Source: Egibacter rhizosphaerae (GTDB lineage Bacteria; Actinomycetota; Nitriliruptoria; Euzebyales; Egibacteraceae). From it: a stretch of 64,000 nucleotides of DNA. The notes beneath the pieces are model-generated. The model was given only the letters and a program-made list of their open reading frames with translations, did no database searches and had not been told where the DNA came from. The translations under genes were made by a program, and so were the position numbers. The stretch lies in assembly GCF_004322855.1 (NCBI RefSeq), contig NZ_CP036402.1:2232001-2296000 (forward strand). The letters are read 5' to 3'. This document shows positions 1 to 64,000 of the stretch, piece after piece (the first letter of the stretch is position 1; each line of letters starts with the position of its first letter).

Positions 1-70
1 ACTCGGCCGCGTCGAGGAGCTCCTCGCGGAGCTCGTCACCGTGGCCGCGCGCTCGACGTTCCCGATTCAC
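1..70 (-). CDS. TetR-family regulator, N-terminal fragment (runs off left edge)
   Basis: Only the first 23 codons are in the window. A GTG at 70-68 is preceded on the minus strand by GAGAGGG at a good spacing and starts a reading frame beginning VNRERRARGHGDELREELLD. A basic start followed by an ELREELLDAAE-type helix is how many actinobacterial TetR proteins begin. The gene diverges from the DoxX-like gene at 162, and the 42-bp inverted repeat between them would be its natural operator. The family call rests on about 20 residues, so it is tentative. Confidence 0.5.
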   Translation of the reverse strand, partial: MNRERRARGHGDELREELLDAAE

Positions 71-85
71 CGTTGCCCTCTCGGC

Positions 86-127
86 TATCGACCGTTAACC
101 TAGCCATCGCTCACTTAACAATCGATA
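86..127. promoter_or_regulatory. Inverted-repeat operator in divergent promoter
   Basis: Arms TATCGACCGTTAA (86-98) and TTAACAATCGATA (115-127) are reverse complements at 11 of 13 positions, separated by 16 bp. The element lies between the putative TetR start (70) and the DoxX-like start (162), where a TetR regulator would be expected to control both its own gene and its neighbour. The repeat is seen in the sequence; the binding protein is inferred. Confidence 0.55.
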
Positions 128-161
128 ACCCTAACAGACACCGGAGAGGGAGGCACGAGCG

Positions 162-581
162 ATGAGTACGACGCGAGTGGACAAGCCGTCGGGGCCGGAA
201 GCGCACGGGCGATGGGTCCGGCTTCCGGTCCGCCCCGTGTGGGCGCTGCGGCTGGGGTGGCTGCTGGGATGGTTCTTCGCGGGGGCAGGGGTGATGCGCC
301 TGTTGCCGGTGCCCTTCGATGTCGCGATGTTCGCGGACTGGGGGCTGTCGATGGGGTTCCGGACGCTGGTGGGCACCGCCGAACTCGCGGTCGGGGCGCT
401 CGCGCTGTGGCCCCGCACCCGACCGGTGGGCCTGATCGGGATCGGTGTCGTGATGGTCTCTGCCGGCACGGTCCACGCGGTGCTCGGGCACTCACCCATC
501 GTGGCGATGGTGCTGAACGGCTCCCTGGCCGCCGCCGCGTTCGGGACCGCGTGGGCGCTGCGCGCCGAGATCCTACGATGA
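162..581 (+). CDS. DoxX-like four-helix membrane protein
   Basis: 139 aa. After a polar N-terminus of about 25 residues there are four hydrophobic segments (roughly residues 28-50, 65-82, 88-106 and 112-132), the size and topology of DoxX/DUF4383-like small membrane proteins. The family is linked to quinone or redox functions, but its biochemical role is generally unknown. GGGAGG ends 8 bases before the ATG and sets the start. It diverges from a putative TetR gene across an inverted repeat, so it is probably the repressor's target. Confidence 0.6.
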   Translation: MSTTRVDKPSGPEAHGRWVRLPVRPVWALRLGWLLGWFFAGAGVMRLLPVPFDVAMFADWGLSMGFRTLVGTAELAVGALALWPRTRPVGLIGIGVVMVSAGTVHAVLGHSPIVAMVLNGSLAAAAFGTAWALRAEILR

Positions 582-728
582 CCGGATCCGCTGTGGCGCC
601 CTGATCAGGGTGCCTCGGCGCGGCCGCCGATGCGATCAAGGCGGCACGTGCTGCCGCACGGGACCGTCAGGACGCGGTGACGCGAGCCGCGGACATCCCG
701 TCATCCAGGGGGGGTCGAATCTGGGGCG

Positions 729-3356
729 GTGGATCCCGACCCGGTGCTCTACGCTGCCAGCGTGGAGCTGGTGGAGCGGGAGGGGGCACTGGCCGCCCTT
801 GGGACGTGGCTGGGGGAGGCCAGCACCGGCGTGGGCCGGCTGGTGCTGGTGGCCGGTGAGGCGGGGATCGGCAAGACCTCGCTGGTCCGGGCGTTCTGCG
901 ACGACCGTGACGACGCGGCCCGGGTGTGGTGGGGCTCCTGCGACGCGCTGAGCACACCACGGCCGTTGGGCCCGTTGTACGACATCGCCCGGACGGCGCA
1001 CGGGGAACTGGCGTCGTTGATGGCCAGTGGTGCGTCCCGCCACGAGCGGTTCTCGGGGTTCCTGGAGGCGTTGTCGTGGCCCTTGCAGCCGACGATCGCG
1101 GTGTTCGAGGACGTCCATTGGGCGGATGACGCGACCCGGGACCTGTTGGTGTTCGTGGCGCGGCGCCTGACTGGTGTGAACGCGTTGGTGGTCGCGACCT
1201 ACCGGGACGACGAGGTCGGCAGCGACCATCCGCTCCGGCAGGTGCTCGGCAGCGTGGCGACGCTCGCTGCGGCCAGGCGCCTGGCCCTGCCACGGTTGTC
1301 GCCGTCCGCGGTGACCGGTCTCGCCACGGAACGCAACGCCGACGGCCAACAGGTCTACCGGGTGACGGGCGGCAACCCGTTCTTCGTCACCGAGGTGCTG
1401 GCGGGCGATACGGAGCAGGTGCCCGACACCGTCACCGACGCGGTGCTGGCTCGTGCGGGTCGGCTCTCACCATCGGCGCGTTCGCTGTTGGAGGTGGCCG
1501 CGGTCGTCCCGGATCGAGTCGACCCCGAGCTGGTGTACACGGTCGCGACCGGTGGCACCGAGGCGATCGAGGCGTGTGTTCAGGCCGGCCTGCTGCTCAC
1601 GACGGGACGGTCGCTGAGGTTCCGCCACGAGCTGGCCCGGCTCGCGGTCGAGCGGTCGATCTCGGTCCCGCGGCGGCTCTCGCTCCATGCGGCCGTACTG
1701 GGCCACCTCACCGAGCAGCCGGGAGCGGACCCCGCTCGCTTGGCTTACCACGCCGAGCAGGCCGGGGACCGCGACGCGGTCCTCGCCCATGCGCCGGTGG
1801 CGGGTGAGCGGGCGAGCCGGCTCGGCGCTCATCGTGAGGCTGCGGCCCACTACGAGCGGGCGGTCGCCCACGCCGAGGGGATCGAGCCTCGCGTCCGGGC
1901 GGAGCTTTTCGAACACCACGCCGACGAGTGCACGGCGATCGACGAGGAAGCCGCCGCCCTGCGCTCCTACGACGGGGCCGTGACGGCCTGGCGCGAGGTC
2001 GGGGATCACGAGCGGGCCGCGACCGTCCTCGCTCGCCGGGCGTACGCGCTCTGGGGCGTGGGGCGCAACGGGGAGGCCCGGACGTCGGTCGAGGAAGCCA
2101 TCACGCTGTTGGAGTCCCGGCCACCGGGCCTGGCGCTGGCGACGGCCTACACCTACAGCGCGCACCTCCACATGCTGGCTCGCGAGATCCCTCGAGCCAT
2201 CGAGTTGGGGCAGCGGGCCGTGGGCATCGCCGAGGACCACCACGACATCGCGCTGCTCGGACGGGCACTCAACATCGTAGGAGCCGCACAGTGGTTCGTG
2301 GACCCCGACCAGGCGGAGCGGACGCTCGCGCGGGCGCTCGAGGCCGCACACCGGTCGGGCGACGACACCATCGTCGGCGTCGTCATGCGCATGCTGGGTT
2401 CCGGCAGCGGCGAGGTGCGGCGCTACGAGGTCGCCGACCACTGGCTCCGCGAGGGGATCCGATGGTGCGCGACGCACGACCTGGACATCCACGGGGACTA
2501 CTGCCTGGCATGGCTCGCCCGCACGTGTCTCGAACTGGGACGGTGGACCGAAGCGGACCGCCTGGCCACCGACGCCGCGAACCGTCCGAGCCAGCACGCA
2601 CCCACACGTATCGTGGCGTTGACCACCCTCGGTCGCCTGCGCGTCCGCCGTGGTGACACCGACGCGGACGAGCCCCTGACCGAGGCCTGGGACCTCGCCC
2701 GCGCGACCGGCGACCTCCAGCGGTTGTGGCCTGTAGCCGCTGGCCGTGCGGAGGCGGCGTGGCTGGCTGGGCGCCCGGACGACATCGTCGGGCTGGTCGC
2801 GGACACCTTCGAGCTCGCCGTCCGACTCAAGCAGGCGTGGCCGGTCGGGGAACTGGGGTTCTGGCTGTGGTGCGCGGGCGAGCTACGGGCCCCGCCGGAA
2901 CACGCCGCGGGGCCCTTCGCGTTGCAGATCGCCGGAGACTGGCGCGCAGCGGCAGCCGCGTGGGAGCAGATCGGGTGCCCTTACGAAGTGGCGGCCGCGT
3001 TGGCCGATGGGGACGACCCAGACGTGTTGCGGCGGGCGTTCACGATCCTCGGCGGGTTGGGAGCGGCACCGTTGGCCGACCGGGTGGCGGCCAGGTTGCG
3101 TGGGTTGGGAGTGCACGATCTGCCTCGGCGTCCATCCCGGGCGACGGTGGGCAACCCCGAGGGCTTGACGGGTCGGCAGCTGGAGGTGCTCGGTCAGCTC
3201 GGTGAAGGACGGACCAACGCCGAGATCGCGGCGGCGCTGCACATCTCCCCCAAGACGGTGGGCCACCACGTGTCGGCGATCCTGGACAAGCTCGGGGTGG
3301 CCGACCGTCGGGAGGCCGACCGCCTCGCCCGCGACCGCGGCCTCATCGGATCCTAA
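729..3356 (+). CDS. Large LuxR-family ATPase transcriptional regulator
   Basis: Up to 875 aa (GTG at 729). An in-frame GTG at 762 gives VELVEREGALAAL, the usual N-terminus of this family, and may be the true start; neither has a strong ribosome site. The order is P-loop (GEAGIGKTSL, about residues 40-50), Walker B (VFEDVHWAD, about 125), an AAA/NB-ARC-like ATPase region, a long helical TPR-like middle, and a C-terminal LuxR HTH (LTGRQLEVLGQLGEGRTNAEIAAAL onward, last 60 residues). Such MalT/LAL-type proteins are ATP-dependent activators whose ligand is read by the helical region. The ligand and targets are not evident here. It stands alone, followed by a 220-bp gap. Confidence 0.85.
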   Translation: MDPDPVLYAASVELVEREGALAALGTWLGEASTGVGRLVLVAGEAGIGKTSLVRAFCDDRDDAARVWWGSCDALSTPRPLGPLYDIARTAHGELASLMASGASRHERFSGFLEALSWPLQPTIAVFEDVHWADDATRDLLVFVARRLTGVNALVVATYRDDEVGSDHPLRQVLGSVATLAAARRLALPRLSPSAVTGLATERNADGQQVYRVTGGNPFFVTEVLAGDTEQVPDTVTDAVLARAGRLSPSARSLLEVAAVVPDRVDPELVYTVATGGTEAIEACVQAGLLLTTGRSLRFRHELARLAVERSISVPRRLSLHAAVLGHLTEQPGADPARLAYHAEQAGDRDAVLAHAPVAGERASRLGAHREAAAHYERAVAHAEGIEPRVRAELFEHHADECTAIDEEAAALRSYDGAVTAWREVGDHERAATVLARRAYALWGVGRNGEARTSVEEAITLLESRPPGLALATAYTYSAHLHMLAREIPRAIELGQRAVGIAEDHHDIALLGRALNIVGAAQWFVDPDQAERTLARALEAAHRSGDDTIVGVVMRMLGSGSGEVRRYEVADHWLREGIRWCATHDLDIHGDYCLAWLARTCLELGRWTEADRLATDAANRPSQHAPTRIVALTTLGRLRVRRGDTDADEPLTEAWDLARATGDLQRLWPVAAGRAEAAWLAGRPDDIVGLVADTFELAVRLKQAWPVGELGFWLWCAGELRAPPEHAAGPFALQIAGDWRAAAAAWEQIGCPYEVAAALADGDDPDVLRRAFTILGGLGAAPLADRVAARLRGLGVHDLPRRPSRATVGNPEGLTGRQLEVLGQLGEGRTNAEIAAALHISPKTVGHHVSAILDKLGVADRREADRLARDRGLIGS

Positions 3357-3577
3357 AGGACCGCGATCGTCGACAGATGGCCCCCATCGGGCGCCCCCTT
3401 CAGCCCAGGACGCGCAGCAGCTCGCACATATAGGGCGATCCCAGGGCGCATGTAGGGCACGGCACCCGATGCGCGGCGGGCCTGTTCCGGCGGAAGCTGG
3501 TCCCCGGGCGTCGGATTCGCCGGCGCCACGCGACCATCGGTCGGCCACAGCACCGACCGCCGAGACAGGAGGCGGAC

Positions 3578-3853
3578 ATGCCCACGTACCTCATCGAACG
3601 CAGCATCCCTGGCGCGAGCGAACTCGGCCAAGATCAGCTGCGCGACATCGCGATCACATCGAACAAGGTCGTCGCCGACCTCGGCGTTCCCTACACCTGG
3701 ATCCGCAGCTACGTCGCCGGAGACAAGATCTACTGCGTCCACGAGACCGAGGCGGTCGAGACGATCCGCGAGCACGCCCGCTGCGGCGGCTTCCCCGCCG
3801 ACCTCGTCGTCGAGGTGGTCGCCGAGATCGGTCCCCACACCGCCGACGGATGA
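3578..3853 (+). CDS. DUF4242 protein (SCO4226-like, possible nickel-binding)
   Basis: 91 aa, starting MPTYLIERSIPGA, with a ferredoxin-like alpha/beta pattern and the family segments PYTWIRSYVAGDKIYCVHETE and ETIREHARCGGFPADLV. DUF4242 members such as Streptomyces SCO4226 have been described as nickel-binding; I recall this from the literature and cannot check the ligand residues here. AGGAGGCGG just upstream of ATG 3578 fixes the start. No operon partner is visible. The gene is followed immediately by a degraded region. Confidence 0.75.
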   Translation: MPTYLIERSIPGASELGQDQLRDIAITSNKVVADLGVPYTWIRSYVAGDKIYCVHETEAVETIREHARCGGFPADLVVEVVAEIGPHTADG

Positions 3854-3962
3854 GCACTCTCACCAACGACAGCCGGCCGGGGGGCCTCGTTCTGCAACGA
3901 GCAAGCGAAGTCGCTTCGGCCTGTTGCGAGCCCAACCCGAAGCCCAGAAGCGCTCACCGCGA

Positions 3963-4276
3963 TCAAGCGTCCTCGGTGTCGCGGTGTCCACGCAGGCCAG
4001 GAGCAGGGTTCACCGCGCGGGAGCGGGCCTTCTCGACGTACATGTCCTGATCCGCGGCGTTGAGGAGTTGGTCAGGGGTCCGAGCGGTTCCGCCGTCGAC
4101 GGCGATCCCGAGACTGGCGCTCACGACGAACTCTATGTGCGCGAGGTGGATCGGCTCGGCGAGACGGCGCCGCAGGCCCCGCCGCACGATCCTCGGTGGC
4201 TGTTCGTGAGGCCCCCGGCAGGACCATCACGAACTCGTCCCCGCTGATGCGCGCCGCGCCGTCGTTCCGCGGCCCC
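3963..4276 (-). pseudogene. GGDEF-domain remnant, frameshifted
   Basis: Two minus-strand frames together spell the second half of a diguanylate cyclase domain. One frame (about 4190-4276) reads RISGDEFVMVLPGASRTATE, an SGDEF version of the active-site loop. After a shift near 4187 the other frame reads VSASLGIAVDGG, then TPDQLLNAADQDMYVEKARS, the usual C-terminal part. The N-terminal half is absent; homology stops where a LuxR HTH remnant begins at 4277. It cannot make a functional enzyme. Confidence 0.7.
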
Positions 4277-4471
4277 TCACCACAACAGGCCGTGCTCCAT
4301 GGCGAACAGGCCCGCCGCGGCGCGGGTCGACACGCCGATCTTCGCATAGGCGTGCTGCACGTGGTGCTCGGCGGTGCGTGGCGAGATCACCAGGCGCTCC
4401 GCGACCTCCCGGTTCGACAGGCCGCGCGCGACCAGGCGCAGCACCTCCACCTCGCGGTCCGACAGACCGGC
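4277..4471 (-). pseudogene. LuxR HTH domain remnant
   Basis: The last 64 codons of a minus-strand frame form a clean LuxR DNA-binding domain: AGLSDREVEVLRLVARGLSN, REVAERLVISPRTAEHHV, and an end in LFAMEHGLLW, an ending I associate with actinobacterial LuxR proteins. Upstream residues in the same frame are proline- and arginine-rich and match nothing, so the sensory part is gone. Treated as a remnant; expression from an unseen start cannot be excluded. Confidence 0.6.
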
Positions 4472-4502
4472 CGGCCTCCGATCGCGCCAGGATCCGCTCG
4501 CT

Positions 4503-4640
4503 GTGGTCCTGGGGGTCGGGCCGGCGGGCCTCGGCTTCGTCGCCACCGGGCTCGGCCGCCCCGGGACCTTCCTCGCCGGCGGTGCCGTGGCCACGCTCGG
4601 CCTCGTGATGGTGATGAGCACGCGACTGGACGTCCCGGCC
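4503..4640 (+). pseudogene. Possible membrane-segment remnant
   Basis: One plus-strand frame gives about 45 strongly hydrophobic residues (VVLGVGPAGLGFVATGLG, then FLAGGAVATLGLVMV) flanked by non-protein-like arginine/serine-rich sequence. This looks like one or two transmembrane helices of a lost transporter inside a patchwork of broken genes. It could also be chance. No family is assigned. Confidence 0.2.
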
Positions 4641-4786
4641 GACGATGCCTCGTCCGTCGGGAGGTCGCGCTCGTAGGCCGCGAGAAGCCCCTGCTGGCAG
4701 ACGCTCACGCACTCCCGGGCGTCAGCCACGTCGAGAGGGTGTCGCCAGTGCAAGCGTCTCGTCCTCATCCATCGTGGCTCGCAGTC

Positions 4787-4834
4787 CTTCGCCGCGCGGT
4801 AGAGCTCATCGTCGAGGCGGATCGTGGTGCGCAT
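4787..4834 (-). pseudogene. Ribbon-helix-helix antitoxin N-terminus remnant
   Basis: ATG at 4834 begins MRTTIRLDDELYRAAK, the strand and first helix of a VapB/RHH antitoxin. After 16 residues the frame turns into unrelated sequence, so the rest of the antitoxin and any toxin partner are missing. It sits just upstream of the HNH nuclease on the opposite strand. It is part of the 3.9-4.97 kb scar. Confidence 0.4.
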
Positions 4835-4966
4835 AGCATCAGCATGAAGCACCTTGATGCCGACCTGATGGCTGGCCTGGTCAAGCGGGGACCGCGGGCG
4901 GTGCCCACCGAGCACCGACCCGACGAGCCCTGCTCAGGAGGGCGGCCGGTCTGCGATCCTCTCGGC

Positions 4967-5890
4967 ATGGTCGACGAGACGCGCGAGCACGGGGTGCGGC
5001 AGGCCGCGTTCGCGCGCCTCGACCAGCTCATCGCCCAGCACCCCGACGCCGTGCCCGCCGCGCGGCTGCTCGAGGGGTTCGAGTGGCAGGGGCGACGCTT
5101 CACCCTGATGGGCCAGGGGCCGGGGATCTGGAAGCCACGCGGCCTCGACGCCGCGCTGTCGATTCTCACCGCACCGCCGAAGCCGGGTGAGCCGCCGCCG
5201 TACGACGACGACTGGCTCGACGAGACGCAGCTGCGCTACGCCTACCGCGGCACCGATCCATCCATGTGGCAGAACGCGGCCCTGCGCCTCGCGTACGAGC
5301 ACCAGCTGCCGATCGTCTACCTCTACGGCGTCGCCAAGAGTCGCTACCTGCCGGTCTACCCCGCATTCGTCGGTCGGGACCGCCCAGCCGAGCTAGCCGT
5401 GGACGTCGTGTTCCAGGCCGGGGATGAGGACCGAGGCGTCGCTATGGAGATCGACGGTCGCGCGTACGTCACACGGCCGACGCGCCAGCGGCTGCATCAG
5501 CACGGCTTCCGGGTACGCGTGTTGGAGGCGTACCGTCGGCGGTGCGCCATGTGCGCGCTACGACGCGGTCCGCTGCTGGACGCCGCGCACATCGTGCCCC
5601 ACAGCGAGCCGGAAGGCCTTGCCGTCACCGCCAACGGTTTGTCGCTGTGCAAGCTGCATCACGCGGCCTATGACCAGTGGCTGCTGGGGGTGCGACCGGG
5701 TGACCTGCGGATCGAGGTCACTCGGGACGTCCTCGACGAAATCGACGGGCCGATGCTGCGCCACGGACTGCAGGACCTCGACGGCGAGTCCTTGCGCGTA
5801 CTGCCGCGTCGGCCGGTCGATCGTCCCAGCGACGAACGCCTCGCGTGGCGCCACGAGCGCTTCCGCCAGCACGGCGGGCCGATGCGATGA
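4967..5890 (+). CDS. HNH endonuclease, possible SBD-HNH type IV restriction enzyme
   Basis: 307 aa from ATG 4967; the open frame continues upstream but reads as non-protein. The C-terminal third is an HNH nuclease: RRRCAMCALRRG gives the zinc-binding CxxC, DAAHIVPHSEPEG the catalytic histidine, and LSLCKLHHAAYD the metal-binding end. The N-terminal 190 residues have FEWQGRRFTLMGQGPGIWKP, LRYAYRGTDPSMWQNAALR and YLPVYPAFV. These resemble the sulfur-binding domain of ScoMcrA/SprMcrA-type enzymes, which cut phosphorothioate-modified DNA; that match is from memory. The stop overlaps the next gene's ATG (ATGA). Confidence 0.75.
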   Translation: MVDETREHGVRQAAFARLDQLIAQHPDAVPAARLLEGFEWQGRRFTLMGQGPGIWKPRGLDAALSILTAPPKPGEPPPYDDDWLDETQLRYAYRGTDPSMWQNAALRLAYEHQLPIVYLYGVAKSRYLPVYPAFVGRDRPAELAVDVVFQAGDEDRGVAMEIDGRAYVTRPTRQRLHQHGFRVRVLEAYRRRCAMCALRRGPLLDAAHIVPHSEPEGLAVTANGLSLCKLHHAAYDQWLLGVRPGDLRIEVTRDVLDEIDGPMLRHGLQDLDGESLRVLPRRPVDRPSDERLAWRHERFRQHGGPMR

Positions 5891-6591
5891 GCCGGGCACG
5901 GTCCTGGACGCTCGACGAGGTGGCGGCCGCCGGCCGGGAGAACCTGGACGCCGGTCACGTGGCGCGCTACGACGCGAAGGAGGACGCCGACGCCGAGGCT
6001 GAGGTCAGCGTCCTGCGCGGCGTCGGCTTCGGCGAGCACTCCGAGGTCGTCGACCTCGGGGCGGGGACCGGTCAGTTCACGGTCGCTGCCGCGGCGGTCT
6101 GCGCACGCGTGGTCGCCGTGGACGTGTCCCCGGTGATGATCGCGCACCTCACCGACAAGACGACCGCCGCCGGCCTCGCGAACGTCGAGGTCGTGCAGGC
6201 CGGCTTCCTCACCTACGAGCACGGCTCGCGCCCCGCTGACCTCGTCTACTCGCGGTTCGCCCTGCACCACCTGCCCGACTTCTGGAAGGCCGTCGCCCTG
6301 CACCGCGTCCACCGCATGCTGCGACCGGGCGGGGTGCTGCGCTTGTGGGACGTCGTCTACGACTTCGACGTCGCCGAGGCCGAGGAGCGCCTCGAGGCGT
6401 GGTGCGCGACCGGGGCGGACACCGTCGAAGGAGCGTGGAGCCGCACCGAGATCGAGGAGCACATCCGAGACGAGCACTCCACCTTCACCTGGCTGCTCGA
6501 GCCCATGATCGAGCGGTGCGGCTTCGCGATCGACGAGGCGGAGTCCTCGCCCGACGGCTTCTTCGCGAAGTACCTCGCGCGGGCGCGGTGA
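5887..6591 (+). CDS. Class I SAM-dependent methyltransferase
   Basis: 234 aa. Motif I is VVDLGAGTGQFT (about residues 54-65) and motif II the acidic loop VVAVDVSPVMI. A later LVYSRFALHHLPDFWK segment and MLRPGGVLRLWDV (motif IV/post-I) complete a standard methyltransferase_11/25 fold. The substrate is unknown; it lacks the (D/N/S)PPY motif of DNA adenine or N4-cytosine methylases, so it is unlikely to be a modification partner of the HNH nuclease despite the 4-bp ATGA overlap with it. Translation of the two genes is probably coupled. Confidence 0.8.
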   Translation: MSRARSWTLDEVAAAGRENLDAGHVARYDAKEDADAEAEVSVLRGVGFGEHSEVVDLGAGTGQFTVAAAAVCARVVAVDVSPVMIAHLTDKTTAAGLANVEVVQAGFLTYEHGSRPADLVYSRFALHHLPDFWKAVALHRVHRMLRPGGVLRLWDVVYDFDVAEAEERLEAWCATGADTVEGAWSRTEIEEHIRDEHSTFTWLLEPMIERCGFAIDEAESSPDGFFAKYLARAR

Positions 6592-6594
6592 CCC

Positions 6595-7239
6595 TCACGT
6601 CCGACCGCCGGGGGCGCCCGCGTCGCTGCCGTCCGGCACGACGAGCGGCCCGTACCACTCGACCGTGCCCTGCTCGGCCTGGCGCGCGGTGAGCGCCGCC
6701 GCAGCGGCGTCCCGGAGATCCTGATTGGTCGCCGACTCGGCGCCTTGCAGATCGAGCCCGGCGGCCAGCTGAGCCAGGGCCGCCCGGCTCCACTGCGCCC
6801 GCGACCGAGGGCCCCGGGGCCCGTGCCATCGCGTCCAGGAGGCGGTCGGGAAGCACTCGATCACGGGAACTCCGCGAGTTCGGAGTGCGGCCCAGAGCTC
6901 GAGGCCGTGCTCGATCCACTCGTAGTAGCGATCCGCCCGCGCGGCCGCCACGGCCGCACTCGGGGTGAAGCGAATCCCGCAGATGCCTGCGCGCGCGAAG
7001 CTCCGCTCGCATGCCCTCGACACCTCCTCGGGCGGTGCCCAGGCCGCGGGAGCGTCGATGGCCACCCACGCGGGCCGTGCGGCCTGCGCGAAATCGGCGA
7101 GATCGGAGACCACGCGGGGGCCGCGGACGGACGCGAACGCGAGGCGCCCGCTGGGGTGAAGCTCGGCGACGTGGAAGCCCTTCCGTCGGCCGCCAACGTC
7201 GATTCCGAGCCACCGGGGTTCGCGTTCCTCGCTCGACAC
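6595..7239 (-). CDS. DUF429 family protein (predicted RNase H-fold)
   Basis: 214 aa from GTG 7239 (VSSEEREPRWLGIDVGGRRK). The WLGIDVGGRRKGFHVAEL strand, the VAIDAPAAWAP acidic loop, the CGIRFTP segment and PVIECFPTASWTRWHG are hallmarks of DUF429, predicted from structure-based work to have an RNase H-like nuclease fold. The biological role is unknown. Its stop lies 3 bp from the stop of the convergent methyltransferase gene. A longer in-frame extension to 7551 is of low protein quality and crosses a palindrome, so the shorter start is preferred. Confidence 0.65.
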   Translation of the reverse strand: MSSEEREPRWLGIDVGGRRKGFHVAELHPSGRLAFASVRGPRVVSDLADFAQAARPAWVAIDAPAAWAPPEEVSRACERSFARAGICGIRFTPSAAVAAARADRYYEWIEHGLELWAALRTRGVPVIECFPTASWTRWHGPRGPRSRAQWSRAALAQLAAGLDLQGAESATNQDLRDAAAAALTARQAEQGTVEWYGPLVVPDGSDAGAPGGRT

Positions 7240-7365
7240 GCGCCCCCTTGTACCGCACGCGACTGGTCGGTGGGTTCGTAGCGCGCTATCCGGAGTGGCA
7301 TCCGAGTCTGGCACGGGATCGGGCGCCGGATCAGGCGCGGGATCGGGGTGACCAAGAATCGCCGT

Positions 7366-7395
7366 ACGGTTACCCGCGCATGCGCGGGTAACCGT
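7366..7395. terminator. 30-bp perfect palindrome between minus-strand genes
   Basis: ACGGTTACCCGCGCA is followed immediately by its exact reverse complement, with no spacer. It lies between the end of the korB-like gene (7496) and the start of the DUF429 gene (7239), both on the minus strand. As RNA it would form a 13-15 bp hairpin without a U-run, as is common for actinobacterial terminators. A dimeric-protein binding site is an alternative. Confidence 0.5.
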
Positions 7396-7495
7396 GCTGT
7401 GCGACCAACGCACATGCCTTCGTGGCGCCTGCTGAGGAAAGGGTCCGCCAGGGCCGGGGGATCCGTGAGAGGCGCAGCTCGGCTCCCTGCGGGAG

Positions 7496-8386
7496 CTAGC
7501 GAACGGGCTCCGCGTCGACGTCGAGCGTGTACGCCGCCGCGAGCTCGACATAGCGGTCGTGCATCACCGCCAGGTCGGTCCGCGCGTGCGCGGGCGACGG
7601 TCGGGGGGTGCCGGCCTCGCGGCCGTCGCGGTAGATCAGCCCGGCGGGCAGCTGACCGTCCTCCCGCAGCCGCACGCTGCGGGCGAACGCGCCCGCGCGG
7701 TCGCGGGGGTCGTAGTCCGCCTCGGCCTCCAGGTCCACCAGGGCGTGCTCCCACTCGGGGTAGGCGTCCCGGTAGGTGATGCACGGCGAGATCACCTCGA
7801 GGAACGCGAACCCCCGCTGCTCCCGTGTGTAGGTCAGCGCCTCGACGGTGAGCCGCTCGAGCTGCTCGTACCAGCCGCTGTAGCCGCGGGCGATGAACCC
7901 GGTCGCGCCGACCGACAGCCCGAGGGCGACCGCGTCGAGCGAGGCCTCGGTGTGGCTCTCGTACGCCACCGGCGGGTCGTGGGTCGGGGAGTGCTGCCCC
8001 TTGGTGAGCCCGTAGGTCTCGTTGTTCATCACGATGTAGAGCAGGCTCACGTCGCGCCGGAACGCGTGGGCGAGGTGGCCGAGGCCGATCGCGTAGCCGT
8101 CCCCGTCCCCGCCCGCACCGATCACGGTGAGCGACGGGTTCGACAGCGCCACCCCGGTCGCGGCGGGCAGCACCCGGCCGTGCAGGGCGTGGTAGCCGTA
8201 CGTGCCGACGTTGTTCTGCACCGTGCCCGAGCAGCCGATCCCCGCGAGGATCACTACCTCGTGCGGCGGCAGATCGAGCCGGGCGAGCGCGCTCTCGATC
8301 GCGCCCTGCACCGCGAAATGGCCGCACCCCGCGCACCAGATTGGCGCGGCCGGCCGGTAGGTGAGCGGCAGCTGTTGCGTCGCCAT
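7496..8386 (-). CDS. korB: 2-oxoacid:acceptor oxidoreductase, beta subunit
   Basis: 296 aa. The thiamine-diphosphate subunit of a 2-oxoacid:ferredoxin oxidoreductase: WCAGCGHFAVQGAIESAL near the N-terminus, GIGCSGTVQNNVGTYGYH, the TPP/Mg site GAGGDGDGYAIGLGH, and NNETYGLTKGQHSPT. It works with the alpha subunit just upstream, in the cytoplasm, oxidising a 2-oxoacid (2-oxoglutarate in the best-studied relatives) to its acyl-CoA. The A of its ATG is also the last base of the alpha-subunit stop, so translation is coupled. Its substrate cannot be fixed from sequence. Confidence 0.88.
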   Translation of the reverse strand: MATQQLPLTYRPAAPIWCAGCGHFAVQGAIESALARLDLPPHEVVILAGIGCSGTVQNNVGTYGYHALHGRVLPAATGVALSNPSLTVIGAGGDGDGYAIGLGHLAHAFRRDVSLLYIVMNNETYGLTKGQHSPTHDPPVAYESHTEASLDAVALGLSVGATGFIARGYSGWYEQLERLTVEALTYTREQRGFAFLEVISPCITYRDAYPEWEHALVDLEAEADYDPRDRAGAFARSVRLREDGQLPAGLIYRDGREAGTPRPSPAHARTDLAVMHDRYVELAAAYTLDVDAEPVR

Positions 8387-10158
8387 CAGCGTGCCTCCCG
8401 AGCGAGGATGCGATCGACGAGCTCGCCGGGTCGGAAGGGCACGCCGTCGTAGCGCAGCACGCCGCGCAGCCGCGGCCCCGCGGAGGTCGCGGCGGCGAGC
8501 ACGTCGCGGTACTGCCCGGTCGCGTTGTGCTCGACGACGTAGACCCGCTCGCAGCGCTCGACGAACGCGGTCGTGTCGTCGGTGACCGGCGAGAGAGTGC
8601 GGGGCTGTAGGCACCGGACCGCATGACCCCGGTCGGCCAGCCGTTCGGCGGCCTCGGCGATCACCCCGGTCTGCATCCCGAAGCCGACGAGCCCGACCGG
8701 CGCGGCCTCGTCGCCCCACGTCCGCCCGGACGGCAGGTGCGGGCGCACCGCGTCGAGCTTGCGGGCGCGCTTGTCGACCATCGCTTCCCGGTTGCGCGGC
8801 TTGGTGGTCACCAGGCCCCACTCGTCGCGCTCGTTGCCGGTGACCAGGCTCTGTCCGCCGGGCACCCCGAACACCGCGTACGGCGAGACGCCGTCCTCGG
8901 TCCGCAGGTAGCGGCGGTACTCACCGGCCTCGGCGAGCTCGCCGTCGGTGAGCACCCGGTGGCGGTCGATGCGGACCCCGTCGAGGTCGAGCGGGACGAC
9001 GTCGGTCTGATCCTGGGAGACGACCTGGTCGAGGGCGAGATAGACCGGGCCCTGGAGACGGTCGGCGAGGTTCACCGCGAGCACGCCGAGCTCGAACGCG
9101 TCGACCGGGTCACCGGGAGCGAGCACGACCCGTGGGAAGTCCCCGGACGCGCCGTTGACCATCATCCCGACGTCGGACTGCTCGGGCTTGGTCGGCATTC
9201 CCGTCGACGGGCCCGCCCGTTGCGAGTCGACGATGACCACCGGGATCTCGGCCGAGCCGGCGTGGGCCACGCCCTCCTGCATGAGCGCCGCGCCGGGCCC
9301 GCTCGTGGCGGTCATCGCCCGCGTCCCGGTCATCGCGGCGCCGAGCGCCATGTTGACCGCGGCGAGCTCGTCCTCGGCCTGCAGCGCGACGCCGTCGAAC
9401 TGCGGCAGCCACTTGGTGAGCGTCTCGAGGATCTCCGAGGCCGGCGTGATCGGGTAGCCGGCGAAGAACCGGCCGCCGGCCGCGACGAACCCCAGCGACA
9501 GCGCCTCGTTGCCGGAGATGAACATCCGCTGGCCGCGCTGGCCCGAGGCGATCTCCCAGGTCGCGCCGTCGGCGAGCGGGGCGAGCTCCTCGGCGTGGGC
9601 GAGGCCTTGGGTCATCGCCTCGACGTTCGCGTCCACCACCGCCGAGGGCAGCCGCGCGAGCCCGCGGCGCAGCGCGGCCTCGAGCTCCGTGGAGCCGATC
9701 CCGGCGACGTGGCCGACCAGCCCGAACGCGAGGCTGTTCTTGTACAGCTCGCGGCGCAGCTCACGGACCGCGAGCCGCCCGGAGGGGAGTTCGAGCACGG
9801 TGGCGCCGTCGGGGACCGCGACCTCGGGGAACGGGTCGTGGGAGGGGTCGTAGAGCACGACCGCGTCGTCGGCGAGGTACGGGGCACCCTCGGTGACGGC
9901 CTCGGCGTCGAAGGCGATGAGCAGGTCGAAGTGGTCGCCGAGGCAGCGCCGGTCGGCGGTCGAGGCGCGCAGGAACGCGGCGGCGTGCCCGCCCTTGATC
10001 CGCGACTCGACGTTGCGGGCCTGGTAGAGGTGCAGGCCGCGCCGCCCGAAGAGGTCGGCCAGCAGGTTGACGAGGTTCAGCGACCCGTCGCCGCCCTGCC
10101 CGGCGACCATCACCGTGAGGTCGTCGACCTGCCGCGCGGTTGCTGTGGACGTGCTCAT
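8386..10158 (-). CDS. korA: 2-oxoacid:acceptor oxidoreductase, fused gamma-alpha subunit
   Basis: 590 aa. Residues 10-190 form the gamma domain (VAGQGGDGSLNLVNLLADLF, then RNVESRIKGGHAAAFLRAS). Residues about 200-580 form the alpha pyrimidine-binding domain (FISGNEALSLGFVAAGGRFF, YPITPASEILETL, QAEDELAAVNMALGAAMTGT, SGPGAALMQEG) and a C-terminal transketolase-like domain. This gamma-alpha fusion is the usual bacterial KorA architecture. It overlaps the upstream ferredoxin-like gene by 4 bp (ATGA) and the beta gene by one base, so the three are one operon. Confidence 0.88.
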   Translation of the reverse strand: MSTSTATARQVDDLTVMVAGQGGDGSLNLVNLLADLFGRRGLHLYQARNVESRIKGGHAAAFLRASTADRRCLGDHFDLLIAFDAEAVTEGAPYLADDAVVLYDPSHDPFPEVAVPDGATVLELPSGRLAVRELRRELYKNSLAFGLVGHVAGIGSTELEAALRRGLARLPSAVVDANVEAMTQGLAHAEELAPLADGATWEIASGQRGQRMFISGNEALSLGFVAAGGRFFAGYPITPASEILETLTKWLPQFDGVALQAEDELAAVNMALGAAMTGTRAMTATSGPGAALMQEGVAHAGSAEIPVVIVDSQRAGPSTGMPTKPEQSDVGMMVNGASGDFPRVVLAPGDPVDAFELGVLAVNLADRLQGPVYLALDQVVSQDQTDVVPLDLDGVRIDRHRVLTDGELAEAGEYRRYLRTEDGVSPYAVFGVPGGQSLVTGNERDEWGLVTTKPRNREAMVDKRARKLDAVRPHLPSGRTWGDEAAPVGLVGFGMQTGVIAEAAERLADRGHAVRCLQPRTLSPVTDDTTAFVERCERVYVVEHNATGQYRDVLAAATSAGPRLRGVLRYDGVPFRPGELVDRILAREAR

Positions 10159-11444
10159 CCCGACTCCCCCGCGCTGCCGGCGTCCGCCTCGGCCGGCGCG
10201 CCGGGCCCCTTGGTGTAGAAGGTCTTCGGGTCGACCCACCCGAGCTCCTCGCGCTCGGCGAGCGTCGGCATCTTCGCCGGCAGCGGGCGGTTGCGCTTCT
10301 TCTCGGCCGAGAGCTTGTGCAGCAACTCCTCGCCGCGCGGCTCGTCCTCGAGCGGGCGGGTCTCGAGCCAGCCGTCGTCGATCGCGGCCTGCAGCGACCG
10401 GTGCCCGGCCTCGGTGCGCACGAGCGTGTACGTCCAGCCGTCGAGGCCGATGCCGCCCGCGCCGATGTCGGCCTGCTCCCCCGAGTAGTCGAGACAGTAC
10501 AGGCAGGCAGGCCGCGCCCACTGGCGGTACTGCTTGAGGCTGGTGACAACCTTCTCGCCGTCGTCGAGCCGGACGACGACCTTGCCCTTGATGTTGATGT
10601 TGTCGATCCGCTCGGGTTCGACCTCGATCATCTCGCCGAGGCGCTGGATCGACTCGTGGGTGAAGGCCTCCGAGCAGAACAGCCCGATCGTGAGCGCGAC
10701 GTTGCGGCGGTACCAGGTGCTCATCGCCGAGCGGATGCTGCTGTTCTGCTGCAGCCGGATCCCGTCGATCTGGCAGGGCACGCCGACCGCGGCGACCGGG
10801 CGCACGTCGCGCTGCATCGCCTCCTCGAAGGCCAGCGTGTTCGGGGAGTAGGTGTAGCGCGAGGCCGAGCAGGTCAGCACGTCCTCGGCCGTGGTCGCGA
10901 GCTTGTGTCGGCCGATCTGGTTGTTCTCGGGCAGCGTGTCCCCGACGATCGCGCCCTGCCACGCGCCCCGCTCGAGCCCGTGGATCAGCAGCGTCGAGAC
11001 CAGGCCGCCGTCCTGGGCGCCCTCGAGGATCTCCGGCCTCGTGGCCCGCGTGTACAGCGCGTAGGAGTACGGCCCGTAGCCCTCGTCGACGCAGTCGTCG
11101 CGGTAGTCCACGAGATCGGGCGCGTCCTTGTCGGGCGGGCGCAGCACCGGGCACACCTCGGTGCAGAGCACGCACCACACGCACGCGCCGGTACGCGTGT
11201 CGACGGGGCGTTCGTCGATGTAGTCGAACACGTCCACGGGGCAGACCGTGACGCATGCCGCGCAGCCGATGCACCGCCCCGCGTGCACGACCTCGTCCAT
11301 GAGGAGATCCACCGCACGGAAGCCGCCGCGGTTCAGCTCGGACCGCCAGGCGTAGGCCCACTCGTTCGGGTCGTCGGCCTCCTCGAGCAGCTGGTGGTAG
11401 CGCTCGCGCACCTGCTCGAGACGTGAACTCGCCGCACCGCTCAT
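10155..11444 (-). CDS. FrhB-like iron-sulfur protein (Coenzyme F420 hydrogenase/dehydrogenase beta family)
   Basis: 429 aa from ATG 11444. Residues about 55-110 are a two-cluster ferredoxin: CIGCAACVTVCPVDVF and CVWCVLCTEVCPVL. The rest is an FrhB N- plus C-terminal domain pair (EILEGAQDGGLVSTLL, AAVGVPCQIDGIRLQQ, NINIKGKVVVRL, CLYCLDYSGEQADI), the fold that binds flavin and in some members reduces F420. It is the first gene of the operon with korA and korB, so it most likely takes electrons from the 2-oxoacid oxidoreductase and passes them to F420 or another acceptor. That coupling is inferred from position. GGGAG lies upstream of the start. Confidence 0.85.
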   Translation of the reverse strand: MSGAASSRLEQVRERYHQLLEEADDPNEWAYAWRSELNRGGFRAVDLLMDEVVHAGRCIGCAACVTVCPVDVFDYIDERPVDTRTGACVWCVLCTEVCPVLRPPDKDAPDLVDYRDDCVDEGYGPYSYALYTRATRPEILEGAQDGGLVSTLLIHGLERGAWQGAIVGDTLPENNQIGRHKLATTAEDVLTCSASRYTYSPNTLAFEEAMQRDVRPVAAVGVPCQIDGIRLQQNSSIRSAMSTWYRRNVALTIGLFCSEAFTHESIQRLGEMIEVEPERIDNINIKGKVVVRLDDGEKVVTSLKQYRQWARPACLYCLDYSGEQADIGAGGIGLDGWTYTLVRTEAGHRSLQAAIDDGWLETRPLEDEPRGEELLHKLSAEKKRNRPLPAKMPTLAEREELGWVDPKTFYTKGPGAPAEADAGSAGESG

Positions 11445-11480
11445 GGCTCCGCGCTCCCGAGGGTCGGGATGGCCACCCTG

Positions 11481-11508
11481 GTGTCCGACATCGTAGTGGT
11501 TCGGACAC
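11481..11508. promoter_or_regulatory. Inverted repeat upstream of the oxidoreductase operon
   Basis: GTGTCCGA (11481-11488) and TCGGACAC (11501-11508) are exact reverse complements separated by 12 bp, centred about 50 bp upstream of the first operon start (11444). The size fits a dimeric repressor or activator site. The regulator is unknown. Confidence 0.45.
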
Positions 11509-11602
11509 GCGAGCGGTGAATCCGAGCACTCAGGATGCACTTACCTGCTTGACCTCATAAGCACAGGATGTTGTGCGTACACCTCAGGAGCAGGAGTCGC
11601 AC

Positions 11603-12385
11603 ATGCGGATCGATCTCCGCGAACGAAGCGCGCTGGTCACGGGCTCGACGGCCGGCATCGGGTACGCGACCACGCTCGGCCTCGCCGAGTCGGGTGCGCG
11701 GGTGATCGTGAACGGCCGCGAGCCCGACCGCGTCCATGAGGCCGCCAAGACCCTCCGGGAGGCGACGGGCAACGACGAGGTCACGGGGATCACTGCCGAT
11801 CTCGGCACGGCCGAGGGCTGCGCACGAGCCATCGAGGAGGCCCCGGACGTCGACGTGCTCGTGAACAACGCGGGCGTGTTCGGGCCGCAGCCGTTCGCGC
11901 AGATCCCCGACGAGGAGTGGCAGCGCTTCTTCGACGTCAACGTGATGAGCGGGGTGCGGCTCGCGCGCCACCACGTGCCGCGCATGGTCGCGCGGGGATG
12001 GGGGCGGGTCGTCTTCGTGAGCAGTGAGTCCGCGCAGCAGATCCCGGCGGAGATGGTGCACTACGGAGCGACGAAGACCGCTCAGGTCGGGATCGCCGAG
12101 TCCTACCCGGCGAGCGGGGTGACCGTGAACTCTGTACTGCCCGGACCCACTCGTTCGGAGGGCATCCAGGCGTTCATGGGCAGCCTCGCCGAGCAGCAGG
12201 GCGTCTCCCTCGAGCAGTTCGAGGCCGACTTCATCGCGAACGAGCGGCCGGCCTCGGTGATCCGCCGGCTCTCGACCCCGGAGGAGGTGGCCGCCATGAT
12301 CATGTTCGTCTGCTCCGAGCAGGCCTCCTCGGTGACCGGGTCGGCCCTCCGCGTGGACGGGGGCGTGGACCGGTCGGTGTTCTGA
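11603..12385 (+). CDS. Short-chain dehydrogenase/reductase
   Basis: 260 aa. NAD(P)-binding TGSTAGIG (residues about 13-20), NNAG, the catalytic serine in FVSSESAQQ, YxxxK as YGATK, and the C-terminal VTGSALRVDGG. CAGGAG lies 6 bases before ATG 11603. The loop between YGATK and VTVNSVLPGPT is about four residues shorter than usual in this subfamily, as if one helical turn were lost, which could affect folding. Substrate unknown. It converges on the sugar-kinase gene, and a GC-rich palindrome lies between them. Confidence 0.82.
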   Translation: MRIDLRERSALVTGSTAGIGYATTLGLAESGARVIVNGREPDRVHEAAKTLREATGNDEVTGITADLGTAEGCARAIEEAPDVDVLVNNAGVFGPQPFAQIPDEEWQRFFDVNVMSGVRLARHHVPRMVARGWGRVVFVSSESAQQIPAEMVHYGATKTAQVGIAESYPASGVTVNSVLPGPTRSEGIQAFMGSLAEQQGVSLEQFEADFIANERPASVIRRLSTPEEVAAMIMFVCSEQASSVTGSALRVDGGVDRSVF

Positions 12386-12427
12386 CCCGTCCCACATCCC
12401 GCCGGCGAGCCTCCCCACTCGGCGGCG

Positions 12428-12441
12428 CCCGCCCGGGCGGG
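12428..12441. terminator. GC palindrome between convergent genes
   Basis: CCCGCCCGGGCGGG is a perfect 14-bp palindrome in the 109-bp gap between the convergent SDR (stop 12385) and FGGY kinase (stop 12495) genes. This is a reasonable place for a bidirectional hairpin terminator, though no U-run follows. Confidence 0.35.
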
Positions 12442-12494
12442 GGCGTGTGCGCCATTGGGCATCATCCCGCCCAGACGCGGTGAGGGCGTCGCCG

Positions 12495-14018
12495 TCAGCC
12501 CCCGCCCTGCTCGACCGCGGCGGACAGCTTCGCGAACGCGCCGGCGAGCCCTTCCCGCAGCTCCGCGTACGCGTCGCGGTAGGGGACGTAGGCGGCGCGC
12601 CGCTGCGCGTCGGGCTCGAACGCCTCGCGGGCCCCCTGCCACGCGCGCGCGGTGCCGGTGAGGTCGTCGACGTAGCCCGTGGCCGCTCCCGCGACGAGCG
12701 CATTGCCGAGCATCGCGGCCTCCTGCCGCGACGTGGGGTGCCACGTGACTCCGGAAACGTCCGCCTTGATCTGGTTCCAGAGGTCCGACTTCGCCCCACC
12801 CCCGAGGGCGCGCGCGTCGTGCACCTCCTGACCGGTGCCGCGGATGAGGTCGACCCACTCGGCGTACTCGAAGGCGATGCCCTCGAGGATCGCCCGGAAC
12901 ATGTGCCCGCGGTCGTGACCACTCGTGAGGCCGATCCACGCGCTGCGCTCCCGGGGCCGCGGCGGGAGGACACCACCCTGGAAGCTCGGGAACCACAGCA
13001 GACCTCCGGCGCCCGGCCCCGCCGCCGCGGCCATCGCGTTGAGCTGCTCCAACGGGTCGCCTCCGTCGGCGAGGTCGCCCGCCAGCTCGTCGCGGAACCA
13101 GCGCAGCGCGAAGCCGCCACCGTTGATGAAGGCGAGCGCGATGTAGAGGCCGGGCACGACGGCCGGGAAGAGGCTCAGCGTCTGGTGCGCGGTGTCCGGT
13201 CGCCAGTCGTCGGTGCAGACCGCGAAGACGCTGGCCGTCCCCGCCGAGTCGTACGCCTCACCCGGGGTCACGACGCCCGCCCCGAGCGCCGCGGCGATCT
13301 GGTCCCCGGCTCCCGCGGCGATCGGTACGCCCGTCGGCAGTCCGGTCTGCTCCGCCGCCGCAGCGGTCACGTGGCCGATCACCTCGGTCGGGGGCACGAT
13401 GCGCGGCAGCACCCGCTTCTCGGCGTCGAACAGCCCGACCAGTTCGTCCGACCACGCGCCGTTCACGGTGTCGGACAGGTTCGAGAAACCCGTACACGTG
13501 AGGTCGAGGTAGGCGTCGTCCCCGGAGAGCCCCCCGAGGCGCCCGGCGACGTAGGTGTGCGGGACAACGTAGCAGTGCGTCCGGGCCAGCTCCTCGGGTC
13601 GTTCCGACTGCCACCACAGCAGCTTCGGCCCGTGGGAGTACGTCGGGGGACACCCGGACAACTCGACCACGCGTCGAGCGTGCCGGTTCATCAACTCGAT
13701 GAAGGGCGCGCAGCGCTGATCGAGCCACGAGTCGTACCTCGTCGCCGGCGCGTGGTCGGCATCGACGAACCCCAGCCCCGACATCTGCCCCGAGAACGCG
13801 ACGCCCGCCACCTCGCTCGAGTCGACCTCCGCCAGCGCCCGCCTCATCGTCCGGTGCGCCGAGGCCTCGATGTCCGCGAAGTCCTGCTCCACCTCGCCGG
13901 GGCGCGGATGCAGGAGCTCGACCTCCTCGGAGGCCTCGCTCAGGATCTCTCCACGGTCGCTGACGACCCCCGCCTTGGTCCCGGTCGTGCCCAGGTCACA
14001 TCCCACGAACAGGGCCAT
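12495..14018 (-). CDS. FGGY-family carbohydrate kinase (xylulokinase-like)
   Basis: 507 aa, normal family length. The phosphate-binding start is FVGCDLGTTGTKAGVVSDRG. The catalytic aspartate is in YDSWLDQRC (about residue 99), the second phosphate segment is GAGDQIAAALGAG, and the adenosine motif is ALGGGAKSDLWNQI (about 405-418). It phosphorylates a sugar, polyol or sugar acid. The neighbouring dehydrogenases and KDPG aldolase suggest a sugar-acid or polyol route, but the substrate cannot be named. It is the last minus-strand gene of the catabolic cluster and has its own 160-bp upstream region with a direct repeat. Confidence 0.85.
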   Translation of the reverse strand: MALFVGCDLGTTGTKAGVVSDRGEILSEASEEVELLHPRPGEVEQDFADIEASAHRTMRRALAEVDSSEVAGVAFSGQMSGLGFVDADHAPATRYDSWLDQRCAPFIELMNRHARRVVELSGCPPTYSHGPKLLWWQSERPEELARTHCYVVPHTYVAGRLGGLSGDDAYLDLTCTGFSNLSDTVNGAWSDELVGLFDAEKRVLPRIVPPTEVIGHVTAAAAEQTGLPTGVPIAAGAGDQIAAALGAGVVTPGEAYDSAGTASVFAVCTDDWRPDTAHQTLSLFPAVVPGLYIALAFINGGGFALRWFRDELAGDLADGGDPLEQLNAMAAAAGPGAGGLLWFPSFQGGVLPPRPRERSAWIGLTSGHDRGHMFRAILEGIAFEYAEWVDLIRGTGQEVHDARALGGGAKSDLWNQIKADVSGVTWHPTSRQEAAMLGNALVAGAATGYVDDLTGTARAWQGAREAFEPDAQRRAAYVPYRDAYAELREGLAGAFAKLSAAVEQGGG

Positions 14019-14117
14019 GGTGCGTCCTTTCCCCGTCGCTCAGGCCAGCCACCGGCGTCGCGTTCGGTCCGGCGCGGGTCGCGGAACCCGAACCGCGGAC
14101 GGCGGAATGCAGGTTCG

Positions 14118-14155
14118 CACTTGTCGCTTCTCCTTACAAGAGGACGACACTTGTC
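14118..14155. promoter_or_regulatory. CACTTGTC direct repeat upstream of kinase
   Basis: CACTTGTC occurs at 14118-14125 and 14148-14155, start-to-start 30 bp (about three helical turns), roughly 100 bp upstream of the kinase start (14018). TTACAAG at 14134-14140 pairs with the first copy as an inverted repeat. A plausible activator or repressor site; the protein is unknown. Confidence 0.3.
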
Positions 14156-14177
14156 CCTCGCGAACGTGACGGCCGTT

Positions 14178-15145
14178 TCAGCCCGGCCGAACGATCGTCT
14201 TGAGCGCGGAGCCGGCCGGCCCGTTCGCCAAGCGGTCCGGCACCTCATCCAGACCGACCTGCTCCACCGGCAGTCGCTCGAGCGGCACGAGTCCCCTGGC
14301 CACGAGTTCCAATCCTGGCAGGTAGTGCTTGAGCGCCGACCCGGTCGAGCCCACGAGCGTGAGGTGGCGGTAGTGGACGAGGTTCGCGTCGACCGGCGCG
14401 CCTCCGGGCGTGCCCGCGAGCGCGTGCACGCCGCCCCCGACCGCGACGCGCTCGAGGGCCCACGTCAGCGGTTCGGCCCCGGGAGCGCTCAGACGGCGAT
14501 CCGCGGCTGCACCCCGAGGGCCTCGGCGGGATCGTCGTCGGGGCCGATCGCGGCGTCGGCCCCGAGCTCGGCCGCGAGGTGCCGGCGCTCGGGAGAGCGT
14601 TGCATCACGACGACGCGGGCCCCCAGCGCCTGGAGCACCCACGTGCTGATGATCCCCATCGCGCCCGCACCGATGACGAGTGCGGCATCGCCCTCGGTGG
14701 CGCCGAGCATGTCGGCCGCGTGCCAACAGCACGCCACCGGCTCCAGTAGGGCTCCCTGATCGGCGGCCAGCTCGCCCAGGTCGACGAGCCGGTCCTCGCG
14801 GACGGCGACCCGTTCGGCCAGGGCCCCGTCGGCCTGGAGACCGACCGAGTAGCGCGCGTGACAGCGGTTGTCCCACCCGTCGGCGCACAGCTTGCAGGCG
14901 CGGCAGGGAACCTCGGGGTGGACACCCACGAGCCGCCCGTCCTCGTCACGAAGCACCATCTCGTGGCCGAGGATTCGGGGTTCGGAGGCCCCGCGCGCGA
15001 ACCACTTCCGATCGGTCGCGCAGATCGACGCGCGCTCCACCTGCAGCACGCGCCAGTCGGCGTCGACGACCTCGGGGACCGGGAGCTCGCGGACGACGGC
15101 CTGACCCGGGCCCTCAAGGCGGACGGCGCGCATGGTCGGCGGCAT
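14178..15145 (-). pseudogene. Zinc-dependent alcohol dehydrogenase, single-base frameshift
   Basis: The first 218 codons (from ATG 15145) read as a medium-chain zinc dehydrogenase: HEMVLRDEDGRLVGV, the structural-zinc cysteines in VPCRACKLCADGWDNRC, LLEPVACCWHAADML, and the NAD loop VIGAGAMGIIS. The frame then stops at 14489. The next frame continues the same protein (PGAEPLTWALERVAVGGG, LVGSTGSALKHYLPG, ending SALKTIVRPG) to 14178. Loss of one base near 14490 explains this; a sequencing error would look the same. Together about 322 residues, slightly short for the family. It lies between the regulator-aldolase and the kinase and probably oxidised a polyol or sugar. Confidence 0.75.
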
Positions 15146-15208
15146 CGGCGCTCCTCTGCCGGGCCAGAGAGGAACGATCCGTCACCCAGCCTCCGCGGAT
15201 CAGATATG

Positions 15209-15220
15209 CCTGTACGGACA
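15209..15220. promoter_or_regulatory. TGTACGG operator-like site upstream of alcohol dehydrogenase
   Basis: CCTGTACGGACA, containing the imperfect palindrome TGTACGGACA, lies 66 bp upstream of the dehydrogenase start and 34 bp after the gntR-aldolase stop. The TGTAYGG core recurs at 17078-17084 (minus) and 19661-19667 in other intergenic stretches of the same cluster. It is a candidate site for the cluster's GntR protein. Confidence 0.4.
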
Positions 15221-15250
15221 ACAGTAGCGTTGCGCGGAGTGGGGACCCTG

Positions 15251-16786
15251 TCAAGCTGCCTCAGTGTCGGGCAGGGTGCGAACGAGATCCTGGGTGCGGC
15301 GCAGGAGCTCCGCGCCGTCGCCCCGCTCGACCGCGTCGACGGGGGAGAGCGCGGTGCCCACGTTGACCGCGTGCGCGCCGGCGGCCAGGTAGTCCGCGGC
15401 ATTCGTCGCGTCGATCCCTCCCGAGGGCATGATCGGCACGTACGGCAGCGGCCCGGCGAGATCCTTGAGGTATGACGGTCCCAGCACCCCAGCGGGGAAG
15501 AGCTTCACGGCTGCCCGCGTCGCCTGCCAGGACCGGAGGAGCTCGGACGGCGTGAAGCCCGCCAGCACGACCGGGACCCGGCCGTCGACCGCGTCCACGA
15601 TCTCGGGAACGTTGGCGGGCGCCACGAGGAACTCCGCACCCCCCGCCACCGCCTTCCGTGCCTCCTCGCGGGTGACCACGGTCCCCGCCCCGACCACGAC
15701 GCCCTCGACCTCGCGCGCCTGGTCGATCGCCTCCAGTGCGTTGGCACCCGTCAGCGTGAACTCGACGACCCGGACACCACCGTCGCGCAGGCCTTCGGCC
15801 AGGGCCTGCGGGTCGCCGTAGACGGGCGCGCGCAGAACCGCGACCACCGGCGCGGACGCGAACGCCTCCGTGACCAGCTCGGCCCAGGCCGTGGGGGGCA
15901 CGGCCGTTGGCTCGGGCTCACCTCGCTCCTGGTCGTCGTGCGGTGTGGTGGCCCTGGGCGGGCCGGAGGGCCGTGCCTCGAAGACCCGGTCCGGCACGGG
16001 ACGCATGCCCCGGCTCGGTGAGATGTCGATCTCGAAGGCGGTCCGGTCCCCCCGGTGCCATGCGTCGAACCACTCGAAGGGATCCCCGTCCTCCGCGTAG
16101 GTGGCCGAACGCAGCAGGAGCAGACTGGCGCCCTCCTCGACCTCGAGCAGCTCGGCGAGGACCGGATCGGCGGGCACGGCCTCGACCGTGCGGCTCCCGT
16201 GGGCGACCCGCAGCCCGTACTCCTGCTCGGCGAACGCGTACAGGGACTTGTCCTCGAGGTCCTGCTGCTCGAGGCCGGGCATGCGGTCCTCGGCGACGTA
16301 CGTCGTCACCACCGAGAGCGGCTTCCCGTTCACGGTCCGGAGCCGGTCCACGCGAAAGCCCCCGGTCGCACCGAGGAACTCCTGCACGTCCACGGGCAGC
16401 GTCTTGACCCGCTCCTGCCGGAGCACCCGCGTGCGCATCTCCAGACCCGCCGCCGTGAGCTCGTCATGGAGCCCCGTCGGGCTGGGCACGAACCTCCCGT
16501 GGAACTTCCGCTCGGCAACGAAGCTGCCTCGGCCTCGTTGCGTGTAGATGAGGCCCGCCGACGCCAGGCTCGACAAGGCCTGACGGACGACGCTGCGGGC
16601 GACGCTGTAGCGGTCGGCGAGCTCTCCTTCCGAGGGGAGCTTGTCGCCCGGCGAGAGACGGCCGCTCTCGAACTCGTCGCGCAGACGCCGCTCCAGCTGG
16701 TGATACAGCGGGATCGGCGACTCCCGGTCGATGAGGACCTCATCGGCCGGGCCGGGCTCGCTCCGTGCTTCGAGTTCCTCGGTCAT
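15251..16786 (-). CDS. GntR/UTRA transcription regulator fused to KDPG aldolase
   Basis: 511 aa in one uninterrupted frame from ATG 16786 (AGGGG upstream). Residues 18-85: GntR winged helix (PLYHQLERRLRDEFESG, LPSEGELADRYSVARSVVRQ, GLIYTQRGRGSFV). Residues about 95-245: UTRA effector domain. Residues about 250-298: a polar, proline-rich linker. Residues about 300-505: KDPG/KHG aldolase, with the catalytic glutamate in VVEFTLTGAN, VVGAGTVVTREEA, the Schiff-base lysine in AVKLFPAG, and MPSGGIDATNAADYLAAGA. Each half alone is a normal full-length family member. Known chemistry: cleavage of 2-keto-3-deoxy-6-phosphogluconate to pyruvate and glyceraldehyde-3-phosphate. I know of no described fusion of this kind; control by substrate or product is inferred. 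Confidence 0.88.
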   Translation of the reverse strand: MTEELEARSEPGPADEVLIDRESPIPLYHQLERRLRDEFESGRLSPGDKLPSEGELADRYSVARSVVRQALSSLASAGLIYTQRGRGSFVAERKFHGRFVPSPTGLHDELTAAGLEMRTRVLRQERVKTLPVDVQEFLGATGGFRVDRLRTVNGKPLSVVTTYVAEDRMPGLEQQDLEDKSLYAFAEQEYGLRVAHGSRTVEAVPADPVLAELLEVEEGASLLLLRSATYAEDGDPFEWFDAWHRGDRTAFEIDISPSRGMRPVPDRVFEARPSGPPRATTPHDDQERGEPEPTAVPPTAWAELVTEAFASAPVVAVLRAPVYGDPQALAEGLRDGGVRVVEFTLTGANALEAIDQAREVEGVVVGAGTVVTREEARKAVAGGAEFLVAPANVPEIVDAVDGRVPVVLAGFTPSELLRSWQATRAAVKLFPAGVLGPSYLKDLAGPLPYVPIMPSGGIDATNAADYLAAGAHAVNVGTALSPVDAVERGDGAELLRRTQDLVRTLPDTEAA

Positions 16787-17187
16787 CGGTTCATCACCCC
16801 TGCACAGGGGATCGGGATCCCCCGGTTCCATGGACGGTGCCACCACGGCGACCGCTCGGTTCGAGCCACCACCAACCGGAGCCGCTCGCACAGGTCCGGC
16901 ACCCGATGCTCGGCCTCGCCGAGTGGCGCGCACCGCGCTCGACGCCGACGGCGAGCATTCCCGCCCCGTCGCGCCGCATCTAACCCGTCTGGCGAACCCT
17001 CGAACACCGGGATGACCCCGAGGAACGGGGCACCATCCGGTGCACCAGCGAGGGGCATCCGAGGCGGGCTTGCCATACCGTACATGGTCCCCGCTGACCC
17101 GCCCGACGATCGCGTCGACCCGTCCCGCGCTCACGCACGCTCGATCGTGCGCGCTGAATCCGGCGAGGCCGGAACACGCGCACGGGT
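16787..17187. other. 401-bp gap between SDR and regulator-aldolase genes
   Basis: No convincing gene here. Frames are rich in arginine and proline with no family motif, including an in-frame extension of the regulator-aldolase that adds low-quality sequence. The gap contains the TGTACGG-type site at 17078-17084 and probably the promoter of the regulator-aldolase gene, which implies a long leader. Confidence 0.5.
17071..17087 (-). promoter_or_regulatory. TGTACGG operator-like site in leader of regulator-aldolase
   Basis: On the minus strand CCATGTACGGTATGGCA contains the core TGTACGG (17084-17078) shared with sites at 15211 and 19661. The flanks CCAT/ATGG make it partly palindromic. It lies about 290 bp upstream of the regulator-aldolase start and would suit autoregulation. 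Confidence 0.35.
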
Positions 17188-17946
17188 TCAGTAGCCGCCC
17201 GAGACCGTGAGCACCTCTCCGGTCACGAAGGCCGCGCGGTCCGAGGCAAGGAACGCGGCGGCCTCGGCCACGTCGGTGGGGTGACCGAGCCGGCGGAGAG
17301 GGATGCGGGCCGCGATCTCCTCCGCGGCCTCCGCCCCTGCGCCGAGCATCTCGGTCGCGATCTTGCTGGGGGCAAGCGCGTTCACGCGGACGCCCTGCGG
17401 GCCGAACTCGCGCGCGAGGCTGCGGGTGAGGGCCACGAGCCCGCCTTTCGCCGCCGCGTAGTCGGCGCCGCTCGTCCCGCCGGTGATCCCCGAGGTGGAG
17501 GCGACGTTCAGGACCACGCCGTACCCGCGCTCGACCATCCCGGGCAGACACGCCTGCGTGCACACGACGGCCGCGCGCAGGTTCACGTCCATCGTGGCGT
17601 CCCATTCCTCGAGGGTGAGGGCCTCGAACGAACGGGGCACGAGACGACCCGCGTTGTTCACGAGCACGTCGACGGGCCCGAGGCGCTCCTGCACCGCCGC
17701 GAGGGCTGCCCGGGCAGCCGCAGGGTCCGCGACGTCAGCCGCCTCGGCCGTCGCGATGCCGGCGACGGAGATCTCCGCGCGGACGGACGCGAGATCCGGC
17801 CGCGAACGAGCGAGCAGGCCCACGGCCGCGCCCTCCTCGGCCAAGCGCGTGGCGATCGCCCTGCCGATCCCGCGGCTCGCGCCCGTCACCACCGCGACCC
17901 GTCCCGCCAACGGCGCGGCCTCGTCCGCGGTCGCGCGCGCCTGCAT
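17188..17946 (-). CDS. Short-chain dehydrogenase/reductase (FabG-like)
   Basis: 252 aa from ATG 17946. TGASRGIG cofactor loop (about residues 20-27), VLVNNAG, catalytic NVASTSG, YAAAK, and the end FVTGEVLTVSGGY. It is complete and of normal length. It follows the cupin isomerase gene by 10 bp and so belongs to the Gfo/Idh-cupin-SDR transcription unit. Probably oxidises a hydroxyl of the sugar or sugar acid handled by the cluster; the exact substrate is unknown. Confidence 0.85.
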   Translation of the reverse strand: MQARATADEAAPLAGRVAVVTGASRGIGRAIATRLAEEGAAVGLLARSRPDLASVRAEISVAGIATAEAADVADPAAARAALAAVQERLGPVDVLVNNAGRLVPRSFEALTLEEWDATMDVNLRAAVVCTQACLPGMVERGYGVVLNVASTSGITGGTSGADYAAAKGGLVALTRSLAREFGPQGVRVNALAPSKIATEMLGAGAEAAEEIAARIPLRRLGHPTDVAEAAAFLASDRAAFVTGEVLTVSGGY

Positions 17947-17956
17947 CCCGGGATAC

Positions 17957-18526
17957 CTATCGCTGTGTGTAGCGGGGGTTTCGCTCGACCCGGGGGCCGT
18001 CGGGCGCATCGGTGAGGAGCACCGGCAGGCCCTCGTCCTCGATCGTCGCGTAGTCGTGCCCGGCGTCCCCGACGTAGGCGGCGAAGAAGACCAGCAGTTC
18101 GCTGCCGATGTTCACGCTGCGGTGCGCCCACCCGCCGGGGACGTAGGACACGCTGCCGGGGACGATGTGCTCGACCGCGTGGTCCCCGCCCTCGGTGGCC
18201 ATGACGAGGCGACCCTCGCCGCGGAGGCCCAGGTACACCTCGGAACGGCCCCGAACCTCGTGGAAGTGTCCCTTGGTCATGAAGAACTCGCGCCCGACCC
18301 GTCCCGGCTGCAGGATCGTCGTCGAGCACTGGATGTGGTCGGGGCTCTCGGGGACCACGATCTCGTGCACGGTGTAGACGAGCGCGTCGCCGGCCGCCTC
18401 GTCGGGCTCCTCGAGGTACATGCCGTGCATGTCGCTCAAGTGCCGGCGCTTCGTGTGGTCGGTCGGTTCGAGCACGCCCTTGTCCAACTCCATCAGGACG
18501 TTGAAGGGGGCGACGGCATCGCGCAT
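17957..18526 (-). CDS. Cupin-type glucose-6-phosphate isomerase (archaeal cPGI family)
   Basis: 189 aa from ATG 18526 (GGAGGAG upstream). The metal-binding cupin motif is TKGHFHEVRGRSEVYLGLRG with GEGRLVM following, the pattern of archaeal-type phosphoglucose isomerase, and SYVPGGWAHRSVN carries the second motif histidine. Known members interconvert glucose-6-phosphate and fructose-6-phosphate using a divalent metal. In this cluster it may act on another sugar or sugar-acid phosphate. It lies 37 bp downstream of the Gfo/Idh gene and 10 bp upstream of the SDR gene. Confidence 0.8.
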   Translation of the reverse strand: MRDAVAPFNVLMELDKGVLEPTDHTKRRHLSDMHGMYLEEPDEAAGDALVYTVHEIVVPESPDHIQCSTTILQPGRVGREFFMTKGHFHEVRGRSEVYLGLRGEGRLVMATEGGDHAVEHIVPGSVSYVPGGWAHRSVNIGSELLVFFAAYVGDAGHDYATIEDEGLPVLLTDAPDGPRVERNPRYTQR

Positions 18527-18563
18527 GGGTGTCTCCTCCGCGTTGGTGGACCGCTCCGGACCG

Positions 18564-19601
18564 CTACAGCTCGGCGATCGCCACTGGACGGCCGAGCTCT
18601 GCGGATCGGTTCGTGGCGAGCGCGGCCTCGAGCGCCCGGATCCCGTCGTCGACGGTGGTCCCTGGTTCCTGGATGCCCGCCGCGACGCGCACGAAGTGCT
18701 CGTCCTCCCCCAGGTAGCCGGCGGCGAACACCGTGCGCCAACTCTGCGCGGGCTCGCTCCGGGCCGCATCGGAGCGCACGACCAGGGCCGCCCCCTGTTC
18801 GCGCGCGTCCCCCACGAAGAGCGCCCCCTCGGTCCCGTACACCTCGAGCCGGGCGTCGTAGGCGTAGTCGGCCGGGCACGCCCCGTCGACCTGGGCGATG
18901 CCGCCCTCGTCGAACTCGTACGTCGCCGCGATCAGGTCCACGAAGTTCGGATAGCGGGCCGCGAGGTCGGGCCGCTTCGCCGCGCGGCCCACGGCGTGGA
19001 CCCGCACGTACTCCTGCCCGACGAACCAGCGGACGCTGTCGAGGTCGTGCGAGTTCACCTCCGCGATGAGGCCCGCGGAGCGCTCGGGATCCCACGCCCA
19101 CTCCGGCGGGAGGCCCGGGCCTCGCGTCGTCGACCTGGCGAACAACGGGCGCCCGATGTCGCCGGCTTCGATCGCGCGCTTCGCCGCCGAGACGTTCGGC
19201 GAGTAGCGCCGCATGAAGGCCATCACGAAGGCCGCCGAGGAGCGCTCCGCGGCCTCCTTGATGCGACGGGCGTCCGCGAGGGTCGGCGCGAGGGGCTTCT
19301 CACACAGCACGTGGCGTCCCGCGTCGAGCGCGGTCACCGCGATGTCGACGTGCGTGAAGGTCGGCGACGCGATCACCACGGCGTCGACCCCTTCGTCAGC
19401 GACCGCCTTCGCGGGCTCGTCCCACCACCGCTCGCAGCCCAGTTCGCGTGCGGCGGCCTCGGCGGTGTCGGCGTCGGCGTCGGCCACCCCCACGAGCCGG
19501 GCGCCCGGGACCCGGCCAGCGAGGTTGCGACCGTGGACCATCCCGGCGCGCCCCGCTCCGGCCAGGACAACTCGAAGTCCGCTGTTCTCCACGCCGTCCA
19601 C
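18564..19601 (-). CDS. Gfo/Idh/MocA-family oxidoreductase
   Basis: 345 aa. Rossmann start VVLAGAGRAGMVHGRNL, the family EKP motif in HVLCEKPLAPTLADARR, and the C-terminal sugar-binding fold (GLIAEVNSHDLDSVRWFVG supplies the usual His-Asp near the active site; LEVYGTEGALFV follows). Members oxidise or reduce sugars and inositols at a ring hydroxyl with NAD(P). It is the first gene of the minus-strand unit; the operator-like TGTATGG site lies 60 bp upstream, and a hydroxyacid dehydrogenase diverges from it. Confidence 0.85.
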   Translation of the reverse strand: MDGVENSGLRVVLAGAGRAGMVHGRNLAGRVPGARLVGVADADADTAEAAARELGCERWWDEPAKAVADEGVDAVVIASPTFTHVDIAVTALDAGRHVLCEKPLAPTLADARRIKEAAERSSAAFVMAFMRRYSPNVSAAKRAIEAGDIGRPLFARSTTRGPGLPPEWAWDPERSAGLIAEVNSHDLDSVRWFVGQEYVRVHAVGRAAKRPDLAARYPNFVDLIAATYEFDEGGIAQVDGACPADYAYDARLEVYGTEGALFVGDAREQGAALVVRSDAARSEPAQSWRTVFAAGYLGEDEHFVRVAAGIQEPGTTVDDGIRALEAALATNRSAELGRPVAIAEL

Positions 19602-19658
19602 CTCCTCCGGGCTCCGCCCGCGACCGAGCGCGGCCGAACTCCGCTGGCTGTCCTCGTA

Positions 19659-19673
19659 CCTGTATGGTTATAC
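19659..19673. promoter_or_regulatory. TGTATGG operator-like site in divergent promoter
   Basis: CCTGTATGGTTATAC includes GTAT/ATAC half-sites around GGTT and shares the TGTAYGG core with sites at 15211 and 17084(-). It lies 60 bp upstream of the Gfo/Idh start and 126 bp before the hydroxyacid dehydrogenase start, so one regulator could control both directions. Confidence 0.4.
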
Positions 19674-19798
19674 TTACTAGCAGTCTAGCCAGCGGGCGTT
19701 GTCGTGGTCAAAGGGCCGTCGGCGGGTGCGCCCGACCGTCGCCCGAGAGCACGCCACGGCCGCGGAATCAGGCCGAGAGCTTTCATGGGCAGGAACGG

Positions 19799-20764
19799 AT
19801 GGTGACCGCAGCAGCCGAGCCCGCGGCCCTCGTGACGTCACGCTCGTTCGCATCCGCGTCGCGCGGACCCGAGCGGCGCCTCGAGCGCGCCGGCCTCACC
19901 GTCCGGCGAGGCCCGTCCGACCACGGGATGGAGGGCCTGCGTCCGCTCCTCGACGAGTCGGTGGCCTGGATCGCCGGGACGGGTCCGATCACCACCGAGC
20001 ACCTCGACGCGGCCCCGCGACTCGAGGTCATCGCCCGCTACGGAATCGGCGTCGAAGCGGCCGACCTGGGCGCTGCGGCGGCCCGCGGCATCCGGGTGAC
20101 GAACACCCCCGGGGCGAACAGCGAGTCGGTCGCCGACCACACGCTGGCGCTACTGCTCGCCCTCCTGCGGGGCGTGGGCCGAAACGAGCCGGGGTCCGCT
20201 CCGCCGCCCCCGCAGGCCCGTGAGCTCGGAGCCCTCACGGTGGGCCTGGTCGGGCTCGGACGGGTCGGCCGCGCCGTCGCGGAGCGGCTGCAGGGCTTCG
20301 GAGGCCAGGTCCTCGGGCACGACCCGTCGTTCGCCGACCGCCCACCGGCGGAGGCCGGCAACGTCCGGCTGTGCACCCTCGAGGAGCTGGCCGCCACCAG
20401 CGACGTCGTGTCCCTGCACCGCCCGGGCGGCGAGACGCTGGTCGACCGGGCGCTCCTCGATCGCCTCCCCAGGCGGGCACTGCTCGTCAACACCGCGCGC
20501 GCGGATCTCGTCGACGAGCCCGCGGTGGCCGAGTTCCTGCGCAGTGGCCGACTCGGGGGTTACGCGACCGACGTGGGAGCCGGTCCGGACAGCCCGCTGC
20601 GCGCCGCACCGAACCTGATCGCCACCGACCACGTGAGCGCCCACACCGCCGAGGCGATCGACCGCATGGGCACGATGGCGGCGGAGGAGGTGGTGCGGGC
20701 CCTCGCGGGTGAGCCTCCCGCGAACCCGGTCGTGGACCCGGCGAGTGGGAACGTCCGAGGCTGA
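19799..20764 (+). CDS. D-2-hydroxyacid dehydrogenase-like protein, catalytic Glu not found
   Basis: 321 aa from ATG 19799 (AGGA 4-5 bases upstream; GTG 19802 is an alternative). It has the family's NAD domain (TVGLVGLGRVGRAVAERLQG, then HDPSF), the substrate arginine in LLVNTARADLVDE and the active-site histidine in ATDHVSAHTAEA. Where most members have ALDVFxxEP with the catalytic glutamate, this one reads YATDVGAGPDSPL, so the glutamate appears missing and the loop shortened. It may be an altered enzyme of the 3-phosphoglycerate dehydrogenase-like group. It is divergent from, and probably co-regulated with, the catabolic cluster. Confidence 0.75.
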   Translation: MVTAAAEPAALVTSRSFASASRGPERRLERAGLTVRRGPSDHGMEGLRPLLDESVAWIAGTGPITTEHLDAAPRLEVIARYGIGVEAADLGAAAARGIRVTNTPGANSESVADHTLALLLALLRGVGRNEPGSAPPPPQARELGALTVGLVGLGRVGRAVAERLQGFGGQVLGHDPSFADRPPAEAGNVRLCTLEELAATSDVVSLHRPGGETLVDRALLDRLPRRALLVNTARADLVDEPAVAEFLRSGRLGGYATDVGAGPDSPLRAAPNLIATDHVSAHTAEAIDRMGTMAAEEVVRALAGEPPANPVVDPASGNVRG

Positions 20765-20817
20765 CGTCGCGAACCCGGGGCGCGGTCGCGACCTCGCCAG
20801 TGCGATCCTGTCGAGCC

Positions 20818-21945
20818 ATGCGCAAGCTCCTGACATCACCTCGGGTCGCAGCGTCCCGGCAGCGGGTGCGGACCGGGCTGCGGCCGATCATCCAGACCGG
20901 ACTCGCGGCTGGCCTCGCCTGGTTCGTCGCCAGCACCCTGATCGGGTACGACGACCCGTTCTTCGCCCCGATCGCGGCGGTGATCGCCCTGGGCACCGCC
21001 GCGGGTCGTCGCGGACGGCGAGCGATCGAGATGGTCGTCGGCGTCGCGGTCGGCATCGCGGTCGCCGACCTCATCATCCTGGGCCTCGGGACCGGGTTCT
21101 GGCAGATCACGGTCGTCGTCGTGCTCGCGATGACCGCCGCCACCGCGGTGAGCCGCAGCCCGCTGCTCGGCACTCAGGCGGCGGTCTCGGCGGTGCTGGT
21201 CGCCACGCTGGAGCCACCGATGGCCGGCCTCGTGCCGCACCGGTTCTTCCACGCGTTGATCGGCGGGATCGTGGCCGTGCTGGTCGCGCAGGTGCTGCTG
21301 CCCATGGACCCGGTCCGCAGCCTGCGGCAGGCGGCGGCGCCGGTGTTCGAGGCGATGAGCGACTCGCTCGAGCGGATCGCGCGGGCGCTGGCCGATGGTG
21401 ATCTCGCCAGGGCACGGGAGGCCCTGGACGCGTCGCGCGCGATCGACCCGCAGGTGCGCGCGCTGCACGACACGCTCGCCGCTGCCGACGAGACCGCGCA
21501 CCTCTCCCCGTTGCGGCGCGACGAGATGGCGCAGGTCGACTCGTACGCCAACGTCGCCACCCAGGTCGACTTGGCGGTACGCAACACCCGCGTGCTGGCC
21601 CGAGCGGCCATCGCGGTCCTGCGGCGACCCGACGCCTCGGGGAGCCGTGCTGCTCCACCCGCCCTGGTCGAGGCCGTGGAGGAACTCGCCCGCGGGGTGC
21701 GGTCCCTGGGCGAGCAGGCGGTCGAGCAGGGCCCGCAAATGGCCACGCGCTACCACGCCCTCAAGGCCGTCGACCGCGCCAGTCTCGTGCTCCCCGACCC
21801 GCGAGCGGTCGCACTCGGCCGCGTCGTGGGCCAGGTCCGCGGCACCGTCGTCGACCTGCTCCGCTGCTCGGGCATGGACGCCGAGACGGCCCTCTCGAGC
21901 GTCGACGAGGCCAGTTCGCCGCCCGAGGACCCGCCGATTGAGTGA
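20818..21945 (+). CDS. FUSC-family membrane protein (aromatic acid exporter-like)
   Basis: 375 aa. The first 160 residues hold about five to six hydrophobic helices (LRPIIQTGLAAGLAWFVAST, FFAPIAAVIALGTAAGRRG, and further segments), the FUSC/ArAE pattern. The remainder is a cytoplasmic helical domain rich in Ala, Arg and Glu. Family members export aromatic acids or other small molecules; the substrate is unknown here. It lies 53 bp after the hydroxyacid dehydrogenase on the same strand and could be cotranscribed. Confidence 0.75.
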   Translation: MRKLLTSPRVAASRQRVRTGLRPIIQTGLAAGLAWFVASTLIGYDDPFFAPIAAVIALGTAAGRRGRRAIEMVVGVAVGIAVADLIILGLGTGFWQITVVVVLAMTAATAVSRSPLLGTQAAVSAVLVATLEPPMAGLVPHRFFHALIGGIVAVLVAQVLLPMDPVRSLRQAAAPVFEAMSDSLERIARALADGDLARAREALDASRAIDPQVRALHDTLAAADETAHLSPLRRDEMAQVDSYANVATQVDLAVRNTRVLARAAIAVLRRPDASGSRAAPPALVEAVEELARGVRSLGEQAVEQGPQMATRYHALKAVDRASLVLPDPRAVALGRVVGQVRGTVVDLLRCSGMDAETALSSVDEASSPPEDPPIE

Positions 21946-21955
21946 TGCGGTCCGG

Positions 21956-22483
21956 CTACGGGTCGGCCGGCGACGGAGCCCCGCCGAGCTCCATGGAGAG
22001 CGCGGGGCTTCCGGCCAGGGTCTGGTGCACGACGCAGTAGCGCTCAGTGAGCTCCAGCAGCTTGGCGAGGGTCTCGGCGTCCGCGTCGGTGTCGAGATCG
22101 AAGGTCACGCGAATCGCACGGAACCCGACCGGGGCCTCCCGATCGACGCCCAGGGTCCCCCGGAAGTCGATGTCGCCCTCGGCACGCACCCGTCCGGCGC
22201 GGATCGGCACCTCCAGCGCCGTCGCGACCGCACGCAGCGTCACCCCGGCGCAGGCGACCAGCGCCTCGAGGAGCAGATCACCCGAGCAGATGCTGGACCC
22301 GTCGCCACCCGTCGCGGGGTGCAGCCCCGCCTCGACCAGGGCACGCCCGGTCTCCACCGAGCACGTCAGGCCGTCGCCGTCGACGCTCCCGCCCGCCGCG
22401 AGCGTGACGACCGCGCTGTCGGGGTCACTGCGGTACTGCGTCTTCAAGGGTGACTGGAGTCGGCGCAGCTCGTCGCTGTCCAT
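21956..22483 (-). CDS. OsmC-family protein
   Basis: 175 aa. The two reactive cysteines of the OsmC/Ohr fold are in LVACAGVTLRAVA and ERYCVVHQTLAGS. SSICSGDLLLEAL and FRAIRVTFDLDTDADAETLAKL complete the family pattern. OsmC-type proteins reduce organic hydroperoxides or act in redox stress. The gene converges on the FUSC gene with a 10-bp gap. AGGGG upstream supports ATG 22483. Confidence 0.8.
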   Translation of the reverse strand: MDSDELRRLQSPLKTQYRSDPDSAVVTLAAGGSVDGDGLTCSVETGRALVEAGLHPATGGDGSSICSGDLLLEALVACAGVTLRAVATALEVPIRAGRVRAEGDIDFRGTLGVDREAPVGFRAIRVTFDLDTDADAETLAKLLELTERYCVVHQTLAGSPALSMELGGAPSPADP

Positions 22484-22595
22484 GATCGGTCAACCCCTCT
22501 CCGGTCATCGCCGGAGTCCACCGAGACCCCCGCGCTCCGGCGAGGCTACCGCACCCTGCGACAGGGGCGTCCACGCTCCTTCGCGTACGCCGAAC

Positions 22596-23540
22596 TCACC
22601 ACGTGACCTCCTCACAGCCCTCGTGGCTCTCGGGCTCGATCTGCACCGTCGCGTGCTCGATCCCGTACTCGCGCGCGAGCACCTCCCGCGCGCGGTCGAG
22701 CACGGCGTGGGTCTCCGCATCATCGGCGACGACGAGATGCGCGGTCAGGACCTCCATTCCCGACGTCAGCGTCCAGACGTGCACGTCGTGGACGTCCGAT
22801 ACCTGGTCCACGCGCGCGAGACGTGCTGCCACCTCATGCGGGGGCGCGTGGGGCGGGGCGGCCTGCAGGATGATGCGACCCGCTTCACGCCCCAGCCGCC
22901 AGGCACGCGGGACGATGAAGAGCGCGATCAGCCCCGCGAACAGCGGGTCGGCGTAGGGCCAGCCGGTGAGCAGCAGCACGAGCGCCGCGAGGATCGCCCC
23001 GACGGAGTTCAAGGCGTCCGCGAGCACCTCGAGGTACGCGCCCCGGATGTTCAGGCTCTCCTGCGCCCCCCGGTGCAGCAGGACGAACGCGACGAGGTTG
23101 ACCCCGAGGCCGACCGTGGCAACGGCCAGCATCGGGACGGCCGCCACCTCGGGAGGATCGGCCACACGCCGGGCGGCCTCGACGAGGACCCACCCCGCGA
23201 CGCCGAGCAGCAGCACCGCGTTCGCGAGTGCCGCGAGCACTTCCAGGCGGTAGAGCCCGAAGCTGCGGCGGGGATGGGCCCACCCGCTGGCCGCGACCTG
23301 GATCGCCGCGAGGGCCATGCCGATCCCGACGACGTCGGTGAGCATGTGCCCGGCATCGGACAGCAGCGCCAGCGAGCCGGTGAGCAAACCCGCGACGAGC
23401 TCGACGACGAAGAACGTGGCGACGAGCACGAGGGCCAGGGCCAGCCGCGAGCGGTGAGCTCGCGCGGCGCTGGAGTGGGTGTGTCCGGGCATGCCGCTCA
23501 CTCGCGTGTGCTCATCGGATGCTCGATTCCTGGTCCTCAC
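22596..23540 (-). CDS. Cation diffusion facilitator metal exporter
   Basis: 314 aa from GTG 23540, whose GTGA overlaps the stop of the upstream ABC gene; ATG 23492, giving a His-bearing start (MPGHTHSSAARAHR), is the alternative. Six membrane helices span residues about 30-215 and a cytoplasmic domain follows (VHDVHVWTLTSGMEVLTAHL). The metal-site motif in helix 2 is HMLTD; in helix 5 it is EVLAD rather than the commoner HxxxD. CDF proteins exchange protons for Zn, Co, Ni or similar ions. Its coupling to a nickel-type importer is notable: it may be the safety valve. Confidence 0.82.
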   Translation of the reverse strand: MRTRNRASDEHTRVSGMPGHTHSSAARAHRSRLALALVLVATFFVVELVAGLLTGSLALLSDAGHMLTDVVGIGMALAAIQVAASGWAHPRRSFGLYRLEVLAALANAVLLLGVAGWVLVEAARRVADPPEVAAVPMLAVATVGLGVNLVAFVLLHRGAQESLNIRGAYLEVLADALNSVGAILAALVLLLTGWPYADPLFAGLIALFIVPRAWRLGREAGRIILQAAPPHAPPHEVAARLARVDQVSDVHDVHVWTLTSGMEVLTAHLVVADDAETHAVLDRAREVLAREYGIEHATVQIEPESHEGCEEVTW

Positions 23541-24211
23541 CCTCGCTCAGGAGCGCTGGTGAGCTCGTCGATGGGGACGACCTCGCCGCACCAGTGTCGC
23601 GCGACGGCCCGGTCATGGGTGAGGAGGAGCACCCCCATGCCGTGATCGTCCTGCACCTGAGCGATGACCTCCAAGAGGGCCGCCTGGGTGGAGACATCCA
23701 GCATCGCGGTCGCTTCGTCAGCCACCAGGTAACCGGGCTCACAGGCCAGCGCCCGGGCGAGACAGGCCCGTTGGAGCTGACCGTCCGAGACCTCGTGCGG
23801 ATGGCGGCCCAACAGCTCCGCGGACAACCCCACCCGCGGGGCCCAGTGCTCCACGACCGGCGCGGGGTCGTCACCGACCAGCGCGGCGGGCTCGCCCACG
23901 ACGTGTCGCAGAGTGGCCCGTGGGTCGGTGGCCGCGCGAGGGGACTGCCACAGGAGCTGCACTCGGCGCCGCAACCATCGGGGCGCGGCGGTACCTGCCC
24001 GGGGGACTGGTACGCCGTCGACGATGACGCACCCAACGTCGGGGGCGTACAGCAGGGCGAGTACACGCGCGAGCGTCGACTTGCCCGACCCGCTCGGTCC
24101 GGTAAGGCCGAGGCGCATCCCGGGTTCCAGACGCAGCGACACGTCGGAGAGGGCCGTGACCGCACCCGGCCCCCGGCCGTAGCGGCAGGTGATCGCTTCA
24201 GCGGTGAGCAT
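23537..24211 (-). CDS. nikE: Nickel/peptide ABC transporter ATP-binding protein
   Basis: 224 aa from ATG 24211. Walker A GPSGSGKST, the Q-loop in LLWQSPRAATDPR, a variant signature VSDGQLQRACLARAL (DGQ in place of GGQ), Walker B YLVADEATAMLD and the switch histidine LLTHDRAV. It belongs to the Dpp/Opp/Nik ATPase family and is shorter than usual because it lacks the C-terminal oligopeptide extension. It is the last gene of the five-gene importer. The nickel assignment comes from the operon's Nur box, not from this protein. Confidence 0.82.
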   Translation of the reverse strand: MLTAEAITCRYGRGPGAVTALSDVSLRLEPGMRLGLTGPSGSGKSTLARVLALLYAPDVGCVIVDGVPVPRAGTAAPRWLRRRVQLLWQSPRAATDPRATLRHVVGEPAALVGDDPAPVVEHWAPRVGLSAELLGRHPHEVSDGQLQRACLARALACEPGYLVADEATAMLDVSTQAALLEVIAQVQDDHGMGVLLLTHDRAVARHWCGEVVPIDELTSAPERG

Positions 24212-25169
24212 GGTCGAGACAGCGCACGTACCCGCCACGGACCGCGACGGGTCGGGGAACAGCGTCGTCGCACGCGAGCTGGTGGCGCTCACAGCGCGGC
24301 GCGAAAGGGCAGCCCGGGGGAAGGTCGGTCAGCTCGGGCGGCATCCCGGGAATGGGCACGCCACCGCGCTCGGGGAGAGCGGCGAGGAGGCCCTGGGTGT
24401 ACGGGTGGGCGGGCGCGTCGAACACCGCACTCGTGGGCCGATCCTCCACGAGATGTCCGGCGTAGAGCACGGCGGTGTCGCCACCGAGGCGCTCGGCCAG
24501 GCGTAGGTCGTGGGTGATCACTAGTACGGCCGTGCCATGCTCGGCGAGGCTGACGAGACCGTCGGCGGTGTCCGCGGCGAGATCGGCGTCCAGCGCCGAG
24601 GTCGGTTCGTCCGCGACGACGAGCGCGGGATGGCCGAGTTTCGCGGCGGCGATCAGGACCCGTTGCTGCATGCCGCCGGAGAGCTGGTGCGGATAGCGGC
24701 GTGCGACCGCATCGAGGGACAGGTCGAGTTCGCGCAGGGCGGCGTCGACCCGCTCGGGTGCCTGCTCGGCCGGGATCCCCTTGACGCGGGCGAGCTCGGT
24801 GAGTAGCGAGTCGAGCCGACGAACCGGGTTGAGGGAGGTCGCTGGGCTCTGTGGCACGAAGCCGACATGCCGGGCTCGCAGCTCTCGTAGCTCCCGGGCC
24901 GATGCGCCGACGAGGTGGCGCGCCGCCAAGCGCACGGCCCCAAGAACTTCGGCATTGCGCGGCAGGAGTCCCAGCAGCGTGTGGGCCAGGACGCTCTTGC
25001 CGCTGCCGGACTCGCCGATGACGACGCGGGTCCCCCCAGGGGCGAGATCGAACGACAAACCCGCGAGGGCCGGCACCACCCCACGGCGGGTGCGGAACCG
25101 CACCCCGAGGTCGGCAACGTGCAGCACCTCCTCGGCGACCCGCTCAGCGCACACCGGCAACGTGCTCAC
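24198..25169 (-). CDS. nikD: Nickel/peptide ABC transporter ATP-binding protein
   Basis: 323 aa from GTG 25169 (GTGA overlap with the permease stop). Walker A GESGSGKSV, Q-loop FVPQSPATSLNP, signature LSGGMQQRVLIAAA, Walker B LVVADEPTSALD, and the family C-terminal motif HPYTQGLLAALP followed by the cysteine-containing CPFAPRC. The last motif binds an iron-sulfur cluster in some Dpp-type ATPases. It pairs with the shorter ATPase downstream to drive import. Confidence 0.85.
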   Translation of the reverse strand: MSTLPVCAERVAEEVLHVADLGVRFRTRRGVVPALAGLSFDLAPGGTRVVIGESGSGKSVLAHTLLGLLPRNAEVLGAVRLAARHLVGASARELRELRARHVGFVPQSPATSLNPVRRLDSLLTELARVKGIPAEQAPERVDAALRELDLSLDAVARRYPHQLSGGMQQRVLIAAAKLGHPALVVADEPTSALDADLAADTADGLVSLAEHGTAVLVITHDLRLAERLGGDTAVLYAGHLVEDRPTSAVFDAPAHPYTQGLLAALPERGGVPIPGMPPELTDLPPGCPFAPRCERHQLACDDAVPRPVAVRGGYVRCLDHAHR

Positions 25170-26068
25170 AGCTCGAGCTCCGCGCGCCACCGTGGCTGCT
25201 GCCGCTGCTGCCACCACTCTCCAACGGTTCCGATCGCCACCGAGGCGAACACGATCGCGAAGCCGGGGAACAGCACGACCCACCACGCGCCGGCGAACAG
25301 CGACTGTTGTCCGTCCGCGATGAGCATCCCCAGCGACGGCTCGTGCGAGGGCATGCCGACGCCGAGAAACGAGAGGGCGGACTCGTGAAAGATCGCGTGA
25401 GGGAACAGCAGAACAAAGCCCACCCCGGCCGCCGGCAAGACGTGCGGCAGGAGGTGGCGCGCGATGACCTGGCGCCGCGTCGCGCCGATCCCCACGGCCG
25501 CGGCCACGAACGGCCGCTCGCGCAGACTGAGTACCTCCGCGCGGAGGATTCGCGCCAGCCGCATCCAGTGGGTCAGCCCGACGGCGAGGGTTACGGCGCC
25601 GGCTCCTCCGACCACCGGATGGGCGAGCACCGCGATGAGGATGCCGAACAACAGGTGGTTCTGTGAGGCGAAGAAGTCGATCGCCCGCATGGCTACCGCA
25701 TCGACACGCCCCCCGACCGCACCGGCGACGAGCCCCACCGCGGCGCCGACGACGAGGGCGACGACGGCGGCCAGCGCGCTCACCGTCAGCGACGTGCGCA
25801 GGGCACGCAACAGCAGCGCCAACAGGTCCCGACCAGTGTCGTCGGTGCCGAGTGGATGCGACCAGGACGGGGATTGCATGACTACCGAGAAGTCGGTGCG
25901 CAAGTGTTCGTCGGGGCGCACCACCTCGGCCCCGACGGCGGCGAGAAGTAGCCCGGCGAGCCCCGCGCCGGCGATGATGGCCGACCACGGTGGGCCGGTG
26001 CCGGCTAGGCGACGAGTCCGCCCGGTGCGGCTCGCCCGCCACGGGCGCACGTGCGCGGCGGTCCTCAT
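25166..26068 (-). CDS. nikC: Nickel/peptide ABC transporter permease 2
   Basis: 300 aa. Six predicted helices; the N-terminal HPLGTDDTGRDLLALLLRA segment and the ATPase-coupling loop (RERPFVAAAVGIGATRRQVIARHLLP) are typical of DppC/NikC. FHESALSFLGVGMPSHEPSLGMLI is the conserved late loop. It overlaps both neighbours by 4 bp (ATGA and GTGA), so translation is coupled. Confidence 0.87.
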   Translation of the reverse strand: MRTAAHVRPWRASRTGRTRRLAGTGPPWSAIIAGAGLAGLLLAAVGAEVVRPDEHLRTDFSVVMQSPSWSHPLGTDDTGRDLLALLLRALRTSLTVSALAAVVALVVGAAVGLVAGAVGGRVDAVAMRAIDFFASQNHLLFGILIAVLAHPVVGGAGAVTLAVGLTHWMRLARILRAEVLSLRERPFVAAAVGIGATRRQVIARHLLPHVLPAAGVGFVLLFPHAIFHESALSFLGVGMPSHEPSLGMLIADGQQSLFAGAWWVVLFPGFAIVFASVAIGTVGEWWQQRQQPRWRAELEL

Positions 26069-27057
26069 CGGGCGGCTTCCCGAATACGCGGATCGATCAC
26101 CCGGTAGGTGAGGTCGGCGGCGAGGTTGCCGACGATCACGAGCACGGAGCCGGCGAGGGTGATCGCGACGAGCAACGGCAGGTCGACCACGGTCGCTGCC
26201 TCGACCGCGAGGTTCCCGACGCCCGGCCAGCCGAAGACGGTCTCGGCCAGGACCGCACCGCCGATGAGCTCGGAGAGGTGCGCCCCGCTCAGTGTCACGA
26301 ACGGCAGCAGGGCGTTGGGCAGGGCATGACGGAACAACACCGCGAGGCGGGACAGTCCGTTGGCCTCGGCGAAGCGCACGTAGTCCTCGCCCAGCACCTC
26401 GAGCAGCTGGTTGCGCACGTACATCGCGAACCAGCCGAACTGCATCGAGGCGAGGGTCACCGCCGGCAGGACGAGGTGCCGGAGGCTGATCGCCGGAAGG
26501 GTGTCCCCTCGTAGGTCGGCCGCCCCGCCGGCGGGGAGCCATCCCAGCCAGACCGCGAACACCCATAGCAGCAGCAGACCGATCCAGAACGACGGCGCAG
26601 CCACCGACACGTACGAGGCCATCCGCACGAGCCAGTCGAACCAGCTGCCGTGAAACGCCGCGGCCAGGGTCCCGGCGGCGAGGCCCCCGACGAGGACGAG
26701 CGCGAGCGCGGTCGACACGAGCAGCGCCGACGGCCCCAGGCGCGCCAGCAGCTGCTCGCCGACCGGCTGGCCGCCGAGCAGGCGGGAGTGCCCGAGGTCG
26801 CCGCGCAGCACGTTCGCGAGCCACCGACCGAACTGCTCGTGGGTCGGCACGTCGAAGCCCCACACGCGCGCAATCCGTTCCGCGGTCTCCGGGCTGACCG
26901 AGCCCGCCGCGGCCATGTAGGCATCCATCGGGTCGTAGGGGGAGACCGCGACGAGCCCGAACGTCATCGCCGCCACGGCAACCAGCACGAGGGGCAGGAC
27001 GAGCAAGCGCCGAACGACGAGGGGCGCAGCGCCGCCGGACCGTAGCCACGCGGTCAT
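26065..27057 (-). CDS. nikB: Nickel/peptide ABC transporter permease 1
   Basis: 330 aa from ATG 27057. DppB/NikB features: the N-terminal helix and YDPMDAYMAA, RWLANVLRGDLGHSRLLGGQ, APSFWIGLLLLWVFAVWLGW, the coupling loop YVRFAEANGLSRLAVLFRHA, and ETVFGWPGVGNL. Six helices in all. ATGA overlap with the binding-protein gene upstream and with the second permease downstream. Confidence 0.87.
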   Translation of the reverse strand: MTAWLRSGGAAPLVVRRLLVLPLVLVAVAAMTFGLVAVSPYDPMDAYMAAAGSVSPETAERIARVWGFDVPTHEQFGRWLANVLRGDLGHSRLLGGQPVGEQLLARLGPSALLVSTALALVLVGGLAAGTLAAAFHGSWFDWLVRMASYVSVAAPSFWIGLLLLWVFAVWLGWLPAGGAADLRGDTLPAISLRHLVLPAVTLASMQFGWFAMYVRNQLLEVLGEDYVRFAEANGLSRLAVLFRHALPNALLPFVTLSGAHLSELIGGAVLAETVFGWPGVGNLAVEAATVVDLPLLVAITLAGSVLVIVGNLAADLTYRVIDPRIREAAR

Positions 27058-28721
27058 TCCTCGAGGCGCCACTCGTGGAGGTTCCACAGGAGCCCGCGCG
27101 ACCACCCGTGGATGTGCCCCTCCATGCGGGCGGGGTCCACGCCCTCCACCCGGTCGCTGACGACCAGCTGGTTGTCGAGCTGGGCGAGGAAGTGCCAGCT
27201 GCCCTGTTCGGCGAGTGCCTCGGCGAGGTCGGCATAGGCCTCGGCGCGTTGGGCGCGGTCGCCGGTCTCCCGGCCAGCCTCGAGCGCGGCGTCAACGTGA
27301 GGGTCCTCGACGTGCCCGGGGTTCGTCCCCGGATCGTCGTCAGCGTGCTCCGAGTGGAACTCGCGGTAGATCGCCAACTCGGGATCGTAGGCGTTGCCCA
27401 GTGTCTGCAAGGACGCCGCGCCATCGGCCACCCGCTCGACGAGTTCCTGGCGACCCGGCTGCTCCTCGGGCTCGACCTCGACGCCGACATCGGCGAGGTC
27501 GTCACGAATGGACAGGATCGCGTCGAGGGTCTGCTCGTCGCCGTGGCCGTGGACGATCGGGAACGACAGCTGATCACCGTCGCGAGTGCGCGCGCCCTCG
27601 TTGTCCCGGGTCCACCCGGCCGCCTCGAGAACCGCCTCGGCCTCCTCGGGGTCGTGCCCCGCGTCGACGGGGTGGTGGGCCCAGTGGTCGGGCGCGAAGG
27701 GCCCTTCCGCCTCCCGGGCAGCGCCCGCGTAAACGCCGTCGATGAGCGCGTCGCGGTCGATGGCCATGCCGATCGCTCGCCGCACCTCGGGATCGTCAAT
27801 CTGCTCGTTCGTGGTCGGGATGGTGAGCGCGAGTTGATCTCCCGGGATGGTGACGACCTCGTGCTCGCTGTCGCCGTCGAAGCGCTCCGCGACCCGCGGA
27901 GGCTGACCGGCCGCGTCCACGTCGACCGCGCCGGCCTCGAGTTGGCTGACCCGCGCGTTGGCGTCGCCCAGAAAGCTGACCACGACCCGCTCCAAGGCGA
28001 CCTCCCCACCGTGGAAGTCGTCGTAGCCGGTCCACACCATCCGCTCGCCCCCGTCGAACGTCTCCATCTCGAACGGTCCAGTCCCGACCGGGTCGAGGTT
28101 GAACTCGGCGGTGTTGAGATCCTCGTCGGCTAGCAGATGCTCGGGCACGATCCCGAGCGTGAGCTTGTCGAGGAAGGCGGGATCACGCCGCGACAGCGAG
28201 AAGGAGACCTCGTGGTCGCCGGTCGCCTCGACGGCCTCGAGCGAGTCATAGAGCTGCTCACGCAGCCCCGTGGCGACCTCCTCGTCGAGGATCGACTCAT
28301 ACGTGAAGACCACGTCGTCGGCGTCGAACGGCTCGCCGTCGTGGAACGCGACGTCGTCGCGCAGTGTGACCGTCACTTCGGTGCCGTCGGCGCTGACCTC
28401 GGGCATCCGGGCCGCGAGGTCGGGCTGGAGCTCGAGGTCGCCGTCGTAGGACAGGAGGCTGGAGAACATCGGCCAGTGGTCGCCGTAGATCGACCCGAAG
28501 ATGTCGCCGAAGATCGGGTTGAGATTGTCCGGCTCACCACCGACCGCGATCACGAGCGTCTCGTCGTCAGGGACTTCCCCGCCCTCGTCGTGCTGCTCCG
28601 TCTGATCGTCGGCCCCGGTGCGGTCCGGGCCCGATCCACCAGGATCGCCCTGGTCGCCACAGGCGGTCAGCACACCCACGGTCGCGCCCATCAGCACGAT
28701 CACCACCAGCTCACGTCGCAT
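27054..28721 (-). CDS. nikA: Nickel/peptide ABC transporter substrate-binding lipoprotein
   Basis: 555 aa. Lipoprotein signal with the lipobox LTAC ahead of GDQGDP, then a very acidic spacer. The solute-binding family 5 fold follows (YDGDLELQPDLAARMPEVS, LRDDVAFHDGEPFDADDVVF, GTGPFEM, VRRAIGMAIDRDALIDGVY). Family 5 proteins bind peptides, nickel complexes or other ligands. The ligand here is inferred to be nickel, because a Nur-type operator lies 51 bp upstream. First gene of the NikABCDE-type operon. Confidence 0.85.
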   Translation of the reverse strand: MRRELVVIVLMGATVGVLTACGDQGDPGGSGPDRTGADDQTEQHDEGGEVPDDETLVIAVGGEPDNLNPIFGDIFGSIYGDHWPMFSSLLSYDGDLELQPDLAARMPEVSADGTEVTVTLRDDVAFHDGEPFDADDVVFTYESILDEEVATGLREQLYDSLEAVEATGDHEVSFSLSRRDPAFLDKLTLGIVPEHLLADEDLNTAEFNLDPVGTGPFEMETFDGGERMVWTGYDDFHGGEVALERVVVSFLGDANARVSQLEAGAVDVDAAGQPPRVAERFDGDSEHEVVTIPGDQLALTIPTTNEQIDDPEVRRAIGMAIDRDALIDGVYAGAAREAEGPFAPDHWAHHPVDAGHDPEEAEAVLEAAGWTRDNEGARTRDGDQLSFPIVHGHGDEQTLDAILSIRDDLADVGVEVEPEEQPGRQELVERVADGAASLQTLGNAYDPELAIYREFHSEHADDDPGTNPGHVEDPHVDAALEAGRETGDRAQRAEAYADLAEALAEQGSWHFLAQLDNQLVVSDRVEGVDPARMEGHIHGWSRGLLWNLHEWRLEE

Positions 28722-28771
28722 CGCCAACTCCGTCCGGATGGACATCACGGTCACGGAGCTGCAAACTACTA

Positions 28772-28796
28772 CTTATTGCAATTCAATCGCAATAAG
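28772..28796. promoter_or_regulatory. Nur (nickel-responsive Fur family) box in divergent promoter
   Basis: A 25-bp near-perfect palindrome (arms CTTATTGC and GCAATAAG, one mismatched pair plus the centre). Its core reads TTGCAA-N5-TCGCAA, which fits the Streptomyces Nur consensus tTGCaa-N5-ttGCAA at all but one base (consensus from memory). It is AT-rich against a GC-rich background. It lies 51 bp upstream of the importer's binding-protein start and 47 bp upstream of the divergent PCuAC gene start, so it could repress both when nickel is plentiful. Confidence 0.8.
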
Positions 28797-28842
28797 GGTC
28801 GGCCCCTCGCCGTCGACCGTTCAGTCGAAGTCGGGAGCACCC

Positions 28843-29292
28843 ATGCGCACGATCACCGTTCCGCGATCTGCCCTCGCGGTCCTGACCGCCCTGCTCCTTG
28901 GTTGCGCCGACCAGCCCACCGTGACCGTCGACGAGCCCACCACGCCCGAACCGACTGGCCCGCACGCTGCGGTCTACGCCACCCTGACCGCCGATCAGAA
29001 CGACGCTCTCATCGGTGCCTCGAGCCCAGTCGCCGATAGCGTCGAGTTGCACGAGACCACCGTGGAGAACGGGGTCGCTTCGATGGCCGAGCTCGACGAG
29101 ATCCCGCTCCCCGAAGGCGAATCGGTCATCCTGCAGCCGGGCGGCCTCCATCTCATGCTGCTCGAACCGGAGCCGCTCCAACAAGGGGACCGCCTCGCCA
29201 TCACCCTCGAATTCGCCGAGGCCGATGCGATGGAGGTCGAGGTACCGGTCGTCGCCACTGCCGACATGCCCGACCATCACGACGACCACTGA
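28843..29292 (+). CDS. PCu(A)C-family periplasmic copper chaperone, lipoprotein
   Basis: 149 aa from ATG 28843 (GGGAG upstream). Lipoprotein signal with lipobox LLGC at about residue 20. The full copper motif H-X10-M-X21-H-X-M is present: H in VELHETTVENG, M in VASMAELDE, and HLM in LQPGGLHLMLLE. The end is His/Asp-rich (DMPDHHDDH). Known members deliver Cu(I) to the CuA or CuB site of cytochrome oxidase. The convergent neighbour is a CtaG oxidase-assembly protein, which fits. Its promoter shares the nickel box, which does not fit simple copper control and is worth testing. Confidence 0.85.
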   Translation: MRTITVPRSALAVLTALLLGCADQPTVTVDEPTTPEPTGPHAAVYATLTADQNDALIGASSPVADSVELHETTVENGVASMAELDEIPLPEGESVILQPGGLHLMLLEPEPLQQGDRLAITLEFAEADAMEVEVPVVATADMPDHHDDH

Positions 29293-29298
29293 CCGCCG

Positions 29299-30213
29299 TC
29301 ACGTCACGTCGCGGTGGGCCAGCCCAACAGCCGGGTCGGCCGACGCGCCAGCGCCGGTGCCGGCGCGTACGCGCTGTTCCCGGACGGCCTGTCGCTGTTC
29401 GACCGCGCGCAGCCAGCGGACGAAACAGGTCGCGGCTGCCAGCGTCCAGACCACGCTGCCGACCAGCACCATGATTCCTCCCCCGAGCTGCTGGTCCTCG
29501 GCGGGGGTGAGCGGAAGTCCGACGGCGGCAGGATTGTGGGCGGCGGCCCATTCGGTGGGCGAGACGATGATCAGCGTCGCGAGCACCGCGCCGGCGGCAC
29601 CGCTGAGCGCGAGTCCCAGCACGCTTCCGCCGGCACGAACCGCCGGGGCGGTCATCGCGGCCCACCAGACAGCATAGGCGGAGCCGATCAGCGCCAGATG
29701 CTCGATGAAGTGCAACGTCGGATCGAACAGGGCTGCCTCGTACACCACCGGCGCGTGCACGATCCAGAGGACGGCCACGTGCGCCAGCGCGATACAGACA
29801 CGGCCGGGACCGCTCAGTGCCCGCCGACGTGCCGACGCGCCGGCGGCGAACACCGGCGCGACCCCACGCACCCAGGACCGCGGCAGTGCCTCGCGCACCG
29901 CGAGGCCCGGACGTGCGAGGAGGATGAGCGGAGGCACGATCGCGATGAGGATCACGTGCTGCGCCATGTGTGCCGCGAACGACCAGTGCCCGTGGTCGTG
30001 CAGCGGCGACCACAACGCGAGGACCAGCACCCCGAGACCCGCGCCGAACGACGTGGCGCGCGCGACACGCTTGGCTCCGCGCCCCCGCCACAGCGCGACA
30101 CCGAAGATCGTGGCCATCGCTCCCGCGACCGCCAACCCGAGCGGGTCCCACTGGTGCGAGGTCCGCACACACCACAGCAGGAACTCGTTCTCGACACCCG
30201 CGGCTCCGGTCAC
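29299..30213 (-). CDS. ctaG: Cytochrome c oxidase assembly protein (caa3 CtaG family)
   Basis: 304 aa from GTG 30213 (AAGG 6 bases upstream; a longer GTG start at 30234 is possible). About seven helices. The conserved HMAQHVILIAIVPPLILLARPG and HFIEHLALIGSAYAVWW histidine-bearing segments define the caa3_CtaG family of membrane proteins needed for copper insertion into cytochrome oxidase. Its stop is 6 bp from the stop of the convergent PCuAC gene. The start faces the cobalamin riboswitch region. Confidence 0.85.
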   Translation of the reverse strand: MTGAAGVENEFLLWCVRTSHQWDPLGLAVAGAMATIFGVALWRGRGAKRVARATSFGAGLGVLVLALWSPLHDHGHWSFAAHMAQHVILIAIVPPLILLARPGLAVREALPRSWVRGVAPVFAAGASARRRALSGPGRVCIALAHVAVLWIVHAPVVYEAALFDPTLHFIEHLALIGSAYAVWWAAMTAPAVRAGGSVLGLALSGAAGAVLATLIIVSPTEWAAAHNPAAVGLPLTPAEDQQLGGGIMVLVGSVVWTLAAATCFVRWLRAVEQRQAVREQRVRAGTGAGASADPAVGLAHRDVT

Positions 30214-30369
30214 GGTGGCCCTTCGACACGGCACGTCGCCAGTCGGGCGAGGCCCTACCCCTGCATCGTCGTTCGAAACGGACCGGTGTTCCGCCTTCGC
30301 GGTCGTCCGACGCCCAGGGGCTCAGGCCCGTGCTTGCGCCGGCCGGGTGCGGGCCCCTAGCGTCCCTCG

Positions 30370-30545
30370 CGTCGTGGTGCACGGGAAGCCGGTGAAAGCC
30401 CGGCGCGGCCCTTGCCACTGTGTACCGGGAAGCGGACTCCGCGTGCTCTGGCCTCGCCCAGGGCGCCACTGGACGCACGAGCGTCCGGGAAGGTAGCGGA
30501 TCGCGCGTTGGACCCGGGAGCCAGGAGACCGGCCACGGCACGACA
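30370..30545 (+). ncRNA. Cobalamin (AdoCbl) riboswitch
   Basis: The conserved elements occur in order: GGTGCACGGGAAGCCGGTGA with AAGCCCGG, then GCGGCCCTTGCCACTGTG, the internal GCCACTGG stem piece, CCGGGAAGG, and the diagnostic B12-box neighbourhood CCGGGAGCCAGGAGACCGGCC in two parts at about 30514-30534. It precedes the btuF-like gene by 38 bp, on the same strand. Binding of adenosylcobalamin would normally shut off expression of the importer. Confidence 0.93.
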
Positions 30546-30582
30546 CAGCCGTCCACAAGGTGATGGAAAGGCGGTCCCTCTC

Positions 30583-31689
30583 ATGGGTCTGTTCGCCCCT
30601 GTGCATCCTGTCCGATCCTGCCCGCACGCGCTTGTGGCCATCGGGTTGTCCGCCCTCTTGCTCGCCGGATGCGACGCCTCCGCCGATGAGGTCCCCTCCT
30701 CCCCCGACGAGGACACCACCGACGAACCCGACGCCGAGACCGGCGCCGACGATGCGGACCCGTCGAAGACGGGTGACGTTCCCGAGACGACGGTGGCCAA
30801 CTGCGATCGCGAGGTCACCGTCGATCAGCCGCCCGAACGCTTGGTCGCGGTCAACACCGCATCGATCGAGAACCTGCTCGCGCTCGGCCTCGGCGATCGG
30901 ATGGTCGCTGCCTCCGGCTCGATCGACGACGTCAGCGAGGAGCTGCAACCCGAGCTCGACGGCGTCGACACCCTCGACACCGGCGGCGACGACTATCCCA
31001 GCCTCGAGCGGATCATCGAGCTCGAGCCCGACTTCCTCTACTCGGTCTATCCCAGCACGTTCCGCGACGACGGCCTGGCCTCGCGCGACGAGCTCGACGA
31101 CCTGGGCGTGGCCACCTACCTCGCCCCGAGCCGCTGCCCCGACCGCGACGAGGACGAGCCGCTCTCGTTCGAGGAGATCTGGGGCGAGTACACCGACCTC
31201 GGGGAGCTGCTCGACGCGGAGGAGGCCGCCGAGCAGCTGGTCGCCGAGCAGCGCGACGAGGTCGAGCAGGCGCGCGACGAGGTCGAGCAGGCGCGCGACG
31301 AGGTCGACGGCAACCTCGGCATGTCCGCGTTCTGGTGGGACGTGGGCACCGCCGACCCGCTGACCGGTGCCTGCTGCGGCGCTCCGGCGATGATCATGGA
31401 CGAGCTCGGGCTCATCAACATCTTCGGCGACCTCGACGGGCACTGGTCGGACGCCAGCTGGGAGCACGTCGTCGAGGAGGACCCCGACGTGATCGTCATG
31501 GTCGACTTCGGTGACGACGACATCGAGCGCAAGCGCGAGTTCATCGCCGAGGACGCGACCCTGTCGCAGCTGCGGGCGTTCGAGGAGGACCGCGTCGTGG
31601 TCCTGCCCTTTCCGCACACCACCCCGGGGCTGCACAACGTCGAGGCCCTGCGCACCCTCAGCGCGGAGCTGGCCGAGGACCAGGAGTGA
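30583..31689 (+). CDS. btuF: Cobalamin ABC transporter substrate-binding lipoprotein
   Basis: 368 aa from ATG 30583. Signal and lipobox LLAGC at about residues 23-27, an acidic spacer of about 40 residues, then the BtuF/FepB type III binding fold (VTVDQPPERLVAVNTASIEN, LALGLGDRMVAASGS, PSLERIIELEPDFLYSVYPS). A long inter-lobe helix carries a short tandem repeat (EQARDEV twice). The riboswitch upstream gives the B12 assignment. The stop overlaps the permease GTG. Confidence 0.87.
   Translation: MGLFAPVHPVRSCPHALVAIGLSALLLAGCDASADEVPSSPDEDTTDEPDAETGADDADPSKTGDVPETTVANCDREVTVDQPPERLVAVNTASIENLLALGLGDRMVAASGSIDDVSEELQPELDGVDTLDTGGDDYPSLERIIELEPDFLYSVYPSTFRDDGLASRDELDDLGVATYLAPSRCPDRDEDEPLSFEEIWGEYTDLGELLDAEEAAEQLVAEQRDEVEQARDEVEQARDEVDGNLGMSAFWWDVGTADPLTGACCGAPAMIMDELGLINIFGDLDGHWSDASWEHVVEEDPDVIVMVDFGDDDIERKREFIAEDATLSQLRAFEEDRVVVLPFPHTTPGLHNVEALRTLSAELAEDQE
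31258..31299 (+). repeat. 21-bp tandem repeat, two copies, inside btuF
   Basis: GAGGTCGAGCAGGCGCGCGAC occurs twice head to tail and encodes EVEQARD twice within the linker helix of the binding protein. A third partial unit follows. It adds two helical turns to the linker. It probably arose by slippage. Confidence 0.8.
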
Positions 31690-32849
31690 GCGGCGCGAGC
31701 TCGACGGAGGCGCCGCGCGGGCGGGCCCTCCGACGAGCCGTCCCCGGCCGAGCAGCCTCCAGCCCGGCCCCGAGCGCACCGCCGGGAGGCCCGTCGGCGG
31801 CGCGCCGGCTGCTGGGGCGGCTGATCCTCCCGCTCGGGGCGATCCTCGTGGTCGTGTCGGTGCTCGTCGCGATCGCGCTGGGGCAGGCGGACCTGTCCGT
31901 ACGCGAGGTGTGGACGGTCGCCAGCGAGCGGCTCGGCCTCGCGTGGGTGCAACGGCCCGCGCTGGGCCTGCACGGGGTGGAGGTCGAGCCGATCCGCGCG
32001 AGCCTGGTCTGGGACTTGCGCCTGCCCAGAGTGCTGACCGCGGTGCTGGTCGGCGGAGGGCTGGCCTGCGTCGGCGCGGTCATGCAGACGCTGATGCGCA
32101 ACCCCGTGGCCGACCCCTACCTGCTGGGGATCTCCTCCGGCGCGTCGCTGGGGGCGGTCTCGGTCATCGTCGTCGGGTTGGGCGGCGGTCTGATCGCGGT
32201 GTCGAGCGGCGCGTTCGTCGGGGCGATCGGCAGCTTCGTGCTGGTGCTGGCCATCGGGCAGCACGCCGGAACGTTGCAACCCGGCCGGGTGATCCTCGCC
32301 GGCGTCGCGGTCGGGGCGTTCTTCGCGGCGGTGACCTCGTTCCTGATCATCTGGGTCGCCGACCCACAGGCCACCCAGGAGGTGCAGTTCTGGCAGTCGG
32401 GCTCGCTCGCCGCCGCGCGTGGGCCGTCGGTGGCCACCGCGTCCGCGGTCCTGGTGCCGGTGCTGGTGCTGTTCCTGGCCTCCTCGCGGGCGCTCAACGC
32501 GTTCGCGTTCGGCCCGGACGCGGCCGCGACGCTGGGCATCCAGGTCGAGCGCGTGCGCTGGCTGCTGCTCGTGGCGTGCGCGCTGCTGACCGGCGTGCTC
32601 GTCGCGGTCAGCGGCACCATCGGCTTCGTGGGGCTCTTGGTCCCCCACGCGATGCGGTTCCTGGTCGGCTCGGACCACCGGCGCTTGCTGCCGGCCAGCC
32701 TGCTCGCCGGCGGTCTGCTGCTGCTGTGGGTCGACGTCCTCGCCCGCACCGCGTTCGCGCCACGGGAGCTGCCGGTGGGCATCATCACCGCGCTGGTCGG
32801 CGTGCCGGTGTTCGTGTGGATCCTTCGTCGTCAGCGAGCCCGCGTATGA
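31686..32849 (+). CDS. btuC: Cobalamin ABC transporter permease
   Basis: 387 aa from GTG 31686. A basic, proline-rich N-terminus of about 40 residues precedes about ten helices of the FecCD/BtuC family: LRLPRVLTAVLVGGGLACVGAVMQ, RNPVADPYLLGISSGASLGA, and the coupling loop in VSGTIGFVGLLVPHAMRFLVG. GTGA overlap with btuF and ATGA overlap with btuD. It forms the membrane channel of the B12 importer. Confidence 0.9.
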   Translation: MSGASSTEAPRGRALRRAVPGRAASSPAPSAPPGGPSAARRLLGRLILPLGAILVVVSVLVAIALGQADLSVREVWTVASERLGLAWVQRPALGLHGVEVEPIRASLVWDLRLPRVLTAVLVGGGLACVGAVMQTLMRNPVADPYLLGISSGASLGAVSVIVVGLGGGLIAVSSGAFVGAIGSFVLVLAIGQHAGTLQPGRVILAGVAVGAFFAAVTSFLIIWVADPQATQEVQFWQSGSLAAARGPSVATASAVLVPVLVLFLASSRALNAFAFGPDAAATLGIQVERVRWLLLVACALLTGVLVAVSGTIGFVGLLVPHAMRFLVGSDHRRLLPASLLAGGLLLLWVDVLARTAFAPRELPVGIITALVGVPVFVWILRRQRARV

Positions 32850-33643
32850 CCCACCTCGCCCGCGGTGAGCCGATCACCGTTCAGGACGTCTCGGTCTCCT
32901 TCGGAACGGCACGTGTGGTCGCCGAGGCCGGGCTCTTCGTGCCCGAGGGCAGCTTCACCGGGCTGATCGGCCCGAACGGCTCGGGCAAGACCACCCTGCT
33001 GCGCACCACCGCGCGGCTGCTCGCGCCCGACGCCGGGGCGGTGTGGATCGGCGACGACGTCGCCGAGCGACTCTCCCGACGCGAGCTGGCGCAGCGACTG
33101 GCGGTGGTCGAGCAGCATGCCCACACCGACGTCGAGGTCACTGCGCGGGAGGTCGTCCTGCTCGGGCGCACCCCGCACCGGCGTGCCTGGAAGGAGGCCC
33201 GTGGCACCGACCACGAGATCGCCGAGCACTGCCTCGAGCGCGTCGGGCTCACCGGCTTCGCCGACCGCTCGTGGCACACCCTGTCGGGCGGGGAGCGCCA
33301 GCGCCTGCAGCTGGCCCGTGCGCTGGCCCAGGAGCCCACCGTGCTCGTCCTCGACGAACCCACCAACCACCTCGACATCGCCCATGCCCTGCAGCTGCTC
33401 GCCCTCGCCCAGCACGCCGGGGTGACGACCCTGGCCGCCCTGCACGACCTCAACCTCGCCGCGACGTTCTGCGACGCGCTCGTGCTGCTCGACCAGGGTG
33501 AGGTCGTGGCGGCCGGGCCGCCCGAGGAGGTGCTCACGCCGCAGCGGCTGGCCGGGGTGTACGGCGTCGAGGCGGTGATCGACCACCACCCCGCGACGGG
33601 ACGTCCCGCGATCACGTTCCCCCCACCGGTCGTGTCGCACTGA
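32846..33643 (+). CDS. btuD: Cobalamin ABC transporter ATP-binding protein
   Basis: 265 aa from ATG 32846. Walker A LIGPNGSGKTTLL, signature LSGGERQRLQLARALAQ, Walker B VLVLDEPTNHLD, switch histidine in LAALHDLNLAA. FecE/BtuD type. Last gene of the riboswitch-controlled btuFCD operon; the following 90 bp separate it from the convergent VanW gene. Confidence 0.9.
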   Translation: MTHLARGEPITVQDVSVSFGTARVVAEAGLFVPEGSFTGLIGPNGSGKTTLLRTTARLLAPDAGAVWIGDDVAERLSRRELAQRLAVVEQHAHTDVEVTAREVVLLGRTPHRRAWKEARGTDHEIAEHCLERVGLTGFADRSWHTLSGGERQRLQLARALAQEPTVLVLDEPTNHLDIAHALQLLALAQHAGVTTLAALHDLNLAATFCDALVLLDQGEVVAAGPPEEVLTPQRLAGVYGVEAVIDHHPATGRPAITFPPPVVSH

Positions 33644-33734
33644 CCACCACGGCCGACGAGCCCTGCCCGTGGGGCCGGAGCGACGGAGAGCCCACCGCCC
33701 AGCGAACCCACAGCCGCCCGCGGTCGAGGGCGCG

Positions 33735-35483
33735 CTACTGGTCGGTGGGCTCGTAGCGCGTGTGCCGCGGCTCGCGCTCCACGGTCCCGTCCGGATAGCG
33801 CAGGATGCGCGTGACCGTGATGTCGAAGCCGTCGATGGTCTGGCCCTCCCGATGGCGGGTGCGGTCGCTGGCCTCGGCCTCGACCTCGACCCATTCGGTC
33901 GACCAGATCCGCACCGTCACCGAGTCCGCGGTGTGGCTCGTGTCGATCAGCAGCCCGTACGGCGAGTCGTTGCGGAACTCCAAGTCGATCAGGTCGTAGT
34001 GCAGCGTCGCCTCGCGACCCGCTGGGTAGCGGCTGATGTAGTAGCTGTGCGGCTGGGCCACGAGGAACTCGTAGCCCCCGAAGTAGATCGCGTTGTACAT
34101 CGTGGTCGCGAACTGGCTCACGCCGCCGCCGACCTGCTCCTCGAGCTCCCCGTCGATGATCGTCCCGTCGGCCTCGAACCCGGCCTCCTCGGTGCGCGGG
34201 CCGACGTGGTCGTTCACGCTGAACGTCTCCCCGGGCTCGACCACCTCCCCGTCGACCATGTCGGCGATCCGCTGGATGTTGCGCGCACGCGGCTCGCCGG
34301 CGGTGTACTCGGTGGTGAACTCGCTGATGACCTCCTCGATGCCGATGTCCTCGGCCTCCTCGCGGGAGCGCTCGGGCTCGACGATCTCGACGTCGAGCTC
34401 CTGCTCGCGGTCGCCCTCCCCTGCAGCGATCGCCTCGACCTGTGCGGCAGCGGTGTCGAGGTCGAACGCGAACCCCTGGCGGCTGTCGCTGATCTGGATC
34501 GCGCCGCCCTCCAGCGTGATCTCGCTCGAGATCGGATCGCGCTCGATCGCCTCCACGGTCTCGTCGTCGATCGTCTCGGCGAGCCCGTCGGTGTCGAGAT
34601 CGAGGGCGAAGTCGCCACCGGAGCGCTCGACGTCGAACAGATCGCCGATCTGCTCGGGGCTCAGGCGCACCTCCCCATCGCCCCGGGCGAGCACGATGTC
34701 GCCGTCGATCGCGGTCTCGGCCGCCGCGACACCCGCATCGACGGTCTCGGTGGTCGTCTCGGGCTCGAGCGCCTCAACCTCCGGGGTGAGCGTGGCCTCC
34801 CCCGGGGTCGCCGCGGCCTGGGCCAGCTCGCCGGCCAGCTCGTCGGCGTCGATCCGCGCGCCCGTCTCGGGGTCGCGCCGGCTCACCGAGGCCCCCTCGA
34901 GCGTGACCTCACCCTCTTCCGGATCGAGCGCGAGGTCGTCGGCGGTCTCCTGAGCCCAGGCCTCGGCCCGCCCCTCGTCGAAGGAGGAGGCGACGGGCAC
35001 CGCGATGCCGTTGCGGATGGACGCGATGTGGTCGCTCCACGCCGTGATCGGGTTCACCTGCCGGCCGCGGCCGCGGATGCGCTGGACGGTCTCGTCGATG
35101 TCGACGTCGTAGCCGAGCTCGCCGGCGGTGACCGTCAGCCGCTCGTCATCGGCCACGGCGCCCTCCGGGGCCTCCCACTCGACGGTGATCTCCTCGTCGA
35201 GGCGGGCGTGCGCGAGCTCGACGACCGCGGTCTCGAGCTGTTCACCGTCGAGGCCCCCGACGTCGACCCCCGAGGCGTCCGGGCCGACCCCCTCCCCGGA
35301 CTCCCGCACGCCGGTGAGCACCGTGCCCGGCAAGGCGTCCGGGCGCAGCGTGCCGAGCGCGATCGGTGTGAGCCACGACAGGACCGCAAGCACGACCACC
35401 CCCGTCACCGCCCAGCCCAGCGGACCGATCCCTCGGCGAGTTCGGGGCCGCTCGGCCCTCGACGACGCTTCGTTCACCACCAA
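33735..35483 (-). CDS. VanW-family protein with peptidoglycan-binding-like repeats
   Basis: 582 aa if it starts at TTG 35483; GTG 35480 and 35477 are nearly equivalent. One membrane helix at about residues 24-46, then a long acidic extracytoplasmic region with two PG_binding_4-type segments (about 85-150 and 230-300). The VanW domain is at about 385-510 (ARNIQRIADMVDGEVVEPGE, FSVNDHVGPRTEEAGF, GGGVSQFATTMYNAIYFGGY, SYYISRYPAGREATL). The family is associated with the cell wall and named after a vancomycin-resistance cluster gene; its biochemical function is unknown. No resistance genes accompany it. Confidence 0.85.
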   Translation of the reverse strand: MVVNEASSRAERPRTRRGIGPLGWAVTGVVVLAVLSWLTPIALGTLRPDALPGTVLTGVRESGEGVGPDASGVDVGGLDGEQLETAVVELAHARLDEEITVEWEAPEGAVADDERLTVTAGELGYDVDIDETVQRIRGRGRQVNPITAWSDHIASIRNGIAVPVASSFDEGRAEAWAQETADDLALDPEEGEVTLEGASVSRRDPETGARIDADELAGELAQAAATPGEATLTPEVEALEPETTTETVDAGVAAAETAIDGDIVLARGDGEVRLSPEQIGDLFDVERSGGDFALDLDTDGLAETIDDETVEAIERDPISSEITLEGGAIQISDSRQGFAFDLDTAAAQVEAIAAGEGDREQELDVEIVEPERSREEAEDIGIEEVISEFTTEYTAGEPRARNIQRIADMVDGEVVEPGETFSVNDHVGPRTEEAGFEADGTIIDGELEEQVGGGVSQFATTMYNAIYFGGYEFLVAQPHSYYISRYPAGREATLHYDLIDLEFRNDSPYGLLIDTSHTADSVTVRIWSTEWVEVEAEASDRTRHREGQTIDGFDITVTRILRYPDGTVEREPRHTRYEPTDQ

Positions 35484-35727
35484 TGTCCCCCCGTGTGCAT
35501 CCTCGGCTCGTCCTCACCTCGTCGCTGCGGTGCTGCGTCGTGTTCGTCACCCCGTAGACGCATGACACCGGCACAAGGATGCTCGCTCACAGCCACCCGG
35601 GAACTCGCCGGGGACCATCGCCATCGGCCCTTCGGACATGCCGTGCGGCGCGGATGTCGAGAGCGGCGGGGCGGTGCCGTCGTATGCGCGACAGCACGCA
35701 GTGGACGAACAGCTACGGGAGGCACAC

Positions 35728-36144
35728 ATGAACTGGACACTCGAGGTCGTCGTCGTGCCGGTGTCGGACGTGGAGGCCGCCAAGGCGTTCTACGTCGAGC
35801 GGGTCGGGTTCGGTGTCGATCACGACACCACCTTCGGTGAGGGTCAGCGCATTGTCCAGCTCACCCCGCCGGGGTCGGGATGCTCGATCGTGATCGGCGA
35901 AGGCGTCGTACCCGAGATGCCGCCGGGTTCGCTGCAGGGGCTGCAGCTCGTCGTCCCGGACATCCACGCCGCTCATGCCGAGCTCGCGCAGCGCGGGGTG
36001 GAGGTCAGCGAGGTCCGGGCCGTCGACGGCGACAACGACCGGCTCCGCCGCGGCGGGCAGGCGCTCGACAACGTCGGCTTCGTCTTCTTCTCCGATCCCG
36101 ACGGGAACGGGTGGGGCGTGCAGCAGATCTCGAGTCGGGGGTGA
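35728..36144 (+). CDS. VOC (glyoxalase/bleomycin-resistance fold) protein
   Basis: 138 aa from ATG 35728 with CGGGAGG upstream. Beta-alpha-beta modules: LEVVVVPVSDVEAAKAFYVERVGF, LQLVVPDIHAAHAELAQRGVEV, VFFSDPDGNGWGVQQI. The end is the typical metal-site glutamate strand, but here that position reads GVQQ, so the usual glutamate is replaced. Function unknown; it may bind a small molecule or act as an enzyme. It converges on the P-type ATPase gene. Confidence 0.75.
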   Translation: MNWTLEVVVVPVSDVEAAKAFYVERVGFGVDHDTTFGEGQRIVQLTPPGSGCSIVIGEGVVPEMPPGSLQGLQLVVPDIHAAHAELAQRGVEVSEVRAVDGDNDRLRRGGQALDNVGFVFFSDPDGNGWGVQQISSRG

Positions 36145-36208
36145 GCGATCGCGGGCGGGAGCGTCGGGACACAGCCCGAGGCCTTCGCTCCGATCGGCCT
36201 CCGGCGCT

Positions 36209-38254
36209 TCAGGCACCGCGCCCAACCCGCGCGACGCCTTCCCTCGCAGGCTGCGGCAACCGGGGGGACGAGGGGCGTTTGGTGCGGTCCGGTGCGCGCA
36301 GGAGCCGGGAGGAGTTGGCGAGAACGACCCCGTCGGGCAGGCTCTGGGCCGCGGCTGCCCAGACGGGGGGAAGGATCCCCACGGCGGCCAGGGCGACGCC
36401 GATGAGGTTGTAGCCGGCGGTGAAGTACAAGTTCTGTCGGATGGTGCGGGCGCTGCGGCGGCCGACCAGGAGCGCGTCGGGAACGAGGTCCCAGTCCTCG
36501 CGCATCAGGGCGAGGTCGGCGGCGTCGAGGGCCGCGTCGGTGCCGGCGACGCCCATGGCGGCGCCGACGTCGGCTTGCGCGAGGGCGGGCGCGTCGTTGA
36601 TGCCGTCGCCGACCATGAGCACGACGTGCCCCTCGGCTTGGAGCTGCTCGATCGCGGCGATCTTGTCGTCGGGCAGCAGGTCCGCGCGGTGGTCGATGCC
36701 GAGGCTCTCGGCGATGGTCGCCGCCACCCGCTCGTTGTCCCCGGTCAGCATCACCTGCCGGTCGAGACCGAGCCGGCGGAGCTCGTCGAGGGCCGTCGCG
36801 ACGGCGTCGCGCACGGTGTCGGCGAGCGCCAGGACGCCGACGACGGTGTCGGCGGCGGCGGCGAGGAACACGGTCTTGCCCTCGGCCTCGAACGACCCCG
36901 CGACGTGCTCGACCCCGGCGGGGATCCGGACGTCCGCCTCGGTGAGCAGCACTCGCGTGCCGACGAGCCAACGCCGGCCGTTCAGGCTGGCGGCCACCCC
37001 CCGGCCCGGGTGGGCGGTGAAGTCGTGGCCGGACCTCGGGTGGTGCCCGGCGGCGGTGGCGGCCTCGACCACTGCCCGGGCCAGTGGATGCTCGCTGCGT
37101 TGCTCCACGGCCGCGACCGCGCTCAGCAGTTGATCGGGGTCGAGCCCGTCACCGACGGGCACCACGTCGGTCACCACCGGCTTGCCGGTGGTGAGCGTCC
37201 CGGTCTTGTCGACCACCAACGCGTCGACCGTCGCGAGCCGTTCGAGCGTGTCGCCGCCCTTGATCACCAGCCCGCGGCGGGCCGCGGAGCCGACACTGGC
37301 CAGGACCGCCACCGGCGTGGCGATGACGATCGCGCAGGCGCAGGCGACGACGACGACCGCGACGGCGTTGAGGACCTCGCCGGTGACCAGCAGCGTCAAG
37401 AGCGCGAGCGCGGCCACCACCGGGATGTAGTAGCCGGCGAATCGGTCCGCGAACCGCTGGATCGGCGCCTTGCGCGCCTCCGCCTCGCCCACCAGGTGCA
37501 GGATCCTCCCGAAGGTCGTGTCCTCCCCCACCCGGGTGGTCGCGACCACGAGATGTCCGGCCTGGGCGATCGTGGCCGCGAACACCCGATCCCCGCCGGC
37601 CTTGTCCACCGGCACGCTCTCGCCCGTGATCGAGGCCTCGTCGACCGGCGCGGTCCCCTCGACCACCTCGCCGTCCACGGGGATGCGTTCGCCCGGCCGC
37701 ACCACGACCAGATCCCCGGCAGCGACCCGCTCGACCGGCAGCTCGATCTCGTGGCCGTCGCGCAGCACCCTCGCCACGACCGGCGCCAGCTCGGCGAGCT
37801 CGCGGACGGCCTGGCGGGACCGCTCACCGGTGCGCTGCTCGATCCAGTCCGCGAGACGCATGAAGAACACGATCAAGAGCGCTGCGGTCCACTCTCCGAT
37901 CACCGCCGCCGCGAGCACCCCGATGCTCATCAGGGTGTGGGCGGTCACGCGCCGCCGACGAGCCGCTGCGACGACACCGGCGAACACCGGCCATCCACCG
38001 ACCAGCAGCGCGGCCGCCAGCAGCCACCACGGCAGCCGCTCGAGGGCCGCGTCGAACCATCCCAGCCGCTCCCCGACGGCCGCCGCGACGACGATCCCGG
38101 CCACCCCGCCCATGATCCACCAGCTCACGACCGAAGGGACCGTCCGGCCCCGGGCAGTCTCGCCCGTACCACATCCGTCGCTGCAGGAGCTCTCACAGGC
38201 CGGGGCGCCGTTCGTCGCCGAGTTCGTCCGAACTCCGCTATCATCGATGGACAT
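36209..38254 (-). CDS. Heavy-metal P1B-type ATPase (Cd/Pb/Zn efflux type), CAC variant
   Basis: 681 aa from ATG 38254 (ATG 38272 gives six more residues). The order is a cysteine-bearing N-tail (ACESSCSDGCG) with no HMA domain, paired helices, actuator loop ASITGESVP, the membrane metal motif VACACAIVIATP (CAC where most have CPC), phosphorylation site VVDKTGTLTTGKP, SEHPLARAVVEAA, and hinge MVGDGINDAPAL. It exports soft divalent metals across the membrane. The divergent CmtR-like repressor gene suggests cadmium or lead. The last 35 residues form an odd basic extension. Confidence 0.87.
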   Translation of the reverse strand: MSIDDSGVRTNSATNGAPACESSCSDGCGTGETARGRTVPSVVSWWIMGGVAGIVVAAAVGERLGWFDAALERLPWWLLAAALLVGGWPVFAGVVAAARRRRVTAHTLMSIGVLAAAVIGEWTAALLIVFFMRLADWIEQRTGERSRQAVRELAELAPVVARVLRDGHEIELPVERVAAGDLVVVRPGERIPVDGEVVEGTAPVDEASITGESVPVDKAGGDRVFAATIAQAGHLVVATTRVGEDTTFGRILHLVGEAEARKAPIQRFADRFAGYYIPVVAALALLTLLVTGEVLNAVAVVVVACACAIVIATPVAVLASVGSAARRGLVIKGGDTLERLATVDALVVDKTGTLTTGKPVVTDVVPVGDGLDPDQLLSAVAAVEQRSEHPLARAVVEAATAAGHHPRSGHDFTAHPGRGVAASLNGRRWLVGTRVLLTEADVRIPAGVEHVAGSFEAEGKTVFLAAAADTVVGVLALADTVRDAVATALDELRRLGLDRQVMLTGDNERVAATIAESLGIDHRADLLPDDKIAAIEQLQAEGHVVLMVGDGINDAPALAQADVGAAMGVAGTDAALDAADLALMREDWDLVPDALLVGRRSARTIRQNLYFTAGYNLIGVALAAVGILPPVWAAAAQSLPDGVVLANSSRLLRAPDRTKRPSSPRLPQPAREGVARVGRGA

Positions 38255-38274
38255 CGATGCTGAGGCTATCATCG
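38237..38274. promoter_or_regulatory. Direct repeat at divergent metal-efflux promoter
   Basis: GCTATCATCG occurs at 38237-38246 and 38265-38274 (28 bp apart), with ATCGATG palindromic sequence between them. It lies at the ATPase start and 49 bp before the ArsR-type gene. It is a likely operator for the ArsR/CmtR repressor, overlapping the translation start region of the ATPase. Confidence 0.5.
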
Positions 38275-38322
38275 CTCCTGGGCGATGACAACAGCGTTTG
38301 ACGATCAGTTCGGAGGTCGAGC

Positions 38323-38685
38323 ATGACCGAACTCGCGGAGCACGCACCGGACGATGCCGCGGTCGCAGCCAAGCTGTTCCGCGGCTTGGCGGACCCGACC
38401 CGCCTCGCGATTCTGCTCGAGCTCCTCCGGGGTGAACGGCGCGTCGTGGACCTCGTCGAGCGCATCGGGGGCTCGCAGTCCAACATCTCCGCACACCTCG
38501 CCTGCCTCAAGGACTGCGGCCTGGTGACCGACCGACCCGTCGGCCGCGCCTCGGTCCACCGCCTTGCCTCGCCGGCCGTCACCGACCTCTTGCGACAGGC
38601 CGAGCACGTGCTCGAGGAGACCGGGCACGCCGTCGCGCTCTGCCCCACGTACGACGAGGGGACGGCCTCCGGGCCCTCGAGCTGA
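38323..38685 (+). CDS. ArsR/SmtB-family metal sensor (CmtR-like)
   Basis: 120 aa with GGAGG upstream. Winged helix LFRGLADPTRLAILLELLRG, then recognition helix GSQSNISAHLACLKDCGLV. The cysteines in LACLKDC (C-x3-C) and one in the tail (VALCPTYDEG) occupy the positions of the Cd/Pb ligands Cys57, Cys61 and Cys102 of Mycobacterium CmtR (numbers from memory). It would release DNA on binding Cd or Pb and induce the divergent P-type ATPase. Confidence 0.85.
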   Translation: MTELAEHAPDDAAVAAKLFRGLADPTRLAILLELLRGERRVVDLVERIGGSQSNISAHLACLKDCGLVTDRPVGRASVHRLASPAVTDLLRQAEHVLEETGHAVALCPTYDEGTASGPSS

Positions 38686-38706
38686 CCAGCGACCCGCGCA
38701 GGCGAG

Positions 38707-40185
38707 TCAGACCAGCACGCGCCGTCGCTCGCCGGTCGGCTCGTGACGGTAGGCCTCCCACGCGGCGGCGAGCCGGTCCACCGCCTCGTGCAGCACCTCG
38801 GGTGGCTGCCCGAAGGGAACGCGCAGGTGGGAGGGGTACCTGGTGGAGGCCGAGGACACGCCCGGCGGCGCGAGCCCCACGCCGTGACGCTCGGCCACCG
38901 GCACGAACGCCTCGGCGTCCTGACCGGCGAGGTCGACCCACAGGCACAGGCCGCCGAGCGGCTCGTCCCACCGCCACTCCGGCAAGTCGCGTGCGAGGCG
39001 TTCCACGAGAACGTCGTGACGCGCGCCGAGCCCCTCCCGACGCATCCCGAAGCGCTCGTCCGCGTCCTCGAGCAGCTCGGCGACGATCGCCTGGCTGAGC
39101 AGCGGCGTCCCCACGTCGGCGATCGCCTTGAGCCGGGCGAGCCGCGCGAGCGTCGGCGGCTCCGCCCGCACCCAGCCGACGCGCAGCCCACCCCACAGGG
39201 GCTTGCTGAACGACCCGACGGTGACGAGGCGACGCTGTGTGGATGCGTCGGCGAACGCCGCGATCGGCGGCACGATCGCGCCGTGTCGCTGCGTCTCCAA
39301 CAGCGTCGCGTCGTCGAGCACGACGGCATCCGCGTCGGCGACCAGCTCGGCGACCCGCTGGCGCGCGAGCCGGGGCATGACACCGCCGGTCGGGTTGTGG
39401 ACCGAGGGGATGAGGTAGACGAGCCGCGGTGACTCGCGGGCGAGGATCTCTCCGAGCGCGGCGACGTCCGCGCCGTTGGCGCCCACCGGAACCCGGAGGA
39501 CGGTCGCCTGCTGGGCACGCATCGCGTCGACCGCACCCGCGAACGTGGGCTCCTCGACCACCACACGGTCGCCGGCCCCGACGTAGAGCTGCGCCGCGAG
39601 GGAGATCGCCTGCTGTGCACCGGTCGTCACCATCACCTGCGACGGGCGCGTGTCGAGCCCTCGGTCGGTGAGCCACCCGGCGATCGCGGCGCGGAGCGCG
39701 GGCAGGCCGAGCACGTGATAGCCGTGATCGGCGCCGGCTGCGAGAACCCGCGACGTCGCGCGCGCCACCGCGTCCTCGTCGAGCGCCTCGGTGCCGAACC
39801 AGTACGCCCCGTACAGGTCGAGAACGTCGTCCTCCCGCGCGACCGCCCCCCGGAACAGGCCGTCGCCGGCGAGCGACGACGCGACGTACGCCTCGCGCGG
39901 ACCGCTCACGGGGGAACCGCCCGCGCGCACGACCGTGCCGCTGCCGTGGCGGGTCTCGACCAGCCCCCGACCACGGAGCTCCTCGTACGCGGCGACCACG
40001 GTGCCCCGCGAGACATGGAGCTCCCCGGCCAGGCGCCGCTCCGCCGGCAGCTGCCCGCCCGGCGGCAGGACGCCCTCCTCGATGGCCCGGGCGACGGCGG
40101 ACGCGAGCGCCTCGTAGAGCGGCCCGCCCTCGTCTCGCCACTCGCCGAGTCGGCGGGCGACCTGCTCGGGGGAGAACGCAGACAC
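38707..40185 (-). CDS. MocR-family regulator (GntR HTH plus aminotransferase domain)
   Basis: 492 aa from GTG 40185 (GAGG upstream; a longer frame starts at 40272). N-terminal GntR winged helix (residues about 18-85: LYEALASAVARAIEEGVLPPG, LPAERRLAGELHVSRGTVVAAYEEL). Then a class I aminotransferase-like domain with the PLP lysine in TVGSFSKPLWGGLRVGW and SVHNPTGG. MocR proteins sense amino-acid or PLP-type ligands and control transport or metabolism genes. The divergent small gene at 40271 and the repeat between them suggest it regulates that gene and itself. Confidence 0.87.
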   Translation of the reverse strand: MSAFSPEQVARRLGEWRDEGGPLYEALASAVARAIEEGVLPPGGQLPAERRLAGELHVSRGTVVAAYEELRGRGLVETRHGSGTVVRAGGSPVSGPREAYVASSLAGDGLFRGAVAREDDVLDLYGAYWFGTEALDEDAVARATSRVLAAGADHGYHVLGLPALRAAIAGWLTDRGLDTRPSQVMVTTGAQQAISLAAQLYVGAGDRVVVEEPTFAGAVDAMRAQQATVLRVPVGANGADVAALGEILARESPRLVYLIPSVHNPTGGVMPRLARQRVAELVADADAVVLDDATLLETQRHGAIVPPIAAFADASTQRRLVTVGSFSKPLWGGLRVGWVRAEPPTLARLARLKAIADVGTPLLSQAIVAELLEDADERFGMRREGLGARHDVLVERLARDLPEWRWDEPLGGLCLWVDLAGQDAEAFVPVAERHGVGLAPPGVSSASTRYPSHLRVPFGQPPEVLHEAVDRLAAAWEAYRHEPTGERRRVLV

Positions 40186-40203
40186 GACCACCTCACAACA
40201 GAT

Positions 40204-40234
40204 TGGATCACAATTGGCAGAGACCACTGGATCA
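40204..40234. promoter_or_regulatory. TGGATCA direct repeat (MocR operator candidate)
   Basis: TGGATCA at 40204-40210 and 40228-40234 in the same orientation, 24 bp apart, in the 85-bp gap between the mocR start and the divergent gene. MocR proteins such as PdxR typically bind direct repeats spaced by about two helical turns. A CAATTGG half-match lies between them. Confidence 0.45.
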
Positions 40235-40270
40235 TACTCGGCGGCATCGCCCGCTGCCGAGGAGCCACTC

Positions 40271-40627
40271 ATGCCCCGCGTTCCCGTCCGTCATGAGGGC
40301 CCGAACCAAGCCGGATCTCTGCCGCCAGAGGGGGCCGAGCACCGCGAACTCGAACACCGTGCGTCGGACACTTGCGGGCTCGAATGGTCCAATCTGCTCC
40401 AGTGGATCGAGCTGCTCGTTGCGGAGGCGGCCGACATCCCGCTCGAGGACGCGGGAGACTGCGCGCGACTCCGAGAGGGCGCGCGAGCCGTCACCACCGC
40501 CATGGCCGCCCGCGGCGAGCTGCCGTCCGCGCTCGTCGTCAGCGACCACGATCCACCGGTCGTGGTCGTGCGCGTACTCGCGCTCGCGCAGCGGCAGCTC
40601 GCGGCGCAGCGCCACGTCAGGGGGTGA
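40271..40627 (+). CDS. Hypothetical protein divergent from MocR
   Basis: 118 aa from ATG 40271 with GAGGAG at good spacing. No family recognised. It has a polar N-terminus, then WSNLLQWIELLVAEAADIPL and a helical, alanine/arginine-rich second half ending LALAQRQLAAQRHVRG; soluble and probably helical. Divergence from the mocR gene across a direct repeat suggests it is that regulator's target. Its end overlaps the convergent DHFR-like remnant by 11 bp. Confidence 0.5.
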   Translation: MPRVPVRHEGPNQAGSLPPEGAEHRELEHRASDTCGLEWSNLLQWIELLVAEAADIPLEDAGDCARLREGARAVTTAMAARGELPSALVVSDHDPPVVVVRVLALAQRQLAAQRHVRG

Positions 40628-41087
40628 GTCGGTAGGTGGTGATCACCACACCGGAGCCCGCCCTCATCACCTCCGCCAAGTCGAATGACGCGGGCAACGT
40701 ACCGTCCGCGAACAGCCGCTTGCCCCCACCGAGCAGCACCGGGAACGTCCACAGTTCGAGTAGGTCCACGAGGCGGGCACGTAGCAACCGTTGAAGCAGC
40801 GCCGCGCTCCCGGTCACGTGCACTCGCTGGTACCGCGCCTTCAGACCAGCGACCTCAGCGCCGAGCTCACCGTCCAGCACCTTGGTGCTGTGCCACGACA
40901 GCGGCGCCGAGTGGGTCGTCGACGCCACGAACTTCGGTGTCGCGTGCAGCGTCCGCGCGAGCGCCGCGTCGTGGGCATCGTCGGACACGTGCGGCCAGTA
41001 GCCAGCGAAGATCTCGTACCTCCTTCGCCCGTAGAGCAACGCATCCGCAGCCGCCAGCTGCGAAGCGACGCGCTCATCGCGGCGGTT
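40617..41087 (-). pseudogene. 5'-truncated RibD/DHFR-like reductase
   Basis: From about residue 32 of the open frame the sequence is a normal RibD C-terminal/dihydrofolate-reductase-family protein: SQLAAADALLYGRRRYEIFA, GYWPHVSDDAHDAALARTL, PKFVASTTHSAPLSWHSTKV, LWTFPVLLGGGKRLFADGT. The family's N-terminal strand and substrate loop (usually MRKLIVSTFVTLDG) are missing. Upstream sequence is unrelated and overlaps a decarboxylase remnant on the other strand. It is probably inactive. Confidence 0.7.
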
Positions 41088-41168
41088 GCCGAGCACGCGG
41101 CGGCGGGGTCGCTGCGCGAGCTGCTGGACCTGCCCCCGGAGAGCTCCGTGGGGTTCGTGTCCGGGGGC
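41061..41168 (+). pseudogene. PLP-dependent decarboxylase remnant
   Basis: A plus-strand frame reads DALIAAVAEHAAAGSLRELL and DLPPESSVGFVSGG, the segment of group II PLP-dependent decarboxylases or related aminotransferases normally followed by the ANxxCLxAAR helix. Here the match ends after about 35 residues on both sides. Its left end meets the truncated reductase on the opposite strand near 41087. Confidence 0.45.
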
Positions 41169-41215
41169 AGATGGCGACAACCCGTCGAGGGAACCGGACC
41201 GTTCGTGCAGCTTGT

Positions 41216-41434
41216 TCAGGGCCCCGTGTAATCCAGGCCCTGGGCCGCCAACGCCTCCCCGAGGATGGTGACCGCCTTGGGGCCGACCCCGTGGATGGCC
41301 AGCAGCTCCTTCCGCGAGTGCCGAGCCACTTGCTCGAGGCTGGTGATCCCATGGACGGAGAGTTCGCGAGCGGCCGTCTTGCCGATCTCGTTCGGCAGAT
41401 CCCCCACCGGGCGGACATCGGGTGTCTCGGCCAT
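41216..41434 (-). CDS. Small helix-hairpin-helix DNA-binding protein
   Basis: 72 aa. The sequence carries two HhH-like elements: IGKTAARELSVHGITSLEQV and SRKELLAIHGVGPKAVTIL, the latter with the G-V-G-P-K hairpin. It resembles the RNA polymerase alpha C-terminal domain and stand-alone HhH proteins of Actinobacteria. Probably binds DNA non-specifically; function unknown. It is intact and preceded on its strand by GGAAGGGCGC, a plausible ribosome site. Confidence 0.7.
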   Translation of the reverse strand: MAETPDVRPVGDLPNEIGKTAARELSVHGITSLEQVARHSRKELLAIHGVGPKAVTILGEALAAQGLDYTGP

Positions 41435-41790
41435 CGTGCGCCCTTCCCGTTGATCCCTGCGAACGTCAAGCTAGCGGACAGCGCGCGCCGGAACGCAGCC
41501 GATGGCGGAGGGCGGTACCGGCGTGAATACCACGCCGGTATGACTATGGGGATGGACCAGCGGACCCGCGCCCCCTCGGAGCGGTCGAGCGCGGCGAGCA
41601 GTCGGAGGCAGTGCGAGCAGCCCGGCTTCCAGTAGACGATCAGGTCGTCGTCGCCAGCCTGAGCCTGCGCGCTGGCGTGCGGGACGTGGCGGCCGCGGCG
41701 TAGCGGCGAGAGCCACCACGCGGCGTCGCGTACGGTCCCTCCAGGCTTCTCGACCAAGGCCGCAATCGCACGGGGTCGCCGAGCTGCCGG
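41435..41790. other. 356-bp scar with a glutaredoxin fragment
   Basis: On the minus strand about 41554-41652 reads DDDLIVYWKPGCSHCLRLLA and ALDRSEGARVRW, the first strand, CxxC active site and first helix of a mycoredoxin/glutaredoxin. The rest of the fold is lost. Nothing else in this stretch resembles a gene. It separates the HhH gene from the hypothetical gene at 41791. Confidence 0.55.
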
Positions 41791-42192
41791 TCACATGAAC
41801 GGATCGCCGGCACTGGGTGAGCGACCGACCCCCGCCAGCAGGGGCGGTCCCGCCTCCCCCGGCAGGCTGACGGCGAGTTCGTCGGCACCGAAGGCCTCCC
41901 AGCGCATCACCGCGACGACGACGTCGTCCTCCAGACGCACTTCCTTGATCTGCCCCAATGGGAAGGCCACCCACTTGCTGATCTCGGGGGGCCCGGACTT
42001 GTTGTCGACGTGCGCCTCCAGCAGCAGCGCCGACGTCAGCACGTACTCACGCACCCGACGGCCCGGCCCGCGGCCCAGGTAGCGCGGCGGATCATCGTCG
42101 CCCACGAACTCCCGGGCCCGGCGCACCAACTCGTCCGCGCGGCCGTACTGGTCCGATCCCCCACGGCCCCTGCCCCACTGCACCTCGCTCAT
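41791..42192 (-). CDS. Hypothetical protein
   Basis: 133 aa from ATG 42192, preceded by GAGGAGAGG. No family recognised. Mixed alpha/beta composition: VRRAREFVGDDDPPRYLGRG, YVLTSALLLEAHV, WVAFPLGQIKEVRLEDDVVV suggest a small beta-barrel or PH-like module in the second half. Its ATG overlaps the stop of the MaoC-SDR chimera (ATGA), although that overlap may be an accident of the rearrangement. Confidence 0.5.
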   Translation of the reverse strand: MSEVQWGRGRGGSDQYGRADELVRRAREFVGDDDPPRYLGRGPGRRVREYVLTSALLLEAHVDNKSGPPEISKWVAFPLGQIKEVRLEDDVVVAVMRWEAFGADELAVSLPGEAGPPLLAGVGRSPSAGDPFM

Positions 42193-42521
42193 CGCCTCTC
42201 CTCGATCGTTCGCCGGGGACGAGCCGGCCAGCCGTGCGACGCGACCGCGCGCTCGAGCCCCTGACCGCGTTGAATGCCGGCGTTGTTGACCATGACGTCG
42301 AGCCCGCCGAGGAGCCCGGTGGCGACCGCAACGCCCAAGATCCCGTGCACCACCCGCTGACCGAAGGGACTGTACTCGGCGACCGTCACGTCCATGTGGA
42401 TGGGATTGAAGTCGCCGTTGAGCCCAGCGAACCCCACGAGGTCGGCCCCGGTGATCGTGCGGCCCGCACTCGTGTAGACATCGCCTGTCTCGATGTCCTC
42501 AAGGTCCAGATCGATCCTCAT
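42189..42521 (-). pseudogene. MaoC dehydratase N-terminus joined to an SDR fragment
   Basis: 110 codons from ATG 42521. Residues 1-73 are a MaoC/hot-dog dehydratase: ADLVGFAGLNGDFNPIHMDV with the catalytic Asp/His, and SPFGQRVVHGILGVAVATGL. At LLGGL the sequence changes into an SDR piece, DVMVNNAGIQRGQG, which lacks both the Rossmann start and the YxxxK part, and soon ends. Two unrelated enzymes are thus fused in frame by a deletion. A MaoC-type hydratase activity is unlikely because half of the fold is gone. Confidence 0.7.
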
Positions 42522-42664
42522 GCCTTCCTCATAAGCACGATGATGTTCCATTGTCCCACCTTGACCGATGTGTGCAGATGCTTCCCAACGAGTGGTAGTG
42601 ACACCCGATACCCACCAACAGCGCGGATCCCTTATCATATGTGGCTGGTGAGCGTCAATCGTTC

Positions 42665-43423
42665 CTACCGGAAGTAGACCCCGATGCGGTCCCCATCGAG
42701 GTCGTGGACATCGACATGGGTGTCGAAGACGTTCCGGAGGACGGGCGCGTCGATGATGTGCTTGGGGTGCCCGTCCGCGACGAGGCGGCCGTCTCGCATG
42801 GCGACGATGCGGTCGGAATGGCAGGACGCGAAGTTGATGTCGTGGACGACGAGGAGGATGGTGCGGTCGAGGTCATCGGCGATGCGGCGGAACAACCGCA
42901 TCATCCCCACGGCGTGGCGCAGGTCGAGGTTGTTGAGTGGCTCGTCAAGCAACAGGTAGTCGGTCTCCTGGCAGAGCACCATCGCCACGAACGCGCGCTG
43001 CCGCTGCCCTCCGGACAGCTCGTCGAGGTGCCGGTCCGCGAACGGGCCGAGCTCGAGATAGTCGATGGCGTCGTCGATCGCGCGGTGGTCGGCCGGCCCC
43101 GGACGCCCCCGGCTGTGGGGGAACCGCCCGAAGGTGACGAGCTCGCGGACCGTCAGCCGGACGGTGAGGTGGTTGTCCTGCCGCAGGATCGAGACGCGGC
43201 GCGCGAGCTCGCGGCTCGGGGTGCTGGCCGTGTCGAGCCCGTCGATCGTGACCGTCCCCGCCTCGGGCTCCAACAGCCGGCCCACGATCGACAGGAACGT
43301 CGACTTGCCCGCACCGTTCGCGCCGATCACGGAGGTGATGCCTCCGCGGGGGATCCGCAGGCTGACGTCGTCGAGCACAACGGTGTCGCCGTAGCCCTTC
43401 GTGAGATTGCGGACCTCGATCAT
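42665..43423 (-). CDS. Siderophore ABC transporter ATP-binding protein
   Basis: 252 aa. Walker A VIGANGAGKSTFL, signature LSGGQRQRAFVAMVLCQ, Walker B YLLLDEPLNNLD, switch histidine LLVVHDINFAS. FecE/FepC-type ATPase; the end (VDVHDLDGDRIGVYF) is typical of the petrobactin/catecholate subgroup. ATGA overlap with the permease. Last gene of the iron-regulated operon. Confidence 0.9.
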   Translation of the reverse strand: MIEVRNLTKGYGDTVVLDDVSLRIPRGGITSVIGANGAGKSTFLSIVGRLLEPEAGTVTIDGLDTASTPSRELARRVSILRQDNHLTVRLTVRELVTFGRFPHSRGRPGPADHRAIDDAIDYLELGPFADRHLDELSGGQRQRAFVAMVLCQETDYLLLDEPLNNLDLRHAVGMMRLFRRIADDLDRTILLVVHDINFASCHSDRIVAMRDGRLVADGHPKHIIDAPVLRNVFDTHVDVHDLDGDRIGVYFR

Positions 43424-44433
43424 CGTCGGGCCTCCTTGAGCAGCAGGGCGAGGAAGTAGGTGCCGCCGATCAGGTCGACGACGATGCTCAACGCGGTCGT
43501 GTAGCCGAGAACGCGCTCGAGGACGAGTTGTCCGACCACGAGCGCCACGATCCCGAGCAGCGCCGCAGCAGGGAGTGCCAGGTGGTGCCGGAAGGTGCCC
43601 AGCAGCTGCCGGGCGAGGTTGGCGACCAGCAGGCCAAAGAACGTGATCGGGCCGACGAGGGCCGTGGAGACCGCAACAAGGACGGCGACCAGGACGAGCT
43701 GTCGGTTGACCACGCGTCGGTGCTCGATCCCGAGCGTGGTCGCGGGGTGCCGGCCCAACGCGACCACGTCCAGCTCCCGTCGGGAGGCCCACGCGACCGC
43801 GACTGCGACGCCGACCACGACCGCGGAGAAGGCGAGCAGCCGCGTGTCGACACTGCCGAAGCTCGCGAACATGCGGTCCTGCAGCGTCTGGTACTCGTTG
43901 GGATCGATGAGGCGGCTGACGAGATTGGTGCCGCTCGAGAACAGGGTGCCGAACACGATGCCGGCCAGGACGAGCACGTAGAGGTCCCGGCCGTGGCGGC
44001 CGAAGAGCCACCGGTGCAGGACCACGGCGAAGGCGACCATCATCGTCGCCTCGACCGCGAAGCGCAGCTCGGGCGGGGCGTTCGCGAGGGCCACCGCGCC
44101 GAGGAAGTACACGCCGACCGACTGCAGCAGCACGTACAGCGAGTCGAACCCCATGATGCTCGGGGTCAGGATCCGGTTGTGCGTGACGGTTTGGAACAGC
44201 ACCGTCGACACGGCGATTGCGACCGCTACGAGCACCATGGCCGCGACCTTGCGGCCGCGGAGCGCCAGAGCGAAACCCCAGTCTCCAGAGATGTCGACGA
44301 GCAAGAACGCGACGACCGCGACGACCGCGGCCGCCCCGAGCGTCACGAGGACGCGCCGCTGCCGGCGGGTGGTGGTCGCCGCGCCGCGCGCCGGGGCGGC
44401 GGACGAGCGCGCCACGTCCAGCTCACCGTGCAC
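43420..44433 (-). CDS. Siderophore ABC transporter permease 2
   Basis: 337 aa from GTG 44433. FecCD-family permease with about nine helices: RGRKVAAMVLVAVAIAVSTV, THNRILTPSIMGFDSLYVLL, GPITFFGLLVANLARQLLG (coupling loop). The HNRILTPSIMG variant of the usual NPLADP motif is typical of FatC/CeuC-like permeases. It pairs with the adjacent permease as a heterodimer. It overlaps it by 11 bp and the ATPase by 4 bp. Confidence 0.88.
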   Translation of the reverse strand: MHGELDVARSSAAPARGAATTTRRQRRVLVTLGAAAVVAVVAFLLVDISGDWGFALALRGRKVAAMVLVAVAIAVSTVLFQTVTHNRILTPSIMGFDSLYVLLQSVGVYFLGAVALANAPPELRFAVEATMMVAFAVVLHRWLFGRHGRDLYVLVLAGIVFGTLFSSGTNLVSRLIDPNEYQTLQDRMFASFGSVDTRLLAFSAVVVGVAVAVAWASRRELDVVALGRHPATTLGIEHRRVVNRQLVLVAVLVAVSTALVGPITFFGLLVANLARQLLGTFRHHLALPAAALLGIVALVVGQLVLERVLGYTTALSIVVDLIGGTYFLALLLKEARR

Positions 44434-45475
44434 GGTGGCGGCCTCGCGTGATGAGCAACAGGAAGATCGCGCTGCCGACGACCCCGACGACGGTGCCCAC
44501 CGGCATCTCGTAGGGGAAGCGAATCGTGCGCCCGATGACGTCGCAGGCGAGCACGAACGCCGCGCCGCTCAGCGCGGTCAGGGGAAGCGCGCGCCGCAGG
44601 TTGTCGCCGAGCGCCATGGTCACCAGGTTCGGCACGATCAGGCCGAGGAAGGGCACCGCACCGACGACCACGACGGTGACGCCGGTCACCGTCGCGACGA
44701 TCGCGAGACCGACGTTGACCGTGCGCTCGTACGCGAGCCCCAGGCTGACCGACAGGTCGCGGCCCATCCCCGCCATCGTGAACCGGTCGGCGTAGGTGTA
44801 GGCGATGACCGCGACCACCGCGGCGAGCCAGAGCAGCTCGTAGCGGCCACGCAGCACCCCCGAGAAGTCGCCCGTGGTCCAGGAGCTCAGGGTCTGGAGG
44901 AGGTCCACGCGGTAGGCGACGAACGTCGTGAGGGCGCGGATGACCCCGCCGAACATGAGCCCCACGAGCGGCACGAGGATCACGTCGCGGAAGGTGATGC
45001 GACGCAACAGCGCGAGGAAGATGGCGGTGCCGGCGAGCGCGAACGCGACGGCGATGGCCATCTTGACGACGAGCGACGCGCCCGTGAACAGCAGCGTCGC
45101 GACGACCACGCCCAGCATCGCGGACTCGACGGTGCCCGCCGTCGACGGGGCGACGAACCGGTTGCGGGCGAGGTGTTGCATGATCAGACCGGCGACGCTC
45201 ATCGAGGCGCCGGCGAGAAGGATCGCCACGAGCCGAGGGACGCGGCTGGCCAGGAACACCATGGCCTCCCGGTCGTCGCCCACGACGAGGTCCCGGGGCC
45301 CGAGATCGGTCACCCCGACGAAGAGCGAGGCGCCCGCGGCAGCGGCCAGGACCAGCGCGCCGGCCACCAGGTGCCAGCGCCGAACGCCGCGCGTCCTCGA
45401 CGCGGCCCGAGCGCGAGCGCCCGGCAGGCCCGCGGTCGTCGCCGTGGACCTGCCGGGTCCTGCATCTCGGCTCAC
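44423..45475 (-). CDS. Siderophore ABC transporter permease 1
   Basis: 350 aa. FecCD-family permease: ASRVPRLVAILLAGASMSVA, GLIMQHLARNRFVAPSTAG, and coupling loop VVGAVPFLGLIVPNLVTMAL. FatD/CeuB-like, partner of the second permease. Its start overlaps the binding-protein stop by 4 bp. Confidence 0.88.
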   Translation of the reverse strand: MSRDAGPGRSTATTAGLPGARARAASRTRGVRRWHLVAGALVLAAAAGASLFVGVTDLGPRDLVVGDDREAMVFLASRVPRLVAILLAGASMSVAGLIMQHLARNRFVAPSTAGTVESAMLGVVVATLLFTGASLVVKMAIAVAFALAGTAIFLALLRRITFRDVILVPLVGLMFGGVIRALTTFVAYRVDLLQTLSSWTTGDFSGVLRGRYELLWLAAVVAVIAYTYADRFTMAGMGRDLSVSLGLAYERTVNVGLAIVATVTGVTVVVVGAVPFLGLIVPNLVTMALGDNLRRALPLTALSGAAFVLACDVIGRTIRFPYEMPVGTVVGVVGSAIFLLLITRGRHRAR

Positions 45476-46497
45476 CGAAGGGCCGCGTCGATCTCGTCGA
45501 CCATCGTCTCGACGGAGCGCAGACCGGTCGGAACGAGGTACCAGACGACCTCGTCGAGGTAGTGGACGTCGCCGTTCTCCCAGGCCGGGGTTTGCGCGAC
45601 GAGCTCGTTGTCGAGGACGGCCTCGGCGGCCTCCCCCGTCTCGCCGATCGCGGCATCCCGATCGAGGACGAAGAGGTGGTCCGGCTCCGCCTCGAGGATG
45701 AACTCGAAGGACACCGCGTCACCGTGCGTGGCCTCCTCGACGTCCTCGACGGCCGGTGCGACCCCGAGGTCCTTGTGAATCAGGCCGAAGCGGGACCCGG
45801 GGCCGTAGGCGGTCACCTCGCCGCCGCTGGTCATCACGATCAACCCGTCGCCCGCGTCGTCGGCGAGGGCGCTGACCTCCCCCACCCGCTCGTCGAGGAC
45901 GGCCAGCCGTTCCTCGACCCATTCCTCGCGGTCGAAGATCTCCCCGAGAACCCCGAGCTGCTCACCGAAGCTGTTGAGGAAGTCGGTGTTGTCGACGGTG
46001 AGGTCGACCGTCGGCGCGAGCTCCGAGAGTTCGCCGAAGGCCTCCGAGGAACGGCCGCCGACGATGATCAGGTCGGGGTCGAGCGCGTTGACCTCCTCGG
46101 GGTCGGGTTCGAACAGGCTGCCGACGATCGACGTCTCGCCCCCCGCGTACTCCTCGAGGTGCGCGGGGACGTTCGCGACCTCCGGCACCCCGGCGACCGG
46201 CACGCCCATGGCGTCGAGGGTGTCCAGCGTCCCGACGTCGAACGTCACGACGACCTCGGGCTCGGTCTCGACCGTCGTCTCGCCCTGCACGTGCTCGACG
46301 GTCACCTCCGCGTCATCCGCGTCGACCGCATCCTCCGGGTCGGGGTCGGCAGCTTCGTCCGCCGCCTCGCCGGGGTTGTCGACGTCCTCGCCGACGGCCG
46401 TCTCCTGGGGCGTTTCGTCCGCGCCGCACGCGGCCACCAGGAGCGCGCAGCAGGTCAGTGCAGTGACGAGAGCCCCGGTTCGGGACGTACGCTCCAT
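45472..46497 (-). CDS. Siderophore-binding lipoprotein (FatB/CeuA-like)
   Basis: 341 aa. Signal and lipobox VAAC at about residue 24, then an acidic spacer, then the type III binding fold: VVVTFDVGTLDTLDAMGVPV, EVNALDPDLIIVGGRSSEAF, LIHKDLGVAPAVEDVEEATH, GDAVSFEFILEAEPDHLFVL. The last region is characteristic of the CeuA/YclQ/FatB group that binds catecholate siderophores. First gene of the operon, 14 bp downstream of an IdeR-type iron box. Confidence 0.88.
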   Translation of the reverse strand: MERTSRTGALVTALTCCALLVAACGADETPQETAVGEDVDNPGEAADEAADPDPEDAVDADDAEVTVEHVQGETTVETEPEVVVTFDVGTLDTLDAMGVPVAGVPEVANVPAHLEEYAGGETSIVGSLFEPDPEEVNALDPDLIIVGGRSSEAFGELSELAPTVDLTVDNTDFLNSFGEQLGVLGEIFDREEWVEERLAVLDERVGEVSALADDAGDGLIVMTSGGEVTAYGPGSRFGLIHKDLGVAPAVEDVEEATHGDAVSFEFILEAEPDHLFVLDRDAAIGETGEAAEAVLDNELVAQTPAWENGDVHYLDEVVWYLVPTGLRSVETMVDEIDAALR

Positions 46498-46510
46498 CGC
46501 CTCTCCCTTC

Positions 46511-46529
46511 TTAGGTTAGGGTTACCTTA
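46511..46529. promoter_or_regulatory. DtxR/IdeR iron box
   Basis: TTAGGTTAGGGTTACCTTA matches the DtxR/IdeR consensus TTAGGTTAGGCTAACCTAA at 16 of 19 positions. It lies 14 bp upstream of the siderophore-binding-protein start, where iron-loaded repressor would block transcription or the start region. Confidence 0.85.
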
Positions 46530-46860
46530 GTTCCTGCCGACACGCCGACACAAATCGAGTTGAGCGCACTTGGCGACGCCAGACCCCCACCACGGGTCTG
46601 CACGGTGAGGCTGACTCCGCGGTGCCCGCCGGAAGGCGCCGTAGCAGCGCGTGCACGTGACCGGGAGCGCGCCACTGCTCAAGAGCCGCCGAGAAGCGCT
46701 TCGGGGTTCCCTACCGCTCACCATCCGCGCATGAGGGACGGTGGAGCCGTGCCCACGGACGATGATGACCGCCAGGCGGGCACGACCGCGGGCTTGACCC
46801 TGGCCGGGTTGGGGGGATCCCCGATCCCGGCGATGCGCGGATGAGAGTAGCTTCACCGAC
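46530..46860. other. 331-bp intergenic region with a distant inverted repeat
   Basis: No convincing gene. CATCCGCGCAT (46722-46732) and ATGCGCGGATG (46833-46843) are exact reverse complements about 100 bp apart, each followed by AG. They could close a structured leader ahead of the gene at 46861, but they could also be chance in GC-rich DNA. Confidence 0.35.
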
Positions 46861-47526
46861 ATGATCCCGAACGTGCGGCTTGAGAGCGAAGCTACAGGTC
46901 GCGGCGCCATCGACGCCTACGTCGAGGCCCTGGAGCGAGCGCTCCAGGGACCCCGCCGGGCCCGGCAGGACCTGCTCACCGAGGCTCGCGATGCTCTGCA
47001 CGACGCCGCCGATGCCCACGAGGCGGCCGGTTGCTCGCGTGCCACCGCCGAACGCCGAGCGGTCGAGGAGTTCGGCGAGGTCGCGGTGGTCGCCCCCGGA
47101 TTCCAGGCCGAGCTCGGCGTGGCGGAGGGCCAACGGACGGCGCTGTGGATCGTCGTGTTGCTCGCGCTCCAGCCATTGCTGTGGGATCACCTCTGGACGA
47201 TCGTCGACGGTGCGACGGGGCGCCCGTCCGGTACGTACGCGCTCGTGGGCGACCTGGTGGGTGGGCTTGGCACCGTGACGGTCGCCCTCGCCCTCGTCGC
47301 GGTGGTCGCGTGCGGGCCGGGGTTACGGCTGGTGGACCCGCGTCGCGTGGCGCGCGGCATCGGTCACTTCACCCTTGCCACGTGTGCGCTCTTCACCGCC
47401 GCGGGCCTCGTGATGGTCGTGCTCGGTCCCGACGTCGGCCGAGCGGCGGCAGCACTCGTCCCGTTCCTGCTCGTGCCGTTGGCGTGCCTGGCACGGCTCG
47501 GTCGGCGCTGCCTAACGGTGCCCTGA
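46861..47526 (+). CDS. HAAS-domain membrane protein (permease-prefix type)
   Basis: 221 aa. Residues 15-75 (AIDAYVEALERALQGPRRAR, LLTEARDALHDAADAHEAAG, ATAERRAVEEFGEVAVVAPG) form the HAAS/permease-prefix helical domain. Four to five membrane helices follow. Such proteins are usually paired with PadR repressors, and a PadR gene converges on this one 22 bp away. The function is unknown; it may be a regulated membrane or stress protein. Confidence 0.7.
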   Translation: MIPNVRLESEATGRGAIDAYVEALERALQGPRRARQDLLTEARDALHDAADAHEAAGCSRATAERRAVEEFGEVAVVAPGFQAELGVAEGQRTALWIVVLLALQPLLWDHLWTIVDGATGRPSGTYALVGDLVGGLGTVTVALALVAVVACGPGLRLVDPRRVARGIGHFTLATCALFTAAGLVMVVLGPDVGRAAAALVPFLLVPLACLARLGRRCLTVP

Positions 47527-47548
47527 CGTCGGGGCCCGCCCGGTTCAC

Positions 47549-47878
47549 TCAGTGCGCGGGTCCCGGGCGCAGGACCTCCTCGACGACCCCGGTGAACTCG
47601 CGCCAAGCCGTCCGTTCGGTTGCGAGCGCCCGTGCACCCGCATCGGTGAGCTCGTACGTCCGGCGGCGACGTCCTCCGACCGTGCTCCAGCGGCTACGCA
47701 GGTAGCCGGTGCGCTCCAGGCGGCGCAGGGCGGGATACAGCGTCCCCGTCGGCAGTTCGAGCGCCCCGCCACTGCGCTGCCGCAGGGCCTCGGTGATCGC
47801 GTACCCGTGCAAGGGCTCGGATTCGAGTACCGCCATGATCAACGCGTCCAGGTGGCCACGTAGGGCGTCTGCCTTCAT
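47549..47878 (-). CDS. PadR-family transcriptional repressor
   Basis: 109 aa. Winged helix HLDALIMAVLESEPLHGYAI, the conserved LPTGTLYPALRRLERTGYL recognition helix and wing, RRRRTYELTDAGARAL. It is short, lacking most of the C-terminal dimerisation domain. Palindromes immediately upstream of its start (47885-47939) are likely its own operator and would also control the divergent cupredoxin gene. Confidence 0.87.
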   Translation of the reverse strand: MKADALRGHLDALIMAVLESEPLHGYAITEALRQRSGGALELPTGTLYPALRRLERTGYLRSRWSTVGGRRRRTYELTDAGARALATERTAWREFTGVVEEVLRPGPAH

Positions 47879-47884
47879 GTAGCC

Positions 47885-47939
47885 AGCCTATCTATTCGCG
47901 ATAGGCTTGCCTACCTACATGTAGGTCGTCTACATGTAG
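47885..47939. promoter_or_regulatory. Three-palindrome operator between PadR and cupredoxin genes
   Basis: AGCCTATC/GATAGGCT arms (47885-47892 and 47900-47907, 7-bp spacer) are followed by two copies of the perfect palindrome CTACATGTAG at 47915-47924 and 47930-47939. This dense symmetric array fills the divergent promoter and begins 7 bp from the padR start. Confidence 0.65.
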
Positions 47940-47970
47940 ATAGGACGATGGAACGACGAAGGAGGCCTTG

Positions 47971-48339
47971 ATGCCACGCATCACCATGTCCCGACGCCGC
48001 GCCGCCCACCTCGTCGCCGTGACCGCGGCGCTGAGCCTCGTGCTCGCCGCCTGCGGCCAGGCAGGAAGCACCCCGACCTCAGAGGACCCCGTGCAGGGCA
48101 CGGAGGTGTCCGTCGTGGACAACGCCTTCGAGCCCGAGGTGCTCGAGGTCGAGGTCGGCGAGACCGTCACGTGGAACTGGGAGGGCACCAGCGCGCACAA
48201 CGTCAGCGGCGACGGCTTCGAGAGCCCGCTGCAGGAGGAGGGCACGTTCACCCACACGTTCGAGGAGCCGGGAGAGTACGACTACACCTGCACGCCCCAC
48301 GGGGGGATGGACGGGACCGTGGTGGTGGTCGAGCCGTGA
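47971..48339 (+). CDS. Cupredoxin lipoprotein (plastocyanin/azurin-like)
   Basis: 122 aa from ATG 47971, with AGGAGG at ideal spacing. Lipobox LAAC at about residue 28. Blue-copper ligands are His in TSAHNVSG and the Cys-His-Met set in YDYTCTPHGGMDGTVVV. An extracytoplasmic electron carrier or copper protein. It is divergent from the padR gene and overlaps the following membrane-protein gene (GTGA), so the two are probably made together. Confidence 0.87.
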   Translation: MPRITMSRRRAAHLVAVTAALSLVLAACGQAGSTPTSEDPVQGTEVSVVDNAFEPEVLEVEVGETVTWNWEGTSAHNVSGDGFESPLQEEGTFTHTFEEPGEYDYTCTPHGGMDGTVVVVEP

Positions 48340-48791
48340 GCACGAACCGCGCCCTCGCCGTCCTCCTGGGGCTCGTCGCGCTCGCGGTGCTCGCACAGGC
48401 CGCACTCGCCGGCCTCTTCCTCGCGGGCGTTCCCGGTGCCCGCCTCGGCCACATGATCGTCGGCTGGTTGCTGCCATGGAGCGCGATCGTGCCCGCCGTG
48501 ATGGCCGTCGTCGCCCACAGCAACCGTCGTGTCAGCCGCGGCGTCATGATCGGGGCCGTGCTGCTGCCCATGCTGCTCTTCGTCCAGGAAGCCCTCGGGC
48601 ACATGCCGTTCGCCGCCTCCACGGCCGTGCACGTGCCGTACGGCGTCGGTCTGTTCGCCGGCACCGTCCTCCTGGCGGCGGCGAGCACACGGCCGCCGAC
48701 CGCGGCTCCGCGACCCGAGGAGGTCCCGCCGCCGGGGGCCTCGCCCGCCCCCGGCTCCGGAACGCCGCCCACTCCGAACCCGGGTGGGTAG
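48336..48791 (+). CDS. Small membrane protein coupled to cupredoxin
   Basis: 151 aa from GTG 48336. Four hydrophobic helices (roughly residues 7-30, 38-60, 68-85 and 94-113) and a proline-rich tail (TAAPRPEEVPPPGASPAP). HMIVGWLLPW and ALGHMPF contain histidines in or near helices that could bind haem or metal, but no family is recognised. The 4-bp overlap with the cupredoxin gene suggests a partner role, for example as a membrane anchor or redox partner. Confidence 0.6.
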   Translation: MSTNRALAVLLGLVALAVLAQAALAGLFLAGVPGARLGHMIVGWLLPWSAIVPAVMAVVAHSNRRVSRGVMIGAVLLPMLLFVQEALGHMPFAASTAVHVPYGVGLFAGTVLLAAASTRPPTAAPRPEEVPPPGASPAPGSGTPPTPNPGG

Positions 48792-48898
48792 TACGGGGAT
48801 CGCCGGAGCCGCCGGCCCGGCCGTCCGTCCGCACGCGCTCGCGCACGTCCGGGTGGGGGTGCCCGCACACCGCGGTCGGGGTGTAACGTCACCACCTC

Positions 48899-50041
48899 AT
48901 GTTCGCTTCGAACCCGAGGGTGGGGGCCCTGACCGCGGTTCTCGCGGTGGTCTTCGCGGGTTCGGGTTGGCTGCTGGAAGGCTTCGAGCCCACGCGGCTG
49001 CCGGGTGAACTTCTCATGGTCGGCGCCAACACGCTGCCGTTGTTGGCGATCCGCCGGAACCCGCTCGCGGTGGTGGCGCTGTGCTCGATCGCCTACCCCG
49101 CCTGGGTCGAGCTCGGCTACCCGATCCACGAGCTGCAGTCGCTGCCCACCGTCGTCGCGATGTACGCGCTGGGCGCCTGGGACCGGCCTTTGCGGGTCCG
49201 TGCGGCCGGGCTGGCCGCGCCCGTGTGGATGGTGTCCGGTGGCACCCTGCTGTGGGGCGGTGACCTGCTCGAGCTGACCTTCGTCGGCGTGTTCTTCGTG
49301 GCGGTGTGGGCGCTGGGTGTGCTGATCGCGGACCGGCGGGCACGGGCCGCCACGCTGGAGGCCCGAACGCTGGAGCTCGAGCAGGCACGTCAGCAGCTCA
49401 CCGAACGCGCCGTGGCCGACGAACGGGCCCGGATCGCCCGAGAATTGCACGACGTGGTCGCCCACGCGATGAGCGTGATCACCGTCCAGGCGGGCGTGGG
49501 CGCGCACATCGTCGGGCAGCGTCCGGCGCAGGCAGCGCAGTCGCTCGAGGTGATCGAGCACACGGGACGCGAGGCGCTGGCCGAGATGCGCCGCATGCTG
49601 ACGGTGCTGCGGGACGACGCCCCCGACGCGCCGGTGCCCGAGCCCCAGCCCACGCTGGCGGACCTGCCCACCCTGGTCGACAGTGCGCAGCGTGCTGGGA
49701 TCCACGTCGCGCTGGTGACACAGGGAGCCGCCCGTCGGCTTCCCGTAGGACTGGAGCTCGCCGTCTACCGCGTGATCCAGGAGGCGTTGACCAACGTCGT
49801 CAAGCACGCCCCCAGCAGCCGCGCGACGGTTACGACGACGTACGCCCCCGCGCACCTGGACGTGGAGGTGTCCAACGGCCTCCCGGCCGGGCGTCGCACG
49901 GAACCCCCGGTGCACGGGCACGGCTTGCGTGGGATGTCCGAGCGTGTCGCCTTGTACGCGGGCTCCCTCACGACGAGCACGGACGAGCGCAGCTTCACCG
50001 TGTCCGCCCGCTTTCCCATCGAGGAGACGGCCGGTGCCTGA
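48899..50041 (+). CDS. NarL-type sensor histidine kinase
   Basis: 380 aa. Four to five N-terminal helices (residues 8-145), a coiled-coil linker ([19 protein letters not shown]), the HisKA_3 phospho-acceptor His in [20 protein letters not shown] (about residue 184), and an HATPase with [13 protein letters not shown] and [11 protein letters not shown]. It phosphorylates the response regulator encoded next. The signal is unknown. The pair precedes an ABC exporter they probably control. Confidence 0.9.
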
Positions 50042-50711
50042 GCAGGCCTCGCCGCTGCGCGTGGCGATCGTCGACGATCAGGAGCTCGTCCGAGCCGGCT
50101 TCCGGGCGCTCTTGGACGCCGAGCCGGGCATCGAAGTGGTCGCCGAAGCCGCGACGGGCGATGCGGCCGTGACGGCCGTCACGGCCAACCGGTGCGACGT
50201 GGTCCTGATGGACATCCGCATGCCCGGCACCAACGGCATCGACGCCACGCGGCGGATCCGCACGCTGGACGAACCCCCCGAGGTGCTCATCGTCACCACG
50301 TTCGACAGCGACGAGAACGTTTTCGAGGCTCTGGAGGCCGGCGCGGCAGGATTCCTCGTCAAGGACACCCCGCCGGCGCAACTCGTCGACGCGCTCCGTT
50401 CGGCGGCTGCGGGCGGTGCGACCATCTCCCCCGGCACGACGCGACGGCTCCTCGACCACCTCCTGGCCGCCCGCCCGCACCGTGACCGTCCCGACGCCGC
50501 GCAACTCGGGGTGCTGACCGACCGCGAGGGCGAGGTCCTGCGTCTCGTGGCGCTGGGCTGCTCCAACCGCGAGATCGCCGCTCGGCTCACGATCTCGGAG
50601 TTGACCGCCAAGACCCACGTCTCCCGCGTGCTCACCAAGCTGGGGGTCACCAGCCGCGTGCAGGCGGCCTCCCTGGCCTACCGGGCCGGCTGGCTCGCCC
50701 CCGGCGCCTGA
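50034..50711 (+). CDS. NarL-family response regulator
   Basis: 225 aa from GTG 50034, overlapping the kinase stop by 8 bp. Receiver domain with acidic pair in [14 protein letters not shown] and phospho-Asp in [14 protein letters not shown], then a LuxR HTH ([40 protein letters not shown]). Phosphorylation by the upstream kinase would promote DNA binding, likely at the ABC exporter promoter in the 105-bp gap downstream. Confidence 0.92.
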
Positions 50712-50816
50712 CCCCCGTTCGGCGTACCGGACCCCCGCCGTACTGCTTTCGGAGGACCCCGAAGATCGCCCGTTGCGCGGACGTGGCGCGATCCGCGGGC
50801 CCGTAGCGTGCCGCGC

Positions 50817-51737
50817 ATGGACACGATCATTCGCAGTGACGGGCTCCGGCGGGCTTACGGGGACGTCCCCGCGGTCCGCGACGTGAGCTTCACGGTCGAG
50901 CGGGGAGAGGTCTTCGGGCTGCTCGGACCCAATGGCGCGGGCAAGACCACGACCGTGGAGTGCCTGCAGGGCCTGCGATCCCGCGACGGCGGGAGCGTCG
51001 AGGTGCTCGGCCTCGACCCGGCGCGGCACCCCGATCGCCTGCGGCGTCACATCGGCGCGCAGCTGCAATCGGCGGCGCTGCCCGACCGCCTGCGCGTGGG
51101 CGAGGCCGTCCGCTTCTTCGCGCGACTGCAGGACCGCCCGGTCGACGTCGACCGGACCCTCGAGGAATGGGATCTCACGCGGCTGCGCCGTCGGCCCTAC
51201 GCGGTGCTGTCGGGGGGCCAGCGGCAGCGCCTGTTCCTCGCGCTGGCGCTGCTCGGCAGCCCGGAGGTGGTGTTCCTCGACGAGCTGACCGCCGCGCTCG
51301 ATCCGGCCGCTCGACGCGCCACCTGGGAGCTGGTCCGGGGCGTGCGCGACCGCGGCGCGACCATCGTGCTCGTGACCCACTTCATGGAGGAGGCCGAAGC
51401 CCTCTGCGACCGGGTCGCCATCGTCGACGACGGACGTGTCGTGGCGCTGGACACGCCGGCCGCGCTCACCGCCGGGTCGGGCGGGGACGTTCACGTCACG
51501 TTCTCGGCGGACGGCCGGGAGGTGGCGTTCCTGCGGGCGCTGCCCGGCGTCACCTCGTTCGCCGTCGCGGACGGGGAGATCACGGTCGCGGGCGACCCAG
51601 CGACACCGGTTCGCCTGGCCGCGGCGCTGGCCGAGCACGGGATCTTCCCCCCGGACTTCCGCACCCACCATCCGAGCCTCGAGGACGTCTTCCTCGCCCG
51701 GACCGGGCGGAGCCTCACCACGGAGGTGACCGCGTGA
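50817..51737 (+). CDS. ABC exporter ATP-binding protein
   Basis: 306 aa from ATG 50817 (GTG 50808 is possible). Walker A GLLGPNGAGKTTTV, Q-loop GAQLQSAALP, signature LSGGQRQRLFLALALLG, Walker B VVFLDELTAALD (ELTA in place of the usual EPT), switch histidine VLVTHFMEEAE. DrrA-like family for drug or lipid export. GTGA overlap with the permease gene. Confidence 0.88.
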   Translation: MDTIIRSDGLRRAYGDVPAVRDVSFTVERGEVFGLLGPNGAGKTTTVECLQGLRSRDGGSVEVLGLDPARHPDRLRRHIGAQLQSAALPDRLRVGEAVRFFARLQDRPVDVDRTLEEWDLTRLRRRPYAVLSGGQRQRLFLALALLGSPEVVFLDELTAALDPAARRATWELVRGVRDRGATIVLVTHFMEEAEALCDRVAIVDDGRVVALDTPAALTAGSGGDVHVTFSADGREVAFLRALPGVTSFAVADGEITVAGDPATPVRLAAALAEHGIFPPDFRTHHPSLEDVFLARTGRSLTTEVTA

Positions 51738-52465
51738 CCGCTCAGGTGGTGTGGACCGAGCTCAAGCTGCTGACCCGTGAACCGCTCACGCTGCTGGTCA
51801 GCCTGCTGTTCCCGGTCGTGCTGATGGTCCTGCTCGTCGGCTCCTTCGGCAACGATCCCGATCCCGATTTCGGCGGGGTCGGCGGAACCGACTTCTACGT
51901 GCCCGTGTACACGGCGGCCACGGTCGCGGTGATGGGGTTGCTCGGGATCCCGACGCACCTGGCGATGTATCGCCAGACCGGGGTGCTGCGACGTTTCCGG
52001 GCGTCGGGGCTGTCGCCGCTCGTGGTCATGGCGGCGCAACTGATCGTCATGGCCGCGCTCGTCGCCGTCGGCGTCGCCGCCATGGTCGCGATCGGGTTCG
52101 CCGGGTACGACCTCACCGCGCCCGCATCGGTGCCCGGCGTGGCCCTCGGCTTCGTCGCCGGCACGTTGGCGTTCGCCGCGATCGGGCTGTTGCTCGGTTC
52201 GGTCCTGCCCACCGCCCGGGCCGCGCAGGGCCTCGGCCTCCTCCTGTTCTTCGGCCTCTTCTTCGTCGCCGGCGGCGGCCCTCCGCCCGCCCTGCTCCCC
52301 GAGGCCGTCAACCGCCTCGTCGAGCTCACCCCGATGGGACCGCTGGTCGACGCCATCAGCGCCCCCTGGCACGGGCACGGGGTCGACGGTGTCGCCCTCG
52401 CCGCCCTCGCCGCACTCGCCGTGGTGGCCGGCGCGCTGGCCGAGCGCCGCCTCCGTCGCGAGTAA
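51734..52465 (+). CDS. ABC-2 type exporter permease
   Basis: 243 aa from GTG 51734. Six helices; the N-terminal TELKLLTREPLTLLVSLLFP, YRQTGVLRRFRASGLSPLVV (coupling region) and the late LTPMGPLVDAI are typical of DrrB-like ABC-2 permeases. Together with the ATPase it probably exports a small molecule, under control of the two-component system upstream. Its stop is 6 bp from that of the convergent epimerase gene. Confidence 0.87.
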   Translation: MTAQVVWTELKLLTREPLTLLVSLLFPVVLMVLLVGSFGNDPDPDFGGVGGTDFYVPVYTAATVAVMGLLGIPTHLAMYRQTGVLRRFRASGLSPLVVMAAQLIVMAALVAVGVAAMVAIGFAGYDLTAPASVPGVALGFVAGTLAFAAIGLLLGSVLPTARAAQGLGLLLFFGLFFVAGGGPPPALLPEAVNRLVELTPMGPLVDAISAPWHGHGVDGVALAALAALAVVAGALAERRLRRE

Positions 52466-52471
52466 TCGCGC

Positions 52472-53455
52472 TCACTCGACCGGGTACAAGCCGTCGGGGA
52501 ACGCGTCGCGGTGATAGCCCTTGACGCCAACGGCGTGGGTGAGGGCGCTGCGCCAGTCGCTCCCCGAGCGCAGGCTCTCGAGCACCTGCTCGAACCCGTA
52601 CTCGGGGTTCCAGCCGAGGTCGCGGCGGGCGCGCTCGTTGCTGTAGACACGGTCGATGGCCTCCGGCAGGCGCCATCCCCCCGCGGCGTACAACTCCGGC
52701 TGGTCCGGGTAGTGGCGGGCCACAACTCGCGCGGGATCAACGCCCAGCTCCCTGAGATCCGCAGCTGCGAAGGGAGTGGTCGCACTGACCACGTAGCGCC
52801 CGAAGCCGATGCTCGCGGCCCGCTCGAGCGCCCGCAGGTGCGCGGAGACGACGTCAGCGATGTCGACCCGACGGTGCAGCAGCTCGTTGGCCTTCACGTT
52901 CTCGTCCTCGAAGGCCGCCCGCACGTCGGCGCGGTCGTCGGGCTCGGGGAAGAATCTCGAGGTTCGCAGGACCAACACCGGCAACCCGTCACGTTGGTGC
53001 ACCACCTCGGCGACGTGCTCGGCGGCGAGCTTGGTCGCGCCGTAGATGTTGCGCGGCTGCGGCACGGTGTCCTCAGTGATCCATGCGGCAGGCGCTCCCG
53101 CGGGTGGCGTCATGGCCCGGCCGAACGTGCTCGTGGTGCTCGTCAGCACGAACGCCCCCACACCGGCGTCGACCGCGGCCTCCAGCAGCGTGAGCGTCCC
53201 GGTGACGTTGACGTCGACGAAGTCCTGGCGACCGTGCGTCGCGACGTGCGGCTTGTGTCGCGTCGCCGGGTGGAGCACCGCCTCGGCCCCCGCGACGGCT
53301 TCGCGCACCGTCCCGGCGTCGGTGATCGAGCCGACGACCGTCGTGGACGGCGAGGGCGTGACGTCGATACCGACGACGTCGTCGCCCCGTCCCCGCAGGG
53401 TTCGGACCAGCGCTTCGCCGAGGTGGCCGCTGCTACCGGTCACGAGCACCCGCAC
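52472..53455 (-). CDS. NAD-dependent epimerase/dehydratase
   Basis: 327 aa. Extended SDR: VLVTGSSGHLGEALVRTLRG cofactor loop, LTSTTSTFG serine region, and YxxxK as IYGATKLAAEHVAEV. The second half has a sugar-nucleotide-type substrate domain (NERARRDLGWNPEYGFEQVL). The exact sugar is unknown. Single gene, convergent with the ABC exporter. Confidence 0.83.
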   Translation of the reverse strand: MRVLVTGSSGHLGEALVRTLRGRGDDVVGIDVTPSPSTTVVGSITDAGTVREAVAGAEAVLHPATRHKPHVATHGRQDFVDVNVTGTLTLLEAAVDAGVGAFVLTSTTSTFGRAMTPPAGAPAAWITEDTVPQPRNIYGATKLAAEHVAEVVHQRDGLPVLVLRTSRFFPEPDDRADVRAAFEDENVKANELLHRRVDIADVVSAHLRALERAASIGFGRYVVSATTPFAAADLRELGVDPARVVARHYPDQPELYAAGGWRLPEAIDRVYSNERARRDLGWNPEYGFEQVLESLRSGSDWRSALTHAVGVKGYHRDAFPDGLYPVE

Positions 53456-53687
53456 TGCTTGGCTCCCTTGTGCGATGTGTGGGGAGCCGTGAGTCTACGC
53501 CACCCCATGCGGGTCCTGCCCGTCCTATCCATGCGGCTGTCGGCTCTACCGCTTCGGGCGCGGTTCTTGACTTGCGCGGCCACCGCCCGCAAGCTGACGT
53601 TTCTGACAGCGTTGTGGCGGACCTCCTGTCGGGGAGCGCGTCTCGCTTTCCACGTCCCGGGGTCCCGGACGGAGTGTGGTGGGCGAG

Positions 53688-54401
53688 ATGGACATCGATC
53701 CTGTTGCAGCCGCGATCGTCGGTGCGATCGGCGTCGTGGCGCTCGTATTCGCCGTCCTGTGGCTCCGCAAGCGAGCCCGGCTGATGGCACTGCCGGTCCT
53801 GGCGCCGGAGCAGGCGGTCGACCATGAGGGAGAGGCCGTCGTCACCGGCACCGCCGCTGGCGAGGAGGTCACGTCTCCCTGGAGTGAGCGGACCGGCGCC
53901 TTCTTCTCGGCCAAGGAGGTCGTCGAGGAGCGCCGCCAAGGCGGCGCGTCAACCTCGGCGGGTTCGGGCTCGCGCTCTCAACGGCGGCGTCGCAGCCACG
54001 ACCTCGGCCAGGTCGGGATACCTCTCGTGCTCGCCGGCGACGAGGGCGCGCCCAGGATCTCGGTCCAACCGGACGGGGACATCGACATCGACCATCTCCC
54101 GATGATGCGCACCGCCAGTCAGGGCAGCGGAGGCTTGAACGTCAACGTCGGCGGCCTCAGCGTCAGTGGCAGCGGCGATCAGCGCAGTTGGGTGGAGGAG
54201 CACGCGGCCTTCGTCGGCGACCGGCTCTACGTCGCTGGAACGGTCACTCAGCAGGGTGGCGAGCCGACCATCGCGGGGAAGGTGTCGCTGGCCGGCAAGG
54301 ATCCCTCCGCGCAGGGCGCTGCGTTGCTCCTGCGCGCCGGGATCGCTGCCCTCGTTGCCGTGGGCGCATTGGGCTTCGCGCTCGTCGGTCTCGTCGGCTG
54401 A
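53688..54401 (+). CDS. Membrane protein, possibly GIDE-like
   Basis: 237 aa from ATG 53688 (GTG 53676 is possible). Helix at residues about 6-25, an extracytoplasmic-type middle (VLAPEQAVDHEGEAVVTGTA, ERTGAFFSAKEVVEERRQGG, QPDGDIDIDHLPMM, WVEEHAAFVGDRLYVAGTV) and a C-terminal helix. The layout and the EEHAAFVGDRLYVAG phrase resemble bacterial GIDE (MULAN-like) proteins, but the resemblance is loose. No operon partner. Confidence 0.5.
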   Translation: MDIDPVAAAIVGAIGVVALVFAVLWLRKRARLMALPVLAPEQAVDHEGEAVVTGTAAGEEVTSPWSERTGAFFSAKEVVEERRQGGASTSAGSGSRSQRRRRSHDLGQVGIPLVLAGDEGAPRISVQPDGDIDIDHLPMMRTASQGSGGLNVNVGGLSVSGSGDQRSWVEEHAAFVGDRLYVAGTVTQQGGEPTIAGKVSLAGKDPSAQGAALLLRAGIAALVAVGALGFALVGLVG

Positions 54402-54415
54402 AACCGTGAGCCTCG

Positions 54416-55087
54416 CTATCTCGCGTCGTGGGCGCTCCCGGCCCACACGAGCCACTGTCCCTGGAAGGCGTCGGCCTCGTACGCGACGCCCCCGAGGTCA
54501 CCCTGCTCGGAGTGGTTGGTCGCGTCGAGTGTCTCGTCGAGGCCCAACTCGGCCCCGGCGAACGCCCTGACCTCGTCGGTGCCCATGCCACTGGTCGCAT
54601 GGATCAGCGCGTAGACCATCGCGACGTAGTCTGCGGCCTCGTCCACGTCGGTGGGCTCACCGCGCAGCTCCATGCGCGAGACGTACCCGTCGGGATGCTC
54701 GACCACCTCCAGCTCGGAGCCGTCGGGGAAGCGTTGGGCCTCCACTCCCATGCGGCGGCGCTCGTGGTCGAACGCGAACGGCTGGAGCTCGTGACCGAAG
54801 TCGAGCTCATCGACCAGGCGGTTCCAGTCGGCGCGAAAGTCCCGCGCGGTCACCTCGATGTGGTCGAGTTCCTCCGACCAGTCGAGCGTGTCCTGGCCTG
54901 CCTCGGCCGGCCCTCCACCCTCCGGCTGTGAGGGGGGCTCGCCGTCGTTCCCTGCGCGCGGGAACGCGACCAGCAGCACGATCACCCCGACCGCAACGAG
55001 GAGCACGAACCTCATCGCCCGCCACCGGTACCAGCTCCGGTCGGTGGTGTGATCGCTGGGCGTAACCTTCTCGCGCATGCCCCGCAT
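54416..55087 (-). CDS. Hypothetical membrane-anchored protein
   Basis: 223 aa. One helix near residues 25-42 (FVLLVAVGVIVLLVAF), an acidic proline-rich spacer, then an extracytoplasmic domain of about 150 residues (LDWSEELDHIEVTARDFRAD, RMGVEAQRFPDGSELEVVEH, AADYVAMVYALIHATSGMGT). No family recognised. Its end lies 14 bp from the stop of the convergent GIDE-like gene. Confidence 0.6.
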   Translation of the reverse strand: MRGMREKVTPSDHTTDRSWYRWRAMRFVLLVAVGVIVLLVAFPRAGNDGEPPSQPEGGGPAEAGQDTLDWSEELDHIEVTARDFRADWNRLVDELDFGHELQPFAFDHERRRMGVEAQRFPDGSELEVVEHPDGYVSRMELRGEPTDVDEAADYVAMVYALIHATSGMGTDEVRAFAGAELGLDETLDATNHSEQGDLGGVAYEADAFQGQWLVWAGSAHDAR

Positions 55088-55144
55088 CCCGGCAATCCGC
55101 GGACGCTTCGTGTATCAGGGTTCCCAAGCGGGGCCCGATCGCCG

Positions 55145-56260
55145 TCAGATGTGGTGCTGCACTTCGAAGCCCGGAGCGTAGTGCAGGCGGTAGAGCTGGC
55201 TGATGAGCTCGGCTCGCGAGCGGACGCCCACCTTCTCGTGGAGGGACTTCACGTGGTCACGAACCGTGTGGGGAGAGATGTGCAGCGCGGTGGCCGTCTC
55301 GGCCGTCGTCGCACCCTTCACGAGTTCGGCGAGGACGGCTTGCTCGCGCGAGCTGAGACCGTGGGCGGCGACGAACAGCGGGAGCATCTCGCTCGTTCGG
55401 GACGGTTCGATCACGATCGCGGTCGACACGACCGCTCCCGAGACGTTCCGCGAGCAGTCGGCACGCAGCGTCAACCATTGTCCATTGCGTGCCCGCGTGC
55501 GCGCCACGGGCGAGGGGCCGGGAACTCCTGAAGCCCGCGCTCGCGCTCGCGCACCGACGACGTAAGCCTCTCCCGGCAGTGTCATGCCGGCTTGTTGGAC
55601 CTCGGGGTGGGCAAGTTCCGCAAGGTAGAGCGCGGCGTGCTCGGTCATGGACACCACCGAGCCGTCGCCGTCGAGCAGGATCACGCCGGGCTCAGCGTGG
55701 GGTTCGCCGTCGACGTCGACGGCGAGCACGATCCGTCGCAAGCCCTTGGCGACGAACTCGGAGACCGAGCCGACGAGGTCAAGGTCGGCATCATCGAAGT
55801 CGGCCGCGTTCTCGGCGCGCAGCAGGTTGAGCGCACCCCAGCACTCCCCGTCGACGCTGAACGTGGCTCGCAGCTCGGGACCGAACCCGTAGGCGGTGTT
55901 GAGCTCACGGTGGCGGGCGCTGCGGGCGGGCCGTCCGAACGTCGCGCGCTGCAGCGTCGAGGGGCCGCTGTGCGTGCGGTGCAGATCGGCGTACTTGTTG
56001 AAGTCGTCGGCGGCGAATTCGTTGTCCAGCCACGGCGCGCACATCGCCGACGGGATGCCCTCCACGATCCCCGCCTGAGAGAACAGCATCGTGGAGGGGT
56101 CGGTGGCGGAAATGAACACGGCGTCGAAGCCGACCTGGGTGCGCAGGCGGTCCAGCACCCCGTGCAGCAGCGGCCCCGGCCCCGTCCCGCTGCGGCACAC
56201 CTCGCCGATCTCGTTGCGCACGCGATCGCGGGCGGCGAACGAGGTCGTGCGTGCAGCCAT
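55145..56260 (-). CDS. GAF-domain LuxR-type transcriptional regulator
   Basis: 371 aa from ATG 56260. Residues about 20-185 form a GAF-like sensor (VGFDAVFISATDPSTMLFSQ, ATFSVDGECWGALNLLRAEN). A middle PAS-like segment follows, then a C-terminal LuxR HTH (LSSREQAVLAELVKGATTAE, TATALHISPHTVRDHVKSLH). A one-component regulator; ligand unknown. Divergent from the cupin gene, which may be its target. Confidence 0.83.
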   Translation of the reverse strand: MAARTTSFAARDRVRNEIGEVCRSGTGPGPLLHGVLDRLRTQVGFDAVFISATDPSTMLFSQAGIVEGIPSAMCAPWLDNEFAADDFNKYADLHRTHSGPSTLQRATFGRPARSARHRELNTAYGFGPELRATFSVDGECWGALNLLRAENAADFDDADLDLVGSVSEFVAKGLRRIVLAVDVDGEPHAEPGVILLDGDGSVVSMTEHAALYLAELAHPEVQQAGMTLPGEAYVVGARARARASGVPGPSPVARTRARNGQWLTLRADCSRNVSGAVVSTAIVIEPSRTSEMLPLFVAAHGLSSREQAVLAELVKGATTAETATALHISPHTVRDHVKSLHEKVGVRSRAELISQLYRLHYAPGFEVQHHI

Positions 56261-56486
56261 CGCGCAGCCCGATCGGTCGTGGCTCGCTGACTTGCGGCTC
56301 GTCCTGAGCCTAAACCTCTGCCCGAGATCGGCCACCCCCGCGTTCTGGGGGGTGCGACGACGGATCGCCACCGCAACGGGGGAGTGACGGCTGGACGCAG
56401 GTGTGGCTCGCTCGGTTCGTCACCAACGAGCCGTCCTACGCGAGAACGCGGAGACCGGCCCCGAGTCGAGCGGACAGGAGACCGAG

Positions 56487-56987
56487 ATGAGCGACATCAT
56501 GACCGACGGAGGCGCGACCCTGCGTCTGGTGGCCCCTGGCGGAGGGCACCACTGGTGGATGCTGGGCACGCTCACCACCATCAAGGTCGGAGGAGACGCC
56601 ACCGGCGGACGCATGACGATCGCCGAGTTCGAGCTTCCCCCCGGATTCGCGCTGCCGCCGCACAGCCATCGCGAGGAGGACGAACTGTTCTACGTCCTCG
56701 ATGGCGAGGTGAGCTTCTGGTGCAACGGCCGCGAGCAGACTTTCACCCGAGGCGGAATGGCGTGGCTACCGCGCCGGCGTCCCCACACCTTCAGGGTCAC
56801 CGACGACGGGCCGGCACGGATGTTCAACATCCACACGGGCCCCGCGTTCGAGGCCATGGTCGAGGCCCTCGGCGAGCGCACGGACGAACTGCGCTTGCCG
56901 GACCCGCCCGAGGTGGAGCCCGACCTCGAACGCATCACCAAGGTGTTCGCCCAGCACGGTATCGATCTCGTCTCCCCGGAGTCGTGA
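56487..56987 (+). CDS. Single-domain cupin protein
   Basis: 166 aa from ATG 56487, AGGAG upstream. Cupin motif 1 is LPPHSHREEDELFYVLDGEV, with the metal-binding His-His-Glu, and motif 2 is WLPRRRPHTFRV. A C-terminal helical tail follows. Metal-dependent enzyme or small-molecule-binding protein; substrate unknown. It is divergent from a LuxR-GAF regulator. The 135 bp after it contain a short C-terminal-like frame (ERILITLIVSGRRLATREST) with no start, possibly another remnant. Confidence 0.8.
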   Translation: MSDIMTDGGATLRLVAPGGGHHWWMLGTLTTIKVGGDATGGRMTIAEFELPPGFALPPHSHREEDELFYVLDGEVSFWCNGREQTFTRGGMAWLPRRRPHTFRVTDDGPARMFNIHTGPAFEAMVEALGERTDELRLPDPPEVEPDLERITKVFAQHGIDLVSPES

Positions 56988-57122
56988 TGAGCCGGGGAAC
57001 GGATCCTGATCACCCTCATCGTGAGCGGCCGCAGGCTGGCCACCCGCGAGTCGACCGCCACCACCCCCGAGGAGCACTTGGCCTAAGCAACGAGGTTCAA
57101 GTCGAACCGGCGCTCCGTGTCG

Positions 57123-57659
57123 TCAGCGACACCTGCCGAGGATCCGTTGGACCGTGAGCCACGTCCGCGACGTGATGGCCTTGCCGAATTCACCCTCCAG
57201 CCAGCTCATCGTGTTCGGCGAGCCCGCCTTGGTCGCGTCCGTGACGGTGAAGAGTTCGCGGCCTGTCCCGCCAAGCATGGTGCACGCTGTACCTGCCGGA
57301 GTGTGCGGCATCGAGAAGGTCGGCTCGATGTGGTTCTTGACGAACGTGACGAGCAGATACGACTCCCTGCCGTGCTGCCGGTCACCGAACGGAGCGAGAT
57401 CGGTGAGTGCGGCAAGTTCATCACAGGTGCGCACGATCGTGGTGCTCTCGAAGCCCAGGCTTTCCCGCCACGCCGCCTCCAACTGGCCTTCGAGATCGGC
57501 CCGCTCGGAATCTCCCACATCAAAGACGATGTTGCCGCTGGACTGGACCGTTACCACGTTGTCGAGCCCGAGATCCTCACAGACGGCACGCAGCCGATCG
57601 TTGCGCATGTTCGGATCCGACGGCCCGATCCCTCGAAGTAGCGCGACGTGACGGGTCAT
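57123..57659 (-). CDS. DUF1697 family protein
   Basis: 178 aa. The N-terminal MTRHVALLRGIGPSDPNMRN and VVTVQSSGNIVFDVGD, plus SWLEGEFGKAITSRTWLTVQ at the end, are the conserved parts of DUF1697, whose role is unknown (an alpha/beta fold seen in structures). Common versions read GGHNKVPM where this one has PSDPNMRN, so the loop differs. AAGG sits very close to the ATG. Confidence 0.8.
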   Translation of the reverse strand: MTRHVALLRGIGPSDPNMRNDRLRAVCEDLGLDNVVTVQSSGNIVFDVGDSERADLEGQLEAAWRESLGFESTTIVRTCDELAALTDLAPFGDRQHGRESYLLVTFVKNHIEPTFSMPHTPAGTACTMLGGTGRELFTVTDATKAGSPNTMSWLEGEFGKAITSRTWLTVQRILGRCR

Positions 57660-57661
57660 AT

Positions 57662-57677
57662 CCTTGCAAGGTTAACC
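57662..57677. promoter_or_regulatory. Overlapping palindromes at the DUF1697 start
   Basis: CCTTGCAAGG (57662-57671) and GGTTAACC (57670-57677) are both perfect palindromes that overlap by two bases, immediately upstream of ATG 57659. They could be a repressor site overlapping the ribosome site; that role is inferred from position only. Confidence 0.3.
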
Positions 57678-57887
57678 CGGTTCACGGGCGCCTGCGGCGC
57701 GCAGGGGCTTCCGCGATGCGGGCTGTCCGCTAAGGTGATCGGTTGCGAAGTGAGGTGCTAGCTCGCGCGCGACCGCGCGGGGTTTCCCGCCCGGGCCGGT
57801 GGTCGGGATGGGGCTGGACACTTCTCGCCATGGTGTTCCGCCGCCGCTTCGCCCAGCCGCGGCGCGACCCCGGGAAAGGGCAGCACC

Positions 57888-58586
57888 ATGATCGACCCCA
57901 GCGTGCTTCGTCGCGCGTTCGCTGACTACGCGCGGACCATCCTCGACGAGTACTCGGTAGGGGAGGTGCTGTACCGACTCACCGACCAGTGCGTCGAGCT
58001 GCTGGCCGTTGATGCCGCGGCGGTGTCGCTGGCAGAAGACGAGCGCCTACGGTTCGTGGCGGCCACGGATGAGGACGTCGTCCACGTCGAGGCAACCCAG
58101 ATCGCCAGCGGTCAAGGACCCTGCCACCAGGCCTACCGGACCGGCCACGCAGTGTTCGTCAATGACTTGCAGCACGAGCAGCGCTGGCCCGACTACCGCG
58201 CAGAGGCACTCGGGCACGGGATGGTCGCGGTCGCGGGCCTGCCCATGGAGGTCGCCGGCCACCGCGTCGGCGCGGTGAACCTCTACCGCCAGCGGCCTCA
58301 CGAGTGGACCGGCGACGAGGCCGAGATGGGCCAGCTCCTGGCTGACATGGCCACCGGCTACGTTCTCAACGCCCGCAAGCTCGATGAGCATCGCACGCTC
58401 GCCGAGCAGCTCCAGCAGGCGCTCGACAGCCGCGTGGTCATCGAGCGCGCGAACGGCATGCTCGCGCAACGCCACGATCTCTCGACCGCTCAAGCGTTCG
58501 AGCGCCTGCGTTCTTACGCGCGCTCGCACCGACGCCGCATCCACGAGGTCGCCGACGAAGTCGTCGGCGGCGACCTCGACCTCTGA
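57888..58586 (+). CDS. GAF-ANTAR RNA-binding antiterminator
   Basis: 232 aa. GAF domain at residues 20-160 (VGEVLYRLTDQCVELLAVDA, GQGPCHQAYRTGHAVFVNDL, ALGHGMVAVAGLPMEVAGH). ANTAR domain at the C-terminus (LDSRVVIERANGMLAQRHDL, AFERLRSYARSHRRRIHEVA). ANTAR proteins bind paired hairpins in mRNA leaders and prevent termination; the GAF domain senses a small molecule or redox state. No partner kinase or target is evident next to it. Confidence 0.88.
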   Translation: MIDPSVLRRAFADYARTILDEYSVGEVLYRLTDQCVELLAVDAAAVSLAEDERLRFVAATDEDVVHVEATQIASGQGPCHQAYRTGHAVFVNDLQHEQRWPDYRAEALGHGMVAVAGLPMEVAGHRVGAVNLYRQRPHEWTGDEAEMGQLLADMATGYVLNARKLDEHRTLAEQLQQALDSRVVIERANGMLAQRHDLSTAQAFERLRSYARSHRRRIHEVADEVVGGDLDL

Positions 58587-58694
58587 CCGTAGCCGGGCGG
58601 CTACCCCGCCGCCGTCCGATCGGCGGGTGCTCGCGGAACTGGGGCTCACGGCGGGCTCAGGAGTTCGGCTCCGCCAAGGGCCCGACGAGCCTGT

Positions 58695-59325
58695 TCAGCC
58701 GCCCCAGTGCTCGTGGTGTAGTGCCTCCTGCAGTGGCCGGCGCGCACGCCAGCCGTGCCGCTCGAGATCGGGGGTCTCCTGCCACGTGGTCACCGGGCCG
58801 AGGCACAGCCACGCCACCGGCCGGATCGACGCCGGGATGCCCAGCAGATCGCGGAGGAACTCCTCCCGGTAGAACGACACCCAACCGACCCCGAGCCCCT
58901 CGGCGGTGGCGGTCAACCAGAGGTTCTCGATCGCCAGGCAAACCGAGTAGACGCCGGCGTCGGCGATCGCGTGGCGGCCCAGCACGGCGGGGGTCCCCCG
59001 GTCGGGGTCGTAGGTGACCACCAGTCCCAACGAGGCGTCCAGGATCCCCTCGACCTTGATACGAGCGAACGTCGCAGCCCGCTCCCCCTCGAGCTGCTCG
59101 GCGAAGGCAGCGCGCTCGTGCTGCACGTGTATCCCAGAACGCCTCGCGCGTGCCGCGATCGCGCACGAGCACGAAGTCCCACGGCTGGCTCATCCCCACG
59201 CTGGGCGCTGCGTGCGCGGCATGGAGCACGCGGGTGAGCGTCGCCTCGTCGACCTCCTTGCCGGTGAACTCCGCGCGCACGTCGCGCCGCCGGCGGATGG
59301 CCTCCGCCGGCGTGATGCCGCGTGC
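58695..59325 (-). pseudogene. bluB: BluB (5,6-dimethylbenzimidazole synthase), frameshifted and 5'-truncated
   Basis: Two frames make up one protein. The first part (about 59130-59325) reads ITPAEAIRRRRDVRAEFTG, HAAHAAPSVGMSQPWDFVLV and RDRGTREAFWD. After one extra base near 59130 the other frame continues VQHERAAFAEQLEGERAATF, IKVEGILDASLGLVVTYDPD, NLWLTATAEGLGVGWVSFYR to 58695. BluB converts FMNH2 to DMB, the lower ligand of B12. Homology begins only a few residues into the family's N-terminus, exactly where the truncated diguanylate cyclase begins on the other strand. Probably inactive unless the extra base is a sequencing error. Confidence 0.75.
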
Positions 59326-61107
59326 GTGTGGGGCGACAACGCCGCCGGCATGCGCCCGCTGCTCGCCCATCTGCTCGACGAGCGCGACGCCCGCCGCCCC
59401 GCGCTCGTCCGTGGCATCCCCCACCACCCCGACTCGATCGCCCGCGAGCGCCACTACCGCGACGGACTCGCCCGCCGCGGCATGCCCGTCGACGAGGACC
59501 TCGTGATCACCGGGTGGTTCACGCCGGAGCCGACGTACACCGCGATGTGGGAGCTGCTCGAGCGCCGCCGGGACTTCGACGCCGTCGTCGCGCTCAACGA
59601 CATGTCGGCGGTGAGCGCGATCGCCGCCCTCAACGATGCGGGGTTGCGGGTCCCGGAGGACGTCGCCGTCACCGGCTACGACAACGACCTCATCGCGACC
59701 CAGTGGCCGGGTCTGACCACCGTCGACCAGAGCTTCGGCGAGCAGGGTCGTGTCGCTGCCGAGCTCATGCTCGAGCAGATCCGCGACGGCCCGATCGCCC
59801 GCGAGGTCGCCGTGACCTCGCGCGTCGTCGTCCGCGGGTCGACACGGCCGAAGGGCGAACCGCCGGTCACCGACCTCGACGAAGCGATCGCCATCGCCAA
59901 GAGCGACAAGGAGCAGCTCGCCGCACGCGACGCGAGTCTGGCCCTCAGCAGCGCCCTCAACTACTGCTGGACCGTCGACGAGATCGTCGACGCGGTCAGC
60001 GCCCACCTGCACCGCCTCGGCATCATCCGCTGCTACCTCGGCCTGTACGAGCGCCGCTTCGATCCCGACGGCGACGACGGTCCGACGCGCGTGGAGACCG
60101 ACCGCGCGCGCGTCGTCCTCGCCTACCGGAACGGCGAGCGCCACGGGGCCCCGACCGAGCCGATCGCCTCCCACGAACTGCTCCCGCCGGACCTCGCCGA
60201 CGAGCTGGAAGGCGGAATGCTCGTGCTCCAGCCGCTCGCCGTGCTCGATCGCCCGCTGGGGTACCTGCTGTTCGAGCAGTCGACCGGGTCGGCCCGCGTC
60301 GCCGCCCTCATGCGCACCGAGCTGAGCCGCGCCATCGACGGGGTGTTCACCGGCGAGGAACTCCTCCAGCACGCACGCTACCTCGAGCAGGTCGTCGAGC
60401 GCCGCACCCGGGAACTCCAGGCAGAGGTCGTGACGCGCCGGCGGGCCGAGCGCGAGCTGCAGCGTGCCGTCGGCGAGCTGCAGCGCTCGGCGATGCGCGA
60501 CGGCCTAACCCAGCTCGCGAACCGCACCGCGTTCGCCGAGCACCTCGACGAGCAGTGGCGCGAGCACCTCGAGACCGGGCGTGAGCTCGCCGTGCTGATG
60601 GTCGACGTCGACGCGTTCAAGCCGTACAACGATCACTACGGCCACCTCGCCGGGGACGAGGCCCTGCGCGTGGTGGCCGAGTGTCTCGCCCGCGCGATCG
60701 CCGGCCCCGACGACCTCGCGTGCCGGTACGGCGGCGAGGAGTTCACCGCCGTGCTCGCCAACACGGCAACCCGCGGGGCGCGGGCGGTCTGCGAGCGGTT
60801 CCGTCGCTACCTCGACGAGGCGGCGGTCCCACACGCGACCTCGCCGATCGGCGGGCGGCTCACCCCGAGCGTCGGCGTCGCCGCCGGCGCCCCCCACGCG
60901 AGCGTCGACCCGTCACACCTCGTCGACCTCGCCGACCAAGCGCTCTACGACGCCAAGGCGGCGGGGCGCGACCGGGTCGCGACCCGGCGCATGGACGCTC
61001 GGCCCTCTCCGGTGGACGCACAGGCTGGCCCCCCTGATCCCGACGACGCGGTGCCGGTGGGGCCCGCCGCGGTCGGCCGTCCCGCGGCGGGACCGCAGGA
61101 AGCCTGA
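59326..61107 (+). pseudogene. Diguanylate cyclase with LacI-type binding domain, 5'-truncated
   Basis: Homology starts abruptly at VWGDNAAGMRPLLAHLLDER, the middle of a periplasmic-binding/LacI-like domain (AVVALNDMSAVSAIAALNDA, VAVTGYDNDLIATQWPGLTT). A helical/GAF-like region, a coiled coil and a complete GGDEF domain follow (GLTQLANRTAFAEHLDEQWR, LMVDVDAFKPYNDHYGHLAG, CRYGGEEFTAVL). The active-site loop is GGEEF; I see no RxxD inhibitory site. The first half of the binding domain is missing. A 585-residue product could start at ATG 59350 and might still make c-di-GMP, but ligand sensing should be lost. Confidence 0.7.
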
Positions 61108-61491
61108 CCCGCGGCGCGTGGACGCAGGCGGTTGGGGCAGGACCTCACACCTCCCATTTGGGGGTCGCTCTGCGGGTCCGGGCGATAGGTGAGGTAGGTG
61201 CCGGTGCGCGCTGACGCGGGCCCGCTCCGAGGCGGGAAGAGCCGCAGCTCCTCAGACGTGCTGGGCCAGGCCCTGCCAGGGCACACGAGCTCGCAGTACA
61301 CCGAGCCGACCGACAACGAGTCCACGTCGTCGGACACCGCGAGTGTCACAGGCTGGACTGATCCCGGTGGCCCGTTTCACCGGGACGGATCTCTCGCCCG
61401 CCACCCGTCGCCCCGTCAACGAAGTCGTCTTCCACGAGCGATGGGGGACGCGACCACGGAATCAAGCGGGCGCACGCTTCCGTGGCTGCAT
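61108..61491. other. 384-bp region without a recognisable gene
   Basis: Frames on both strands are short and lack family motifs. A plus-strand frame of 104 codons (61198-61512) has poor composition and no ribosome site. On the minus strand a GTYLTYRPDPQSDPQMGG phrase could be the end of a lost protein. The right end leads into the vapBC promoter. Confidence 0.4.
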
Positions 61492-61508
61492 GGTAGCGAT
61501 CTGCTACC
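61492..61508. promoter_or_regulatory. VapBC operator palindrome
   Basis: GGTAGC-GATCT-GCTACC, a 17-bp inverted repeat ending 9 bp before the antitoxin ATG at 61518. Position and symmetry fit autoregulation by the RHH antitoxin complex, as is usual for VapBC. Confidence 0.65.
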
Positions 61509-61517
61509 GTAGCCGTC

Positions 61518-61760
61518 ATGACGATCAGCATGCACATCCGCGACCTCGACGAGCCCACGCATCAAGAGCTCGTGCGCCGGGCTGATGCCGCGGGGGTGAG
61601 CCTGCGGGCCTACGTGGTCGAGGTTCTGCGCCGGCACACCGGTCTGCCAACGGTCGAGGACTGGCTCGACGAGGTCCGTAGGGACCCGCCCCTGCCGGCC
61701 GAAGGGCCGGACAGTGTCACGCTCGTCGAGGAGGGCCGACGCGACAGCGATGTGGCGTGA
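61518..61760 (+). CDS. vapB: VapB-type ribbon-helix-helix antitoxin
   Basis: 80 aa. N-terminal RHH (MTISMHIRDLDEPTHQELVR, AGVSLRAYVVEVLRRHTG) for DNA binding and a C-terminal acidic tail (DWLDEVRRDPPLPAEGPD) that would block the PIN nuclease. The toxin gene begins inside its stop (GTGA). The operator palindrome is directly upstream. Confidence 0.87.
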   Translation: MTISMHIRDLDEPTHQELVRRADAAGVSLRAYVVEVLRRHTGLPTVEDWLDEVRRDPPLPAEGPDSVTLVEEGRRDSDVA

Positions 61761-62152
61761 GTTCTCGTCTGCTGGTGGTCGACGCCTCGGCCGTCGTCGA
61801 GGTGCTGCGCCGCAGCGAGCTCGGCGATGCCGTAGCCGGCGCGATGCGCAGCGCTGCCTTGGCCACACCCGCCCATCTCGACGCCGAGGTGCTCTCGGCG
61901 CTCGCGCGATTGGTAGGGGGCGGTGCGGCAGCGGCCGCGAGCGTGGACCGAGCCCTGGTAGAGCTTGGGCGGTTTCCGGTCGAGCGGTATCCGATCACGC
62001 CACTGCTGGAGCGCGCGTGGGCCCTACGGGACAACGTCGCCGCACGCGACGCCATCTACGTCGCGTGCGCTGAGTTGCTCGGCGCCACCCTACTCACCCT
62101 CGACCACAAGCTCGCACGCAGCTCACCGGTTGACGTCGAACATCTGCCATGA
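61757..62152 (+). CDS. vapC: VapC-type PIN-domain toxin
   Basis: 131 aa from GTG 61757. The PIN acidic residues are all present: Asp in LVVDASAVVEVL, Glu in HLDAEVLSALARL, Asp in VAARDAIYVACAEL, Asp in LLTLDHKLARSS. PIN toxins are Mg-dependent RNases, often cutting tRNA or rRNA. Translation is coupled to the antitoxin. Both genes look intact, unlike the antitoxin remnant at 4.8 kb. Confidence 0.9.
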   Translation: MSSRLLVVDASAVVEVLRRSELGDAVAGAMRSAALATPAHLDAEVLSALARLVGGGAAAAASVDRALVELGRFPVERYPITPLLERAWALRDNVAARDAIYVACAELLGATLLTLDHKLARSSPVDVEHLP

Positions 62153-62333
62153 ACGTCAGCGGCCGGGAGTGGTCGATCGCCTCACCGACGGTGTGAGTAT
62201 GGGCCACCCGCTATCGGAGCAGTGGGCCTGAGGGGACAGCTCTCGAACCTTCGATGGAACGACGACGGCACCCCGAACCCAACCCGGAGACCAGAGGGAC
62301 CCGGCGGTGACATACCCGATCACCCGGCGCGCG

Positions 62334-63014
62334 CTACTCGCCGGTGCCGCCCTCGACAGACTGGGCGGCGAGCTCAATGGCCTCATTGAGTTCACCCGGT
62401 CCCGTTCTGGGGTCGTCCCTGATGACGTCGCGGATGGCAGCCTTGACTTGGAGCCGCCGCCACCGTTTTCGTCCCTCTTCGATGCGGTGGGCGTAGCCGT
62501 GCTTCCTGTCGACGTTGAACTCAGCAATCGCGAACTCGATGACGTCCTCGAGCGACGGCCGGAATCGCCGGCCACCGACGGGGAGGTGGAGCCGCCAGGT
62601 CTCGGAGGCCTTGCCCGCGTGGGCGCGAAGGAAGCCGACTGCCGAGGACTCTGCGTGGAGCTGCACATGCGCTGATGCCCATGCACGTTCGCGGACGTAG
62701 TCGAATCGAACCACCGGGTGCCGGACCGTGGGCACGATCAACGCGAACTCGGACTGGTCGATCGCCAGGAATGATCCGGTGAAGTCGAACGTGCACCGGA
62801 ACGAGGCGCGCAGGTCGAGTCGGTGCTCGCCCTGGATCGCCAGCGGCATGTCGACCGTGTTGCCATCATCGTCGAACGCACCCACTACAACACGGTCGTC
62901 CGCCACCTGGGCGCCGATAGGCGGTTCATCGACCACCGTCCGGTCCAGCAGGTCGCTGACCTCGGCCGCGAACTCGCTGGCGGTCTCGATGAGTGCCGGA
63001 TCAGCCTCCGTCAT
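62334..63014 (-). CDS. Uncharacterised protein, second gene of a two-gene module
   Basis: 226 aa from ATG 63014, overlapping the upstream small gene by 14 bp. Residues 35-140 look like a beta-rich domain (DDRVVVGAFDDDGNTVDMPL, FRCTFDFTGSFLAIDQSEFA, PVVRFDYVRERAWASAHVQL). The second half is helical (LEDVIEFAIAEFNVDRKHGY, RRLQVKAAIRDVIRDDP). No named family comes to mind, although small helical gene plus larger gene pairs of this look are common in actinobacterial accessory DNA. It may be a toxin-antitoxin or defence-type pair; unproven. Confidence 0.6.
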   Translation of the reverse strand: MTEADPALIETASEFAAEVSDLLDRTVVDEPPIGAQVADDRVVVGAFDDDGNTVDMPLAIQGEHRLDLRASFRCTFDFTGSFLAIDQSEFALIVPTVRHPVVRFDYVRERAWASAHVQLHAESSAVGFLRAHAGKASETWRLHLPVGGRRFRPSLEDVIEFAIAEFNVDRKHGYAHRIEEGRKRWRRLQVKAAIRDVIRDDPRTGPGELNEAIELAAQSVEGGTGE

Positions 63015-63198
63015 CGTCTGTGCCGAGGAGGAACTCAATCGAGCGGATGTCCTCCAGCAGCCAGTACTGCTCGCCGGTCAGTGCTCCCGAGTCCGCTGCA
63101 CGGTCGAGTTCGTCCCGGCTCATCGCGAGGCGAGCAAGAAGGCGCGCGCGCCGAGCCTCAAGCTCCGCGCGGCTCGGCTGCAGGACACGTGGTGACAT
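63001..63198 (-). CDS. Small helical protein, first gene of a two-gene module
   Basis: 65 aa from ATG 63198 (GGGGG upstream). Almost entirely helical and charged: SRAELEARRARLLARLAMSR, DELDRAADSGALTGEQYWLL, ending IRSIEFLLGTDDDGG. The 14-bp overlap with the larger downstream gene implies coupled translation and probably a complex between the two products, the larger being the effector. No family recognised. Confidence 0.55.
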   Translation of the reverse strand: MSPRVLQPSRAELEARRARLLARLAMSRDELDRAADSGALTGEQYWLLEDIRSIEFLLGTDDDGG

Positions 63199-63372
63199 CG
63201 GAATCCCCCTGGCAGCGGTTGTCGTCAGCGTACGAGATTGTGGCAGCCGGGTGAGACATCCCCTTGGACTGTAGCCCCCACACGGGCAGCTACGCTGCTG
63301 GCTCGAGGAGCTCGTGACCATGCCGCAGCGAACCGTGGCCGTCCGAGGCGACGCGGCGGTTGCGGGCGTGTG

Positions 63373-63522
63373 GGCCAAGTCGAGGCATCCTCCGACCTCG
63401 CGCTGCTCATCGAGGTGGCGCGTCGAGCTGCCGACTCGCTCGTAGGTCCCTCGCCACGCGAGATCCTACCTGACCTGCCGCCGGACGATCTCCGTCGCGC
63501 TGCGGTCGATAGCGTTCCAGAA
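63373..63522 (+). pseudogene. Aminoglycoside adenylyltransferase-like remnant
   Basis: A plus-strand frame reads GQVEASSDLALLIEVARRAA, DSLVGPSPREILPDLPPDDL and RRAAVDSVPE, the middle segment of ANT(3'')/DUF4111-type nucleotidyltransferases, between the catalytic GSxxxG-DxD part and the C-terminal helical domain. Both of those are missing. It is non-functional and overlaps the end of a minus-strand gene. Confidence 0.45.
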
Positions 63523-63774
63523 CCGTGGGGTCTCGCCACGGGCGGAACTGCCCGAACCACGGCAGAGTCCGCCGCCATCCGAGCCCGAAGGTTTTAGGCG
63601 ACCGAGTGCCTGCCGAATCCCTGGAGCGGGGACCGAGAGGTCTCCGAACAACTGCTCAACCTGCTGGACAGCAAAGGCCCCTTCGTTTCGAGCAGAGACC
63701 AAGACGGACGCAACCAGCACCTTCTTCCGGGCTGATGGGAGCATCTGCAGCCGAAGCGCGAACGGCTCACTCAT
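63466..63774 (-). CDS. Hypothetical HTH-like protein, probably 3'-truncated
   Basis: 102 aa from ATG 63774. The first 65 residues are protein-like (LPSARKKVLVASVLVSARNE, AVQQVEQLFGDLSVPAPGIR, QALGRLK) and resemble a winged-helix start. After LKPSG the composition changes to Gly/Ser/Arg-rich and runs through the adenylyltransferase remnant on the other strand, so the real C-terminus is probably lost. It overlaps the upstream gene by 8 bp. Confidence 0.45.
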   Translation of the reverse strand: MSEPFALRLQMLPSARKKVLVASVLVSARNEGAFAVQQVEQLFGDLSVPAPGIRQALGRLKPSGSDGGGLCRGSGSSARGETPRFWNAIDRSATEIVRRQVR

Positions 63775-64000
63775 GCAGTACGCCCATCCGCTTTCGTGCT
63801 TCATCCTTCGTCGACGGCTTAGTCTTGAAGGTCCGACTCACCCCGCTACCGCTCGGGATGACCCACTTAGAAATGCCGTTGAGTTGCGTCGAGAAGTTCT
63901 TGGCGTCGTAGATTCCCAACCGTTCGCACTCAGCCTTCAAGGTGTCGTACGTCGTCCCGTCTCGGTCATATCCACCCACCTTGCGTGCGAAGACGAGCGT
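63767..64000 (-). CDS. Hypothetical protein, C-terminal part (runs off right edge)
   Basis: The minus-strand frame is open from the right edge to the stop at 63767. The visible 77 residues (TLVFARKVGGYDRDGTTYDT, LKAECERLGIYDAKNFSTQL, NGISKWVIPSGSGVSRTFKT) are protein-like and well structured; GTG 63979 is an internal start option. No family recognised. It is cotranscribed with the HTH-like gene downstream. Confidence 0.5.
   Translation of the reverse strand, partial: TLVFARKVGGYDRDGTTYDTLKAECERLGIYDAKNFSTQLNGISKWVIPSGSGVSRTFKTKPSTKDEARKRMGVLHE

Follow-up and report, generated by a model that had tools for sequence, protein, structure and literature searches.

A Nur-type palindrome between a predicted nickel importer operon and a copper-chaperone gene in Egibacter rhizosphaerae, and its candidate Fur-family regulator

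Analysis of a 64,000-nucleotide stretch of the Egibacter rhizosphaerae genome (here called the window) revealed a palindrome between a nikA-like gene and a divergently transcribed PCuAC-type copper-chaperone gene. This palindrome is probably the operator through which F2, a Nur-like repressor of the Fur family, runs a nickel-acquisition regulon. The computational comparison, which covered about 60 related genomes overall, with box surveys in 30 genomes of the order, revealed the box, its conservation and its links to F2, CbiM, alternative importers and nickel superoxide dismutase (NiSOD). The features of the locus are listed in Table 1.

Table 1. Features of the nik-PCuAC locus (window positions)
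Feature	Position	Strand	Basis
Operator-like near-palindrome CTTATTGCAATTCAATCGCAATAAG (Nur-type box)	28772..28796	.	Sequence; 40.1 bits, profile without own-genome sites
nikA-like lipoprotein, SBP family 5	27054..28722	-	PF00496; closest solved structures 8EFZ, 4OET
nikB-like permease, ATGA overlap with nikA	26065..27057	-	PF00528; best NCBIfam model nickel permease Opp2B, below cut-off
nikC-like permease, ATGA overlap with nikB	25166..26068	-	PF00528
nikD-like ATPase, GTGA overlap with nikC	24198..25169	-	PF00005 + PF08352
nikE-like ATPase, start GTG 24292 or ATG further in	23537..24292	-	PF00005
CDF cation-efflux transporter, sixth operon gene, 4-bp GTGA overlap with nikE	22596..23540	-	PF01545, PF16916, TIGR01297
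PCu(A)C copper-chaperone lipoprotein, divergent from nikA	28843..29292	+	PF04314, 99.5 bits

The box is a 25-bp near-palindrome with 12-bp arms around a central C, in which 11 of 12 pairs are matched, and it contains the motif TTGCAA-N5-TCGCAA. It fits the Nur consensus tTGCaa-N5-ttGCAA (PMC3919588). The intergenic gap between the two start codons spans 120 bp and holds one box, whose centre (28784) lies 62 bp from the A of the nikA ATG and 59 bp from the PCuAC start. The sequence-only reading had described a 25-bp palindrome matching the Nur consensus, roughly midway between both starts, and both points were borne out. For scoring, a profile was built from sites of other species, and both boxes of the own genome were excluded from it. 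With this profile the window box reached 40.1 bits, compared with a maximum of 16.6 bits in simulated DNA (4.8 Mb, same composition) and 3.3 bits for the next best place within the window. The six-base half-sites alone are weak evidence because TTGCAA-N5-TTGCAA with 2 mismatches was found at 9 places in the genome versus 20 for a control pattern, and the half-site pattern was rejected as standalone evidence. The extended 23-bp palindrome TTRTYGCRA-N5-TYGCRAYAA had two genomic occurrences when up to 3 mismatches were tolerated, and none in 100 shuffles of the window. This extended form decisively excludes a chance match of the window box to the Nur-type pattern. Allowing 3 mismatches brought up no second copy of the 23-bp core of the box in the genome, a single contig of 4.64 Mb. 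A scan for sigma-70-like promoters around the box recognised none.

A search of the genome for further boxes returned one more, at G000:C1:1718282-1718304. It is positioned just behind znuB and before a gene for a ZnuA-like lipoprotein with a long His/Asp-rich stretch (gene order znuC-znuB-box-znuA), so that both boxes of this genome precede genes for the binding proteins of metal importers.

Across the order, the box was detected at up to 2 mismatches in 12 of the 30 genomes, and a profile scan placed it upstream of 16 of 18 cbiM/nikM genes; just six of those 16 sites had gone into the profile. In genomes that lack CbiM, the box precedes either a ZnuA-like gene (the own genome, G001, G002 and G015) or a FecCD-like permease gene (G017 and G018). 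The box-bearing ZnuA gene of G001 adjoins ureG and ureD. A genome of another genus (G025) encodes a NikA 31% identical to that of the window, with a 23.3-bit box immediately before the start codon and no PCuAC gene beside it. G015 carries a 34-bit box between a signal-peptidase (sodX-like) gene and sodN, directly before sodN, and weaker forms occupy the same place in G006, G014, G016, G017 and G018. As read from their sequences, the theme common to the box targets across relatives is nickel, and a Fur-family, nickel-linked regulator as the owner of the box is strongly supported by these gene contexts. Near the nik locus, the window also contains a gene for a Peripla_BP_2 (FecB-type) binding protein (30412-31689), which may be compared with the box-bearing FecCD genes of G017 and G018.

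The nickel-enzyme complement of the order was examined next to the box targets. NiSOD was found in 27 of the 30 genomes, the window's genome included. Fe/Mn SOD was found in two (G010 and G019), both without NiSOD, and the third NiSOD-less genome is 70% complete; G010 and G019 present a clean swap of SOD type. Searches of the window's genome for Fe/Mn SOD, urease and CbiM found none of the three. The nickel hook of its own NiSOD (L095:2517-2867, minus strand) reads HCDLMCG, as it does in several relatives, instead of the usual HCDLPCG or HCDIPCG. Cobalt, instead of or besides nickel, has to be weighed against this complement: F2 would sense Co(II), and the regulon would import cobalt for B12. 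The box targets of most relatives are indeed annotated CbiM, and G019 has CbiM with a box and neither NiSOD nor urease. However, boxes precede the nickel SOD gene, a box-bearing importer gene adjoins ureG-ureD, a NikA-type target occurs in two genera, and NiSOD is nearly universal in the order. A cobalt regulon is considered unlikely.

Three Fur-family genes were identified in the genome: zur, within a znuABC-zur operon, a catalase-linked gene, and F2 (G000:C1:2591864-2592217; PF01475, 86.4 bits). The F2 gene of this genome is located far from the window box and adjoins the gene for the mycothiol synthase MshD. In nine relatives (G003, G007, G021-G024 and G027-G029) F2 adjoins cbiM. A scan of named genomes collected 53 F2 loci from Nitriliruptoria, Euzebya-like and Acidimicrobiia-type bacteria, including one distant Roizmanbacteria sequence. 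The box was present at 18 of 18 F2 loci with CbiM versus 1 of 35 without it (Fisher p about 3e-13, an optimistic value because the loci share ancestry), and this distribution ties F2 to the box. The sole box-bearing F2 locus without CbiM is the Roizmanbacteria sequence, in which the box stands right before the regulator's own gene. That site is near-perfect (L224:3969-3991, 38.2 bits, about 10 bp before the matched region) and suggests self-control or transfer. F2 was not found in G019, nor in G015, which has two boxes and is 69% complete. Action of F2 on the box in the window's genome is predicted from orthology.

The profile scan detected no box at the own F2 locus, at the catalase-linked Fur locus or in the own znuABC-zur operon, whose region gave a best score of 5.8 bits; the Zur loci of relatives had none either. 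Zur was rejected as the box regulator on these grounds, as was the catalase-linked Fur protein, whose locus has no box. The same results bear on zinc, under which the box would be a Zur site and the importers would take up zinc. The second box, between znuB and the gene for a His-rich ZnuA-like protein, would agree with zinc, but the own znuABC-zur operon lacks the box and carries a different palindrome, the Zur loci of relatives lack it as well, the linked regulator is F2 and not Zur, and the targets include sodN and a urease-adjacent gene. We regard zinc as very improbable. The different inverted repeat in the znuABC-zur promoter region (L005, about 7316-7342) reads TGACAAC-N13-GTTGTCA and is a candidate Zur site for the lineage.

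Searching for solved structures revealed Nur (3EYY) as the best relative of F2, with Fur-type proteins close behind. The ligands of S. coelicolor Nur, which we take from the 3EYY work to be H33, H86, H88 and H90 in the M-site and H70, H72 and H126 in the Ni-site, are largely missing in F2. Only H33 and H90 are kept among the ligand histidines, and the positions of H70, H72, H86, H88 and H126 hold other residues, in most cases D, E or N. In F2 numbering, H31, H88, H99, H100, H111 and H116 are conserved in 10 of 10 aligned sequences, and H82 and E79 in at least 90%. According to PMC7055735, the Nur Ni-site may be a crystallisation artefact. The box targets found here resemble the Nur target set described in that paper. 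In the tree, F2 forms its own clade (support 99); Nur does not join it and sits apart on a long, weakly supported branch. YgfZ is reported to lie beside Streptomyces nur (PMC4531530), and a motif search did not find it beside F2. The sequence-only reading had made its nickel interpretation depend on a Nur gene in the genome. F2 is present and its orthologues stand beside the same box, but it lacks the Nur nickel-site histidines and forms a clade of its own. Judged by these comparisons, F2 appears to act as Nur does with respect to its box and its targets; assigning it to the Nur family proper goes beyond that evidence.

The position of the box at sodN adds a puzzle. In six genomes the box-like sites separate a -10-like element from the sodN start codon (L125:3568-3590; L106, L107, L109, L111 and L113). 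With a nickel-loaded repressor bound there, nickel SOD would, paradoxically, be switched off in the very presence of nickel. Either these weak sites are non-functional, or the sensing logic differs from that of Nur. One such logic is that F2 reports iron or manganese sufficiency, represses nickel use while either metal is ample and releases it when the metal is scarce. The loss of the Nur nickel ligands and the joint repression of sodN and importers would be consistent with such gating, and the conserved H31, E79, H88 and H99 of F2 align with what we take to be the PerR/Fur regulatory site. The conserved HH pair of F2, however, is not a PerR feature, and no Fe/Mn SOD occurs in 28 of the 30 genomes, so that repression of NiSOD would leave neither kind of SOD. 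Gating by iron or manganese thus appears improbable.

The nik operon comprises six genes, nikABCDE and a CDF gene, with 4-base overlaps at most junctions. The sequence-only reading had proposed a five-gene nickel ABC importer. Pfam confirmed the ABC system as five genes of the Opp/Dpp type (one PF00496, two PF00528 and two PF00005 domains), and the nickel reading gained support, but the operon has a sixth gene, the CDF gene, after nikE. NikA scored 151 of 600 and 146.5 of 393 against the NCBIfam nickel equivalog cut-offs, and NikB 252 of 350. The substrate is left undecided by sequence models because all of these scores fall below cut-off; the box decides. In the structure-database comparison, NikA was nearer to 8EFZ and to 4OET, which is presumably C. 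jejuni NikZ, than to E. coli NikA. Nickel is very probably the substrate that the window ABC system imports, as deduced from the box and its other targets. Among 66 genomes of the class, neither a close NikA orthologue nor a conserved nik-PCuAC arrangement was found. The CDF protein has the TM5 motif EVLAD, where HxxxD is, as we assume, usual in zinc CDFs; import and efflux in one operon is an odd combination.

The window PCuAC protein has a complete H-X10-M-X21-H-X-M motif with all copper ligands kept and ends in the tail PDHHDDH, in agreement with the motif and His/Asp tail described earlier. The further suggestion that this tail hints at nickel handling fails: in relatives, tails of this type occur on SCO-linked PCuACs and are longer there, and the tail was rejected as a nickel sign. 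The CtaG gene (29299-30234) adjoins the window PCuAC gene in convergent orientation, and SCO1 lies with the other PCuAC of the genome, which is 46% identical to the window protein and belongs to an SCO1 operon without a box. The window PCuAC is most likely still a copper protein.

Nickel control of the PCuAC gene, as claimed by the sequence-only reading, is backed by the shared intergenic region only. Joint control with the importer is plausible because the PCuAC promoter must lie in the 120 bases that hold the box, and a bound dimer midway between the starts would probably hinder both promoters. As the second PCuAC of the genome, the window copy is also free to come under new control. On the other hand, the box may control nikA alone, the PCuAC gene being a mere neighbour with a constitutive promoter of its own. 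No box was found at the other PCuAC genes in the order, the boxed NikA gene of G025 has no PCuAC alongside, and the boxless SCO1 operon points the same way. The literature search found no paper that joins PCuAC, nickel and Nur. We give control of nikA alone slightly less than an even chance, and joint switching, seen in this one genome, stands at roughly even odds. If joint control is real, the most natural reading is that copper handling is adjusted in nickel shortage, rather than that the protein is a nickel chaperone.

For the regulon as a whole, the inferred picture in this genome is that the box is bound by F2, which acts as a repressor with nickel as its signal, and that PCuAC is among the responding genes. 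When metal is sufficient, F2 would occupy the box, overlapping the nikA promoter region, and both the nikABCDE-CDF operon and the other box-bearing gene, which encodes the His-rich ZnuA-like binding protein, would be switched off. When nickel is short, F2 would leave the box, and both importers would be made and would feed nickel SOD. PCuAC, transcribed away from the same region, would plausibly be switched along with the importer. Against this scheme stand the missing Nur ligands of F2, the position of the sodN box, the ability of CbiM to carry cobalt, the box-bearing genomes G015 and G019, in which F2 was not found, the below-cut-off scores of NikA and NikB, and the lack of a recognised sigma-70 promoter.

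The proposed scheme names a nickel regulon and its likely regulator for a deep actinobacterial group that mostly has NiSOD and no Fe/Mn SOD. Should F2 sense nickel despite lacking the Nur ligands, nickel sensing would have arisen in the Fur family by a second route; should it not sense nickel, another metal would control when nickel is used. Nickel control of a copper chaperone, if true, would tie together two metal economies, which is only suggested here. Tentatively, and with more doubt than confidence, F2 may be seen as a separate Fur branch with its own metal site (H31, E79, H82, H88, H99 and H100). This branch would govern both the uptake and the use of nickel in Nitriliruptoria and Acidimicrobiia, and its sensing logic would depart from that of Streptomyces Nur: NiSOD and nickel uptake could be kept down at the same time, and in this genome the duplicate copper chaperone and the cation-efflux pump would have come under its control as well.

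Comparison with the closest known systems covered, first, Nur of S. coelicolor, with which the locus shares the tTGCaa-N5-ttGCAA box, the nikABCDE target, the link to nickel SOD and, in 3EYY, the best solved relative of F2. F2 differs in lacking H70, H72, H86, H88 and H126 and in its conserved histidines 82, 99, 100, 111 and 116 (F2 numbering). It also neighbours cbiM in many genomes, and in relatives sodN itself can carry the box; S. coelicolor Nur represses sodF (Fe SOD) in nickel, whereas no Fe/Mn SOD was found in the window's genome. Zur of Actinobacteria resembles the system in belonging to the Fur family and in the one ZnuA-like box target, but the true Zur of this genome lies in a znuABC operon without this box. 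As in NikABCDE/NikZ-type importers, the window operon encodes an SBP family 5 protein, two permeases and two ATPases, and its NikA has a C-terminal motif like that of 4OET (GHIHG...WNLHEW); it differs in the NikA and NikB scores below the NCBIfam nickel cut-offs and in closing with a CDF efflux gene. With the PCu(A)C chaperones (e.g., S. coelicolor SCO3965, 3ZJA) the window protein shares the full copper motif, the lipoprotein character and PF04314, but its gene and the nickel importer operon diverge from a common box, and it does not stand beside SCO1.
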